Positions 1 to 64,000 of a stretch of 64,000 nucleotides of DNA are shown here, one piece after another; positions within the stretch are counted from its first letter, which is position 1; every line of letters starts with the position of its first letter. Location of the stretch: positions 1 to 64,000 of the forward strand of contig JAHLKC010000034.1 in assembly GCA_025449115.1 (NCBI GenBank). The letters are read 5' to 3'. The translations under genes were made by a program, and so were the position numbers. Source of the DNA: Chytridium lagenaria (taxonomy: Eukaryota; Chytridiomycota; Chytridiomycetes; Chytridiales; Chytridiaceae). The notes under the pieces were generated by a model, which saw only the letters and a program-made list of their open reading frames with translations, had not been told where the DNA came from and did not search any database.

Positions 1-116
1 GAGAAGAACACATCAGCATCCGAAAACACAAAAATTAATGCCAATTTCGTCAAGAATGCGGACGTAGAACTATATAAAAAGCGCGAAAGGGTTAAAATAA
101 AGAATTCATTGTGAAA
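1..116. other. Non-coding window edge
   Basis: A/T-rich sequence downstream of the stop codon of the minus-strand gene that follows. It is presumably 3' untranslated or intergenic DNA. I see no gene here. Confidence 0.4.
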
Positions 117-987
117 TTAAAGCAGAGTAAAGTTCAATGATATTTCTGTTTTTCTGTGCATGGACGGGCTCCTACTCCCGACAATTTTTAATCGTGGTGC
201 GCCTGGGATGTCAATGATACTCACATAGTTTCTCAACTCCGTGATCCCAAAATACGTGACCAAATCAGCCGCCCCCGTCGTATATTTCGGCGTTGTAGTA
301 ATCTTTCTATCAAAATAAATGCCCATTGGCGTTTTCCACGCCTTCTCCACCCGTCCTCGATTCCCCCTTTTCACCAAAGAACCTCGCCTTGACGACCTGC
401 TCCCGAAACTCAAGCAACTTGAGCGCAACATCTTCATCCAAGGCCCATATGACAAGTCGATCAATGAGGTCTGGGGCGTTGAGGATTAAAGAGCAGACCA
501 TGTTACGGAGGTTTGGGAAAGTGCCGAGGTTGGCGGAGACAATAAAGACGGTTTGACGATGATCAAGACGTGATTTCCACCAACGACGTTCTTCGACGAT
601 GGTGGTGAATTCGGTGCGGTTGAAGAGTGGGGGTGGAGTCCAGGTTTTTTGTTGAGGTTTGCGAGAGTGGAGGGGAAGGTGACGAGAGGCATCGGTGAAA
701 GCTTTCGCGGATGAGGGTTGGAGAGGGGGTTCTGGAGATTTGATGGATGGAGAAGGAAGAATGCTGTGATGGTGAGGAAGGAGAGAAGGAGGATACGGGT
801 TGTCCTTTTTTTTAGAAGGGGAGTAGATTGCTGCTTTTGACGGGTGATAAAGGTGGAGAGGATGATGTGGGTAGGGAGATGCGCTTTGATTCAAGTTGTT
901 GGAGAAAAGAGGACCAAAGTGTCTCTTTAGTGGTGCTTGTTTTGACTATATGAAGCGCGTTCGAGTCGGTCTTCTTTAATGCAGACA
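117..987 (-). CDS. Type II membrane glycosyltransferase-like protein, reading frame broken
   Basis: An ATG at 987 opens a Ser/Thr-rich cytosolic segment of about 55 residues. After an A8 run near 810-817 the frame changes, and a basic-then-hydrophobic stretch (KKRTTRILLLSFLTITAFF) follows, as in a type II signal anchor. The lumenal part contains TVFIVSANLGTFPNLRNMVC and DRLVIWALDEDVALKLLEF. This pattern resembles the start of nucleotide-diphospho-sugar transferase domains (Pfam Nucleotid_trans, GT77-like). Past about 350 the frame changes again, to one ending at 117, and no catalytic DxD motif is visible. The gene is therefore truncated, frameshifted or mis-assembled. The family assignment is inference from one conserved block. 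Other Rossmann-type sugar transferases remain possible. Confidence 0.4.
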
Positions 988-2230
988 TGGTGGTATATTT
1001 CTTTCTTTAAGTCGTGAAAAAGAGGGTATCGGGAGAACTCCTATAATAACCCAGTCGCAGAATACCCTTTTTTTTGTGTTCAGTCAGCCGAGCGATGATG
1101 GGTGTTGGATGGGCGATGATGGATATGACGAATGACGCTTGATGGGTGATGGTGGTTTGACACAAGAAGTTGTCAGTAAGGTTGTCAGAATCTTAAACCA
1201 CAACAAAACAAAACCAACTTATTCCCAAACTGTGTATTTACAGGTGGAGATCCCTTTAGAGCCTCAGAAGACTCCAGTATTTCATTGTTTATTATGTAGT
1301 AGTTAAATACATAGTAATTAGTTAAACTCAAGGGATCTTTGGGACCTGCATCGGTCTTTGTAGGACGGTCTGGGAGGAGTGGGAAGGGCGCCTGCTGTCA
1401 AAAGTGCCGGGGGGGGGGGATGGGAAGATGATTAGAGATGATGACGAGGAGGAAGAGGAGGAGGAGGAAGTTAGGAGACGAACGAAAGGAGAAGACGGGG
1501 TTATCCGGAGTTTTGTTGTCGTTGTTGTTAAATGCCGATGGGATAGAGAAGGAGATACTACCGTTTTAGAAAGTCCAACACAGAAGCCACCTTTCCAAAT
1601 ACCTATGTTATCCAGCCCCTTCCCCTCAATCATTCCATCACATACTACCTCCACCACCAACACCACACCTCCATCACGGCCACCGACACTCTCACTCAAC
1701 GACCCCGCCTTAATTTCAACTCCTCCCTGAGTTTGTGTACAGGCAAGGGCTTATCTATGTTGCGTTAACGCATGAGCTTCACCTTATTTATATGGACTAC
1801 ACGTTTTTCAACCGTCTAAAGGTTTTGTACTTTCGTCAACATCTAACCAAGAAAAACCGCCGTGATCGCTTACTTGGCGTTCCACATTGGTTTTTTAGAT
1901 CCCATCATGTTGTCGAGTCCTCGCATAAAAACTAATCAAAACAAGCGAGGTGAATGGAGTGTAGAATATGTCTTCCGAGACATTTTTCCTTGCACCATAT
2001 TATCAAAATCGTCAGACATTCGATTATCTTGTTTACACAGATACGGAGAACCATATCTTTTATTCAATACGACCCCAATTAAAAAAGGGCCTTGGTGACC
2101 AAAAAAACAGGCCGATGTTTTCTAAAAAACTGAGATCAAACCAACTTAAAAACCATTGTAAATGCCAAGAAAAGGCGTCTAAAAACCAATCATTAGCCAT
2201 ATATCACCCAAACAAACGGGCACAAACCTT
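988..2230. other. Intergenic region, no supported gene
   Basis: About 1.2 kb between the start of the left gene and the 3' end of BCKDHB. It holds a GA/GGA-rich stretch at 1430-1480 that gives a Glu run on one strand and a Ser run on the other. Several short open frames overlap without motifs or splice support. A 9-G run sits at 1410-1418. I see no RNA gene. Confidence 0.4.
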
Positions 2231-3842
2231 TCAATACTTTAACGCCTTCTTCAAAGCATCCATGACCCTCACAGCGCTTGGAACGTAGAACTTCTCGAAG
2301 ACAAGAGGGAAAGGAACGTCCCAACCTGTGACCCTTTGAATGGGACTTTCGAGACGCAAGAAACAGCGTTCTTGAATGGTGGATGCGATCTCACCGCCAA
2401 AACCACCGGTGAGTGGTGCTTCGTGGGTGATTATGAGACGGCCGGTTTTGTTGACGGACTGAAATAAAATGATAATAAGGGGATAGAGAAGTGGGATGTT
2501 AGTTTTGCGTCATCAAGAAAGTGTATGGAAAATGACACCCAGAAGAGACGTGCGCAAAAATAAATAAAGAGAGATAAAAAAAGACGAGAGATTACCTTAA
2601 CAACCGCGTCCACGTCCCAAGGCAAAATAGTCCTCAAGTCAATCACCTCAACACTAACCCTGGCATTTCCTTCTCCAAAAGCTGCACCGCATCCTCCACA
2701 ACATAAACCTGACTCCCCCACGCCACAACCGTGACATCCGTTCCCTCCCTCAAAATCTCCGCCTTCCCCAACGGCAAAGTATAATCCTCAACAGGCACCT
2801 GCTCCACAGCTGCACGATAAAGAATCTTGGGCTCCATGAAAATAACTGGATTCTTGTCCCTCACACTCGCCAACAACAACCCCTTAGCTTGAATTGGGGA
2901 TCTCGGCACAACAACCTTGAGTCCAGGGGTGTGCGCGAAATAAGCTTCAGGGGACTGAGAGTGATAATGACCACCGTGTCCAACGGCCATGCAGGGCATG
3001 CGGATGGTGAGACCTGCATTGTTGAACTCGTTTCCGGAACGGTACCGATATTTTGCAGCTTCATTTACGATTTGATCAAACGCGGGGAAGACGTAGTCGG
3101 CGAATTGGATTTCAGCGATAGGAGTGTGACCGACGGCTGCCATGCCGATGGCGAAGCCGACCAAACCTTGTTCGGTGAGTGGGGTGTTGAACACGCGGTC
3201 TTTGCCTTTTACCGGGGGTTAGAAGAAAGAAAAGGCCATGACTCCCATACCAAACTTTTCTTCGAGACCCATGGTGCAGCGGAAGACACCACCGAAAGCA
3301 ACATCTTCGCCAAACACGACGGCTTTGTCGTCAGTGGCAAGGGCGGTGCCGAGGGCTTCGTTTACAGCCTGGAAAAGATTGACTTTTTTCGTTTCGGCTA
3401 TTTGAGCACAACGAGGAGTATATGAAATATCAGCAAACTATCGTCAATGCTTGAAAAGTTCACTCACATCCTTGAATATCCTTTAGCTCGGGGTTGGCCA
3501 GCGCAGCTTCCTTTGTCCTCTTGATAAACTTTGAGTTCCCGACGCCCGGATGGTAGCCCTCGGCAGGCGGAGGGCCAGCTGGTGCAGCCGAATATCTCCT
3601 CTACGCCGCAAAGAAAACAAAAACGCATGTTTGGTTTAGAACGCTTTCACCGGCTTTCCGGTTGTTGACCCGATCCGGCCAACGATCTAAAGACATTCTT
3701 GACTCACCTTAAGGACTTTCTGGACGGTAACGGTAGCGGATGATGTGGACGAGGAATATACGGTGCTAGAGGGAATGACGGATGTGAGGATGGAGCGCAG
3801 GGCAAGCGCCTTTGACGATCCCGACGACAATGAGGAAGGCAT
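2231..3842 (-). CDS. BCKDHB: Branched-chain 2-oxoacid dehydrogenase E1 component, beta subunit
   Basis: The E1-beta subunit of the mitochondrial complex that oxidatively decarboxylates the 2-oxo acids from Val, Leu and Ile, using thiamine diphosphate. The first exon (3842 to about 3710) begins [20 protein letters not shown], a Ser/Arg-rich, acid-poor start like a mitochondrial presequence. Later exons give [57 protein letters not shown] and [20 protein letters not shown]. They also give [39 protein letters not shown] and a C-terminal [13 protein letters not shown]. The [10 protein letters not shown] block and the FEKFYVP ending favour BCKDHB over pyruvate dehydrogenase beta. At least four introns have GTGAGT/GTATGG donors. 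The frame is lost near 2665, where CCC would have to be CCCC to join EKEMPG to [15 protein letters not shown]. That is probably a sequencing error. Confidence 0.92.
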
Positions 3843-3898
3843 GTTGGGAATTGTGCGAAAAAAAAGATTTTAAAGTTTGGGATGTTTTATTTACAAGG

Positions 3899-5319
3899 TT
3901 ATGTGTTAGAGTCGAGCTTGAAGTAACTCTGAAGGTGCCATCCGTCCTTTGACCGCGATTGCAGGTACGTTGGTTTCTTGCTCCCAGATCCTGTCTTCTT
4001 CTTGGTTTTGGGTACTATGGAGTAATTGGGTGAGATAGAGGTTGAGCAGAATTGATGTTTACCTTTGATAGGTCGCGCCCCGACCGTGATGGATGGGTTG
4101 GGAGTGACGCCCTCTGATGAACCCCCGCTAGAATCCGTCTTCACCGAGAGCGCAGGACTATACGATCGATTTGACTGGGTCGCGCTTCCCTGCATCATCC
4201 CACCTTGCATCCCGGCACCGTCCCGCTCGATGGCGAAGTTCCAGAAAGCCCCGCGATGGTGATGGAGATATTTGTTCCAATCAGCGGATCCCTTCCAGCG
4301 GCTTGCTCGAGACGTTGGATGGATTTGATGGCTTCGGCTTCAGGGAGGATTTTGAGGGTGAGGGATTTGACTTGCTCGGCTAGTGAGTCGACGGCGTTGG
4401 CGGTGATATGGGCTTTAGCGATGAGTAGTGATGTGCCGTCACCCTTGATTTGAGAACCAAGGGGTTCGGGCTTTTGGGAAGCGTTTGAAAAAGCATGAAC
4501 GTGAGAAACGTCAAATGTTGGCGTTTGCGAAAACCAGGGATAACTGCTTAAACCCAGACTTACCGATATGCTGGATTGAAAAGTGGTGATGCCATTAGGC
4601 TCGAGATGTTGAGATCGAGGGTGTTGAAGAGTGGGCTTCCTTGTGTACTGCCATCGACAGAGATCATTCCAGTCAAGCTGCGGTCATAAGAAACCTCGGA
4701 AATGGGTACAGAGCTGGGAGACAGCATGTCCGAAATTGATGAATTGAAGGGGCTCCAGGAGGAGCGAGGGAGAGAGAGCGGCATTTTCCATAAAAGTTCC
4801 AGCGGACGTGAGCTGGTGGTGAAAAAGCAAAAGATTATTTAGATGGTTATATTAAAGCAGGGAAATATGATGGCTTGGATAAAGCCATGGAATTAACGGA
4901 TGGAGCAAGCGATAATGCAGAAGGAAGGCGCAAAAAGTCATACCTGAAAGCTGGAAGACTTCACGATTTTCAGACCGGTATCAGGAAAGTTCTGGCAGAC
5001 CTTTGATGCTACCAAGACCTGGTTGGTATCATGACAAAAAAACGGCACAGTAGAGTCCTCCCGAATGTAAATTGAACATTCCCGATCCGGCAACTCCCAG
5101 CATGATCTGGAGGTAAAGAAGGAGCAAGGATTCGAATGAGATGATGTCGGGGTTGAAAGTAATGTCAGTGAGCTCGCGGATCTCTCCTGTGAGGTCTTGA
5201 TCCAACGATGGGGACATGGAGAGAACCGAGCCAGGTGGACATGTTGGGGAGGTTGAGATGAGGGTTCCTAGACTTAATGTTGATGGTGCGGCAAAAGTGG
5301 CCTTATTGGAATTTGACAT
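3899..5319 (-). CDS. Unrecognised protein, several exons
   Basis: Function not recognised. The ATG at 5319 opens MSNSNKATFAAPSTLSLGTL, followed by an acidic/hydrophobic block (ITFNPDIISFESLLLLYLQI) and GVAGSGMFNLHSGGLYCAVF. An intron at about 4935-4825 separates this from a helix-rich block (LLLEPLQFINFGHAVSQLC). A later exon encodes IAKAHITANAVDSLAEQVKS and PEAEAIKSIQRLEQAAG, which look helical or coiled. The C-terminal 100 residues are Ser/Gly/Lys-rich (KTKKKTGSGSKKP) and end at 3899. Frames are disturbed at an A7 run (5036-5042) and again near 4690 and 4280, so exon limits are uncertain. The start is divergent from the GOS1 gene about 100 bp away, so the two may share a promoter. Confidence 0.55.
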
Positions 5320-5421
5320 CCTGACCCCGTGATCCAGTCTGCTTGATGGATGAGAGGAAGCGTCGTCGTCGTGAGGTCAAGTGTGGGTTCAAGTCCAACA
5401 AAATTTTGAACAGTCCTAAAG

Positions 5422-6843
5422 ATGCTCTCATCATCTTCAGCACCTCGCTACTCCACGCTCTCCCAACAACCCAACCATCCCTCACCTTCACCACCTACGC
5501 TTCTCGACGCTTCCTCCTCCTCATCTGCCGGCTACCTCCACACCTTTCCACCCCAACAACCTCAATCCTGGGAATCTCTGAGACGACAAGCTAGACAGCT
5601 CGAGAACGACGTTGAGTCAAAACTCGTTAACTTTGCACGGCTTGGGAGTGCTCTTGCGGGAAATGGATCTGGATCATCGGGAATGGCGAATACGTCGGTG
5701 GCTGCGGGGAACTGGGCGTCAGCGGTTGGACTACAGAGGGAAATTGAGGAGCTTTTAAGGAAGGTGAGTAATGAAAAGGGATTCTTCCTTTTACATTTAC
5801 AAAACTACATGGAATGGGTAGATGAGTTCTGAATCTCTAATGCGCTTTTGTAACTATTTTTGCAAAATGTCAATATCTTCTTTTGAAGCTTACTGAAGTG
5901 GTTGACGGGATGGCGTCATGTTTGGATGGCCCGAATTCATCTCCTTCCAATCCTCCTATGATGCACACTCTGCAACGGCATCGGGATATTTTATACGACT
6001 TCTCGAAAGAGTTTAAGAAAACAAAGGTAATGTGTTCATGTATCGTCGTATCTTGTATTTAAATAAGTTTCGTGTTTTGCTGGTATGAATCTTGCTGATC
6101 CTTTGGCATAATACTGTCCTTTTGTTCTTCTTAGGCCAACATCGCTGCCGCAAAAGACCACTCTGAGCTTTTAGGATCGATTCGGGATGATATCAGGTTT
6201 GTGATGCTGCAATTGTTATCTTCAAGTTCTAATACGTATTGCTTTTAACCTTAAACCTTGCGTTTCTGGGACCCTGTCCATGTATACTTTTGTCTCACAC
6301 TGTTTCCTGCTTCTTATTTTCTCTCTCCACAGTTCCTACAGACCTAATAACACGGAAGATCTTTTACTGAACGAACGGTCTAAAATTGACGGCTCGCATA
6401 AACTCGCCGACATTGTCCTCGAGTAAGTCAAACTCTCACATTCATCATTTACTTTGTAACAATTAATTCAATCATATGTTGCACTTCGTTGAGGCTACGT
6501 TTCTACTTGTTCAACACTAACTATAATTGAATGTAGGCAAGCATATGAAACTCGAGATGCTCTAAACTTGCAAGGCAGGATGCTTTCCGGAACTCGCGGA
6601 CGGGTCGCAGCAGCTTTATGTATGTTACAGTATTCTTCCGTTTTCAAAGCCGCGTTATCTAATCTTGCTATTTGATACTATAAGCCAAATTCCCTGCAAT
6701 CAACAACCTCTTTACCAAGATCAACACTAAAAAGCGAAAGGATACCCCTCATCTTGGCTGGCGTCATCAGCACCTGTATTTGTCTTTTGCTGTGGTTTGT
6801 TTTTCGGATGATGGCGGAGGGCCTCTTTGTATTATTTTTGTGA
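5422..6843 (+). CDS. GOS1: Golgi SNARE Gos1 / GOSR1 (Qb-SNARE)
   Basis: A Golgi v-/t-SNARE that acts in ER-Golgi and intra-Golgi membrane fusion. Exon 1 carries a Ser/Pro-rich start, then SWESLRRQARQLENDVESKL, the family's N-terminal Habc helix. Exons 2 to 5 (from about 5888, 6135, 6332 and 6538) encode MMHTLQRHRDILYDFSKEFK, NIAAAKDHSELLGSIRDDI, LLLNERSKIDGSHKLADIVL and QAYETRDALNLQGRMLSGTR. The last exon gives FPAINNLFTKINTKKRKDT, then a single C-terminal membrane anchor (LILAGVISTCICLLLWFVF). This order and size match Gos1/GOSR1. The anchor is in frame only if the CCCC run at 6745-6748 is CCC. Introns are short with GTAAGT-like donors. The ATG at 5422 is chosen because an upstream ATG (5343) leads into another frame. 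Confidence 0.9.
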
Positions 6844-7151
6844 TCTGAATCAAGATTTCTTATTTATATTTGATGTTTTACCTCTTTATGAAGTTTCGGT
6901 CGGCATAGATTAATGTGAAGAGAGAAGGGTAGTGCTCAAGCAGAGTAGGAGCTGCGCTGTCATAAGCTACCGAGCGCGGGTCTGAGAGCACGAATGGGCA
7001 ATTACAAATCAATGAAGATGCTTCCAAGTGTTCTTTAAATGCAACACCTGTCCTTTCAATGACCATACTCATCTATAATATAATTATATTCATCGATATT
7101 TACATTTTCTTTCTATTTCACCCTCATCACCCACATTAAAGTACACGCCCT
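6844..7151. other. Convergent intergenic spacer
   Basis: About 300 bp between the 3' ends of GOS1 (+) and the SET-like gene (-). It is A/T-rich around 7075-7125 and presumably holds both 3' untranslated regions. I see no gene. Confidence 0.4.
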
Positions 7152-10100
7152 TCACGCCGTCCCCTTATCCATCAACCCCCTCCACCTCTCCACAGCCTTC
7201 TCAGACCCCCTCCCAAACACCTTCCAAAACAGTACTCTACCCACCGCAACCATCGGTTTGGCATCCTCGTAGCTCATGTCAGCCGCAATAATGTCCCAGG
7301 CCTGCGGCGGTAAGTCAGGGTACATGTCGCGCGCTCGGTCAAGGTATGAGGGGACTAGATTAGGAATTGGGATTTAGAAGGAAGAAGAAAGGCGCGGAAG
7401 ACTGACGCTGGAAAGGATTAGCTCGTGGGGTGGAAGGTTCGTTCAATTCGATGTCCTGGAAAGCAGATAAAACATTTCAAAAATAGGACATTTGAGAAAA
7501 AAGAATAGGGATACATAGATAGAAAGTCATACTGTACTCACTTTTAAATCCTCCTCGCCCACAAAAGAACCCTCCTCAAACATATCCACCTTTTCTAAAA
7601 AGGCTCTCACTCTTCCTCTCAACCTCTTATCCATCTCCAGTCTCGTCTCGCCGTCTACACGCTGCTCAAATATCGCAAACATTATAAACTGAATCTGTTC
7701 CATTAGAGTCAATCTCGCGGCATCAGAAAAGAATAACGCCGTGGCTCGATGGAATAATTCAAACGTGCTCCTACGGAAAAGGAAAAGAAAAAAGAAAGCA
7801 TCAGCAAAAAGAAAACATATAATATTATACCTGACGACCATAGCCCATCGATAAAAGAACATGAGATCACTGGTGCGAACGAGATCTGGTGTGATGGCTG
7901 CGTCCCAATTTTGGAATATGACTACAAGTAAAATTAAGGTCCAAGATAATGTCGGAAATCAACGCACCATCAACTCCGAAATCCCTATCGACAATAAGAG
8001 CGTGCGCAATTTTGTGAAGATCTGGTAACCTACACCAGATAATCAAATTTTAGAGATGGCTTTTAAGATAGGAAATATAAAGAAGCAATCTATAATATCA
8101 AAAACTAAAATACCTCCTCCCAAAAGCCGATCCTAATCCCCCACAAATCTCCTTCACCCTCGCAAGAGTATCCAACTCCCCGCACTTTAAAAACTGCACA
8201 AACACCACCAACACTGCACACTCCAATATCCCACCGTTTCCCAGTCGACTCCATCTTCCAACATGTCCAGCATCATAAATTTTCCCACTGTGCGCTTTAA
8301 CCGCTCTCAAAAACTCCATATACTTCCGATCAAAATCTTTCGGAATGCTAGTCGTCACCGTTCCGCCAGGAAGTGGCTCACCAATGGCTTCAAGGAAATA
8401 TCGGGAAACCGCGTCGGTGAAAGTAATGACTTGGCCTTGGGCCTCGAAGCGAAGAATTTCACGGACCGGTGACGGTGGATCAAAGTAGTCGGAATAGTAT
8501 GGTATGGTTGTTTTGGTGTTTTCTTTCGGGAAGTCGGCAACATCAGCATTGGTGGGGTGCGGAGGAGTGTGTGGAATGACAGGCAGTATCGATTCGGTTG
8601 GTAACATCGCAGAAGCGATAGCATGAACTATGTCATCTTGTTGCGTTCGCTCTGGTGGAATGCCTTTAGACCCAATTTCCTCTGAGGGAATTTTAGCAGT
8701 AGCATTAAACACCGGACTCGATTTCTTCCCTAAATCGCGCTCAGGGGGCAAGTCATTCGACTGCAATCCCATCAAGGGTATTGGAGCCTTAGCATTTTCA
8801 ACTGCACTCTGTTTCCTCGCTAACGGCACCTCTCGCTCAGGTGCCAAGTCGTTTAACTTGACCAATCCCGATGGTATATGAGAATTAGCGTCATCAGGCC
8901 GACTCCGTTTCTTCTCTAAAGGCACTTCCTGCTTAAGTGGTAAATCGTTTGACTTGATTGACTTCGAAAGCACTTGAGCAGTTGCATTAACAACACCACT
9001 CTGTTTCTTTCCTAAAGGCAATTCCCGTGTAGACGGTAAGCCGTTTGACCCCAATGTCTCCACTGGTATTTGAGCAGTTGCATTAACAACACCACTCTGT
9101 TTCTTTCCTAAAGGCAATTCCCGTGTAGACGGTAAGCCGTTTGACCCAATGTCTCCACTGGTATTTGAGCTGAAGCATTACAACACCACTCTGTTTCTTT
9201 CCTAAAGGCAATTCCCGTGTAGACGGTAAGCCGTTTGACCCAATGTCTCCACTGGTATTTGAGCTGAAGCATTAACAACACCACTCTGTTTCTTTCCTAA
9301 AGGCAATTCCCGTGTAGACGGTAATCCGTTTGACCCCAATGTCTCCACTGGTATTTGAGCTGAAGCATTAACAACACCACTTTGTTTCTTTCCTAACGGC
9401 AATTCGCGTGTAGACGGTAAGCCGTTTGACCCCAATTCTCCACTGACATTTGGGCTGAAGCATTAACGACCCCACTCTGTTTCTTTCCTAACGGCAATTC
9501 CGTGTAACGGTACGCCGTTGACCCAATGCCTCCACTGGTATTTGAGCTGAAGCATCAATACCCCACCGGTTTCTTTCCTAAAGGCATTTCCGGTATAGGT
9601 GGAAAGCCCTTTGACACCAATTTCTCCACTGACATTTGGGCTGAAGCATTAACAACCCCGCTCTCTTTCTTTCCTAACGGCACTTCAGCTACGCTAGCCG
9701 TCCTGACTCCCTCCGAGGGTATTCGAGCCCTTTTAAACCCACTCTGGTTCTTCTCAGACAGCACTTCGCGCTCAGGTGCTAAATTCTCCGACTTTAATAT
9801 CTCCAAAGGTAGTTGATCAGTAGCATCGACAAGCCGACTCTGCTTCTTCACTAAACGCTCCTCATGCTCCTCCACCTTCTCCTCTCAACAACCAAACTCC
9901 GTCGCCTCTTTCGCGGATTCGGTACCTCGTCAAACGCGTCCTCCGGTTCACACGAAGAACTTGTACCTATCAATATCTCAACATCATCCAAATCCGGTCC
10001 TAAATCCTCATTCCCAATTCTATCTTTCACAACCCCTTCAAACGCCTCCACAAACTTAAATATCGTATCGATTCTTCCAGTCTCATCATCCCCCTTCCCC

Positions 10101-11908
10101 ATCGCGCCTTTCCCACCCTTCGCAACCCTACCCACAACCTTCTCAATCCCATCTAACCCGTAAAACCCATTAATCTCTGTCTCGCACTGCACGTACCCCT
10201 CCAGCAACCTAACGCCATCACGACACAGACCATTCGCATGGCCCTCTCTTTTCTGCAGAGCTAAGTTCCCGAAACCATCAACCACCGCCTTGGCAGCCGC
10301 AACGACCTCCTCCATGCCTTCACTAAACCCATCCAGGACTTTATGACATAGCGACATGGCGCTTCTTAATCCATCGGGGATTTTCGAGTTGAACGCGGGA
10401 GAAGTAGACTCGTGGAGTTTTGAGAGCATGTCAGAGATGATGATATGATCTTTAAGCTCTTCTCTAAATTACGGGGTTACGGAACAACCAAAAAAACGGC
10501 AATAAATCAAACGCTCACCTCATCAAGAGATTATCGACTGGGGCTCTCAATAACTCCTCGCCGGCGTTGATGGGGCGGGTGGTGATCAGGAAGCAATGCG
10601 GCCTGCAAGAAAAAAAAAATGAGTCAGACGGGTCACGTATTAAAGGACGACCGAGAAACATACCAGCCCATGAACTGCACAATGACAAGTTCAACATTCA
10701 CAAGATGATCTGGCCGATATCCCATAAACCTCCCATTCTTTTGCGAAACGGCTTCATGACTATCCCTAATCTTCCACATTGAATTAAAAAACAAAAATCA
10801 GGCGGGAACGCATGCGGAAATAATTCAGAATACCTTTGTGACCCATTTCATAAAACCCTTGACATACACCACCGTTCACAATAAGTTCGCTATTTAAAAA
10901 CCCATTGGTATCATCAAACGCGTCATGTTTGGCGTAAGGCGTCAAGTCGAGAAACGCCTTCTTCATCCGGGACCTTTTCGATTCCTAGCTCAACGTTCTA
11001 AAAAAAGAAAAGGGAGGTAAACAAGTGGGCAAGGGATGAAGAAAAGTTTAACCTTTTTCTCTGTTTCATAACGGTTTATGATGGTGACGCCTCTGCCGAC
11101 TTGTTCTAGATGAAATTCGACGAGGCCTTCGTACATACCAATCACTTGAAACTAGACAGGGTGTTAAAGGGTGAGCATGACGACACGAGAGGACACCAAT
11201 CTAATGATACCTCTGGAATATCTTCAAATTGCTTGAACCTATTAGGAGGGGGAAAAAAATAGTCAGCAACGTCAAAGAAAAAATCCAACAAACTCACCAT
11301 CACAATCCCCCCCTCAACCTCCACCCTTCTGTACATTCCGTGAACTCATAAACATCATAATCCTTAAACAACATTCTTCCAATTATCAACGTCATCCCAT
11401 TTATTTTGCCCATCCCCATAAATATGAAATCCCATAGACTACAAAAGGTGATGAGCCGTGGGAACTCCCAACATACACCCACTCACCTCCGTCAACGCAT
11501 CCCACCCATCCAACATTAAAACCCCTTCCGGCACGTCCGGATGCACAACATTAACCTTCGCCTTCACTCTCCTCCCCGCCCAACCCTTATTCGTGATATT
11601 CCATAACCGTGTCCGTTCCCCGATATTCGCAAACCCAGCAGTCCGGGATGTCAACCAATTATTCTAAAACCCATCAAGATTGTTGAAGAGGGGAGAGAGG
11701 CTTACCATTGCATCCTCGCAGGCGTAACGCGCGAGAAGGGAAAGCCAGGGTCGTTGTTGACCGTCTTTGTTGGTGGAAGGGGTTGAGAGGGATCGTTCAT
11801 GGGCTTGAAAGATATGGGAGAAGTTGAGGGAATTGGGACCTCGAGGCCGAGAACGACGGTTTGTGGATGCATCTGGTATCTTGTTTGTATGCATATGCAG
11901 GGTGATGT
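7152..11908 (-). CDS. Large SET-like domain protein with 32-residue tandem repeats
   Basis: Exons join in frame across the region. N-terminal exons give TRLWNITNKGWAGRRVKAKV, VHPDVPEGVLMLDGWDALTE, RFKQFEDIPE, IGMYEGLVEFHLEQVGRGVT and TINRYE-type segments. The next exons give NSELIVNGGVYVKGFMKWVT, IRDSHEAVSQKNGRFMGYRP, VELVIVQFMG and WPHCFLITTRPINAGEELL. The last part resembles the end of a SET domain (GWPHxF...I..GEELL), but I do not see a canonical NHxCxPN motif. SET-like is therefore inference. The next exon (10462 to about 9850) is helical, then acidic, then basic (NPRKRRRSLVVERRRW, a possible nuclear signal). It leads into about twelve 32-residue repeats and a helical C-terminal region (FDRKYMEFLRAVKAHSGKI; FFYRWAMVVR; AWDIIAADMSYEDAKPMVAV). 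The stop is at 7152-7154. Frame slips lie near 11350, 10950 and in the repeats. The start is uncertain; an ATG near 11900 is used. Confidence 0.55.
8660..9850 (-). repeat. 96-bp (32-residue) coding tandem repeat array
   Basis: About twelve units. The cleanest unit reads PLGKKQSGVVNASAQIPVET followed by LGSNGLPSTREL. The repeated landmark actctg(t)ttc lies at 8998, 9094, 9188, 9283, 9379 and 9474, so spacings are 96, 94, 95, 96 and 95 bp. Outer units are diverged (for example REVLSEKNQSGF) and central units are near-identical, as expected for recent central amplification. Several central units differ by single bases in C or A runs, which breaks the frame. Confidence 0.9.
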
Positions 11909-11959
11909 GATCCAGGTGAGGATGGATGGACTGGAGGGTTTCGATGGACGGATGGCAAC

Positions 11960-13093
11960 TTGCTGTCACACAAAACAAACGACAGGAAGATGATGCAGCT
12001 CGACCACCACGCCTCACCGGTATCTGCAGCACCTCAAGGCCATCAGTGGCAGAAAAAAGGATCTCCTCCGCCATCATTCCCTTACCGTCATTCATCCGTC
12101 CCAGCCATGGCATCATCCCCACCACCATTCGTATCCTCAACGTATCACCATACACCCTCATTCTTTACAACAGAACCCACACCCCCAAACACTCCTCCAT
12201 CTCTCATCTCCATCGCATCCCGCTGTCTAGAGCGAAATATCAACAGTAAGCTTTAACGCCGTTTATTTCAACTCCTTTTTATAAGCATCATCCCTTCTCA
12301 TACATCATCACCCACATATCTTCACAGAGCTCTCAACCCTCGACACAACCTCGGCGAAGTCCCCGTCCATCTCATGCTCCCAATCCTAAAACGCTCCACC
12401 TTCACCCAGGTACGCCGCCAAAAAAAAAGCACATCCACCTAACACCTCCAGCTCGAAACCCTCCTCGCCCACCACCCCACCTCCCATCCCGACTACGACC
12501 CTCTCTACCGCCACTTTGTGATCCAAGAATTCACCGACATCCGACGCTTAAACCCTGACACCGTGCCTCCCCCCTACACAGGGTGGCGTGACCTTCTTTT
12601 CGCTCGACGCAAAGAGAGGGAGGTGTCGCTTGCAAGGGCGAAACGACATTTGGAGAAGAGTCGAAGGGAGGCAGAGTTGGAGAGGGAACGGAAGAGGGTG
12701 ATGATGATTGAACGGCCGTTGGATGTAAAGAATCAGAGTAGTTCGAGGGGTTGGAATATCAATGGGAATGGTGAGCCCCCCCCTTTTTTTTTAAAACACA
12801 ATCTTCGCTCTTTTTTAAGCACAATCATCGCGCTTTCCCCTTCTTTTTCCTTTCACCTTCATAACCCAAAAACCATCAACCCAATTCATTAACTCCACCC
12901 CCTTTTGCAGTGAAAAAAGGAGAGCAAGTTCTTTGCCGCAGCCAAACGAGATCTCGTAAAACGGAGGTAAAAACAAAAAACCACTCCCTTTCGCATAACT
13001 CTAACGTTTTCCAGGATCATGATTGACGCCCCGAAATCAATGCCCAAAACGACTTACAGGTCCACCTCAAAAAAACCATACGATTATCGATGA
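11960..13093 (+). CDS. Elongin-A-like transcription elongation / ubiquitin ligase subunit
   Basis: Elongin-A stimulates RNA polymerase II elongation and, with Elongin B/C and a cullin, ubiquitinates stalled polymerase. Exon 1 has a Pro/Ser/His-rich start, then SLISIASRCLERNIN. Exon 2 gives NLGEVPVHLMLPILKRSTFT, which matches the family's F-box-like 'LKR' block. Exon 3 gives LETLLAHHPTSHPDYDPLYR and HFVIQEFTDIRRL, then WRDLLFARRKEREVSLARAK and a basic coiled coil. Exons 4 and 5 give SKFFAAAKRDLVKR and MIDAPKSMPKTTYRS, ending at 13093. Intron limits are clear (GTAAGC/ACAG, GTACGC/CCAG, GTGAGC/GCAG, GTAAAA/CCAG). One base must change near the A6 run at 12915-12920 to keep exon 4 in frame. The start could be 11960 or a later Met. 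The 5' end lies about 50 bp from the divergent SET-like gene. Confidence 0.82.
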
Positions 13094-13328
13094 TCCCCCC
13101 CGCTTTACCTAATCCCCTTTACACAGCCCTTTCTCTATATCTTAATTTGACGGTTTAAAGATTAGATGAATGTTTAACTTTTATTTACTTGGACGGCATA
13201 TACTCTTCGCAAGATTGAAACCCATATCTTCAAAGATCACTAATGTTGTCTATCGAACCTTTATTCACCACCAAAAAAAGACATAACAAAACCCCCTCCC
13301 AAAAATAATAAAAGAACAGTACAACCGC
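13094..13328. other. Convergent spacer
   Basis: A/T- and poly-C-containing spacer between the stops of Elongin-A (+) and the FUSC-type gene (-). It probably consists of 3' untranslated regions. No gene is visible. Confidence 0.4.
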
Positions 13329-15471
13329 TTAAAGCGTCGACGTCGCCAAAACCGTCAACCTTCTCTTCAACCCCCCTCCACCTTCACTCCTCCGCCTCCT
13401 CCACTCGCCGTAACCGGGATGCCTTCAACCCGTTCAACACGATCCCGATCTTCCATACCATACATATCATCCTCCGTGTCGAGCCCGCGACGACCTGTTG
13501 CGCGACGGGGGAGGGTGGAGCGGGGTGGTGCGATGGGGGAGCCTGGGATCGGGGGGAGAGTGAATCCGGGGAGTTCGCCAAAGAGGTCTTTTGAAGAGTT
13601 CTCCGAGGGCGTCGACTTCGTTGGCGACTGGGGAAAGGAAAGTTAGGATATGAGATGGATGAATGAAATAGAAGAGTGGTTAGGACATGAAATGGATGAA
13701 TGAATAGAAAGAGCGGTTAGGACATGAGATGGATGAAGGACATATAAAGAGCGGTTATGAAATGAGAATGATAGGTGGAAAATGTTAGAACGGGGTATGA
13801 AAACGGGATGTGGAAAAAAGGACGAGAGCAGTCACGTATACGAAAAAGAAATAGAAAACGAGAGCGTCGGACATCCATCAAAAAAAAAAAAGAAAACACA
13901 ACACCGCAGGTTTGTTCCGAGCCCCCCCAAAAAAGGAGCACCCACTCCCCCCAAAAGAAATCAAAAGCACCCCATCATCCAGTAAAGACATGAAGAATAT
14001 CAAAAAAAAAAAAAGAAAAAAAAAAAAAAGGACCTTACGCATTTTCATCGTCATAGCAAACGAATAATACCTCAACCACGACGAACTTTTCACCATCCCC
14101 ATCAACATCTCAGGATCCATCCCCAACCCCCACAGCATGAACACCAAGTGTACTCCCCTCCCACTCCCCTCCTCCACCAACCGACTCATCCTTAAAGCCG
14201 CCACCTCCCCACTCCTAGGGGGTCGTTCCAAGCTCATCCGTACCTCCGATCCCATCGAGACGGGGTCGCGGGGACGCGGTGGAGTCACCAGGCCGCTGTG
14301 GCGTGGATGGAAACAGGTCGCAGGGACGCGTGGAGTCACCGGACCGCTTGTGGCGTAATGGAAACAGGCCGCTGCGCCGCATCAAGTTCAACAGGCCGAG
14401 GCGACGCGTTCAAAGTGATCGTCAAAGCATCCGCAAGGTACACCCAAAACGTGTTAAAGATATGATTCTCGCCTTTGACGCACTCGGCAAATCCGGGGGC
14501 AGGGGTTGTTTCGCGACCATAGACGACGAATAAATGTAAAGCAGCAACCGAATGATTGTTTGCAGATCCCGTCTCGATTTCCGGAGTGAGGTTTCCAAGA
14601 GTTTCCTCAGATAAGGATCAAAGGGACCTTGATCGCCAATGATCGAGACAGCGGAGGCAAGACGTTCATGTATGCCACGAAGACGGGCGAGAATGGCTTT
14701 GTAAGTGTTCCAGCGGAAGGGTCCAGTGATACGGAATTCGACTGCAGCAAAGAGCATGTTTTCCTCTAGAGAGAAGAGGTCTCGATAGAGTTCGAGGAGG
14801 AGGGTAGAGATGTCTTCCATCGGGGTCGTGAGGAAGGATGGGGATGTTGAGATGGGCGGGGTGGAGGTTTCGGTTGGAGCGTAGGCGGTGGAGAGGATGT
14901 GGGTGTAGAGGGCGTTGAGACGACGAAGGATGGAGGAGATGGAGAGACGGAGACGATGGCGCGCGAGGTTGGGGTAGACGAGGAGGGTGAAGATGAGGGC
15001 AAAGGTGATGGCCATGGAGGCGCTGGCGAGGAGTTTGTAGTAACGGTGCCAGGGGTTGTCGAAGCGGGGGTTGTTGCGGTTCGCCCAGGAGCCGATGAGA
15101 CTCTGTGTGTGGTTAAAAGAAAAGGTGTGGGAAAAGAGGTTTGTGTGGAAAGTATTGCGTTCCAGAATGGATGTCGTGTGATGAGTCAAAGTATGCGTCG
15201 GAAAAGCGAATCAGAAATGTATCGTCAAAGGATGCGTCGAAAAGAAAACCAGCATGAATGTCGTCAAAGTACGCGTCGAAAGGTGAACCAGATGTTGTAT
15301 AAGAAACATCAAAGCAAGCGTCGAAAAAAGCGAACCAGAAATGATATCGTCAAAGTATGCATCGTGTCAAGTAGGTCATAAAAACAAGTAAAATCAGCAA
15401 TGGACTCATCAACTAAACCCAAACCCAAAACCAGAAAAAAAACAAAAAAAACAAAAAAAAACAAAAAAAAC

Positions 15472-15516
<45 letters not shown>

Positions 15517-16222
15517 AAAAAAAAAAAACAACATACCGTCGAATAACTCAACAAACTCAACAGCCCCAACACCGACAACCTCGTATAAAGCTGCACATAA
15601 ATCATAGGCACCGCAAACACCAACGAAGCTCCCCAAAGCGCATACTGCGTCCCAGATCCCCCCCAATCACATCCAACCCATCCATAACACACTTTATTGA
15701 GTGCATTCCGACCCGTTCCAAAGGCCGTGAGAACAAGGTAAGCCATGGTGTAGCCAATGATGGCGCCGGCGAGGTTGATGACAAAGGTGAGGTTGGTTTG
15801 ACCGACAGAGGGACCGACGGCCACGAGGAAGGTGAGGAAGGAGGCTTGGAGGTACCATTGGAGGTACCAGGCGCTGTGGCGGGGGTTAGAGTTGAAAAGG
15901 AGGTTGATGTGACAGGGGAAGAGTGTATGGATGTAGCGGGAGGAAAGAAAACGCGGAAACGTGTGGAAGGTAGAGATACGAGAAAGGTAGAGCTAAAGTG
16001 TTCTCTAAAGCAAACAAGGGGGTGATGTGACAAGAGTACAGTATGAAGATGATACACTGAAAGAAGAACAATGTGTGAAAGGTAGAAATACGCAAAAGTT
16101 ACAGCTAAAGCGTTCTCCGCACCAAAAGAAGGGGGTGACATGACAGGAGTAGAGTATAAAGATAAAGCAACGAAAGAAAAAAACGACAAAACATGTGAAA
16201 GGTCGAGACGCACAGAACGCTC

Positions 16223-16255
<33 letters not shown>

Positions 16256-18775
16256 TCACACTCACGTCTGATTCATCAACACCATCATATAAATCAACAC
16301 CGCCGTCGCGCATTTAAACGCATAAATCGATTCCTTTCTCAACACCAACATGGTGATTTTCGACAAACTCCGACGTACAGCGCCTCCGATCCTTTTAGCA
16401 AAGGGGATGGTGGAGGGTGGGGAAGGTTTGCGGGTGAAAAGGTTGGAGGGGATGTAGCGGGTGAGACTGAAATGGAGGGTGAGGGAGCGGGTTCTGCAGG
16501 TGAGTTCGAGGAGACAGTGGTTGAGGTCGGTGGCGAGCTTTTTTTTGGGGGGAAAGGTTAGGAATGTTTGGGGGGGGCAAAGGGGTGGGAAGCGCGGGAA
16601 TAGGGGAAGAAAGGTACAGGAAGAGTAAAAAGAAGAATGGAAAAGGCGGACAAAAGACGTGAATTGAAAAAAGGAAACGCAAGGTAAGAACCGGAGGAAT
16701 GACAACCATAAACGAGAAGAAGAAGAACGCAAAGAGAAGGAAGACATGATTTAAAACAGTTGGATCGAAACGCAAGGAATGAGAATAAACGAGAAGAAGA
16801 AGAACGCAAACAGAAGGAAGACATGATTAAAAAAAAGATGGATGAAAACGCAAGGTAAGCACCGTTGCAAAAATAACGGCAGCAATAACCAAAAAAAAGA
16901 ACACAAGCATGCAGGTAACAAAGAAAATCATAAAAGCGATGTACAGCCACCCGAAAAAAAAAACGCACTGAAAAAGTCGACAACTCACCTTCCTAAACCC
17001 AAAGATAAAAAAATTAACCTGCAACAACCCCTCCTGCGGTGTCGCCTTCACCTCCTCCCCCCAACCCCAACCTCCGGCTTCTCCCCCATCCTCAACATCT
17101 CCAAAAGCACTTCCACCTGCGCCATCTCCAAATCCCTAATCGCCTCTCCAACGCCCTTATAAGCCGCCTCCCCATTCTCAAATCCCGCCTCCACATTCAC
17201 CGCATCCCGTCGTCGTCCCCCCACCGTCCTCCCAATCTCCGCAATCAAGCACACGCACCCCGTCTCAATGCGTTTCAACTGCGCCGCAAAGGGGACAGAG
17301 AGGCGGTCTCGAAAGGTCGAGTTTTGGAAGAGCTTGGCGTCGTTGTGTTCGATCGCTTTTTCAATAGAGGAGAGCTGGATGGCCATGTCGGTGACTCTGA
17401 CCAGCATGCGATGGTAGTCTTGCAAGGTGAAGCGAGAGAGACGGGGTTCGGATTTCACGTCTTCAAGGGTATCCCAGAGGGTTTTGATGTGAAGTTCGAG
17501 TTGGGTGATGAGGGTGGATCGGGGTTGGAGGTCTTCTGGATCGGAATCGCTGGAAAAGTTTTTGACGAGGCGGTGGTGAGGAGTTGCATTGTTTCAAAGG
17601 TGGTGGAGAGTTCGGTCAGGAGGTGGCGTTCGGCAAATTCGGGCCAGAGGAAGAAATTGAGAAAGAGGGAGGCGGCGAAACCCATGAGGAAGCCGTAGAT
17701 CGAGTCTCGGAGGAAGGCGCGGTCAAAGGCGTCACCGTTGGCTAATTTTTTTTTTAAAAAAGGTGAGCAAATAATTTATGGAGTCGGGGGCTCAAGTGGG
17801 ATTGAAAAGAAAAGAATTGAGAATTGGAGGAAAGAACGTACAAGTGTTGGCACCAGTGACGCCGACAGCAGACGCAACAGCGGTGAAAACAAAGAGAGGA
17901 CCAATGAGACCGAATCCAAAGAACCGCAAAGAAAAGGCACGAAAGATGGAGAAAAAGTAGACGCAGATGAATGAAATGGCGCCCATCCAGGGGTAAGAGT
18001 ATCCAGAGGCATAATTGACGAGAGCCCAGCATGCGCTTGCGAGACCGATACCAACAGCATTGATGAGGGCGCGGTCAACAAATCGTCCAACGGGTTGGGA
18101 ACTTTAAGGAAAAAGAGTTAGAATGTATTGGAAGATGTGGATGCGGAAAGAGTTGAACACATACGGGTTCTGCACCAGCACGGCGATAATGATGTTGAGA
18201 TGCGTACGAGGTTGGATCTTTGTGTTGGTTTCGCTGTAGAGCACAAAGGCGTAGGCGAGTGCAAACTATAATTAATATTTAAGATTAAAGGCCCCGTTAG
18301 TATGAGCATTATATATGAGCGACGCAAAGATGTCTCAAGGGTAAAAGTGAATTTCAGTTACTTACGGCAAGGAGACCTAGGTAGAAACAGACCACAAAGA
18401 TTTCAAAAAAAAAAAACGTCAAACCTCAATCAAAAACTCGGTGCTTGTCCAAACTCCACAAAAAAAAAAAAAGGGAAAGAAAAACAAAAAGACACTAGTC
18501 TCACTCTCACCTTTGATGACATTTTTGAGCTTTCTCGAGGTGATGGCGGTGATCAACCTCTTTCCAAAAGACATTTTGACGGTCCTCTTGTCGAGAGGTG
18601 GGAATGCATAGTTGCCCTTTTCCGATGCATGACGGATGGGAAAGAAGGTAGCGGTGCTGTTTCTGACACTGAATGATCCAGTGGTGCTGGTCCTGCTCTT
18701 TTCAGCGTCTGTGAGAACGGGAGGAGCGAGAGGGACAAAGGCTTGACCAGTGCCTGGTTGCAAGTTGGTCGACAT
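13329..18775 (-). CDS. FUSC/DUF2421-type multipass membrane protein (aromatic acid exporter-like, Bre4-like)
   Basis: A large membrane protein with two blocks of transmembrane helices, as in the fungal ArAE_2_N/DUF2421 (Bre4-like) family. The start at 18775 gives MSTNLQPGTGQAFVPLAPP. Then come KRLITAITSRKLKNVIK, a helix (YLGLLAFAYAFVLYSETNTK), GRFVDRALINAVGIGLASAC, WMGAISFICVYFFSIFRAF and LIGPLFVFTAVASAVGVTGA. A long soluble helical stretch follows (FLLWPEFAERHLL-type, then AIQLSSIEKAIEHNDAKLF). The second membrane block has YAFKCATAVLIYMMVLMNQT, LAGAIIGYTMAYLVLTAFG and LLASASMAITFALIFTLLVY. A cytosolic helical tail follows (SLEENMLFAAVEFRITGPF). At least eight introns are present, several swollen by tandem repeats and poly(T). 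The C-terminal end at 13329 is tentative because frames slip in 13380-14420. Confidence 0.75.
14263..14367. repeat. Two-copy ~52-bp tandem repeat
   Basis: Two adjacent copies of a GC-rich unit, 14263-14314 and 14317-14367, each running from ggtcgc(g/a)ggga to ggaaaca. A third partial copy follows. They lie inside the 3' part of the FUSC-type gene and interrupt its reading frame, so they are probably intronic. Confidence 0.8.
15188..15370. repeat. Intronic ~40-bp minisatellite
   Basis: About five imperfect copies of a unit starting gtcaaagtatgcgtcgaaaa and continuing with a gcgaaccagaaatg-like segment. They lie in an intron of the FUSC-type gene. Copies differ by substitutions such as tatgcgtcg, tacgcgtcg and caagcgtcg. 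Confidence 0.85.
15431..15530. repeat. Poly(A) tract (poly(T) on the gene's strand)
   Basis: About 100 bases of almost pure A, including an uninterrupted run of more than 30, just inside an intron of the minus-strand gene. On the coding strand it is a very long poly(T) near an intron's 3' half. A similar run of about 30 A lies at 16224-16253. Confidence 0.9.
15890..16210. repeat. Intronic ~115-120-bp tandem repeat, about three copies
   Basis: Three diverged tandem copies that share landmarks: gggggtgatgtgacaagagta, gaaagaagaacaatgtgtgaaaggt-like segments, and agctaaagcgttctc. All lie inside one intron of the FUSC-type gene. Confidence 0.75.
16690..16860. repeat. Two-copy ~80-bp intronic repeat
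   Basis: The segment ataaacgagaagaagaagaa followed by cgcaaa(g/c)agaaggaagacatgatt occurs twice in direct orientation. Each copy is flanked by gaaaacgcaagg. The repeats fall in an intron of the FUSC-type gene. Confidence 0.85.
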
Positions 18776-20182
18776 TGGGGCTATAAGTGTGATCCGTGCT
18801 CGATCCTAAATGGATATGGATCAGGATGGATGGGAATGAATGGTGTGAGGAATGAAGCCCTTTGATGAATGAATGAAATGAGAGTAGTTGTTAGATGAGG
18901 GTATCGCAGGAGACGAGTGCTGAAGGAAGGGTGAAGGAAGGGTGTAGGTGCGTGAGAAAGAAAGCAGAGTAGTAGTAGTAGTATATATATCTCACCCCTC
19001 TCTCTCTATTATTAATTATAAATCACAGCACAGTAGTATATAGTGTATGAGATGGAAACAGTAACAAGTATTATTATTATGTATTATTAGTGATGAGAGA
19101 GAAATGAGAGAGAAATCTAGTTCTATTCAATGAACTGAATGAATGAATGAATAATGAACACATTCTCTTCTCATTTTTATTCAATATTAAATACTATTGG
19201 GGATAATCTATTCTCCCACTCTCACTGTTGGCTCAGTAATAAAAAGACACTAATACTCTCCTCCTCCTTCCTTTTTTAGTATTTATTACTATTTAACTCA
19301 AGCCATGCATATTGTCTTTTTATTCAAATGTATCCAATGGCAAGAATAACATATTGTAAAATGAAAGGCTTGACTGACAATTATCCCATGCATGACGTAT
19401 ATATTTAATAGTTGTTGTTGTTGTTTCAAATCGATCATTAATTAATTAATTATTATTAGTATTAAATAAATAATATTTTATTTTCAAAGTGGGACCGAAT
19501 TCAGGCTTGTTTCAGATGTTGTTGTTTTTTGTTTTGATTCAAGCCTCCCATCATCATCCATCATCCCTTCATCCACCCACCATCATCCCTTCATCCATCC
19601 ATCCCTTCATCCTATATGCTTGCTCACCTCGGTATCCGTCACCAAGACATTTCACGCTTCTATATGCATTTGACTCAGCCAAAAACATACTGCAGGTTCT
19701 CTCCCTTGCATCGGTCAAATAATACCGCTCTCTTAAAGAAAGTCTAGAAATGCATGGAGTCACTTTGATATGTCAGAATCTCGTTGCAATGACAATGACA
19801 ACCATCACCATAAGAATAAAAGTCACAACACTCCAACACAGTCCACTCAGACTACGGGACATTTACATCCCAAAAATCACATTTTAAATACCCACATTCA
19901 CGCATGTCTGCCCAACAACTAAAAGACAAAAAACAAAAGAAAAAAAACAAAACCAGGATACGTCAAACCAACGCCCTCCAAAATAGGTGCGGAAATAAAT
20001 ACATTCCAAATCAACAAAAAAGAGAAACGAAAAAAAACAAAAACAACAAAACAACAAAAAACAACAAAACAACGTTCATGAACAAAAAAAATAAACAAAA
20101 AGTAAACATACAAAAAAAAAAAAGGTATTTCAAAAACATTACAACCACAGACTCCACTCCATCCAAACCCCACACTCTCCAA
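18776..20182. other. Intergenic, low-complexity
   Basis: Between the 5' end of the FUSC-type gene and the 3' end of the LRR gene. It holds microsatellites: agt/at/ct tracts at 18968-19010, gaat/atga tracts near 19135-19155, and tta/atta tracts at 19436-19470. A catc-rich stretch at 19550-19612 and an aaac-rich stretch at 19918-20130 follow. The open frames here are low-complexity only. Promoter elements of the FUSC-type gene probably lie at its left end. Confidence 0.5.
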
Positions 20183-22440
20183 TCACGCTTCCAAAAACTC
20201 TCGTGAAGGATACCTATGGGCCTGTTTCAAGCAACTGATGGGAAATCTAATCAAAAAAAAACATAGAGTGAGCCTGTAACGTTTCCAAGAGAGTATAAAG
20301 GTAGCACTTACATCCCCGCTTTATCCGTCGCCCTATTCAATCCAAAACAATACACATCATCCAACTTCCACTCTACATTCACCACATCCCCTTCCTCAAT
20401 CGTAATATGCTCAAGCCCATCCCTCGGATTCACCATCGCAGGTCTACAAAAAATTACATTAACAAATATATCCAAACTCCTGTCCCGCCATCTCAAATCA
20501 AAAAAAGAAAGGAAAGAAAAAAAAGAAAAAAGAAAGAAAAAAACATAAAATATAAAATATAACAATATACGAATGATAAAGAAAATAAAAAAAAAAATAA
20601 AAAATAAAAAAATATACAAATGATAAAGAAAAAAGAAAAAAGCACCCGCTCAAACTCACATATACGCACTCCCAGCCTCATAATCCCCATTCACCCTCAA
20701 ACTCACCGCATCCACCACCCCCCCACCCCACTCACACTCCCCCCCACAGTCGTCGAATCCAATCCACTCGTATCCTCCGAAACCATCGACCCCGCCTTCA
20801 CCTTCCCCCCCTCCCCCATCACCTTATCCACCTCCAACTCCTCCTCCCACCACCACTTCCTCTCCTTCCCCTCCCACCACAACCCCCACCACTCCCCCCC
20901 CTCCCCCCACCCCCCTCCCCAAACCGTCTCCGCAACGCCTCCACAGCCTCCCGTCTCACAATCTCACCCCGTCTCCGCCGTCTCGCCACCACACACGCCA
21001 TCACCCCAAAAAACGACACAAACGCCAACAACGAGATGGCAATCACCACAATCACCGTCATCACCGACCTGGTGTTGCTTTGCGCCGCCAAGAGGTTGTC
21101 GGTGGGAGACGGCAAGGTCGACCGCGGGCGCGGAGAGGACCGGGAGGTTGGGGTGTCGCAGGGGGCGAGGGTGGCGTCGATGGTGCAGAGGGTTGAGTTG
21201 AAGAGACGGTCGATGCAGGTGAAGGTGTTGTGGCGGAGGTTGCAGGTGAGGTTTGTGGGGAGTTGGGTTTGGAGGGGGAGGAGTGGGCCAGTTATTCGGT
21301 TGGAGTCTGAAAAAAAGGTCAGTCGAGACACAGAAACTCAAGAAAAGAGAATCAACTTCAGGAATTTTAAAACAAAAAAGAAAAGAAAAAACGCAGCGAA
21401 AGCGTGGCTAGTTCAGGAACCCCACTAAAAAATGAAACAAAGAAAGAGAAAATAGCCAGAAATCCATCTTTGCAACGAAATGTAATAGTTCAAGAAAACA
21501 AAACATAGAAGAGAAATAGCTTAATATAAATCGATGCATCCCAAGTGCGGCCATTTTAAGACCCTCACTTAAATAAAACAGAGAAAAAGAAAATAGCCAG
21601 CTATTCATCTATGCAACAAAAGTGTGCCTAACTCAAGAAAATAACGAAAATAAACATAGAAAGAAAACATCGCCTGATATCCATCGATACACCAAAAGTG
21701 TGACTAATCCAAGTACCTCTCCAGAATAAAAACCAAAAAAACAAGGAAAAACTCACCCAACAAAAGAACCTGCAACGAAGCCGTCTCTGCTGAAACGTTC
21801 CAGGCAAACTCCCACTAAAATTACTATTCGACATAATCCTAAAAAAAACGCATCAACAAGAAGCCAAACCCATCAAACCGCTCCCCCAAAAACTCACAAT
21901 CGATTTAAAGTCGGCACCATAAAAAGCTCCTGCGGTATCCCTCCCCCCAAATTCCGATTATGCGATACATTCAAAGCCCTCAAACTTTCCAACGCTCCCT
22001 ACAAAAAAACAAACCGTTAAAAAAAACACAACGTTGAAGCATCCTCACCAAAGACGCGGGCAAATACCCCTCAATTGATTATTCCAAGATTTCTACAAAA
22101 TCAGTACGAGGTATGGTATACCAATGCACCCACATTTCCACAACCCTCCCTCCCATCAACACCACCCAAACACAGTCCCACGCACGGCAACAAACTCAAA
22201 TTCGGGCGTTCCGCAATCGCATTCCATCCGCTATTGTTCCGCACTGCGGGCCACGGTAACCATGTATAGGTCTTTTAGCGCTATGCAGTCGGTTAACGAG
22301 CTGTACATGGATGTGGGACGAGGGGGGGTGGGGGGTGGGTCGTCCCATTGTGTGAGGGGGTCGTCCCATTGAGGAGGGATGTCGGAGGGAGATGGAGAGG
22401 GATCAAGCCAGTCGTTGAAATCGGTGTCAGTGGGATCCAT
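20183..22440 (-). CDS. LRR receptor-like transmembrane protein with C-terminal SH3 domain
   Basis: The N-terminus has an LRR cap typical of plant/fungal receptor-like proteins (SSLTDCIALKDLYTWLP, then NNSGWNAI and NLSLLPCVGLC). LRR segments follow: GALESLRALNVSHNRNLGGG, IPQELFMVPTLNRL and IMSNSNFSGSLPGTF. NLTCNLRHNTFTC and a Thr/Ser/Pro stalk come next. One transmembrane helix follows (VMTVIVVIAISLLAFVSFFG) with a basic stop-transfer (ARRRRRGEIVRREA). The cytosolic tail ends in an SH3-like domain: ITIEEGDVVNVEWKLDDVYC, GLNRATDKAGMFPISCLK. The stop is at 20183. No signal peptide is obvious before the cap, so the true start may lie upstream or be hidden by a frameshift; MDPTDTDFNDWLD at 22440 is used. 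The family role is surface sensing, but the ligand is unknown. Confidence 0.7.
21440..21715. repeat. Intronic ~140-bp tandem repeat
   Basis: Two diverged copies beginning gaaaatagccag, each continuing through atccatc..tgcaac, gttcaag/ctcaag, aacatagaa and a cgatgcatcc/cgatacacca segment. They occupy most of an intron of the LRR-SH3 gene. Confidence 0.75.
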
Positions 22441-23087
22441 GGTGTTCAAAGAAGCCTTCAGGTATATGTTATGTCGGTACGAGCAAGGGGTTGATGGGTC
22501 AAGGTAAAGGCTTGAGCTGACAGAAGGTTTACGTTTGGTTTTTTGAAGTTCAGCAGTTTTGCGGGCCATCATGCAGCCTCCCCCATCGAAGGTTCCTTTG
22601 ACAAACCCAACCCTGGTCGTTGCTTTGATTGTCAGATTTGACGGCGTTTGAGACGATGGGAGACCACGAATGAACCGTCTTGGGTTCAGGCTGATGAAGA
22701 AGGCTCTTGACGGACACAGAAAGCGCATCCATCAGCCTCACTCTGTTGTGGTGGCGTCAATGATCGAATCGTATAATCTGCATGTCAAAGACTATGAGAG
22801 CCAATGTCCCCTTCTGATGCCAGTGTGAAGAACGCGGCGGCGATATTCCTAACCCTATCATCCTTTCCTCATGTTGCGGATAAGTCGTTTGTTGGTAGGG
22901 TACATGCAGAGATGTCCTTTACAGAAATCCTGTCAAATCAGCACCCAAAAAAAAGGTCCACTAAAGGACCCATTCCTTCCTAAACGATCGCTCTCTCACT
23001 ACCTCCCAACCCGCCTTCCTCCACCTCCCAACCCTCCTTCCTCCACCTCCCAACCCTCCGTTCTCCTCCCCATCATATGCAAACACA
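22441..23087. other. Divergent intergenic region
   Basis: About 650 bp between the LRR gene (-) and the candidate ciliary gene (+). It contains short open frames without motifs, including one Pro/Ser-rich frame running into the next gene. It probably holds two promoters. A 19-bp cctcccaaccctccttcctc-like direct repeat lies at 23008-23060. Confidence 0.4.
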
Positions 23088-24284
23088 ATGACTTCCACAC
23101 GCCCATCAAAACCCCCCTCCTTCTCCATAGAAGGCACCCCAGCCCCCCGCAAAACATCCTTCGCCCAAGACAAATCCTCACCATCCCCAAATCCCGCAAA
23201 GACGCCGCCCAAAAGAAGCTAGAAATGATGGAAGCGAATCGAAAGAAAGAGGAAGAGGAGGTAGCGAGACGCAAGACCACAGATGAATCATGGTAAGAAA
23301 CGAAGCTTTCGAAATCCGAGGTTTTAATAGATGTCATGAAACAGGGTGAACCGGATCGTGAAGGAATTGAAAGCACAACGTGAATGGAGCGATAAATGGA
23401 ATTGCCTTAACGATCCTAAACTCTACCTCGGTGAAGACGGACCCGACGCATTCCCATCAAAGCCGATGGTACTTTCCACATTTTGACCCATCTCCTTGAC
23501 CCTTCCTAACATTTCCCACAGCCCACCCGCTGGTCTCCCTTCAACATCATCAACCCCCCGGATCCCATCCCATCCCACCCCCTAACCCCATCGACGAACC
23601 CACCTTCAAGATAACCGGCAACCGCGACCACTACAAAACCCATCGCGTCTCCCTCCATTCCTGCAACCCTTTGAAAGCGGGAACGATCCCCCAACGTCAT
23701 GTTTCGGTGGTGCAGACGCCGAGGTATACGTCGAATCATGTGATGACGGTGGGGCGAGACGGGTGAGGGAGGAGGAGGAGGCGATACAGAAGCAAGCGGG
23801 AGGATATGAAGTCAATGGAGGGAAGAAGGATGGATGTAGTTTGAAAAAGATGCCGGCATCTTCTACTCTATCAAATCAACGTCCTTCCAGTTCACGAAAA
23901 AATCCACCCCGAACCACCAACCCACGCACCATCATCCCTACTCCATCTCCTTCCACATCATCTCCCTCCACGTCTCCATCAACCCCAACCCCCCGTCCTA
24001 CAACCCCACGTCAACCCCCACCCAGCACCCCGTCCACCCGTCCTACAACCCCACGTCAACCCCCATCCACCCCATCCACCCGTCCCACAACCCCACGTCA
24101 ACCCCCACCACCCCATCACGCCACACATACACCCCGTCACGAGACGCAATACGCGTTCCCCCCAACATCGAACCGCGATTACGGATGGGCGTGGAGTGGG
24201 AGAAATAATTTGGAGATGTTTGGATCGACGTCTGCGAATTTCTCGAGGGAGGCTTGGAGGAGGGCTGTGGAGGCAAAGGAATAA
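23088..24284 (+). CDS. Candidate ciliary/microtubule-associated protein (C20orf85-like)
   Basis: The ATG at 23088 opens MTSTRPSKPPSFSIEGTPAP. After a frame slip near 23195 come DAAQKKLEMMEANRKKEEEE and ARRKTTDESW. The second exon gives IVKELKAQREWSDKWN, preceding a conserved-looking LYLGEDGPDAFPSKPM. The pattern D-x-x-W...(x)E..A...W..KW resembles the vertebrate C20orf85/CIMIP1 family (Pfam LLC1) of ciliary microtubule inner proteins. That assignment is inference from a short motif. The last exon has ITGNRDHYKTHRVSLHSCNP, a Pro/Thr repeat (RPTTPRQPP, three copies, 24000-24110) and the ending SNRDYGWAWSGRNNLEMFG. The stop is at 24282-24284. A flagellar role would fit a zoosporic fungus. Confidence 0.45.
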
Positions 24285-25114
24285 AATGTGTGGTCTTCAT
24301 GATCTTGTTACCTTTTTTTTTGTGGATTAAATGGTTGTGATGAAGGGGTTTTTTTGTGTGTGATGAAGGGTTTTGTGGGGGTGAATTTTTTGTAAATGAA
24401 GGGTTGGGAAAGCGCGAAATGTAAGGATGAGGGGTTTTTTTTTAGCGATCAGAATGGCGGCCAAAAATATCCTTCGTTGTTTGGGTGCGCTGGTAGGGTG
24501 CGCAAGGACATTTCAGATACTTTAAAAGTTGGTCTGTATTAGTTTGTGAGGAGATATTCCACACGTAATTGAAACCAATGACGTAACAATTCGTCGTTAT
24601 ATATCAAGGTACATTTTATTAAGTCTCTGAGACGAAAGGGACTTTCAACGTATGCTCAACGTAAAGTAACAAAAACGATCACTATATACGCCTAACGTAA
24701 CCACAACAAAACAACACTGCCAACATTTAGACACAAAGAAAGTTATAAGAGAAATATGAAGCAACATAAAGTGTGGGGTTTAGAAATAAGCTTAACGGAG
24801 TATAAACGTAAACACAACAAAGGGCATCAGCAACATTTACGCAGAGAAACTTGAAGGAACGAAAACATAAAGTGGTTCAGAAATCCGCTTGACGGGGAAA
24901 CGTCACCACAACAAACGACAAAAAGGAAGCAGTACAAAAAGTTGTGGGGTTGTTTAGAAATCCGAATATCGATGCCGATCTAAAGAAATCTGTTTAGCCA
25001 TCCTGTTGTCGATCGGTTTTGCGATGGTATAAAAGAAAGTGCGGTTTGTTTCGGTGTTATAAAAGAAAGATATCACGGAGATATTAGAGTGCTTTCGACG
25101 AAATAAAAATGTGG
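24285..25114. other. Convergent intergenic region
   Basis: T/G-rich just after the plus-strand stop (gaagggtttttttgtg repeats, 24330-24440), then A/T-rich. Two imperfect copies of a segment with acacaacaaa...caacatttac...agaaa lie at about 24705-24750 and 24810-24850. No supported gene. Confidence 0.4.
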
Positions 25115-27063
25115 TTAGGGGTGGGGGGGCTGGGAAATGAACAGGGAAGGGGTTGCATGACTTACCAAATGCTGATGGGGATTTCGCACGAGGAGTGTCA
25201 CGGGTCTCAATTCTAAGACCGGGGGGTTGTCGTAAGAGGAAGGGGAGCGAGAGTCTGTGGTGGATGATTTTCGGGGAGAAGGGCTTGGGCCTCCAGCGCT
25301 AGAAGATCGACGAAGCTCTGGTTTTTCTGTGATCCCCGTTAAACGCTTTAAAAAAAGAAATTCCCTCACCTTCATGTCTGCTTGATGTTCCTTCTCTTGA
25401 GTGGGATGTTTTAGGTCTATCGGCGGTGGTTCCGTATGACGGTTTAGTGAGGTAGTCTGGGTACATGTTTGATTTTAAGGGAGATTTGGATGGGGAATAG
25501 GCGTCCTTTTTACGGTCGTCATCATCATAGTGTTTTTAAGGGTGATGAGGGTTTAGCGGATGATGGACGTCTACCCCCGTTATCGTCGTCGTGGCCACGT
25601 CTTTCCCTGCTGTGCGACCTATCGCGATGGGAGGAGGTTGAGGCGTGACGGTCCACGCTTGTATGACGGTCACGAGAGTCACGGTCTTTGGATGAAGGCT
25701 TGTCATGGTCATCTTTCCCACGACTGAGACTATGAGAGCGATCCCGACCTTTATCGCTAGAATCTTTGTGCTTGGACGGCATGTAGTCGTCATTGTCGTG
25801 TTTACTGTACTTGTCATGTTTGTCATCGTGTTTGCTTTTGTGTGAGGACGGCATGTCGTCGATGGAGGCCCATTCAGATCGACCACGATGATGGTCGTGG
25901 TGATCGTCGTGGTGTTTGCTTGATGAGGAAGGACGGGAGGGTTTGTGGTCGTCGTCGTGTTTGCTTCGGGATGGTTTGTAGTCGTCATCGTGATGCTTTG
26001 TTGGTGAGCGGGAAGATTTATGGTCATCATCGTGATGCTTGCTTGGATATGAGGGGCGGGAGGATTTGTAATCATCGTCATGGTGCTTGGTTGGTGAGCG
26101 AGATGATTTATGGTCATCATCGTGATGCTTGCTGGAGGATTTGTAGTCATCGTCATGGTGTTTGCTAGGTGAGGAGCGGGAGGATTTGTGGTCATCATAA
26201 TCATGATGTTTGCTTGAAGATTTGTGGTCATCATCGTGGCGCTTAATAGGGGATGAGGGTCGGGAAGATTTGTAATCGTCGTCGGTGGTGCTTGCTTGGT
26301 GAGCGGGGAAGACTTATGATCATCATCATGATGCTTGCTAGGGGATGAGGGGCGGGAGGATTTGTAGTCGTCGTCATGGTGCTTACTGGGTGAGGAGCGT
26401 GAGGATTTGTGGTCATCGTCATCATGATGTTTGCTGATGGAAGAAGCACAGTGTGAAGACTTGTGGTCATCATCATGGTACTTTCCAGAAGACGAAAGAC
26501 GTGAAGATCTGTGATCATCGTCATGACGACTAGAACGGTCCCTCTCTCTATCCCCACCACCATGTCGACCAGAGTGATGGTCACGTTCCCTTTCCTTTTC
26601 GCCGCCCCTATGGTCTCTATCGCGATCCCTTTCCTTCTCTTTGCTGCTACCATGACGGTCATCCCTGTCAGTAGGAAGCACTTTCACCGGCATCCCATAG
26701 TCCTTTGCAAACCCGTAATCCTTTTCCTTTCCTTTCTCGCCAACCCCACCATAAAACGCAACGATAAGCGCTTCCCCATCCCTCAAGATATTGACTGACG
26801 AGTTTTTCGAGATTGCCGCAAACGCCGAATCGTAAATCACGCATCGCTTAGGGTCGACGCCAGTATCATCTGCGAGCTGTTCCTTTTTCGCGAGAACAAT
26901 GAGATCAGAGACTGTAAGGGTGCGTGATGATTTCGACATGGGGTCGGGGAGTTCCGCCACGATTCTTCTTGATGGAGCCCTCTTGGGAGGGAGTAGGGGA
27001 GGTGGGACCTGGAGGGAACCCTAGGAAGTTTAACGTCACCCGTGGAATTGGTGCGTAAGGCAT
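25115..27063 (-). CDS. His/Asp/Ser-repeat protein with possible coilin-like N-terminus
   Basis: The ATG at 27063 gives MPYAPIPRVTLNFLGFPPGP. In the next frame, APSRRIVAELPDPMSKSSRT, LTVSDLIVLAKKEQ, DPKRCVIYDSAFAAIS and VNILRDGEALIVAF follow. The order of beta-hairpin, TVSDL helix and ILRDGE...V resembles the ubiquitin-like N-terminal domain of coilin. This is a guess from pattern only. An Arg/Asp/Glu/His-rich stretch follows (KEKERDRDRDHRGGEKERER), then about 14 units of the type KHHDDDHKSSRPSSPS and an SR-like tail (DRSHSRERRGHDDD). A Ser/Pro-rich C-terminal exon ends near 25115. The composition suggests a nuclear RNA-associated or scaffold protein. Frame slips occur in the repeats near 26280 and 25990. 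Alternative start: 26960 (MAELPDP). Confidence 0.5.
25890..26500 (-). repeat. Coding tandem repeat, KHHDDDHKSSR type
   Basis: About 14 imperfect units of 39-54 bp encoding variants of KHHDDDHKSSRPSSPS. The invariant core on the plus strand is ttgtggtcatcatcgtgatg. Unit lengths vary by whole linkers (SSP, PSSPSK). Confidence 0.85.
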
Positions 27064-30000
27064 GGCTATGAGTTGGCTGCTGTCTCAGTCAATGTCGTCG
27101 TCGTCGTTGTTATATGGAATTGCAGAATCCAATTTTGCGTGAAGGTCGGGTGGAAGACCAAGATTGGTAGAAAAGCATAGACTTCTAGACGCGTCTTTTG
27201 TGATCTTCTTCGAATCAAATTCATTGTTTACATGTGTGTCAAAGTGTTGTAACGACCAACTGCACTGATTTTTAGTTTACATCTAAACTTCGTAGCGATT
27301 ACCTATCTCCCCAAACATCATGTTTTATACCGTATGCCAAAAAGGCGACTTGAATCTCGCCCTTTACACACTGCCTAAATATAAAAGTTACAAGACGGAC
27401 TGGATCCATAATAATGCCTCAATATTCAATTGTCTGGACACCCAGACGACCGTCTCTTGAATGGCCTGGCCCTGGAGGTGCATTAGCATAAAGGAATTGT
27501 CTGTTAACAATGTTACAGCAAAAATTCAGAGTCAAATTATGTCCGGCTGAGAATCTACGAAAAGCCATTAACCTCAATGGCTAGCATGCTCAATTTATGT
27601 GGATGGAATCAACATTTGAGTTTCGGTAAGAATCTAAGAGTTGACGAATTTTGGAGAATGTTTAGATGCAAGGTAGAGTATCAAAAAATATGAGGTATTC
27701 GGTACAAGGAATTTATCATATAACTACGGAATAAGGAAAAACCATCGATACTTTAGCGCAAGCCAGTCATTAAAGTGGATTATGATGAAATATCCTCAGT
27801 AATGTTTATTTAGATAGCCAAATACCGTGACTTTCTGGATTTACTGTATTAGGGGTGGATTCCAAAGACGACTTTTTTTGACCCTCGCAGCATTTTCACA
27901 GATATGACATTGGAATCTAGACTTGAGGGCACCTACGGACCCATGTATGAATTCCTGTGTTGATTACTTGGAAACTCATCGTGAAAAGGCGAAACTCCGT
28001 TTTGTTGAAAAAGTTTAATGATGACTTTCGCTGCCGTTCTTTAACCTATTTTAGTTTCGCTTTCAGACTTCAACTTTGTTACGTTAATTCTGCACGCATA
28101 AGTCGATTAGACTACCAAAAATCTGCTTTAAGGTTTTGATTTTTTTACTCAAGGTGGATCGGGTACTACGAATTTCGATTAATCTAACGGCTTTTCTCCA
28201 GGATTCGACCAGAGCTGGTAATATGAATCTGTTTCGATTAGTCTACAAGCCAAGATCCTGAGATTCGTGGGTTCCCGTGTTGATTTTCACATCAATCACG
28301 CATTTCTTTATTTTTTGAGGTAAGAGTTTACCGTCAGTAATTTAATTTTTCAGTTTCATTTTCCGATAAGGTCTGGTAATGTGTCCTGGACTGCATTCAT
28401 ATGGTCTATACGGTGAAAAGACCCTATAACTTACTTTTTCTTCTATGACAAAGATGAGGCCCTAGTGTAGGGATATCCCAAGTTTTTTTAGTAAAAAGTA
28501 AGCTTCAAACCATGTAAACGTTTTCTATTAATACTAAAGTAGCGGTACGGAACTATTGAGGAGAATCGGAGGGTATTTTTTACACTTTCGTTTTATCACT
28601 CCACTCAAACGTTATTTTTAAGATAATCATTAAAGCAGTCGCTTTTCTCAAACTTAAAAAAAGCAAAACCAGTAATCGCGTGAGAATTTAGTCTATACAG
28701 AAGCCTACAGACACATACGGTAAAGTTTTGATGAGATGTTTTGAGACGTAGCTTACTTGATGCAGCATTTGACTCGTATTTTCCGCCGCTGTTATTCTGA
28801 TCAGCGCCATCATGTCGTCAAATCAATCAGATACGTTGTTTGATACACTGACTAATTATTGTATTAATAAAGGTTCAAAACCCTTTCAGTGTTGAAGCTA
28901 TGATGATGCTGATATCATATACAAAGGCAGAAATCTTCAGCAATGGATCAAAGTAAGCTTATCGCTTTCAAGCTATTGATATTTCTGAGAGGCTTATTCA
29001 TGTTGATTGATCGAGAATGCTGCGGATCTTGTGTATTGAATCCCACCACATGGTTCGATGTTGTTGCCGAAAAAACAGAAGTTTTCACGCCTGGCTGGGA
29101 TGATATTCTTTTGGTTGGCTGGGCCTAAGTAAGCCAGAACTTGGACATATGCTACTAAAGGCTTATCACGATTCTAAACAATTATGCCATTTCGTTGGTC
29201 TTTACTTTGTTTCGAGTGTTCTGTTGACCCCGCCAATCAAAACAACAACCACAACAATTGAGTCAACCATTTCACAACAGACAGTTGTTTATTACATTGA
29301 TACATGCACCAAATACTAATATCTTGAGAACGTAGCGTCCACCAACGCTGATCCCGCGCATTCGTGAGCAGTACTTGCACCCTCGCTCGTCACTCTCACC
29401 CTTCCTCACTTCCTCACACCGTTCACTTGAGGAGACCAAATTTCAGGCCCTACAATAATTTTGGAATTGTCGGATTCCAGCCAATGAGCGATTTTAGATT
29501 TTAATTTTAATTTTCTGATATAAAAGACCAACGCGGCCTATTTGTTTTTCTCCTCAGAGCCCCACCAAAACATCAAGGTTAGCAGCATTCCTCCACTCCA
29601 CTCCTCTCATTCCATCACTCCCTTCCTATCCTCCACCCTCTATCCACCCTCCCTCTCTGTCCACCCTCTACCCCCTTTACCCCCTCTACCCTCTTCTGCG
29701 AATATGTACTAATGCATTCCGTCTTTTCATTACCACATTCCACATCCACACACGCACACCAACACTTCATTCGACATCATTGCCCAAGCGTCGTCTGTCT
29801 TACTGGGCACCACCCCCTTCAGCTCCTAGGGGGTCGCGGTCGACGAATCAAGTTTTATTTATATGGGATTTGCTTTTGTTTTTTGTTTTTGCTTTTTTTT
29901 ATTGTCATATGGAACGATTCTGTCAGACAGGGAGGGGGAAGGTCTTTATGGTTGTTTGCCGACCCCCTTGTACTTGGGCCTCTGCGTGGTTCAAGGCCAA

Positions 30001-32403
30001 CGGAGGTTTATATTGTCAGAGAAACAACCATTTTTTGTTTTGAAATTTTCAGTAAAAGTAAATAAATTATGTTCTTGCCACAAGCTTTCTCAATTTCAGA
30101 ATAATGGAGGTGTAATGCAGTGGGGAGCGACGAGAGTCGGTGATGAGGTGGAAAACATCAAGAGGCATTGTCTTTGAGACCAGACGATTTCAACAAGAAA
30201 CTCATATCTTTGTTGTGTTGAATATGAAGTTTGTTTATTGTCGAACATCTTTTTGAGGGGATGTGAGAGGAGACCGAGGATTCCGCATTTTGGAAACTCG
30301 ACATTGGGCCTGAAGGACCCTCAGTGATAGTGAGTGCCGTCATTTATGTAGAATTGTCTCTCAAGAGAAAGTGATGGAAGCGGCTTCAATTCCTTGTGTC
30401 TGTCAGGCTTAATATTGTTAGGAGTTCACCATGTTAGAGGTTCTTAAGCACACACATTTCTCTTGCGACCCGGGAAGGCCTTGCCAGCGAGTGTCTATAT
30501 TCTTTCAAGTTACGCCCTCATTTATTCATCCTACAGCTACACGGTGATCACTCATATTCATTAGGACTACTCTGTAATTCCTGTTTTTTCCTGTTTTCCA
30601 CAACCCCCCTTGCAGACGACGATTAAAGCGTTGCGGCTCAGAAATGGTAAATTAAGGATTTGGATTTAGGATGTACCGACAATAGATGGCAGAGGCGATT
30701 AGTATTTGCACGAGGTTGCTGCAGGAAAGCACATCTTCGATTATTCGGCATCCTTTGATTTGACACAGCAAATAGTCAGTTCCGAAGACGGAAGGTAGAC
30801 AAGCGACAAAGGCTTTGTGGTCTGCAAATTGATCGCCGCGTAGATTATCTTTGCAAAGATGACGTTCAACACATAGATCGGGGTGACACGCACAACAACG
30901 GTTTTGCAACTGTTGAGGGACAGTTTCTTGGCATCAAACCTTAACAAAGCGATTTCCTCTCGCTCGCTGCCGATATCAATTGGACTATTCGCTGCGCTCC
31001 ATATCCCTAACAATCACTCCATTCTTCTTCAGATTCCACAAGGACCCTAGCGGATTTTCATAAAATGTTGTCCAAGCTTGCGAAGCAGAGTCGAGAGTTA
31101 TCTACCCACCCTGTTTACGTACCACCCGCCTTGCCTTTGATTCACTTCCTTCCCCCCGTCCTCGCTTTCTTCCTTTTTTCTTTCCCAAGCTGTCTCCTTG
31201 ATTGCTTCTTCTGCTTTAATCTCTTTCGTGTTTTGTCTTTCGTTGATTCTTCTCTATATGTCTCTCCTCCTCTTCTCTCGCGCGTACTTCGCTGGCGGGC
31301 TGGCATCTGTCCATGTCTAGCCCTCCTTATTATCTTCTTAACGGTTTATCTCTGGCCTCCTACGAGGCTGTGCGAGATTTGCAGTTCCATCTTGCTCCGC
31401 ATTCTTACCTCACCTTGCTCGACTTTTTGCTGAATCGCCGTTTCCTTGATCTCTTTGACTGATGTTTTCGTATTTGATTCTGTTCTCTTACACCTTAAGT
31501 GTCTTCGAATAAAGGCTTCGTAATCCCCCCCACTAAAATGCCAATCTTCTGCATGCCAACGGCCATGGCAGGTCGTATTGATCAGAGCTTAAGCTTGCGC
31601 TCGAGCTTTAGATCAAAGTTCTGTAGTTTTTTTCTGTAGTTTTTCAAGTTATATGACTTATATTTCTGTTCTTCTGTAATTTCCGGTCCTCTATACTAAA
31701 ATATATTCGCTTTCCCATTTCGTCGACACCGTCCAGTGTCCCAATACCCATTTTTCCTACCCTATTTATTTCCGATGACCTCCCCAGAATCTTGTTAAGG
31801 CCAACGATACTTAAAATAATCGGTGATTGTTTTACAAACGGGATTTATAAGCCTTCGTTTGGTGGCCGCAAGGAGGCTATGGGGTGGACGTAAATATCAA
31901 TTCGCGAGACTTTGTTTAAGAATCACCTATGATGCTATACAAATTCAAAAAAAAAAAAAGGAGACGTCCTCAACACTTGCTATCCTCACTTATCGTAATA
32001 TAAAGAGCTCATCCCAACCCATCTTCCCATCTCCCATTCACCCTTCCCGAATCTTCATCACGTCATCCCAATACTATTTCGTCAACCCGCCATCAGTTTT
32101 TTTTCCGCATCTAAGGATTCCTAACGCAGATTCTCCAAGACAGAAAACTTTGAGAAAGCTCTCGCTATCTAATCTATAGTCCCTGGTTCCGGACCGAAGC
32201 GATGATCCACAAAGCAATGGCAGGACTTGAAGGCTCACGCCTGTCAACGGGATATCAATCGTTGAAGCTATTGGACGTTTTTTGATGGCTTTAAACCCTC
32301 ACGAGAACTACGTCATTTCTAGTTCTAAATGAGGTGGAGACTTTGGAACAATGATATGGCTCCACAACAGTTATGAGCAAGTGTACGCGTAAGTTATGAT
32401 CTA
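27064..32403. other. 5.3-kb gene desert
   Basis: No multi-exon gene can be assembled on either strand. 27100-29250 is A/T-rich with no frame over about 60 codons. 29450-29700 holds a CCAAT/TATA-like promoter and a long CT-rich leader. The frames at 29712-30177 and 31065-31433 are composed of pyrimidine-rich or hydrophobic low-complexity sequence. A (poly)A11 lies at 31951. No tRNA, rRNA or intact transposon is recognised. Old, decayed mobile DNA is possible but unsupported. Confidence 0.5.
29480..29530 (+). promoter_or_regulatory. CCAAT and TATA-box-like promoter
   Basis: A ccaatgag element at about 29482 is followed about 35 bp later by gatataaaaga near 29518. A CT-rich tract (29580-29700), the usual look of a fungal 5' leader, comes next, with the first ATGs at 29704 and 29712. 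The arrangement is textbook RNA polymerase II, but the downstream open frame is weak. Confidence 0.35.
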
Positions 32404-33341
32404 TCAGCAAAGCTCATGGTATGCACTAACTAGACACGACAAACGAATGCGAACTAGAAACTCAAGAGTCATATACATTATTATTTCAAATGCCCCTACC
32501 ACAAAAACGCCTCTAAAAACACCCACATCATGACCCGCCCTCAAAGCAGCATTATGTATGTACAAAAAAAACAAACAAAAAAAAACAAGATTCCCAATCA
32601 AAGCCAACGTTTTACCATCCCGTCCTCCCCAAAAAGGTATCCATGACTGCCATAGAAATAGAAGCTTTGTAGTACTGGCCTTAAGTCTGTTGATGGCTCC
32701 CGTGTAAGGGTTTCCACCTTGCTTTCCACGCGAACCCACATCCGCGGGAAGTTTTCCGTCAATGGCCCATGGTGAGTCGATAGCCAACACAGAAAGAAGG
32801 GTGGCGAGGACGTTTTGAGTAGCTTGAATGCAGCTTTCTTGACGTTTTCGGGCTTTGCCTTGACAGCATCGTAGATCTAGTTGGATCGCAGAGGTTGGAG
32901 CATGGTTGAAAGTAAAGTCAGCAGTTGAAAGGAATGCAATGATCACAGTTCAAAGGCATCTGCGATCTAGTGAATTCAGGTAGCGGAGCGAAAACTAAAA
33001 CCAAAGATGCTCAAACCCACCGTAAAGAAAACCGTAAACCCAGCCGCATTCCTCAACATCGTTAAGATCAATGCCTTCACAAAGTTCTTCTTTGAGTAAG
33101 CAACAAGAGCCGCCTCCTCCGGTCTCTTCTCAAGTGCCGATGGTGCACCAAGCGCAAGGGCAACCGCAGCCTGTGCCGCTCCAGCAACCGCCGCACAAGC
33201 AATCTTGTTGGTAAAAGTGTCAGGAACAGCAGCAGTGAGACGTCTACGGGTTTGACCGAGAACGAGGGAGGGAATGAAGGGCTTCCAGTCGAATCCCTTT
33301 GCGGCGGGCTCGTCTACGTCGTGGGATCGCTTCTCGGTCAT
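32404..33341 (-). CDS. Small multipass membrane protein, unrecognised
   Basis: Exon 1 (33341 to about 33010) encodes MTEKRSHDVDEPAAKGFDWK, then FIPSLVLGQTRRRLTAAVPD. An Ala-rich hydrophobic segment (IACAAVAGAAQAAVALALGA) and a second helix (LTMLRNAAGFTVFFT) follow. After a short intron (donor GTGGGT) the next exon gives TADFTFNHAPTSAIQLDLRC, QATQNVLATLLSVLAIDSPW and AINRLKASTTKLLFLWQSW. A final part holds two hydrophobic stretches (LIGNLVFFCLFFLYIHNAAL; VGAFEIIMYMTLEF) up to a stop at 32404. I recognise no family. The exon junction and the C-terminal end are tentative. A mitochondrial or ER membrane location is plausible from the helices only. Confidence 0.45.
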
Positions 33342-34038
33342 GTTTGAGATGTTTGTGCGGTGTCTCGGGTTGAGAAAAGATTTGTGACCAGTTTCGGCAG
33401 AATGCTTTCAACCTTGTAAAAATCATGCATCCCTCAACCCCTTTAACTCTGACACACCGAATGTGGACAGAAGAAATATTAGATCAGCATACGATCAAAA
33501 ATCCACATTCTCCTTATCCGCCTTTAGAATTTAAACATTAAACATGCGAAATATTATCACCTCAAAAGTTGAAATGAGTTAAAAAACAGCATCGCAAGTC
33601 ATTAGTGCGCGTTGGAATAAAAAAGACCACAAAACCATTATAAAAAAAGCATAATAAAGGGGGTATATGCCATCGTCGAAGAAGAAAGGTATGTAATGAG
33701 TTATTACAACGACCGACAAAGGACCAGAGTGAAACGAAAAGATTAAATGTACTAAGCTACTAACTCGTCCAAGGATTAACCGCTTCCAAAAAAACTCTTT
33801 ATACGTTTGCCCCCGAAGTCGTTCTAGAGGATGATCTCAAAGTCCTTGTAGTTGTACTTTGTTTCGATTCTACTTTAGGTTTGGTCTTTGCTTCCTATAT
33901 TCACGTATTAGCTTCGTTCATCGCAGCGGCGAATCTTACTTTTTTCTTTACGGTCGATGTCTTCCTCCTTTTAGACCGACCTCCAGCATCATCATCGTCA
34001 TCATCGTCATCATCATCGTCGCATCATCTTCCTCATCA
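33342..34038. other. Intergenic region
   Basis: About 700 bp between the small membrane protein's start and the MutY 3' end. It is A/T-rich at 33480-33760. A cat/cgt trinucleotide tract begins at 33985 and runs into the MutY tail. No gene seen. Confidence 0.4.
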
Positions 34039-36143
34039 TCAACTCCTCTTCCTCCTCCTCCATCTCCTCTTCCTCCTCTTCTTCTTCATCATCCTCATCG
34101 ATAACTTTCGCCTTGGCTTTGACTTTGACTTCGGCTTCCCTTCTTTCACGCCAACACTCCCCTTCTTTACCTTCACCCCCCTTTCGCCCCTCCCTTCAAA
34201 AACCGCCAAAGCCTTCCTCAATGTAATCGGCACAGCCCCGCCATCCATCTCCTCCTCACTCATCCACCTAGCCTGCACCTCCTCCTTCTTCCTTTTCTCC
34301 CCAAAAAGTCTCGGCACCTCCCCCCCCAAAACAACATGCTCAATATACAACGTCCGCTTAATATGCGAGAAAACATGAGTTATTTGCCCTAATCCTTTCG
34401 AGACTGAACATGCAACGTTGTGGTGGGCTGAGAAATGTTTTCTTTGGTGTTTTGGCTTGGAGAGGTCATGTGAATGCCGAGGGTTGATGTTAGAAAAGAG
34501 TCCATAGCTTTCCGGCGGGATGATGTGGAGAGCGCATCGGTGGTTTCGTCGTCGTCCCCCTCGTCTGTGGACGCACGTTCGCGAACAATAAGATTCGGAA
34601 AATCCCACAAATTCGCCAAAAGACCTTACAAAGAATCATATTAATTACATTAAAAAAAAAAAAAAACACAGAGATGTCGCAAACCTTTTGTCTTTGTAAT
34701 CATGACAAGAAATTTTGGGAGTTTAGACGCGTACTCAATGATCGAGACAGCGCAGTCTGTCGGTGTTGCGAGTCAGGAATTGAAGCCTAACAAAAAAACA
34801 AACTTCCGTACCTTCAAGCTTTTGAGCTTTTCGCTTCACTTTTAAAGGATAACGGGTGACCGCAAAATCTTCCATGTCGGCGGGAATACGACAAGCAGTA
34901 CATCCAGCTGCAAGAGGCACACAAAAAAAATAAATATTAGAGTGTACGAGACATGAATACACAGTAATAATGGATAAGCAAACCCAGAAAAAAGTTTAAA
35001 CAACCTTCTTCTTACATTGAAGAACCACAAACTCCTGGGCTTTTTTCGGAAACAACACACTCTCCGTAGCAACCTTTTTCGCCGCTTTAAGCTAAAACAA
35101 ATGAACAAACCAGAAAACTACACTAATTAGGTACCTCTGCAAGCGCTCTGCAATGCTCAGATACGGGACACGCTCGACAAGAGGGTTGTTTCGGGTACAC
35201 ACCGTCGCCCCAATATCCATCAACGCCTGATTAAAATCCCCAGGTCGAGTTTTATCAAGTATATGCGCAGAGTACTTCCTACAGACAAAGCACTCAGCAT
35301 GACATTTTAAAGACACATCAACACCCACCAAAACGCCTCCATCCCAGACTTTGACTTTGAATCCGCTCCAAACCCCAAAACCCTCGCCACAACTCTAATC
35401 ACATTCCCATCCACAACCGGTGCGGCAACGTCATACGCAATCGACGCAACAGCGCCTAAAAAAAAATCAACATATGACACAACTCACAAAAAAAAAACCA
35501 GCAGTGTAAGGGCCAATCCCGGGAATGCGCTTCTCTAACTCCTTTGTATCTTTCGGCAAAATCCCATTATATTCTTTCACAATGACTTTGGCAGCTTCCA
35601 GCATCCGTTTGGCTCGAGAATAATAGCCAAGGCCACTCCATACTTGATTAACGTCCTTAAATTCATCAGCAGTGATTATAAAAAAAAAACGGTACCTCCA
35701 ACTCTGCCTTTGCAAGATCAAAAACGGTAGGCCATTTCAACATCCATTTTTTGTAGTATTCAATGACCGTGGCAACTTGGGTTTGTTGAAGCATGATTTC
35801 AGACACCCAGACTAATGGTATGCTCAGTGAACGAATTCGGATCGACCAAAAAAGTGCCATACCTTCATAAGCCCGCTGTCCTTCTTCTTCCACCTCATAT
35901 TGACTTTCAGTCTCCGTACAAGCTTTCCATGTCCGTCCGAAACCATCGACGCAGACCTCCAAGGAAGAGCTCGCTGGTTGTTATCATACCAAGATAATAT
36001 CGACGCTCTAGAGCTTCAACCTCCACGTCGCCAAGGTCATGATATTCTTCAGCGTGGAGGTATAGCCGTCGTCTCCTGATGCAGCTAAACCCTTTTTGGA
36101 AGCCTCCATACATCGTTTGACGACATTCAACGAATCCGTCATG
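34039..36143 (-). CDS. MUTYH: Adenine DNA glycosylase MutY/MUTYH
   Basis: Base-excision repair enzyme that removes adenine mispaired with 8-oxoguanine. Exons in order give [32 protein letters not shown] and [17 protein letters not shown]. Then come [20 protein letters not shown] and the helix-hairpin-helix [14 protein letters not shown]. An exon spanning about 35340-35460 carries the conserved [12 protein letters not shown] block and the catalytic region. [17 protein letters not shown] follows. The four [4Fe-4S] cysteines (C-x6-C-x2-C-x5-[13 protein letters not shown]) appear only if the GGG run at 35193-35195 is GGGG, so a sequencing error is likely. The C-terminal NUDIX-like 8-oxoG recognition domain has [11 protein letters not shown] and [15 protein letters not shown]. 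The tail to 34039 is basic and low-complexity and may be overextended. Start: ATG near 36143 ([18 protein letters not shown]); the frame slips near 36010. Confidence 0.93.
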
Positions 36144-36362
36144 GTGGACATTGAAAGGATTTCGTGACAATCTGGTCAACAAATGTTAACGAGAGTCTGT
36201 TCAGACAAAGTCGGTGAATCGGTCAAAGTCGACTGAAGGCGAGGGATGGGTTGACGAGCACCTAGAATCTGAAATGATAACTTTGAGATAGAAATCGAGA
36301 AAGGTTACGATCCTTTTAAGATGAAAGAAATCCTAAAATCCTTAAAATAACGCAAACGCCTT

Positions 36363-37597
36363 TTATTTAATCCCAATCGCATACTCTGCCATAATCGCCA
36401 GATGATCCGACGGAAACTCATTATTAGGCAATCCTACCCCCACACTCTCACACCCCGGCACACTCAACACTCTCCTCAACGACCCCTCCTCTCCATCAAA
36501 CGACGTCAAAATATAATCCAACGTCCCCTGAAACTCACTATAATTCGTAAAGCGCGGCTCTCCGCTCCATAACGCCGCCGATAACGCTTTCCCATGATCT
36601 GGGTCTAATGTCTGGTATGTTTTATAGGCGCTGTGAAGAACAGGGTGGCTGTGGAGAAGGGATGTGAGGGTATCGACGGTATGCCGTTCTGGTTCTGTGT
36701 GCTGTTCTGGTTCTGAGGAGGGCTCGACTGGGAGCTCGTAGTCGGAGGGTTCCAGGAGGGCTCTTTGGGAGGATGTGAGGGGTTCTCGTGATGTGAGAAG
36801 TTGGTATGTAGGTTCTGTAGGTAAAACATTGTAATCTAACGCTATCATTAAATCCCGCGCTTTCAAGTTGATGCTTTTACCTCCACAGCAAAACCAATTC
36901 CAAGATCCTTGAAGTTGTGTTTGAAATGATCGTGTTTCTTCCAACAGTGCTGTGATTTGACGGAGTCGTGTGAAGCAGGTTGTAGGACGCCAGTAGAGGT
37001 GATGATTAGTGACAATGAATCCTGGGATTTTGGTATCTATAGCGTCTAACGCGACGAGTTGTGCGATATTCCCCGTGACGGGCATGATATTCGTTGGATG
37101 TATCAGTGGGTGATGATCGAATTGAATCTCTCTCACTTCTCGTTTCCGAAATCTTCACGTTTCGTCAAAAATATGAAAGGAGATAGGGTTCCAACTTATC
37201 GATTTTCCACATAACCACAAGTCCATGCCCGACTTTTTTTAAAGGATTCTTCAAAGTCAACACAAAATCGTATCCCAACTCTTTCATCCGTGATGCAATC
37301 TGATCCCCCCAAATATCTCCATCGACTTCCTGAAGGGCCGCAATATCAGGTTGAAGGTCATAAAGGTGTTGGATGATGATCGGGATTCGATGTTTAGCGG
37401 ATAAAGGGGATGTTTTGCCTTTTGCGAGAATGTATGGGAAGAGCTCTCGTTTGATCAGACATTCTAGACAAGTGTTAGAGAGTGTATGGCGGGAAATACA
37501 AGTTACGAGCTAGGATATTCCATGTCATGATGGTGAATGTGAAGGTGGGATCGGCTGGACGGGCGGAGGGGAGCGGGATCCAGCGACGGCCGTGCAT
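36363..37597 (-). CDS. Ngl2/CCR4-type endonuclease-exonuclease-phosphatase (EEP) nuclease
   Basis: A Mg-dependent 3'-5' RNA exonuclease of the CCR4/Ngl/Angel group. In yeast, Ngl2 trims 5.8S rRNA precursors. The start at 37597 gives MHGRRWIPLPSARPADP, then TIMTWNILA. A 43-bp intron (GTAACT...TCTAG) joins this to QCLIKRELFPYILAKGKT. PDIAALQEVDGDIW holds the catalytic Glu. YDFVLTLKNPLKKVGHGLVV follows, and a second intron near 37140-37190. Then come IAQLVALDAIDTKIPGFIVT, NHHLYWRP, LMIALDYNVLPTEPTYQLL, FTNYSEFQGTLDYIL and LPNNEFPSDHLAIMAEY, which carries the SDH catalytic signature. The stop is at 36363. An acidic Glu/Pro linker (SSEPEQHTEPERHT) sits in the usual variable loop. The frame is essentially intact, unusual for this window. 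Confidence 0.92.
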
Positions 37598-37640
37598 GGC
37601 TTTGCAGATTTATTGGTAAATTTGATCCCTTCATCACCAT

Positions 37641-37871
37641 TTGAATTGCGGAAGACAGAGCGGCCACTCACCAACGACTTTTCTTGACGCCGGTGCTAAT
37701 GTTAACTACAGACTGGGTCTTTCCTGTGCAGCCGCCAACGCAAAGCGTGAACACATGCATCATCTTCTTCCACGAGGCGCAAACGTCAAGTCCATTACCA
37801 CTATCTCATATGAGGTGCAAGTATGCTGCGGAATTGGTAGTTCAAGAAAGGCAGGCGCGACCCTCGGGTAA
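37641..37871 (+). pseudogene. Ankyrin-repeat fragment
   Basis: An isolated open frame encodes LDAGANVNYRLG, SCAAANAKREHMHHLLPRGA and NVKS. This spacing (AGANVN...AA...H..LL..GANV) is that of one and a half ankyrin repeats. No start context, no further repeats and no exon partners are found on either side. It is most likely a relic of a decayed or translocated ankyrin gene. Confidence 0.45.
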
Positions 37872-37999
37872 TTGAAATACTAGGTTAGTCTCAGGTATAC
37901 ATGCGAAGAAGTTTGTTCGTGAACAATATATGATCAAGAATCCCACAAATGCTAAAAATGAGCATAAAATTATGTTTTTTATTACAGTAGATTATAAGG

Positions 38000-38887
38000 T
38001 CACTCCTTCTTTCCTGCGTCGATTGAATGCTCATCTCTTTGCTTCCGGAAACGGATGAACGCTTGCGCCGTCGCACCCGCCGAATACACCACCGGCAGAT
38101 TCGCCGGTGAAGGCGCATAAGGTCTGACTGCAGGTTGTGCATGTGCCCCATAATACGGCTGTTGATAACTCGGATAATAGGGTGCAGGTTGTTGCGGATA
38201 AGGTGATTGTTGTTGGGGTAATACTGGATAGGTTGTTGATGAAAGGGTTGTTGGTAATACGGGGATGGAGGGAGATGTTGTGGGATAGGTTGTGGGGGTT
38301 GATGTTGAAGTGGTTGTGTAGAGGGTGGAGTGTATGAATTGGCTGGTGGTGCGTAAACACCTAACCGACCTGCTGTCGCGGGGTGGTGGAACATAAGTGA
38401 CCGGGTGGTGTGAAAGCAGGTGGAGCAGGATAAGCCGTCATCGGAGTCGTATAACTCACAGGCGCAGGATAAGCCGTCATCGAGGGATTGGCAATAGGTC
38501 TCCTCAACTCTTCAGCAGCAGCCGCCTCATATTCTTCCTCCTGTAACCGTCGTGCAATCTCACTATCAGCCTGTTCCTGTCTCAACATCTCCAATTCTTC
38601 GTCAACCCTGGATTCAACGGATACCGGGGGATCTTCAAAGGGTTGGAGGCCATGGATGTTGTTGTGGGTGCAGCGGAAGCGGTGGTGTAAAGGGGGTCAA
38701 AGATGTCGAGGACGGGGTCTGTGGGCTTTTTGACGGGTTTGACGTACCCGCGGGGACGGAGGAGACGGTCGAGGTCGTCTGATGCGATGGAGGCCATGGA
38801 GGTGTTGTTGAAGGGGTCATCAGAGTTGAGTTTTGGGGGAGTGAAAGCGGTGGTGGTGGTGGTGTTGCTAGGTGTGAGTGTGGACAT
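38000..38887 (-). CDS. Pro/Gln/Tyr-rich protein with UIM-like helix
   Basis: Start at 38887: MSTLTPSNTTTTTAFTPP, then DDPFNNTSMASIASDDLDRL, LRPRGYVKPVKKPTDPVLDI and FDPLYTTASAAP. After a frame slip near 38630 an acidic helix follows (VDEELEMLRQEQADSEIARR, LQEEEYEAAAAEELRRP), similar to ubiquitin-interacting or LQEEE-type helices. Two tandem copies of SMTAYPAP/PMTAYPAPPAF come next. The rest is low-complexity Pro/Gln/Tyr (QPYYGAHAQPAVRPYAPSP), ending ATAQAFIRFRKQRDEHS...GKKE at 38000. The DPF motif near the N-terminus and the acidic helix suggest an endocytic or ubiquitin adaptor. This is inference, and the family is not recognised. Confidence 0.5.
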
Positions 38888-39549
38888 GTTTAGTGTGAAT
38901 GTTTTCTGATGAGAGAGAGAGTAGCTACAGAGGTTATGAAGGGAGACGGTGTTTAAAAGCAGAACAGCAGAGCAGTAGAGGTTTAAGCCATATGGAATCT
39001 GGGGATCTTGCCCTCCCCTTTTTATACTGCAGGTTCCCTTTGAAGGAAATCTGGAGCACAAGGATGCAGTCAAAAAAAAATTATCACGTCACACAATGTA
39101 CAACTTGACAACTTTGCATGCCCCAGTCTTTCTATCTCCCATCAAAAAAAAAATTAAAAAAGCCAAGTGGATCCGATAGTAGTAAAGCACCATGTCTATC
39201 ACGCTAAACAAAGGTGGATCACGATTCAGTATTATCCCAGTCATTATCATTCCATTCTCAAGCATGTAAATAAATGTATAAAAAAAACACGACACGCTCA
39301 CATATCTCCATACCCACATAAGAAACAAGAATCATTGTCCACACCCTTTAAACCCCGCGGAAAAAAAAGTAGAAAGAAAATAGAAAATAAGCAGCCAGTA
39401 GGTAGTAGTTAAAAGAAAGGACCATATTCACGTTAAAGTAAAATGAACAACCGTTCCATATATAAAAAAAATAGTGTAGATACGCACAAAAAACAAAACA
39501 AAAAAAAAGGCCAAAAAACACCCTCGACAAGAAAAAACCTTCCCAACCC
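38888..39549. other. Intergenic region
   Basis: Promoter side of the Pro/Gln protein and 3' side of the GT2 gene. A-rich runs at 39070-39080, 39145-39160 and 39360-39370. No gene is supported; the frames here are A/T-driven. Confidence 0.4.
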
Positions 39550-41806
39550 TCACTTCTTAATCACATCAAAATCACTAGGCGGGAACAAAATCCCATACAT
39601 CACCGCAATCCCCTCCATCACCACAGCCACAAACTGTATCAAAAACGTCACAGGCACCCTCACAAGCACAAGCAAGGGGTGCACCCCCTTATCCACATCC
39701 TGCACAAAAATCCATACATGTACAGATACACAAACGTCACAAAACTGAAATCCTTGCAAAGTCCAAACCATCTCGGTGTTTGCTCCTTGATAATAAACCC
39801 GAGAATAATCGACGCAATCGTACAGTAGAGCGAGATAATGCCGAGGGACCAGAAAAAGGCCCAGAGTTTGGGGAGAAACTCTGGGAGACGGCGGATACCA
39901 ACGTACCACCGACGACGTTGCTTTAGGAAACCAATGAAATCCATGGGGGACTGTTCACGGACGAGACCGGGGACGCTGCCGCAGCGGAAACCACGGTCCC
40001 AGGCCTTCATGGCGAATTGGTAGTCTTCGGTTAGCGAGCCAAGGTCCCAAGTAACAGCATTCTCGACAAGCCCATTGGTAAGAAGGAAGGAGCCGTGTGC
40101 ACCAAATACCGGGCGATGGAAGTAAGTGTACCTTTAATGATAGGTGCGGATTAGACTTTCAGATGAAAGGAAACTCTTACAAAAAAAAAGAAGATAGCTA
40201 TACTCACTGAAGATGGAACCTCGACAAATCATCCCCAACTCTAATAGCATCAGCAACAGTAAAGATCCAATTCGTCCAATACTTGTACTGATTATACAAA
40301 ATAACCCCCTGTCCAAAGTGATAATCCGTCTGATACCACACAAATTCTAAAATCTGTCTCACACTCTCATCATCAATGACACTCTCCTCATCCAAATGCA
40401 GAATCCAGTCATACTCGGTGAATCTCATGGTCTGGCGGTACCACTCCAACGCACGAGCCTTGTACTTTGAGTTTCCAGACACGAAGTTCTTGGGACACGT
40501 GTAGCAGTTGATGTTTTCGAAAAAGTAGGCTCGTCCGTGAGGACGTGGATGCGGATGCAGGGGTGGAGACGCTCAAGGTGCTTGTGGGCATCCCAGGCAC
40601 GGTAGACCGCCTCACGGTTATCACCCTTGTAACCGTGAGAATGTAGAGGTTGTCGATACGGCGCTTCTTAACACCCTCTTTTTCAAAGTTGAGAAACTTA
40701 TTGGTGCGGTACGGCATGACCAGGCCAAAGAAACACACGAGCGTGTAAGGAAGAGGAAGGAGCCATCCTATTTAGTCAACAGAAATGGAAAGAGCATAGA
40801 GGTTAGCCGCGTCATTAAGAATGTCAAGTTGTTGAGGGAAAGGGGTACTAGGCAGCTTCAAGCATGTCCACTCGAAAACAGCGCTGTGTCTGCTCAAGCG
40901 GAGTCAAAGGGTTTGGAGGAGGCGGGTGACACAAGGAGACAGTAAACAAATCCGGATCAACGAACGACCAGGGTATAGCAGTGGGGCTTCGTTCAAAGCG
41001 CGTCCCTTCATCCGTCACCTCAAGCTGCTATCAGACGTCCTCCCTCCAGTTGTCCATTGCAAACAGCCAACACTAAGAGCAAAATCGGAGAAAGGATAAA
41101 AGAGCTCTTACCAATCTTCCAATAACACGCAATATTCCAAAGCTGAGTATCCGTATACCCCTGCAGCTGTCCCAAATAAAATGTCATAAGATACGTCCCT
41201 CCCAACAAAAAGATCAGATTAAAGATCCACATTTCAGACAACATGGCCATCACCGCCTTGGTGTTTCCCAAATTCGTCCGGACCTGCGGCTTGGATGGGT
41301 CATCGACCAGAGCATAGGAGATGCTGGGGACGTTAGGGTTGGATTCTTCTACGGTGGATTCTGTGGTGACGGTTGCAGGTGCGGCTTTGGTAGTGGGAAG
41401 GGAGGGGAGAGGTCCTCTTGAGGTTGAAGGAGGTGGAACGGATGTCATGGTTGGCGGGGATGTGGGGAGTTGACCTGGGGAGGAGGGGCTTGACGTTGTG
41501 GTTGAAAGTCGAAAGGGTTGAATCCACCGCCTGGGGGAGGGGTCCCATCATCATTTGTTGGTGGTTGGATGGGATGAAGGCCATGTTGGAGGGAGGTGGA
41601 ATGTTGGGTTGTATTCAAAGCCAACGTTGGAGGCTTCAGATGACGAGTCGACCCAGCCTTGTTGCATGTGTTGAAGGGGCGGAAGGTGGGAGAATTGTTG
41701 GAAGCGAGGGTCAGTGTAAGCTCCTGCGTTGGGGTGGGAGGCAAAAGATGGACCAGTGGCGGATGGGGGGAGGGAGTTCGTTGGGACATTGAAGGGGGTG
41801 GAATCA
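39550..41806 (-). CDS. Egghead-like family 2 glycosyltransferase, multipass
   Basis: Resembles the Egh/BRE-3 beta-mannosyltransferase group, GT2 enzymes that act on glycolipids in the Golgi/ER membrane. The Pro-rich cytosolic start is uncertain (41806, or MTSVPPPSTSRGPLP at 41448). It is followed by MWIFNLIFLLGGTYLMTFYL and SFILSPILLLVLAVCN. Then come PLPYTLVCFFGLVMPYRTN, RRIDNLYILTVTRGYKG and REAVYRAWDAHKHLERLHPC. The metal site is DWILHLDEESVIDDESVRQI. HRPVFGAHGSFLLTNGLVEN and WDLGSLTEDYQFAMKAWDRG follow, the latter with the catalytic TED. QRRRWYVGIRRLPEFLP is the (Q/R)xxRW motif. Membrane helices follow (FFWSLGIISLYCTIASIILG; FLIQFVAVVMEGIAVMYGIL), ending at 39550. Frame slips occur near 39690 and 40620. 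Other fungal GT2 families (Cps1-like) are less likely because of HLDEES. Confidence 0.82.
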
Positions 41807-43774
41807 TGACGGTAGCAGCAGAGCTACTATCCTCCTTTTCGTGGAGACGGTAGCTTGCCCATCGTTGACTACTCGGGTTGTGACGATGGATGTGCGATTG
41901 CGGAGGGTGAAAGGGGTTGGTTTTGTTGGGGGCTGTTGTTGTTGTTGAAAGAAAAAGCTGAATCCCTTGAAATTTCTTTTTTTTTTTTTTGTGTGGGTTG
42001 GGTTGGGTTTGCTTGGTTTTGTTTGAAGGGCGTCTGAAGAGTAGGTTAGAATTATAAGCTGAAGGACGGGCGACGACGATGAAGATGATGGACAACGGAT
42101 GACGGACAGCAAAGGGATAAGAAAAGAAAGGTAACAAGATGTAAAGTGGTGTTGAATATACACTCACTCTGACTTTTTACAATTGTATGATTTAAGCAAC
42201 CCGTGCAGCTAGGATCTATTAATGTTTTTACTTGATGACAGCCTGGTATAACTAATTTACAAAAGCAAGAATAAAAAGTAGAGGGAATGGGGGGTGGGTT
42301 TAATATCGTGAATCAATGCTAAAGAACCAGGAGGTAATTCTCTGTTGATGAGCATATGAGACAACCAGGGCAGGTGTAGAGAAAACAACACAACACGATT
42401 ACGAAACATAGAGTTAAAGACGACTGGACTGGCTGTTGTGAATGTTTTGCGTAAAAAGTAGCTTTGATGACGATACGACAACGGCCTCCCCCCCCTTGTT
42501 GTTGTTGTTGTTGTTTTTTGTTGTCTTTTGTTGTCTTTTGTTTACGCTTGAAGTGTTTTGCATGTGCTTTTGTTGTTGTTGCTGCTGGTTGGTTGGTTGG
42601 CCTTGCGAAAATGTCAGAGCAACATGTTCGGACAAGAGGGTTTGCCATGGTTACACTGATTTCAATTGTCCGAAACATATTGAAATAAAAAAAGTCACCC
42701 TTGATAAGAAATAAACCCATCCATCATTCACACGGAGAATAAAACAGATACGCGACCTCGTATGGATCAAACACATATAAAAACCAAGTGTTTTGACGTC
42801 CAACACAACAACACCCAAAAAAAAAAAAGAAAGAATCAAGCACACCGATGACACTGTACCGAATTTGTCGCCGCCGATACTGGCGCATTAGCTCCCATCA
42901 TTCTTCGCAAAGCCCCTTAAATGAATATCGGAGGGAAGATGGAAGGCAGGGAGGTGCGCTGAGACGATTATACCGAATTTAGCGATGGCGAAAGACGAGA
43001 TAAAATTGACGACGGGGATATCATTAACCCTGCAGCTGTACAACAACATTAAACATATGCTGCAAGTCATTATGTGTCGTGACGTTACTGCGGTACAAGT
43101 TCATACAGTCTATAGTCACATTGGAAGAATGAACCTATCTGTGACTTCTAGCATGGACACGGGCAGATGACATCGTGTCAGCAAAGCATTCCATTGATGG
43201 GGACGAGAAGGCGAGGCCTGTACAGAAGGTTGGACAAAGGAGAAGACTCAGAGTGTTATCAGTGTTGCGGCGTTGACAAGAAGACGTGCAACTTTTTTTT
43301 TTGAATGTCGCTCGGTGGGTGCAGGGGAATGATGAGGGGGTTGAATCTAGAATCTTGTACATATTGCGAGTGTGCGTACATATGATACCCAATTCGTAGT
43401 TCTTAGGTACTCGCGGATCAAAAAGTCTTCAGCTTTTTGAAGTGCTACATACTGAATATACTCAAACTTTAATCTAAAAGTGTCGAAGTCATCTTTTCTC
43501 GCAAGTTCTTGGATCATTATTGAGCTTGCAATTAGAACATTTCATTACGTTTGGATAAGTGCATCTAAACTACGTTTTATTCAACTTGCAGCACGCAAAC
43601 AAAGAAAAGAAAGAAATGTGTGCTATGTATAGAAAAGTTTATATTTAAAATGGTTGCAGAATATTTATGACGTATCGCATTCATCATAATAAAACGGCCT
43701 GAGGATAAACTATTGCAAAGACAATTGGAGACATGAGAGGGAACATGGGATTCTACAGGAAAAGTCACAATTAA
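41807..43774. other. Long intergenic region
   Basis: Upstream of the GT2 gene. It holds a T14 run near 41967-41980, (ttg)n at 42500-42530 with ttgttgtcttttgttgt copies, and an A12 run at 42819. The open frames are low-complexity shadows. The 5' leader and promoter of the GT2 gene probably lie at 41810-42180. No RNA gene recognised. Confidence 0.4.
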
Positions 43775-45044
43775 TTAATTGTAAACTGGAGAGACTGAGG
43801 GACGGGGAGGAGCAGGTGAGCCAGATGGGCGAGGCCTAGAATCCGTCACGGTAAGTGTGATGTTGTTGATGGGAGAGCCAGAAGGACGGGGAGGAGCCGG
43901 TGAGCTAGATGGGCGAGGCCTAGAATCCGTCACGGTAAGTGTGATGTTGTTGATGGGAGAGCCGGAGGACGGGGAGGGGCAGGCGAGCCAGAGGGTCCAG
44001 GAGCCGTACTCGCGGTGAGTGTGATGTTGTTGACGGGAGAGCCAGAAGGACGGGGAGGAGCAGGTGAGCCAGAGGGTCCAGGAGCCGTACTTGCGGTGAG
44101 TGTGATGTTATTGATTGGTGAGCCAGAAGGACGGGGAGGAGCAGGTGAGCCAGAGGGTCCAGGAGCCGTACTTGCGGTGAGTGTGATGTTATTGACTGGT
44201 GAGCCAGAAGGACGGGGAGGAGCCGGTGAGCCAGATGGGCGAGGCCTAGAATCCGTCACGGTAAGTGTGATGTTGTTGATTGGAGAGCCAGAAGGACGGG
44301 GAGGAGCCGGTGAGCCAGAGGGTCCAGGTGAGCCGTGCTCGCGGTAAGTGTGATGTTGTTAATAGGAGAGCCAGAAGGACGGGAGGAGCCGGTGAGCCAG
44401 ATGGGCGAGGCCTAGAATCCGTCACGGTAAGTGTGATGTTGTTAATGGAGAGCCAGAAGGACGGGGAGGAGCCGGTGAGCCAGATGGGCGAGGCCTAGAA
44501 TCCGTCACGGTAAGTGTGATGTTGTTGATTGGTGAGCCAGAAGGACGGGGAGGGGCAGGCGAGCCAGAGGGTCCAGGAGCTGTACTCGCGGTAAGTGTGA
44601 TGTTGTCGATTGGTGAGCCAGAAGGTCGGGGAGGGACAGGCGAAACGGTTGCAGTTGGAAAGACAGGAGTCACAACCACAGTGGATGCTTTAGGAGGACG
44701 CTGGTACCCTCGCTTCTCAAGCTGATAGGCGTCGATAGGAATAGCTTGGACCTTCAGAAGCAAGAGTTAGTTATAACGTATCATTTTAACACGACAACTT
44801 AATATATATTACATACCGTGCAGGTCATGGACGCGATGTAGCCAAAGCAAGCATGGCCTTCATCATAGTTAGCTTGGTGATGCTGATCATTTTCAAAAGA
44901 TGACAGTAAATTGAAGGTTAAATGAGGATTGAGTGAGTGTAAGAGAGTGTATGGAACTTCAGTGGGGATTCTTCCCCTCTTTATAGAAAAAACAACAACG
45001 TAAACTGAGAAACCCACCCAAAGTACCCTGTTTCCAAACTTCAA
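43775..45044 (-). CDS. Secreted or surface repeat protein with PSGSP / NNIT repeats
   Basis: After a short first exon (donor GTATGT at about 44818) the second exon starts VQAIPIDAYQLEKRGYQRPP. The Lys-Arg is a likely Kex2 processing site for a secreted precursor. A Thr/Val stretch follows, then about eleven 27-residue repeats of two alternating types, (S)PINNITLTASTAPGPSGSPA and NNITLTVTDSRPRPSGSPA. Each contains an N-I-T glycosylation sequon. The last unit ends PSVSPVYN at 43775. The first exon is ambiguous. One frame starts at 45044 (MKFGNRVLWVGFSVYVVVFS), a good signal-like start. Another frame gives MISITKLTMMKAMLALATS. Several units have one-base losses (near 43964, 44376 and 44450), so the frame is broken although the repeat pattern is clear. 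Confidence 0.55.
43800..44640 (-). repeat. 81-bp coding tandem repeat, two unit types
   Basis: About eleven units of about 81 bp. The constant core on the plus strand is gtgatgttgttgat(t/g)g(g/t)(a/t)gagccagaaggacggggagg. The variable half is either gagggtccaggagccgtact or gatgggcgaggcctagaatc. Type A units cluster at 43980-44210, and type B units flank them. Confidence 0.9.
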
Positions 45045-45987
45045 GACGAGGCAACTCGCGAGTCAAGCTCGATGCGAGTAAAGGGCTGCTCGCTCATCCA
45101 CACGCCGCGTAGAGAACATTAATTCTCTTGGCGTTGACGCCCTCGTCGTGCCCTTAAAGTCAAAGACGCGTTTCGGATTTTTCATTCAAAAAAAAATCAA
45201 AATGAAGTCCAAGCCTCAGGGTTGGGCCGTCTTCCAACTGCTATTACAAATTACAATATTATTAACACCGCCCTCCAAGAAATTAAAGGTTCCAGGAAAC
45301 TTGCCCTTCCCAGTCTTTCTGAAGCAAATGTGGCTAAAAAAACTTGGCATCCTGATGGGACCCGCTGGCTAATTACAAGCCAGAGATAATAAGGGCTCTG
45401 GTGCTCCGTTACCGTCTGGGTGGGCAGGAGAAGGGTGTGAGCCCTGATGCCAAGACATTCTTCTATATTAAAATGTAATTACTGCGGTCAAAGGGAAATC
45501 CCTGACGCCTTCGAGCTTTACTTCCAGCACTTTCAAAGATATCTGTCTGCAATGCTGCAGAGATACTTTCTAAAGGACTTCTGCAAAAAGTGTAATCTGT
45601 GGGATGGTCACGTTAATAGAGGATACGATGAAACGACTATAATGAATGCTAAAGTTGATAAGTGGAGGACCATGAGCAAGCACCGCGACGACGGCAAAGT
45701 ATAAAGTAATAAGACCATAATACATAAAGTTTTTTGTTGAGGCGCCATTGAATCGCCTACGGAAACGCGATCCAGATGATGGATAATAGTTTGATTGGGT
45801 TGAAAAAGGAAACCCTGGCTGATAAATAATACTCCCAACTTCCCCAATCCCCAAGTAGTTCTAACGTTTGAGTAATGGCTAGCTAGTCGGGAACCCAATC
45901 ATTTACATCCGATGACTCTCATATTTCCTGAAAAAAAGCCCTTTACCGTGCACCCATGCAACCCTCACCGCGAAGTCAGCTGCAACC
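45045..45987. other. Intergenic region with weak zinc-finger-like frame
   Basis: Between the secreted repeat gene (-) and the fungalysin (+). A frame at 45447-45704 (+) has KCNYCGQREIPDAFELYFQH and FCKKCNLWDGH, with two CxxC pairs. It has no family match I recognise and no supported exons. It may be a gene remnant. Confidence 0.3.
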
Positions 45988-48370
45988 ATGCTCATCTTCA
46001 TTCACATCATAGCTCTCACAGCCCTCGTGTTGATTGCCCACACAGCTAAAGCCGACCTCCATCTCCCACCCCTCTTCATCCCCCCACGTCAATCGAATGC
46101 TGATATCCGGCCCCTAACTCGAGCTTCACGTCCAAAAACCGCACTCACATCGCGCTCGAATACGTGTCATCCATGACAGATCTTCCCATATCAACCCTCC
46201 GCGTATCAAACAGGTATACACCATTTTTTTTTAAAATCTAACACATCTCCAGCTACACAACCCCTCACAACAACCTCCACCATGTCTACATCACCCTCGT
46301 CATAGGAGGTGTCCCAGTCATTAACGTCGTATCTTCCATCACCATCTCTGCAAACAACACCATCATTGCCGCGCATCTACCTCATATAGACCCACAATTT
46401 GCGCATCCTGTTGGTTCAATCAACCCGACTTCGGTGCTTGATGCGGTGAGGGAAGTTGCGGGTTTGTTTGGCGGGAAAATGGGAAGTTTGGTTTTATCGA
46501 CGGATGGGAAGAGGGTGAGTGGGGCTGGGTTTGCGGAGGGAAATGTGCAGGTGAGGAGGAGATTTTATTATGGGGAGAATGGGATGGAGCCGGTCTATGA
46601 GATAGAAGTTAAAAGAGATGAGGGGTGGTGAGTTGGGTTCTCATTTCTCTAACATTATTATCGCCCTCCCTTCTTAATCGTTTTGTTTCAACGTGTTTCA
46701 TTTCTTCTCCGCGGTCTCTGCTTTCTAATCGACATCTACGTAACTAAATACTCAGGTATAGAATCCTCGTCTCCTCATCGACGAGCCAAATCCTCGCTGG
46801 CACAAATCTCATGAACGACGTGGGCCATTCCTGGCAAGAAACTCCAACCCCGCCGCGTCGTTAGCACCCGAATGTATTGGTAAGAGCGAAGGCGCATTCG
46901 TGTGTGTGTCAAGGAAGGAGTTTGATCAGTGTATTCGCGGTGGGTTTGTATGGGGACGAGAGAGTCGCGTCGGGAACGGTGTGTTGTGCGGAGACGGGAT
47001 TGTGTGATTTCGCAGAAAATTGTAGGGCAACCAGTCCGGAACCTTTGCCTTCGCCAGCGCCATTGCCTTCGCCGTTTCCGTCAAGATCGCCATCGCCATC
47101 GCCCTCACAGTCCCCAACTCCATCGCCATCACCAGCGCCCGACTTGAGCGTCTGTTTAAGCGTTCGCGAAGGGCTCCAATGCGCATCATCCAACACTCTT
47201 GCTCAGTGTCAGAATGGAGGTGAGAAAAAAAAACTCCATGCGCTCGATATTAACTTGTTTAATAGTGGTTTTGGGACTGTTTAAATGTTCCGCTGGGTTG
47301 ATATGGTGAGTTGAGTTTTGGTTTTAAGGGCAAAGTGAGCTGATGGTTGTTGCTCTACTTTTTAGTTGCGGTCAGGCATGCGATTGGCCTACGAATTGTA
47401 GGTCAAACCCGAGTCCGAGTCTGAGTCCGAGCCCGACACCTTCGCAGTTACCGTTGTCGAGTTCATCGCCGTTGCCATCATCTTCACCTAGCCCTCATCC
47501 TTCACCGTCACAGACACCGGAAGCTGGCTCTCACCCTTCAACGTCACCGTCGCCTGAACATAGCCCTCGCTCTTCACCGTCGCCTTCACCATCACCATCA
47601 TCTTCGCCGTCAGCATCTCCATCTCCATCACCCCAACCCGGCCCCGTCTACCTCGCGATCCCTTTCAACGTTGAAGCTCTCCCCGGTGGTCTCCAACTCA
47701 TGACGTCCCCCGCCATCCTCTCCATCTCCCTCCAAGGCTGGCACACAACGCAATCCACAAACACCGAACTCATCACTTCCGGCAACAACGTCCACGCCAT
47801 CCTCTCCAGCACCGGCTCCACAACCCCCTCCCGGAACAACCAACGCTTTGATTACACCTACGACGCAACCCGCGATCCAACTCAATCCATCGCAGCCGTC
47901 GTCTCCAACGTCTTTGTCGTCACGAACCTGTTCCACGATATACTTTATCAATACGGATTCACCGAATCCGCTGGAAACTTTCAGATCAATAACTTTGACC
48001 GCGATGGACAAGGCAACGACGCGATTAGAGAAAGTCTGTCGGAAACAACGCCAACTCCCGCCAGGCCAACAAGGTCGCCACCTCCCGCAACGGCGGTAAG
48101 TTCGACTACGTCTACGACACCACCAAAGACCCCGCCTCTTCCATCCCTGCCGCCATTGCCCAGGTCCACTACATCACCAACTACTACCACGACTTGATGT
48201 ACAAGTACGGTTTCAATGAGGCCTCTGCCAACCTCCAAACGAACAACTTCGGAAAGGTGTGTGCTCTTTTTTAAACCTTATAGGTGTTTCTCTAGTACAC
48301 ACATCATACTTATATTAATTTATCTTATAGGGCGGTAAGGGCAATGACGCTATCAACGAGATCTGTGAAC
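45988..48370 (+). pseudogene. Fungalysin (M36 metalloprotease), 5' part, interrupted by an insertion
   Basis: Secreted zinc metalloprotease. The signal peptide is MLIFIHIIALTALVLIAHTA. The FTP/propeptide region reads ALEYVSSMTDLPISTLRVSN, NLHHVYITLVIGGVPVINVV and RRFYYGENGMEPVYEIEVKR. The expected catalytic domain does not follow directly. Instead come two Cys-rich modules (SEGAFVCVSRKEFDQC...GTVCCAETGLCDF; SVCLSVREGLQCASSNTL...GQACDWPTNC) and long Ser-Pro linkers. The modules resemble CBM19-like chitin-binding domains. The M36 N-lobe follows: AIPFNVEALPGGLQLMTSP, NNQRFDYTYDATRDP, NVFVVTNLFHDILYQYGFTE. It is then partly repeated (GGKFDYVYDTTKDPASSIPA; YYHDLMYKYGFNEASANLQT). The frame stops at about 48370, just after GNDAINE, where the mobile element begins. 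Introns lie at about 46216-46253, 46630-46755 and 48256-48330. Frame slips lie at about 46160 and 46985. Confidence 0.88.
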
Positions 48371-48386
48371 CGAGATAAAAAAGATG

Positions 48387-51300
48387 CTAAACATTTTTGT
48401 CATGTTTTTTGGTGTAGTACTGAAGAGACTCCAATGTCGCATATCGCTGCCAGCGCGTCTTATCATCAGTTTGGCCGTCTCCACATAGGGGTATGTCGTG
48501 CAAATCGATGATATGGTTCACGATGGCCTTTCGCGTCGTAAAGACGCCACACTCAGGGTGCTGACAGGAATAATGCTCCCTTTCTGGTGTGTAAGAAAGT
48601 GGCTGTGGTTAATGTGTTGTATTAGACGATGGGCTATATGCCTGTAAGTGACAATCGTCAGTAATGTAAGTAGACAGTGCTTATTATATATATAATTTTT
48701 TTTAAACTCACGGTTTCAAGCGTGCATGCCAAGTAAGATCCGTGTTGTGAACGCACAGCAGACAATAGACAAAAGGGATTGGAGCTTGCACCGGTTTGAA
48801 CGACGTCCTAGGGCTTATCGGAAATTGGAATCCTTCATTATAATGTCGCATCGCGTCTAATGCGAATGCCGTACTGTTCATGCTATAGACGTATTGGAAG
48901 TATTAGAAAGATCAGTCAATAATATCATAAGTATTATAGACATTAGTCAAAAATAAAATAAAATTGGAAAGTAAGACTTACAAGCTTAGGCATATGGGAC
49001 AAAAGTATCCAAAGTCCTTCCGATAAGATAATTTTTGATGAGTAAGATAATGTTCGCGGGCTGTATCGACAGTAGGAAACGTCCTGCATGAAAAAAAAGA
49101 AATGTCAGGAATCAACCAATATCCGAAAAGTTGGGCCTTACACATTACGGCAATTCCCGAAACGACATGTGAGGGTTTTTGCGTGCTGAGTGAAATGATA
49201 CTCTAACTGTCGAAGATTCTTTGATGTGGAGGACCATTGACAACCATCAAAGCCACATATCCCCGAAGGGAAGTTTACTTCAAGGCTTTCTGGTGTGTTG
49301 AGGGTCGACTCGAACACGGTCATCCTATGCGATAATATATGTTCGAGGAACTTGATAGATCTCCTGGTTTGGTTTAAACAGGAAGAGTGATAATCCTTGT
49401 GTTAAAACCTATCAAAAGGCAAACGAAAACCACTATAACAACTAACCCTTCCTTATGTTTATGAGTGCAATTGTCGACAGGACAAATCAGAGAACCATCG
49501 GTGCCCACAACTGGTTGAAACTCCGGTATCCACGGTAGTACCTTAACTTGGTTTCCGTATGCCACGAAATGGTCGACTCCTTCTAAAAACGATAATTTCT
49601 CTGTAAAGATGCCGTCCAGAATGTGAGGAATGTTTGGTCTAGATAGTGACTGGTTGGTGACATCACGAGTCGCTGCAATTTTAAGAAGGAGGAAGTTGTG
49701 ACCATGAGTCTCAAAGCGTAGAGTGTAATCAGATAAGGAAAACCTCACCCTCAAGATTCTCCAACTCTCTAATGGTGAGTTCCTCACAACTTAAACCATC
49801 TATTTCCTCGTAATCTTCATCGTCCTTATCCTCTGAACTTTGTGCGACCTCTACCACTTGCTGACCCTGTTGTTCGACTTCTATGCGGGCTTCCTGTGTG
49901 GTTTAAAATATTTAAAATACACGTGCACTATATAATGTAACAAAGCCGATCGGGGTAATGCAGTTACCTGCAAGTGACGACGGGCCGCTTTTCTAAAATA
50001 TTCTTCCCTCTTCTGTGCCAGAGCAAACGCTTTTCTCGTTTTAAAAAATTATAGAGCTCCCTCCTGGCGGCTTTCTTTGCTCCTCAGTGGCCCCAATAAC
50101 AAATTCTTCAATCTAAGGATGAGAGATAAAACATGCATTTAGTTGGGTTCAACATCAAAGCTAAAATATACCTCGTAGCAGTTGGAGGAGAGGGCGATAA
50201 ACTCTTCAGATTCCTTTATCAATTTGAGGTCTTCTGCATCAAGACGCGTTGGGGCGTTCGCATCCCTTTCAAAACCAACTCAGTCGCATTCTATTAACGC
50301 CAAACCAAAGATATATTAAGTATTCTCTGCAATGACAAAACAAGGTCAGTCAAATGCATGAACTTACAAACACCGCATTTAGAGTCTCCTTTCCGTCTCG
50401 TCGCAAACCCCCCATGTCAATTTGAACAATGCCAGGAGCGTAATGGCTATCTCGCATCTTAGATTTCGGGTTATGTCCCGCACCTCTAGTAATTTCCTTA
50501 TCCTTGGCGTTACTTCGTTCAGCTAACATCATAGAGTATCTTCTAAGCGTATACAAAGATGCTTTTCCTGCACAAAGACCAAATTTTTGTTAGAAAGAAA
50601 CCACAAAAAAACCACAAAACGGAAACCCACACTCACCCCGGTACCCAAGGTACACATAAACGCTCTTCAGCCATTCACCATAAGCACCCGCCGTCATCAT
50701 AACGTTGCCCTTTACCATCTGCCCCGTAGAAACGTCCTTCTCGAACTTGCGAAAAACCGGTAGCCTATCGTGCGACGGTTTCATGGTCAGTTCCATGTTC
50801 GTTTGCGGAGGTGGGCGCGACGTCAATTCGCTCGTAGATTAAAATCTTGAAAATACCCGTCCAGCACGGCCAATGCGAAAAGCATGGCTGGCGTGCTCGA
50901 TGAAAGATCAGTTTCATATAGGTCAGCGAAGATAAATTGCTTTCTGATTTTTTTAAGGAACAGAAAGAGGAATTTGACTTTTAAAGTTGGGATCTAAAGA
51001 AGGTTCAAATCACCTGTCGGCAAGGTTTCGCTTCCCTTTCATATTGCGGATCGTCACCTCACAGTAAATGGCATGTTGCCAAACTTCATTCTCGTCCTTG
51101 ACGCGACCCCAGATGAAACGGACATCCTAAAATCGGTAAGAGTCGTTCTGTAAATTACCAAAAAAAAAATAAATTAATAAAAAGTAATAAACATACCTCC
51201 AGATAAATGTCTGTTCAGGGTCTACTGAACCTTGATGAGCACGACTTAAGACAAATTCCCTGGCCGGCCTATGCAGTCGGTCATAAGGAGAATAAACGCG

Positions 51301-52852
51301 GCGAATTGTAGTCGCTTTGATGAATATGTTAAGATTGACTCTAGGGGGGAAAAGACCCAACCTCTCCAGGAACGTAGTTATTGTAGCTCCCGCGGAGGAC
51401 CTCCTCCACCACTAGATGTATGTCGATAGACCCAGCGGTATTTTTCTTTAACTTATTATCACTCAATAAATTGTGGATCTGGTAATGTTTGACGGTCTTA
51501 AATGAATAAAAGTCAATTAATTTGTTGGACAACTAAGTAAGTTCGAGTTTTAGTTCAAGAACACGGCTTACCCCTGCGATCCGTTCCCTTTCTCCCCTCT
51601 CAACCCTAACCCCAGACTCATCTTCGCACTAAAGGAACCGGGTTATCACTTGGGTTGTTGTCATGAACAAAGCCTTAACGAAACTTACCTTTTTTATAAA
51701 CATTTGAATAAAGTTACGCATAGACACCATCGAGATAAGGGTCTCGCTCCCCGCCTTACCAACTTCTTTCCATTTCCCTTGTGCAGAATTAATCTTAAAC
51801 CTAAAAAACTCGTCCAATATATCTACGTTTGTAAATTGGAAAGTAAAGCAAATTAGTAGCCAGGGTAAGCTAAATGTCGATAACGTGGAAAAACCTTACC
51901 GTCAGTGGGTAAAGCGGCTCCCTTTGTGAAAGGGGACTCCAACGTAATCCCTATACTATGCTGGTGGCTGACGTATTTATCCCATACTTCCACTACACGC
52001 TCGTACGCCTTTGCATGCGATGGCGACAACGGCTTAGGAGAAAACTTTCCACCTGGCGCCAATGCAAGTGGAGATTGCACAAGAGCCTGCATCCCACCGT
52101 TGGCTTCAAAGATCTGGTCAGCAGTCATCTTTTTCGTCGGCCTCGGGCGCCTAGTGCCGATGATGACGTTTGTTGATAAGGGAGGTATTGGGACCGAGCC
52201 AAGGACCGGCGCTGGGGTGGCGACAGGTATGTTCGGAAACCTGATAGGCAATTTCTGAGGAACATAAACCATAGGAGCTGCAATCACTCCTTGATGCGGA
52301 GGCGCTGGGGCAGCATTGAGTTTCGTTGGCCTTAGGCGCGTAGTGCTGACGTTGACGTTTGTTGATGCATGAACCGGCGTTGGGGCGGCGACAGGTATGT
52401 TCGAGTATCGAATAGGTAAGTTCTGAGGAGCTGCAATCACTCCTTGAGGTGGAGGTGCCAGGGCAGCATGGGCATTTTGGTCGGCTCTCGGTCGTTTTTG
52501 GGGACGACCTCCATCACGAGGCGGAGGGTTTTGGAATGCATCATCGCTGTCGGATGCATATTCGTTAGCGTTATTGCCGTTTATCGTCAGCGTCTTTGGA
52601 TCTACGTTCTCTTGGTTCTGTTTCGGTAGTTTAGTTATTGATGGATGACGTGGTCAGGACACCATGACGTGTAAGTCTGAGGTGGTGTGTGGAGAAACGA
52701 GGAAGGGGAAAGGAAAAGGGTTCTCAACAACATCCCTGACACATACAGCACTCTCAGCACTCTCAGCAAGGTAAAGGCAGAAAATGTGTGTGAATACTCA
52801 CGTTGGTTGAGTCTTGACGCATACTCGAGCGTCCCCGGGATTGTTTGTTCAT
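48387..52852 (-). CDS. DUF3435-like tyrosine recombinase with C2H2 zinc fingers
   Basis: Multi-exon gene. Exon 1 is MNKQSRGRSSMRQDSTN; it joins an Asn/Pro/Ala-rich segment with two imperfect QNLPIR(Y/F)(S/P)NIPVA repeats. Helical exons follow: KAYERVVEVWDKYVSHQHSI, YILDEFFRFKINSAQGKW, TVKHYQIHNLLSDNKLKKN. The recombinase core then reads SKRLQFAAFILLMTDCIGRP, DVRFIWGRVKDENEVW, TIRNMKGKRNLADR and STPAMLFALAVLDGYF. It continues with PVFRKFEKDVSTGQMVKGNV and ends LYTLRRYSMMLAERS...GAGHNPKSKMRDSHYAPG. That is the R-R...GH...HY arrangement of DUF3435/tyrosine recombinases. The C-terminal third holds C2H2-like units (ICPVDNCTHKHKEG; CGFDGCQWSSTSKNLRQLEY-H; LTCRFGNCRN; CPICL; CQHPECGVFTTRKAIVNH). Frames slip in the core (near 51270), so activity cannot be judged. 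Confidence 0.72.
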
Positions 52853-52904
52853 CTTGAAGATGTCAACCTTTTCCAACAAAAAATAGCAAATTTTTATGAA
52901 GTGC

Positions 52905-52943
52905 AAGGCCGAGGCTAGGGCCCGCGGTCTTTCCTCGGCCCTT
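52905..52943. repeat. Palindrome at right end of element
   Basis: Arms aaggccgagg (52905-52914) and cctcggcccttt-like (52933-52943) are inverted repeats around an 18-nt GC-rich loop. The sequence ggctagggcccgcgg within it recurs as ggctagggcctgcgg in the adjacent palindrome. Confidence 0.8.
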
Positions 52944-52962
52944 TTCCTATACTTCAACAAAC

Positions 52963-53004
52963 GTTTTCTCTAGGCTAGGGCCTGCGGCCTAGCCTAGAGA
53001 AAAC
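52963..53004. repeat. Perfect 17-bp inverted repeat at the insertion boundary
   Basis: Arms gttttctctaggctagg (52963-52979) and cctagcctagagaaaac (52988-53004) are exact reverse complements with an 8-nt loop. The right arm abuts the point where the fungalysin frame resumes, so the hairpin marks the element end or its target. Confidence 0.92.
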
Positions 53005-53739
53005 ATCCAAGCCTCGGGATCTTGTAACGCCAATTTCGCAACCCCTCCAGATGGTTCAACACCGACCATGAACATGTACACTTGCAACATGGCAATACCT
53101 TCCCGAGACACTGGGATGGACAATAGCGTCATTCTCCATGAAATTACGCATGGAGTCAGCAATCGTCTCACAGGTGGTGCTTCCAACGTCTGGTGTTTAT
53201 CCACCGACCAAGCAGGCGGGATGGGGGAGGGATGGTCCGATGTTGTAGCCTGGTGGGCATCAATGCGTTCGACCGATAATCGCAATGTCAACAAAGCTGT
53301 CGGTGCCTACTCCTTTAATCTCATCAATGGGATCCGTTCCTACGCTTATTCGACCTCTCTCACAACAAACCCACTCTACTTCGCCGACATAGCGGGCAGG
53401 TCAGGCCAGGTTCATTTCATTGGCACAGTGTGGTCATCGATCCTATACGAAGTCTACTGGAACATGGTCGATCTTGCTGGCTTCGAACCCGATTTAACGT
53501 TGACAACGTCGACGGCTGGGAATATCCGCTTCTTGTTGAACGTCTTGGATGGAATGAAGTTGCAGCCTTGTAATCCAACCTTGGTGGATGCGAGGAATGC
53601 GATTCTGCAAGCGGAGAGCGTAAATAATGATGATCGCTTTAGATGTGCGATTTGGAGAGGGTTTGCGAAGAGGGGGCTGGGTGTGAGTGCGCCGGTTACG
53701 GCTTCGTTGAATGCTTTTGATGTGCCGACGGACTGCTGA
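53005..53739 (+). pseudogene. Fungalysin (M36 metalloprotease), 3' catalytic part
   Basis: Resumes the fungalysin frame: NIQASGSCNANFATPPDG, then MAIPSRDTGMDNSVILHEIT. The zinc site is HEITHG (HExxH), followed by VSNRLTGGASNVWCLSTDQA and GGMGEGWSDVVAWWA, in which the third zinc ligand Glu lies in GEGWSD. FIGTVWSSILYEVYWNMVDL, NIRFLLNVLDGMKLQPCNPT and DDRFRCAIWRGFAKRGLGVS follow, ending NAFDVPTDC with a stop at 53737-53739. No frameshift or intron is seen in about 240 codons, and all catalytic residues are intact. This suggests that the insertion is recent. Joined to the 5' part, no catalytic-domain sequence appears to be missing. A functional protein would require loss or splicing of the 4.6-kb block. 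Confidence 0.93.
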
Positions 53740-54026
53740 AGTTGTTCGATAATTCGCTTATTCTCTGTTTATATGCGATTCTTTCATCCGTTTTCAGACT
53801 GCTTTTAGTCACTATTTCTTTGTTGGCATCCATTCGTCTTGCGTCTATCCCTTTCCTGTGGTTGTATTTAATAGACGATCATCTCCTTTTGACGATTTTA
53901 ACAAGTTAAGCAAATCTAAGGCATCGCAATGATATTTTCTTGAACAATCTTTTGTTTTTATTATTGATGAAAGGCATCTACCATACTTCGAGCTTCCTTT
54001 CACATAAAAACGGGGTCTCATGTCCC
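53740..54026. other. Convergent spacer
   Basis: About 290 bp of A/T-rich DNA between the fungalysin stop (+) and the TCF25 stop (-). It presumably holds both 3' ends. No gene. Confidence 0.4.
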
Positions 54027-56235
54027 TTAAACCTCATCATCCGTTTCGAATGCATCGCCATCGTCCTCATCCTCATCCTCATCATCATCTTCGTCCGCCT
54101 CTGGTCCATTTCCTCGTAATAAAGCTGCCATGTTCTGCATCACCCACCCCAGCACTCCACCACCCTGAGCTGTCCTCGCAGCACCCGGGTCCAAGTTCGG
54201 GTCCTCCATCCTAGTGTCGGGTGGCATGGGATCAAACACATTCATCCCTCTTGCCGTTGCTGATTTGGGCAGTAAAGGAATCATGGATGTAAATTCTGAT
54301 ACAAAGATATGCCTAGAAACATTGAGGGGGAGGCCGTCAGGATATGCAGTCTTCCGAGTATTGTCGGCTTCGACGACGTCAGGATGGTCAGAGGGGAGGG
54401 ATGCGATGCTCGACGCGGTAGACCGAAGCCATTGCAGAACTTCGGGCTCCTTCCAGAGAGGATGACTGCGCTCGACAAAGAGCTTGGTGAGGACACTGAG
54501 AGCATTCTCGGACGCGTTTTCATCGGTAATAGGGGAGAAGAATGCGCTCGATGTAAGCTTTGTGTCAGTGACTGCTGCTCTTTCCAATATTAATGGAAGA
54601 GCTTGAGGGTATGAGAGAAGGGCTCGACGGAGCAACTGAGTACTTCTCGTGTGTTCCTATAAGCCACATATCAGCAACGTGACTGGCCATATTAGACAAG
54701 CCTACTCACAGATTTTTTCGCCAGCTCTAATTCTCTTTCCGCAAGAGCAATACCAAACTCAAGGTTTGGAAGTCCCACAACGGCGCTATCATCTTCACCA
54801 GCCCATTCTTTCCACAGCCTCTTAAACCAGGCCAACTCGTTTGCTTTAATGGCAAAAATATCCAGCAAAAGTATTGCACCCAAAGGGTCATCCTCGGGAT
54901 CCAGCGCGAGGAGGTATTTCGTTAGCTCCAGTGCCGTTCTCCAACACCCCTTCTTTGCTACAAAGCCGATCTGACGTGAAAGGGCGAGGAAGAAGGCTCT
55001 GTTTTCTCGGTGAAGGTAGGAGAGACGGCAGAAAGCGGTTGCAGGGTTGAACATGGTATGGAAGGACCTTTCGAAAGCATACAGGGACCGTTCTATGAGC
55101 TCGTTAATGATGTTTAAATGATTGTCTCACCGATGTATTCTGCAGCAACAGACATATTGGTGTTGTGACGAGCAACTTCACTCAATTGAAGTAAAGCATC
55201 AATGTGATATGGATTTGATCGCAAGAGATTTGTAAGAGTTTGAGGGTCATGCCTAGTTGTTACAATTTAGCATTTATAATTGAAAATGAAACACTCACGA
55301 GTCTACACATATTTGAAAAATCTGTTGGACCTCCAAATACGATTGAGAATAAACAAATTGAAAGACACCAGGTTGAGGATCGCTATCTCCTGCGCGTGAA
55401 GGGGCGCTAACCATTTGCATTTGAATACCGAGGCGTCCATCATATCTGGGCCAAGTATCTCTGGGTGTCGCGAGGTTGGTTCGCCCTACAGACGTAGCGG
55501 CGCCTCCGCCTCTGACGTATCGCTTCGCCTTTATATCGTCCGCAACAATTTTTGACCCAAACATCCTGCGAAGTTCTGCATCGGCGTCCAGGAATTTAGA
55601 CTCAACTCCCAATAGAGGCTTTTGGGATTTCCGGGGTTGCTGCGACTTGACTGCCGCGCTTAAAGTTCTATCTGCAGGCTCACTCTTACCGAACCTAGAT
55701 AAAAACGTTAGAGATTATCATAAAGTGCGACAACATACTTCTCGTTGATTTCACGCAATGCAGCCTCAACTTCGTCTAAATCACGATCGACAATATCAGA
55801 CTTCATATCAATCGTTTTCTTTGAGACGGATTCCGTGGTATCGTTCGCCTTCGACTTGCCCTTCTTTTTCTTCTTTTTCTTGTTCGTCGACTTTGTCTGG
55901 ACAGGAGAGGCAGCCGCATCTTCTTCTTCCTCTTCCTCGTCCTCGATTTTGAGATCGGCAATAACTCTGGGCGCTTCCTCTTCACCATCATTGTCGTCAT
56001 CAACATCTTCGTCTACACTTCCATTGAGCTATTGGTGTGAGGGTAAGCCATGATCGTCAGGAAGATGCACCAGCATACCTACCAATGCAAAAAGATTTTG
56101 TTTATTGGAAGGAGCAGCCGGAACTTCCTCTTCGTCGTCGCTTTCTGCATCGTCGTCATCCTTTTGAACCGCAGCAGCCTTCTGTATTTCCTGTTCTCTG
56201 AGTTTCAGCAGCTTACGAGCTGCTCTAGATGACAT
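54027..56235 (-). CDS. RQC1: TCF25/NULP1 (yeast Rqc1) ribosome quality-control protein
   Basis: Rqc1/TCF25 is a subunit of the ribosome-associated quality-control complex that directs ubiquitination of stalled nascent chains. Start at 56235: MSSRAARKLLKLREQEIQKA. An acidic stretch and a Lys run (NKKKKKKKGKSK) follow. The family core is LLGVESKFLDADAELRRMFG, SKIVADDIKAKRYVRGGG, LATPRDTWPRYDGRLGIQMQ, GVFQFVYSQSYLEVQQIFQ and HDPQTLTNLLRSNPYHIDAL. It continues with LLQLSEVARHNTNMSVAAEY, IERSLYAFERSFH, FNPATAFCRLSYLHRENRAF, FLALSRQIGFVAKKGCWRTA and LLALDPEDDPLGAILLLDIF. The C-terminus is acidic (PEADEDDDEDEDEDDGDAFE). Introns are short (near 56085-56040, 55700, 55280, 55130 and 54700). Length of about 620 residues and motif order fit the family. 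ATG 56235 is preferred to an in-frame upstream ATG because MSSRAxRK is the conserved start. Confidence 0.94.
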
Positions 56236-56785
56236 TGTCAGAGTAAGAAATGCCAAAGTTTTTGAACCAAAACTCACAACGTTAAAGGTTTGCCCGAATC
56301 TACACCAGGAGGTGTCAACGTAGTCGAAGATACTGAGGTAATACTTCTTCACTGCAGATGATTGCTCTTATACAAGGATTATTTGCCCTTGATATTGAAG
56401 ATATTATTGTTTGCTTTCAATGGGCTTGATACAAAAGACTCGCTCCATCGCAATTCGTAAACTTACTCGATCGACATATCTTCAGTCGATGAGACAGGCC
56501 GGTTGATGCCATCATTACTCCACCCATCAACTACCCCACCTTTGCCACCACTACCAGCACCCCATCATCATGATCCATAGGTGAGCATATGACATGGAGA
56601 AAGGCATAATGACCACAAACCTTCTCCGCACATCTCACAAATAACCGCCACCAGTCGGGTTGTAAGTCATCCGTAAATTATCATCCAACACCGTCGTCAT
56701 CGCCGTCGTCGTCGTTTGGCTATATCTATTATATGTTAAGAGCGCTCATCCACCTTTAAAGCATATTAACCACCGCCGCCTTTTC
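56236..56785. other. Intergenic region
   Basis: Upstream of TCF25. It contains short direct motifs (cgtcgtc, ccaccgcc) and Thr/Pro-like fragments that may be remnants of the linker of the decayed fungalysin that follows. No gene. Confidence 0.4.
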
Positions 56786-56799
56786 CATTGCCGTAACCT

Positions 56800-57145
56800 C
56801 AATCTGGTCCCGTGACGTACCGTGCAGTCCCGTTTAACATAAAAGCTCTCACATGCGGTTATCAATCAATACCAAACCCGGCCGACCTCACCATCTCCGA
56901 TCAAGGCTGGCAATCTACTCAAGCCATCAATCTGTCTTAACACGCACACCTTCCCACTGCGAGCAATATCCATTCTTGATAAGTTTGGTGGATGGATGCA
57001 AGAATCCAATTGTTGTAGGCGGAGAGTGTGAATATTAATATCAGGTTTAAGTGCGCGATCTGGAGGGGATTTACGAAGATGGCGCGCGCTGGTGTGAACG
57101 CACCCGTCTCGGCCTCTAGTATTAAATGCCAAAATTCCTCCAGGA
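56800..57145 (+). pseudogene. Decayed second fungalysin copy, internally deleted
   Basis: The first half reads GPVTYRAVPFNIKALTCGY, then PADLTISDQGWQSTQAINLS, ending at a stop. It aligns with AIPFNVEALPGG...LSISLQGWHTTQSTN of the intact gene. The second half, from about 56988, reads VDARIQLL(stop)AESVNI, then FKCAIWRGFTKMARAGVNAP, aligning with VDARNAILQAESVNNDDRFR and the C-terminus. Everything in between, including the HExxH zinc site, is missing. The two ends are separated by about 50 bp. This is an inactive remnant in the same orientation as the main gene, about 3 kb downstream. Confidence 0.8.
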
Positions 57146-57488
57146 TGCTGAGCGATGCAAAAGCGCTGCTTCTTTTCGTATAAATTTGATCAGAGTTTAA
57201 TTCTAATGAAAAACAACACGTGTTGAAAGACTTTTTCTTGGATTTTATAAGCTCTGGCCTTACTTTTGTGAGAATTGCACCAGCGATGGTGCAGCTTAAC
57301 CCCGACCGTTGCTTGAATTAGTGTTCCTCTCATTGTGGGGCATCACTTTCAGCTAAGAGCGATGACCGTCTCTCTACCGCTGCCCATAACACTTGAGCAA
57401 CCCTGATTCGTTGAGGCCGAGGGAGATTGCGATACGAAAAAGAGTGATTTCATATTGATTTGTACTACATGTGTCAAAGCCGAAAAGC
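57146..57488. other. Intergenic, promoter side of the kinase gene
   Basis: About 340 bp between the decayed fungalysin and the kinase start. No obvious TATA box near the kinase ATG. Nothing else recognised. Confidence 0.35.
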
Positions 57489-60400
57489 ATGCTAGGCTCC
57501 TCAGACACATCTGCAGCCGTCATCGAGCCTTCATCCGTTACGGACATACAGCCAACCGCCATCGGATCTGGGGGATCCTCTGAAGTGTTCAGGGCGAGGT
57601 AAGCACCTCTTTCTTCTGTTGTTACGCCTGCAGTGTGGGGGAACCGAAAGGATGCTCAGCTTGGATGGAGGCAAAGTCTTGTCGTGCAGAAAGACCATGT
57701 GAATGGGCCGTGTGAATAACTTACAAAACTAACCTGGATGATGGAAACTAGGTATGATGGCGATCCCGTGGTAATTAAGCGGATGAAGTATTCTGTTGGC
57801 GTTGGGGATTATGTCATCCAAGCCTTCAAGAAGGAAGCGGCCATCTTCGCAAGGCTCAACCATGCCAGAATCGTTCGTTTCTTTGGAGTTATCACTGAGC
57901 AAGGTTGCATATCGCTTATCTTAGAGGTGGGAAGCCTTTGCGTTGTTATAATGTGGTGCTTATTTGTTAAAAGGATATGAGCCATGGCAGTCTTCTTGAC
58001 TTTTACAAAGCGCAACCCGAGGCATCTGTGCAAGACCGGGTTCAATGGGCGCTAGACATTGCTTTTGGAATGCAATACCTCCACACAAGAACTCCCCCCA
58101 TCATCCATCGAGATTTGAAATCACCAAACGTCTTGATGGCTTTAGAAGGTAACGGGTCTCTTCGCGCGAAGGTCACGGATTTTGGATCTGCGGTATTACA
58201 GTTAGCAACAGCAACGCGTATGCACTCGAAGCAACCTACATTGGCAGGCACAACACTATTCTGGCGAGCACCGGAGCTTAGCGGTTTCCGTTTAAAGGTA
58301 CTTATTTTTACATTCTTATCGCGGCCCAATCTCTTTTAATGTGGCCAACATAGTCAATCTCACACCTTTTGTCAACCTTTTCAAATCAGTTTAATACAGC
58401 CACCGACGTTTTCGCGTACGGCGTCATTCTTACAGAGCTCGTTAGCTGGCAAGGACCTTTCGGATGCCCCTTGGACGAAATCAATGTCTCATACTTTGAA
58501 GCGTGTCAGAAGGAAGGAAAATCAATTGAACCTGATCTTGACGATTGCGATGTCCCCGATGCGTTAAAAGACATAGTATTGAAATGCATCGTGGCTTCAC
58601 CGCCCCGTCCATCGTTTCCTGAAATTATCCAGCAATTGATGGCGATTTCTGGAGTGAAGCTAAAGCAAGAGTCGAACGGCATTTCCGATGCTCCGGTCAA
58701 GACGGCTCGGTATGAAAAGCAGCTACCTGATCGCATAAACACGTCGCGCAGTACGTACTCTTTACGTTATTTTATAGTTTTAGTTCACTAATCGTAGTGT
58801 CACTCCTCCAGCTTTGCGGCAAGATTCTAGTGAAAAATCCGTTTCCAGTGGATCCGTAGAGACAGTCCAATTCAATGTGGCTGAAACACAGGTGCCTTCA
58901 AGGAGTAAGTTTCCTTTTGATTTCTGATAGGTGTGTGCACCATTGTAACCTTTTTTTACAAAGAGATCAGTCGAGCCATCAGAAAAGATACTACGCTGGT
59001 CAGTGAAGATGTACCAGCGTTCGTTCAGGTCGATGAAAGTATACAAAAATTTGAGGCTGTTGATGGAGATGCACAAGCAAGGTGAGCTAAATACACTCTA
59101 TATATGAAGGGAAATTTGAGAAGACTACACTTCGTTTGAATGACTCGTTAGTGACTTATATCGTAACTAGATTGGGTATATCTCTGTTGACTGGAGACGG
59201 TGTCGACAAGAATTATCAGCAAGCAGTAAAATGTTTTATGAAGGGAGCAAGAGCGGGAAATGCTACGGCGCAACTAAAGTAAGTAGGATATGTAGTTCTC
59301 TATTTAAGCAAATTAACATCGTCTCATGCTAATTTAAAAACACTAGTCTTGCTGATTGCTTGCATTATGGAATTGGCGTGGGGCCCAATTTAACTGAAGC
59401 TGTGGAATGGTATAGGAAAGCAGCCGAACAAGACAATGCAGCTGCACAGAGCGGGTAAGTCAAATATCAAAGAAGTTTAGTTATTCATTTCATTCGAATT
59501 TCTTCATGTTGCTAAAATATAACCCACGTTTTTGCTATTTGAAAAACAGTCTAGGGTATTGCTTGTTTGATGGGATGGCATAGAGAAGGATACTGAGGAA
59601 GCGTTTGAATGGTTTAGGAAGGCTGCGGATCAGGGTAACGCTGCTGCTCAAACTAGGTGGGTGTTGATACCATTGTGATAACGTTATAATGCACTTCATT
59701 TTCTCCGAATTAATCATATGCCACTTTTTTTCATTGATGTAGCCTCGGTATTTGCTTGCTGGAGGGAATCGGCACGGATACCAACACTGTGGAAGCGTTG
59801 AAGTGGATTCGGAAGGGGGCGGATCGTGGCCATGTGATCGCACAACTTACGTTAGTGGAGATAAATACTTTGGTTTTTGGTTTTCGTGTTTTGTTTTATA
59901 TTGAGCCTGCCATACTTACAGTACTCACTTTTACCTATAGCTTAGGGTATTGCTCTCAAGAAGGAATCGGTATGGAATGGAACTACCAGGAAGCGTTTCG
60001 ATGGTATAAGAAGGCAGCCATGGAGGGCAATCCATGTGCACAGTACAAGTGCGTGAACCATCTTAGTCTTGTCCCGATATGATTATTTCCTTCAGTGGTA
60101 TTTAAAAATCATTAACCAAAAAACGATACTAGGCTTGGTGAATGTTATCAAAACGGATACGGTGTGGGTAAAAATGCCAAGGAAGCCGTTGAATGGTACC
60201 AAAAAGCGGCGGATGTAGGCAATGCGGATGCACAATACAAGTTTGTGACGCGGTGTGTTTTGTAAATTCTAAATAGACTAGACTGGGTGAATGTTTTATG
60301 GATGGAATCGGTACACAAAAGAATCAGCAAGAAGCTCTCAAGTGGTTTGAGCTAGCGGCGGATCAAAACCATGAGTTGGCACTATTAAAGTAAGTTTATC

Positions 60401-60958
60401 ATATTCCCACTTATGTTTTCGTATGATCCTCTAAATATTTAAAGGGCTCCAAAAAGCGCTGTAGCTGGCGATGATAAGTACGTATTTTCATATAGTCATC
60501 TTTTCCTTTTTTTCTAAGCTAATATATTTCACTTTTAGCGATTTATCCAAAATTGACGAGGAATTCGTCAGACATAGAGCCAAGATGATCAAGCTGGAGC
60601 AAGAAATGACGGATGTGTTTCAGCAAAAGGTTAAGGAGAAGGAGGCCAAGCTTAAACAAGCTGAGGACGAAGTAAGTGCATTTTTAATCCCTCCGTATGT
60701 CTGACTTATTTTGCATAGCTCTACTCTCGTCACCGCGATATGAAGAATACCCTTGACAGTACATTTAGTGAACTCGAGGAGAAGAAGAGCAAGTTACTCG
60801 AACAAGCAAGTGCTTCTACAACAAAGTCAAGCCGAAGCGAGGTCTTTTTATCAAGTGAAAAAGCATTCATTATTATCGTTTCTTTTACACTGTACTTTTC
60901 TTTTCAACGTTTGTCCATGTCCTCGAATTTTCCTCCGTCTTTTCTTGTATAGCCCTGA
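57489..60958 (+). CDS. TKL-type protein kinase with seven Sel1 repeats and a septin-type coiled-coil tail
   Basis: Start at 57489: MLGSSDTSAAVIEPSSVTDI. The kinase domain has a Gly loop (AIGSGGSSEVFRAR), VVIKRMK (ATP-binding Lys), IHRDLKSPNVLM (catalytic HRD), VTDFGSAVL (DFG), FWRAPEL (APE) and DVFAYGVILTELVSWQGPFG. This places it in the tyrosine-kinase-like group, and it looks active. A Ser/Val-rich linker leads to seven Sel1 repeats (first LGISLLTGDGVDKNYQQAVK; last LGECFMDGIGTQKNQQEALK), which form an alpha-solenoid for protein binding. The C-terminus (KIDEEFVRHRAKMIKLEQEM; FQQKVKEKEAKLKQAEDE; LYSRHRDMKNTLDSTFSELE) matches the C-terminal coiled coil of septins. Every junction from kinase to tail splices in frame. 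A G must be added at 59577 to keep repeat 3 open. The stop chosen at 60956-60958 follows a final short exon. Confidence 0.92.
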
Positions 60959-61424
60959 CTTCACTTCTAAAGAGCTGTCTGAATGTTTATAACCACTGGT
61001 ACTATTCTTTGTGACTTCCCGCCTTATTTAAACATACCACTTTGTCATCACTAAGCGTCTTTTCGCTCTACCCATTTCCTCTTTCTTACAATGTAAAGCG
61101 ATGGGTTGAAACCGTCTATTTTTAAGTGCAGTTGACGTATTTTAATTTACATTCGTCAAAGCATGTTGTTTCATATGTTTCCCGTTCAAGCACTTTAGTT
61201 CCGTTTTCTTTATTATTGGATTTGAACTGAATGACATTATTGTTCTTGACATACAAAACGATTGACGGGATACATTCATCAGAGGAATGACGATGAGGAT
61301 TTAAATTTTGGAGTGTCAAAAAATTCCTTTATATTAAAAGGTGATGAATTATAATGAACGACATGTGGAAGTTATGAGAATCAAAAAAAACAACTTAAAC
61401 GGGAACCTTGAACCCAACCAACAC
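60959..61424. other. Convergent intergenic region
   Basis: About 470 bp between the kinase stop (+) and the glycosyltransferase stop (-). A/T-rich; no gene. An A8 run at 61383-61390 lies near the 3' end of the minus-strand gene. Confidence 0.4.
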
Positions 61425-63694
61425 TCATTCCACCCCAGGGTTATTCAACGCCAGCCCATCCTTCCCCATGGTATCCTCCCTATACCACATCCCAAACCCC
61501 CTCGCCATCCACTCCAACACCCTATTCTCATATTTCCTTCCGTTCTGATGAAACACGCAAATACCCCTCCCACCACCAACCTCCTCCTCCGTCTCAACAG
61601 CTCCCCCAGGTCCCAACGCCCTTTCAATACGATCCCACAACCCCTTCTCCCCCTGATTCACAACCCCAAAATCCTTCAACGAAGGCTGTGTCTCGTACAT
61701 CCTCAACGACTTCCTACCCATCTCACTCATCTCCATATCCACAGACCAAACTGCAAAAAGTGCCGACGTCATATGATTCTCAAAATCCAAATCAATAAAC
61801 GGTCTTCTGACTCCCTCCAAAGCTCCATTCGCGTCTAAAACACTCTCATCTACCTCCCTATCCACCTTATCCATCTCAACAACAAAACCCCTCAACCTCC
61901 TCCTCGCTTTCTCAACCTCCTCAACCCTCCTCTCAACGTCGACCCCAAACGTACCCCCGCGTTTCGACCATAAAATCAATTCCTTCTCAAGCTCATCCAC
62001 CGCCATCTCAACCTCCACCTCCGCCTTCTCCATCGCCTCAATAACCTTTCTAGCACTCTCCTTCCGAACTTTTACACCACCCCCCAAAAACAATTCAGCG
62101 AAGCGAGCTTGATCATCCCCACATTCATTAATGTAAGCTTCCCCTAAAAACGCCCTGGCATCCAAAGCTCGACCAACAAGCGTCCCTGCATTCAAATACC
62201 GGAACGTTGTTGACTGTTTAGGGTCCTGGGAGAACCCATGTCTCCCATGCGGGAACTCAAAAGGATATTCAAATGGGTACTTCGTATATTCATAAAGGCC
62301 TCGAGTATAAGACTGGATCCTTCGTACAGTCTTCCTTGGATCCCGTCCACCTTCAGGAATATGAACGAATTTTGACGAGTTTTTGATATCATCTTCATAA
62401 ATACTTTTCCACTGCCAGATAGGCCACACCATGCGTTCAGCCGAAAAGAGAATCGGTGATGCGGCACGTGGACGATCCATAAATCGCTTAGCGATCGTTG
62501 CTGGATCACAGGACGGACTTGCGAGAACGTCATCACCGTCCGTGAAAATCATTACGCGACTTCGAGCTTTCGACCGAAGGTACTCTGGTGATCGACGTAT
62601 CACTTCCAGATCATCCTTCTTGTACGTAGTGGATGACTGGGATAGGTGTCGCGATGGCTTCCGTCACGCTCACCAGGTAGTCATGATACGCCCTGATCCG
62701 TTGACCCCACCCTCTCCACCCCTCCTCATTCCTAAGATCGTCAGCGGGATTCCAGCGTCCCTCAAATTCTTGCAAGTCGGTTGATCCCGTTATTGCAATT
62801 CGTCGCGTAAATGACCCACTCAACGTTGGGGATACATTTCGTCGACGAGTTGGGAAACTTCAACGTCCCATCTGCGAATTCCAATTCAGCTCCATCCCCA
62901 GGATCACAAATACGTCCCCCTTGCTCTCGCAAAAACCTGTCGGCATAAATGCCTCCCCTGGGTTTCGGCGGCCAAGTGCGTTCATTGGCTATGACAGCTT
63001 CCAAGACCTCATCGCTGCATTTGGCTTTATGAATGATACGATTCCCCACAACGGTACCCATCAAGAAGCGGAGTTGATGTGTGTAGCAGCTCATACTTGA
63101 GAAAGGGTTTGGGATGGTGAGATGGTGGATGGTGGGTGCACGGAATCCTGTTGGTCCGCCTTCACGGATGAGGAGCATGTAAAGAGTCAAGAGGATAGCG
63201 TAACCAGTAAACAGGACAACAGCGACAGCGAGGATACGGAAAAAATGCAACACTAGGGTTTGGGGACGACAGTCGCGACGACGGGGTTTTGAGGAATTAG
63301 GAAGGGGTAGGAAAGTGGATGAAGCTGTTCCAGTGACGCCCATACTGCCCAACGTTTCAAACTGAAGAGGATCCCTCTCCGACGTTTGCTGCGACGAGTG
63401 GAGAAGAAAAGGCTGGTGAACCCCCCACGATTACGACGCCGTTCAGGGAACGCATGAGCGCTGTTCATAGCGTCCGATCTTTCACTCAAAGGCATCCATC
63501 ATCGTCATCAGAGCTAAAGTCGTCATCGTCGTCATCTTCGTTGCGTTGTTTGTGGACGTCTCCATCTTGGACCCTTGGTCAACGTCCGAATGGCCCGCCA
63601 GTGGTGCAGATGATGGAGAGGATTGAGAGGGATCGAAGGAGTTGGATGCTGCAGGATGAGAAGAAGTATTTTGCGTCAATGACGATGGGAGCAT
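61425..63694 (-). CDS. PLOD-like type II membrane glycosyltransferase
   Basis: Resembles the glycosyltransferase domain of procollagen lysyl hydroxylases (PLOD). The reading frame with GSMGVTGTASSTFLPLPNSS and KPRRRDC is followed by a signal anchor (VLHFFRILAVAVVLFTGYAI). The lumenal part has NVEWVIYATNCNNGINRL, DAGIPLTILG, GWGQRIRAYHDYLVSVTEA, ARSRVMIFTDGDDVLASPS (DxD-type metal site), ASPILFSAERMVWPIWQW, TFRYLNAGTLVGRALDARA and NECGDDQARFAELFLGGG. RPFIDLDFENHMTSALFAVW and CVFHQNGRK follow, with the stop at 61425. No hydroxylase domain follows. An insert of about 75 charged residues (ESARKVIEAMEKAEVEVEMA) is unusual. Frames slip near 62600, 62735 and 62770. The start is unclear: a Ser-rich frame begins at 63694, another at 63495 (MPLSERSDAMNSAHAFPERR), and MGSMG is at 63352. 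Confidence 0.72.
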
Positions 63695-64000
63695 TTCAAG
63701 GCAGCTTTTAGTTTAAAGTTGCGAGAACTTCCGCTCTGGAACACACGGATCAGGTACAGGGCAAAAGACGAAAGGAATTGTCAGTGGTGGATTCCATCAC
63801 CTTTTGTGCTAAAACGCTGACGGAGAAAAATCAAAGAGAAAAATAAGTAAGACCCATACTCAGAAAAGGTATCGTTTAAAATGAAGCAGGAATTATCGTT
63901 AAGATTCAAGCCGATTAAAAGTATCATCAGCTTTAAAGATTTATCACGTTTTTCTATTTCGTTATCTCATAAATAAATTACACGACATCAACACGTCCAA
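63695..64000. other. Window edge, no gene seen
   Basis: About 300 bp upstream of the glycosyltransferase. A/T-rich to the right. It may hold the promoter of that gene. Nothing else recognised. Confidence 0.35.

Follow-up and report, generated by a model that had tools for sequence, protein, structure and literature searches.

The C-terminal tails of the yeast septins Cdc3 and Cdc12 form a heterodimeric coiled coil, as do those of SEPT7 and SEPT6, and deletion of the Cdc3/Cdc12 tails abolishes loosely paired filaments, according to passages of PMC8640212. The same passages report that SEPT6 and SEPT7 tails also homodimerise, that antiparallel pairs are known for septin tails, and that the SEPT6/SEPT7 heterodimer is more stable than the homodimers. 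Cdc3 and AspB are placed among the Group 2A septins and Cdc12 in Group 4 (excerpt of PMC6323724). On the kinase side, comparable systems include the yeast septin-associated Nim1-type kinases (Gin4, Hsl1 and Kcc4), which are marked by a KA1 domain at the C-terminus; Hsl1 uses an evolved septin-binding sequence of its own together with a KA1 domain (excerpt of PMC5088441). Among the titles and abstracts listed in literature searches, none describes a septin tail on a kinase or a Sel1 protein, and in passages of PMC11974727, on chytrid cellularization, septins are confined to the reference list.

Within the window (the whole 64,000-nucleotide stretch of Chytridium lagenaria contig C34 that we analysed), we modelled a 16-exon gene on the + strand at 57489-60858, with 15 introns and GT-AG at every modelled junction. 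The predicted product, presumably translated from one mRNA, would combine a kinase, a Sel1 scaffold and a septin C-terminal coiled coil, with the following features:

57489-57598, 57752-57926, 57974-58297 and 58390-58750, + strand: exons 1-4, putative TKL-type protein kinase domain
58812-58904 and 58964-59081, + strand: exons 5-6, linker with no Pfam match among the families listed
59171-60389, + strand: exons 7-13, seven Sel1 repeats, one per exon
59171-59278, 59347-59454, 59743-59850, 59941-60048, 60133-60240 and 60282-60389, + strand: the six Sel1 exons of 108 nt, phase 2-2
59550-59656, + strand: exon 9 (Sel1), 107 nt, with a frame break
60391-60393, + strand: TAA, in frame when the exon 13 donor is unused; this end reads LALLK-stop
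60445-60477, + strand: exon 14, 33 nt, phase 2-2, optional
60539-60671, + strand: exon 15 (133 nt), the opening exon of the septin tail
60719-60858, + strand: exon 16, second septin tail exon, to the septin-like C-terminus and its TGA, 140 nt, with a frame break inside
60719-60952, + strand: exon 16 when the carried frame is followed in the assembled sequence, passing the septin-like end and reaching TAG at 60950-60952

We ran a Pfam domain search on the translation without exon 9, which listed nine families and supports the kinase and Sel1 assignments. The kinase domain matched PF07714 (E=4e-37, 128.4 bits against a cut-off of 23.1) and PF00069 (E=7e-35), and the translation of exons 1-4 contains a complete set of kinase motifs: the glycine-rich loop GSGGSSEVF, VIK, HRDLKSPN, DFG and APE. 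Assignment to the TKL group is based on the PF07714 match and is to that extent provisional. Sel1 repeats matched PF08238 (E=6.4e-62) in six stretches without exon 9, giving seven Sel1 exons when exon 9 is counted. A sequence-only reading of this DNA had proposed a TKL kinase with seven Sel1 repeats and no septin GTPase domain nearby, and both points hold, with one of the seven Sel1 exons broken: PF00735, the septin GTPase family, is absent from the encoded protein in the Pfam search of its translation, and of the 32 septin-GTPase matches listed genome-wide, none is on contig C34. The nine listed families likewise include no KA1 domain, which sets the protein apart from the Nim1-type kinases. 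The likeness to Hsl1 and Gin4 would lie in being a kinase that acts at septin structures; where Hsl1 uses its own evolved binding sequence, the window protein would use a septin's own tail.

The tail encoded by exons 15 and 16 is recognisably that of a septin. In a search of the PDB, the best nine of 15 matches were septins, with SEPT7 first (5.1e-11) and the best non-septin at E=0.22. On a profile built from 66 fungal septin tails, with this genome's own genes left out, the tail scored 86.6 bits, against maxima of 24.7 bits in 5000 heptad-preserving shuffles and 15.7 bits in 5000 plain shuffles. Septins are thus far ahead of generic coiled coils by PDB ranking and by profile score against shuffles, which rules out a chance coiled coil and upholds the septin-type coiled coil proposed from the letters alone. 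Searches of Pfam and NCBIfam with the tail returned nothing informative (DUF7615 at 19.1 bits against a cut-off of 27, the rest weaker); these libraries cannot decide the identity of the tail, because the genuine septin tail on contig C13 also scores just weak non-septin matches there. Within the genome, the tail matched only two other genes, the septins on C13 and C66, with identity at 33/57 and 37/57 positions, respectively. The label Cdc3/AspB-type, as used here, reflects which proteins the tail matches: SEPT7 and others that carry the name Cdc3 or AspB.

Gene structure extends the resemblance beyond the protein. The window gene, C13 and C66 agree in the introns that flank the tail exon: the one in front is phase 2 and divides an Asn codon into AA/C, and the one behind is phase 0 and lies at the same junction between Glu or Asp and Leu (E/L in exon 15 of the window gene). 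The tail exon measures 133 nt in the window, 133 nt in C13 and 134 nt in C66, whose gene has numerous frame breaks, and the last exon runs 140 nt to the stop in the window versus 141 nt in both C13 and C66. The C-terminal ends read KVKPKRGLFIK-stop in the window (read across the frame break), KAKPKPGFFQK-stop in C13 and KPKPKGTFFNK-stop in C66, and in DNA alignment the septin-like end of exon 16 gave p=0.008 versus C66 and p=0.18 versus C13. Exon 14 gave p=0.012 versus C13, at a place out of line with the tail, and p=0.056 versus C66, and intron 14 showed no similarity to the two septin genes (p=0.87 and 0.48). Because intron positions and phases, exon lengths and the C-terminus are shared, the tail reflects homology with septin genes and is not a look-alike coiled coil; as judged from this comparison, the window contains the terminal 3′ part of a septin gene of the Cdc3/AspB type, more than a coiled coil alone. 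The earlier idea of a borrowed septin tail thereby gains backing beyond its original basis. Compared with Group 2A septins (Cdc3, AspB) and SEPT7, the window protein shares the coiled coil, the exon length, two intron positions with their phases and the C-terminal end, but it lacks both the septin GTPase domain and the septin unique element, and it carries the tail behind Sel1 repeats.

These features suggest that a TKL-kinase/Sel1 gene acquired the terminal 3′ part of a septin gene of the Cdc3/AspB type. The captured cassette would begin with the phase-2 intron, continue with the two exons that encode the coiled coil and the intron that separates them, and finish with the septin C-terminus. 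Since the Sel1 exons are phase 2-2 and the cassette opens with a phase-2 intron, the reading frame passes unbroken from the last Sel1 exon into the cassette: a single frame covers exons 13-15 and the first part of exon 16 with exon 14 in or out, and direct splicing of exon 13 to exon 15 also preserves it. Exon 13 ends at a canonical donor, GTAAGT, and introns 13-15 (55, 61 and 47 nt) are GT-AG introns with branch-like CTNA motifs. The balance of the evidence tips slightly towards a septin 3′ end acquired in this way by phase-2 exon capture, transcribed as one with the kinase-Sel1 gene, and supplying a tail that would dock the kinase on septin filaments. So read, the gene would be a clean example of phase-matched exon shuffling, and both source-type genes remain in the genome.

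Selection on the tail was examined against its septin relatives. Over 57 codons, the tail differs from that of C13 with dS 1.28 and dN 0.34 and from that of C66 with dS 0.92 and dN 0.25. C13, C66 and a Dinochytrium septin have the same residue in 46 columns; the window departs from it in 15 of these, and only four of the 15 fall in the 28 septin-invariant columns (defined over 62 distinct septin tails plus SEPT7) against 9.1 expected (p=0.0014). Conservation relative to the septin consensus gave p=0.0008 for the most conserved columns, p=0.04 at a cut-off of 0.9 and p=0.07 at 0.8, in a sample in which one of 121 proteins fell outside the tail pattern, and the window tail keeps 13 of 14 hydrophobic columns. 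With distances split over three branches, dN/dS on the window branch is about 0.5, a value that rests on few sites, is not clearly below 1 and allows relaxed constraint; the exon 16 part alone gave 0.53 versus C66.

To place the gene among its relatives, we compared the whole protein and the tail separately. Phlyctochytrium planicorne proteins P0003, P0008, P0011, P0024, P0036 and P0051 share an N-terminal kinase of the same subtype and a Sel1 array with the window protein (41% identity over 81% of the query for P0003) but have no septin tail, and the same is true of all 120 listed relatives of the whole protein. Chytridium lagenaria P0071 on C49 has the genome's closest kinase domain (54% over the kinase part) and differs in having neither a Sel1 match listed on C49 nor a septin tail. 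Its public model omits the stretch before DLKS, where HRD is expected, through an extra intron near residue 121 in the alignment, possibly as an annotation workaround. A search of the tail region among 185 candidate proteins of 408-1298 residues gave one match, a septin, and a search with four tail variants gave 335 proteins, with PF00735 in every one of the 120 listed. The same architecture is therefore absent from related chytrids among the matches listed and, since no listed relative carries a septin tail, the fusion may be restricted to this species or close kin, as judged on annotated genomes.

This distribution bears on a competing account in which the tail exons are a duplicated septin fragment lying downstream of the kinase gene, normally outside its protein, and the kinase ends at the TAA at 60391-60393. 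That stop is reached in frame when splicing does not use the exon 13 donor and is a possible alternative end of a tail-less kinase, Phlyctochytrium P0008 ends right behind its last Sel1 repeat, and no listed relative has the fusion. Against it, the tail exons have kept their splice sites, continue the frame of exon 13 and show septin-like constraint at a dS of about 1; exon 13 has a canonical donor, and the matches listed for C34 include no septin core or promoter-bearing septin remnant beside the tail. We regard a fragment outside the protein as rather unlikely.

The assembled sequence contains two frame breaks. One frame runs through exons 1-8, and exons 10-15 share theirs with the first part of exon 16. 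Exon 9 is one base short (107 versus 108 nt); the frame carried through it hits TAG at 59581, and omitting exon 9 preserves the frame. In exon 16, the septin-like C-terminus NKVKPKRGLFIK, ending at TGA 60856-60858, is in a different frame from LYSRHRDMKN, which continues to the TAG at 60950, and the last 12 codons, the septin-like end, are thus read in a shifted frame. In-frame splicing through clean GT-AG junctions, as first proposed, accordingly stands for the junctions, all 15 of which are GT-AG, and fails for the frame, which breaks in exons 9 and 16. The gene had also been drawn to 60958; as the septin-like frame stops at the TGA ending at 60858, that end probably includes about 100 bases of 3′ UTR.

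If the breaks are real, the gene could be a once-living fusion that is now a pseudogene, with the TAG in exon 9 and the shifted C-terminus in exon 16 as its marks. To calibrate break frequency, we matched one septin protein to ten loci of this family, using an aligner that tolerates frame shifts; the guide is divergent, which makes the counts upper bounds. Breaks per matched codons were 4/394 for the Cdc3-type C13, 11/385 for C66, 1/337 for C19, 0/392 for C28, 2/347 for C9, 3/370 for C3, 5/394 for C327, 8/366 for C41, 1/405 for C163 and 2/382 for C91, summing to 37 breaks in 3772 codons, compared with two in about 780 codons of the window gene. By this upper-bound standard the two breaks are well within assembly noise. 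One Cdc12-like septin occurs with near-identical translations on C28, C327 and C41 with 0, 5 and 8 breaks, on duplicated, error-rich contigs, which shows that frame breaks can enter this assembly while the gene itself keeps its function. Because the assembly is error-rich, assembly error is likelier than decay as the source of the two breaks; kinase exons 1-8 are also open, and a pseudogene appears improbable. A DNA search of the genome returned no second copy of the gene, matching only paralogue pieces (C49), the tail of the C66 septin and, on C156, a stretch of 78 bases. The last of these repeats window positions 59596-59673 (part of exon 9 and the beginning of intron 9) at C156:69026-69103 with 77/78 bases identical and without the rest of the gene; it does not extend across the exon 9 break and would be a small recent copy or a filler insertion.

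The captured tail points to a plausible pairing, by analogy with known septin tails, with a Cdc12-type septin. A candidate partner is the septin on C28, which has a C-terminal coiled coil and whose best PDB match is Cdc12 (317.7 bits), with a small lead over the SEPT7-type match that follows (305.0 bits). If the window tail replaced the Cdc3 tail beside such a septin, it would set the kinase on septin filaments while the Sel1 repeats would hold other partners. We offer, as possible but short of probable, the fuller proposal that exon capture made a kinase septin-associated in one step, with the Cdc3-type tail pairing with a Cdc12-type subunit and laying the Sel1 scaffold and TKL kinase along filaments, perhaps in zoospore formation. 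Were this true, a septin's own assembly part would be a natural transferable address tag. An expressed fusion would be a natural case of a septin C-terminal coiled coil moved onto an enzyme and a route to a septin-bound kinase unlike the yeast ones, and would make the sufficiency of a Cdc3-type tail for placing a protein at septin filaments directly testable.

The fusion protein might instead be made and its tail have another role, dimerising the kinase or pairing with itself in antiparallel, or competing with Cdc3 for Cdc12 and dampening septin assembly, with no docking on filaments. The homodimers and antiparallel pairs described for septin tails in passages of PMC8640212 fit such an outcome, as does the lack of a septin GTPase domain to place the tail inside a filament, but the greater stability of the SEPT6/SEPT7 heterodimer reported there speaks against it, and we consider it quite improbable. 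A misassembly that wrongly joined a kinase gene to the terminal part of a third septin gene is barely credible: the assembly is fragmented (356 contigs) and error-rich, yet the window has no N run, the tail is distinct from those of C13 and C66 at the identities given above, the gene's DNA has no second copy, no tail-less Cdc3-type core is found among C13, C66, C91, C19, C28, C9, C3, C327, C41 and C163 (weak matches C23, C37 and C158 left out), and a third septin is not indicated because only C13 and C66 share the tail type, each with its own septin core.

Several further observations concern this genome and its septin relatives. Contigs C56 (53000-61500) and C101 (35500-43500) each have a kinase and Sel1 gene in a shared stretch of about 8.1 kb that is 95.7% identical, and are probably two haplotypes kept apart. 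Six of the 120 listed proteins from the search with four tail variants (P0122, P0130, P0144, P0161, P0180 and P0237, one named nuclear import receptor) are long Cdc3-type septin models with PF24138/PF24140/PF08389, and four (P0128, P0131, P0137 and P0140) are long Cdc3-type septin models joined to WD40-type domains; these models represent either conserved neighbours merged in gene models or real fusions. The neighbouring gene that comes next downstream of the kinase-Sel1 gene, on the - strand at window positions 61425-62663, is a 412-aa open frame matching a PLOD glycosyltransferase domain (PF25342, E=1.9e-10).
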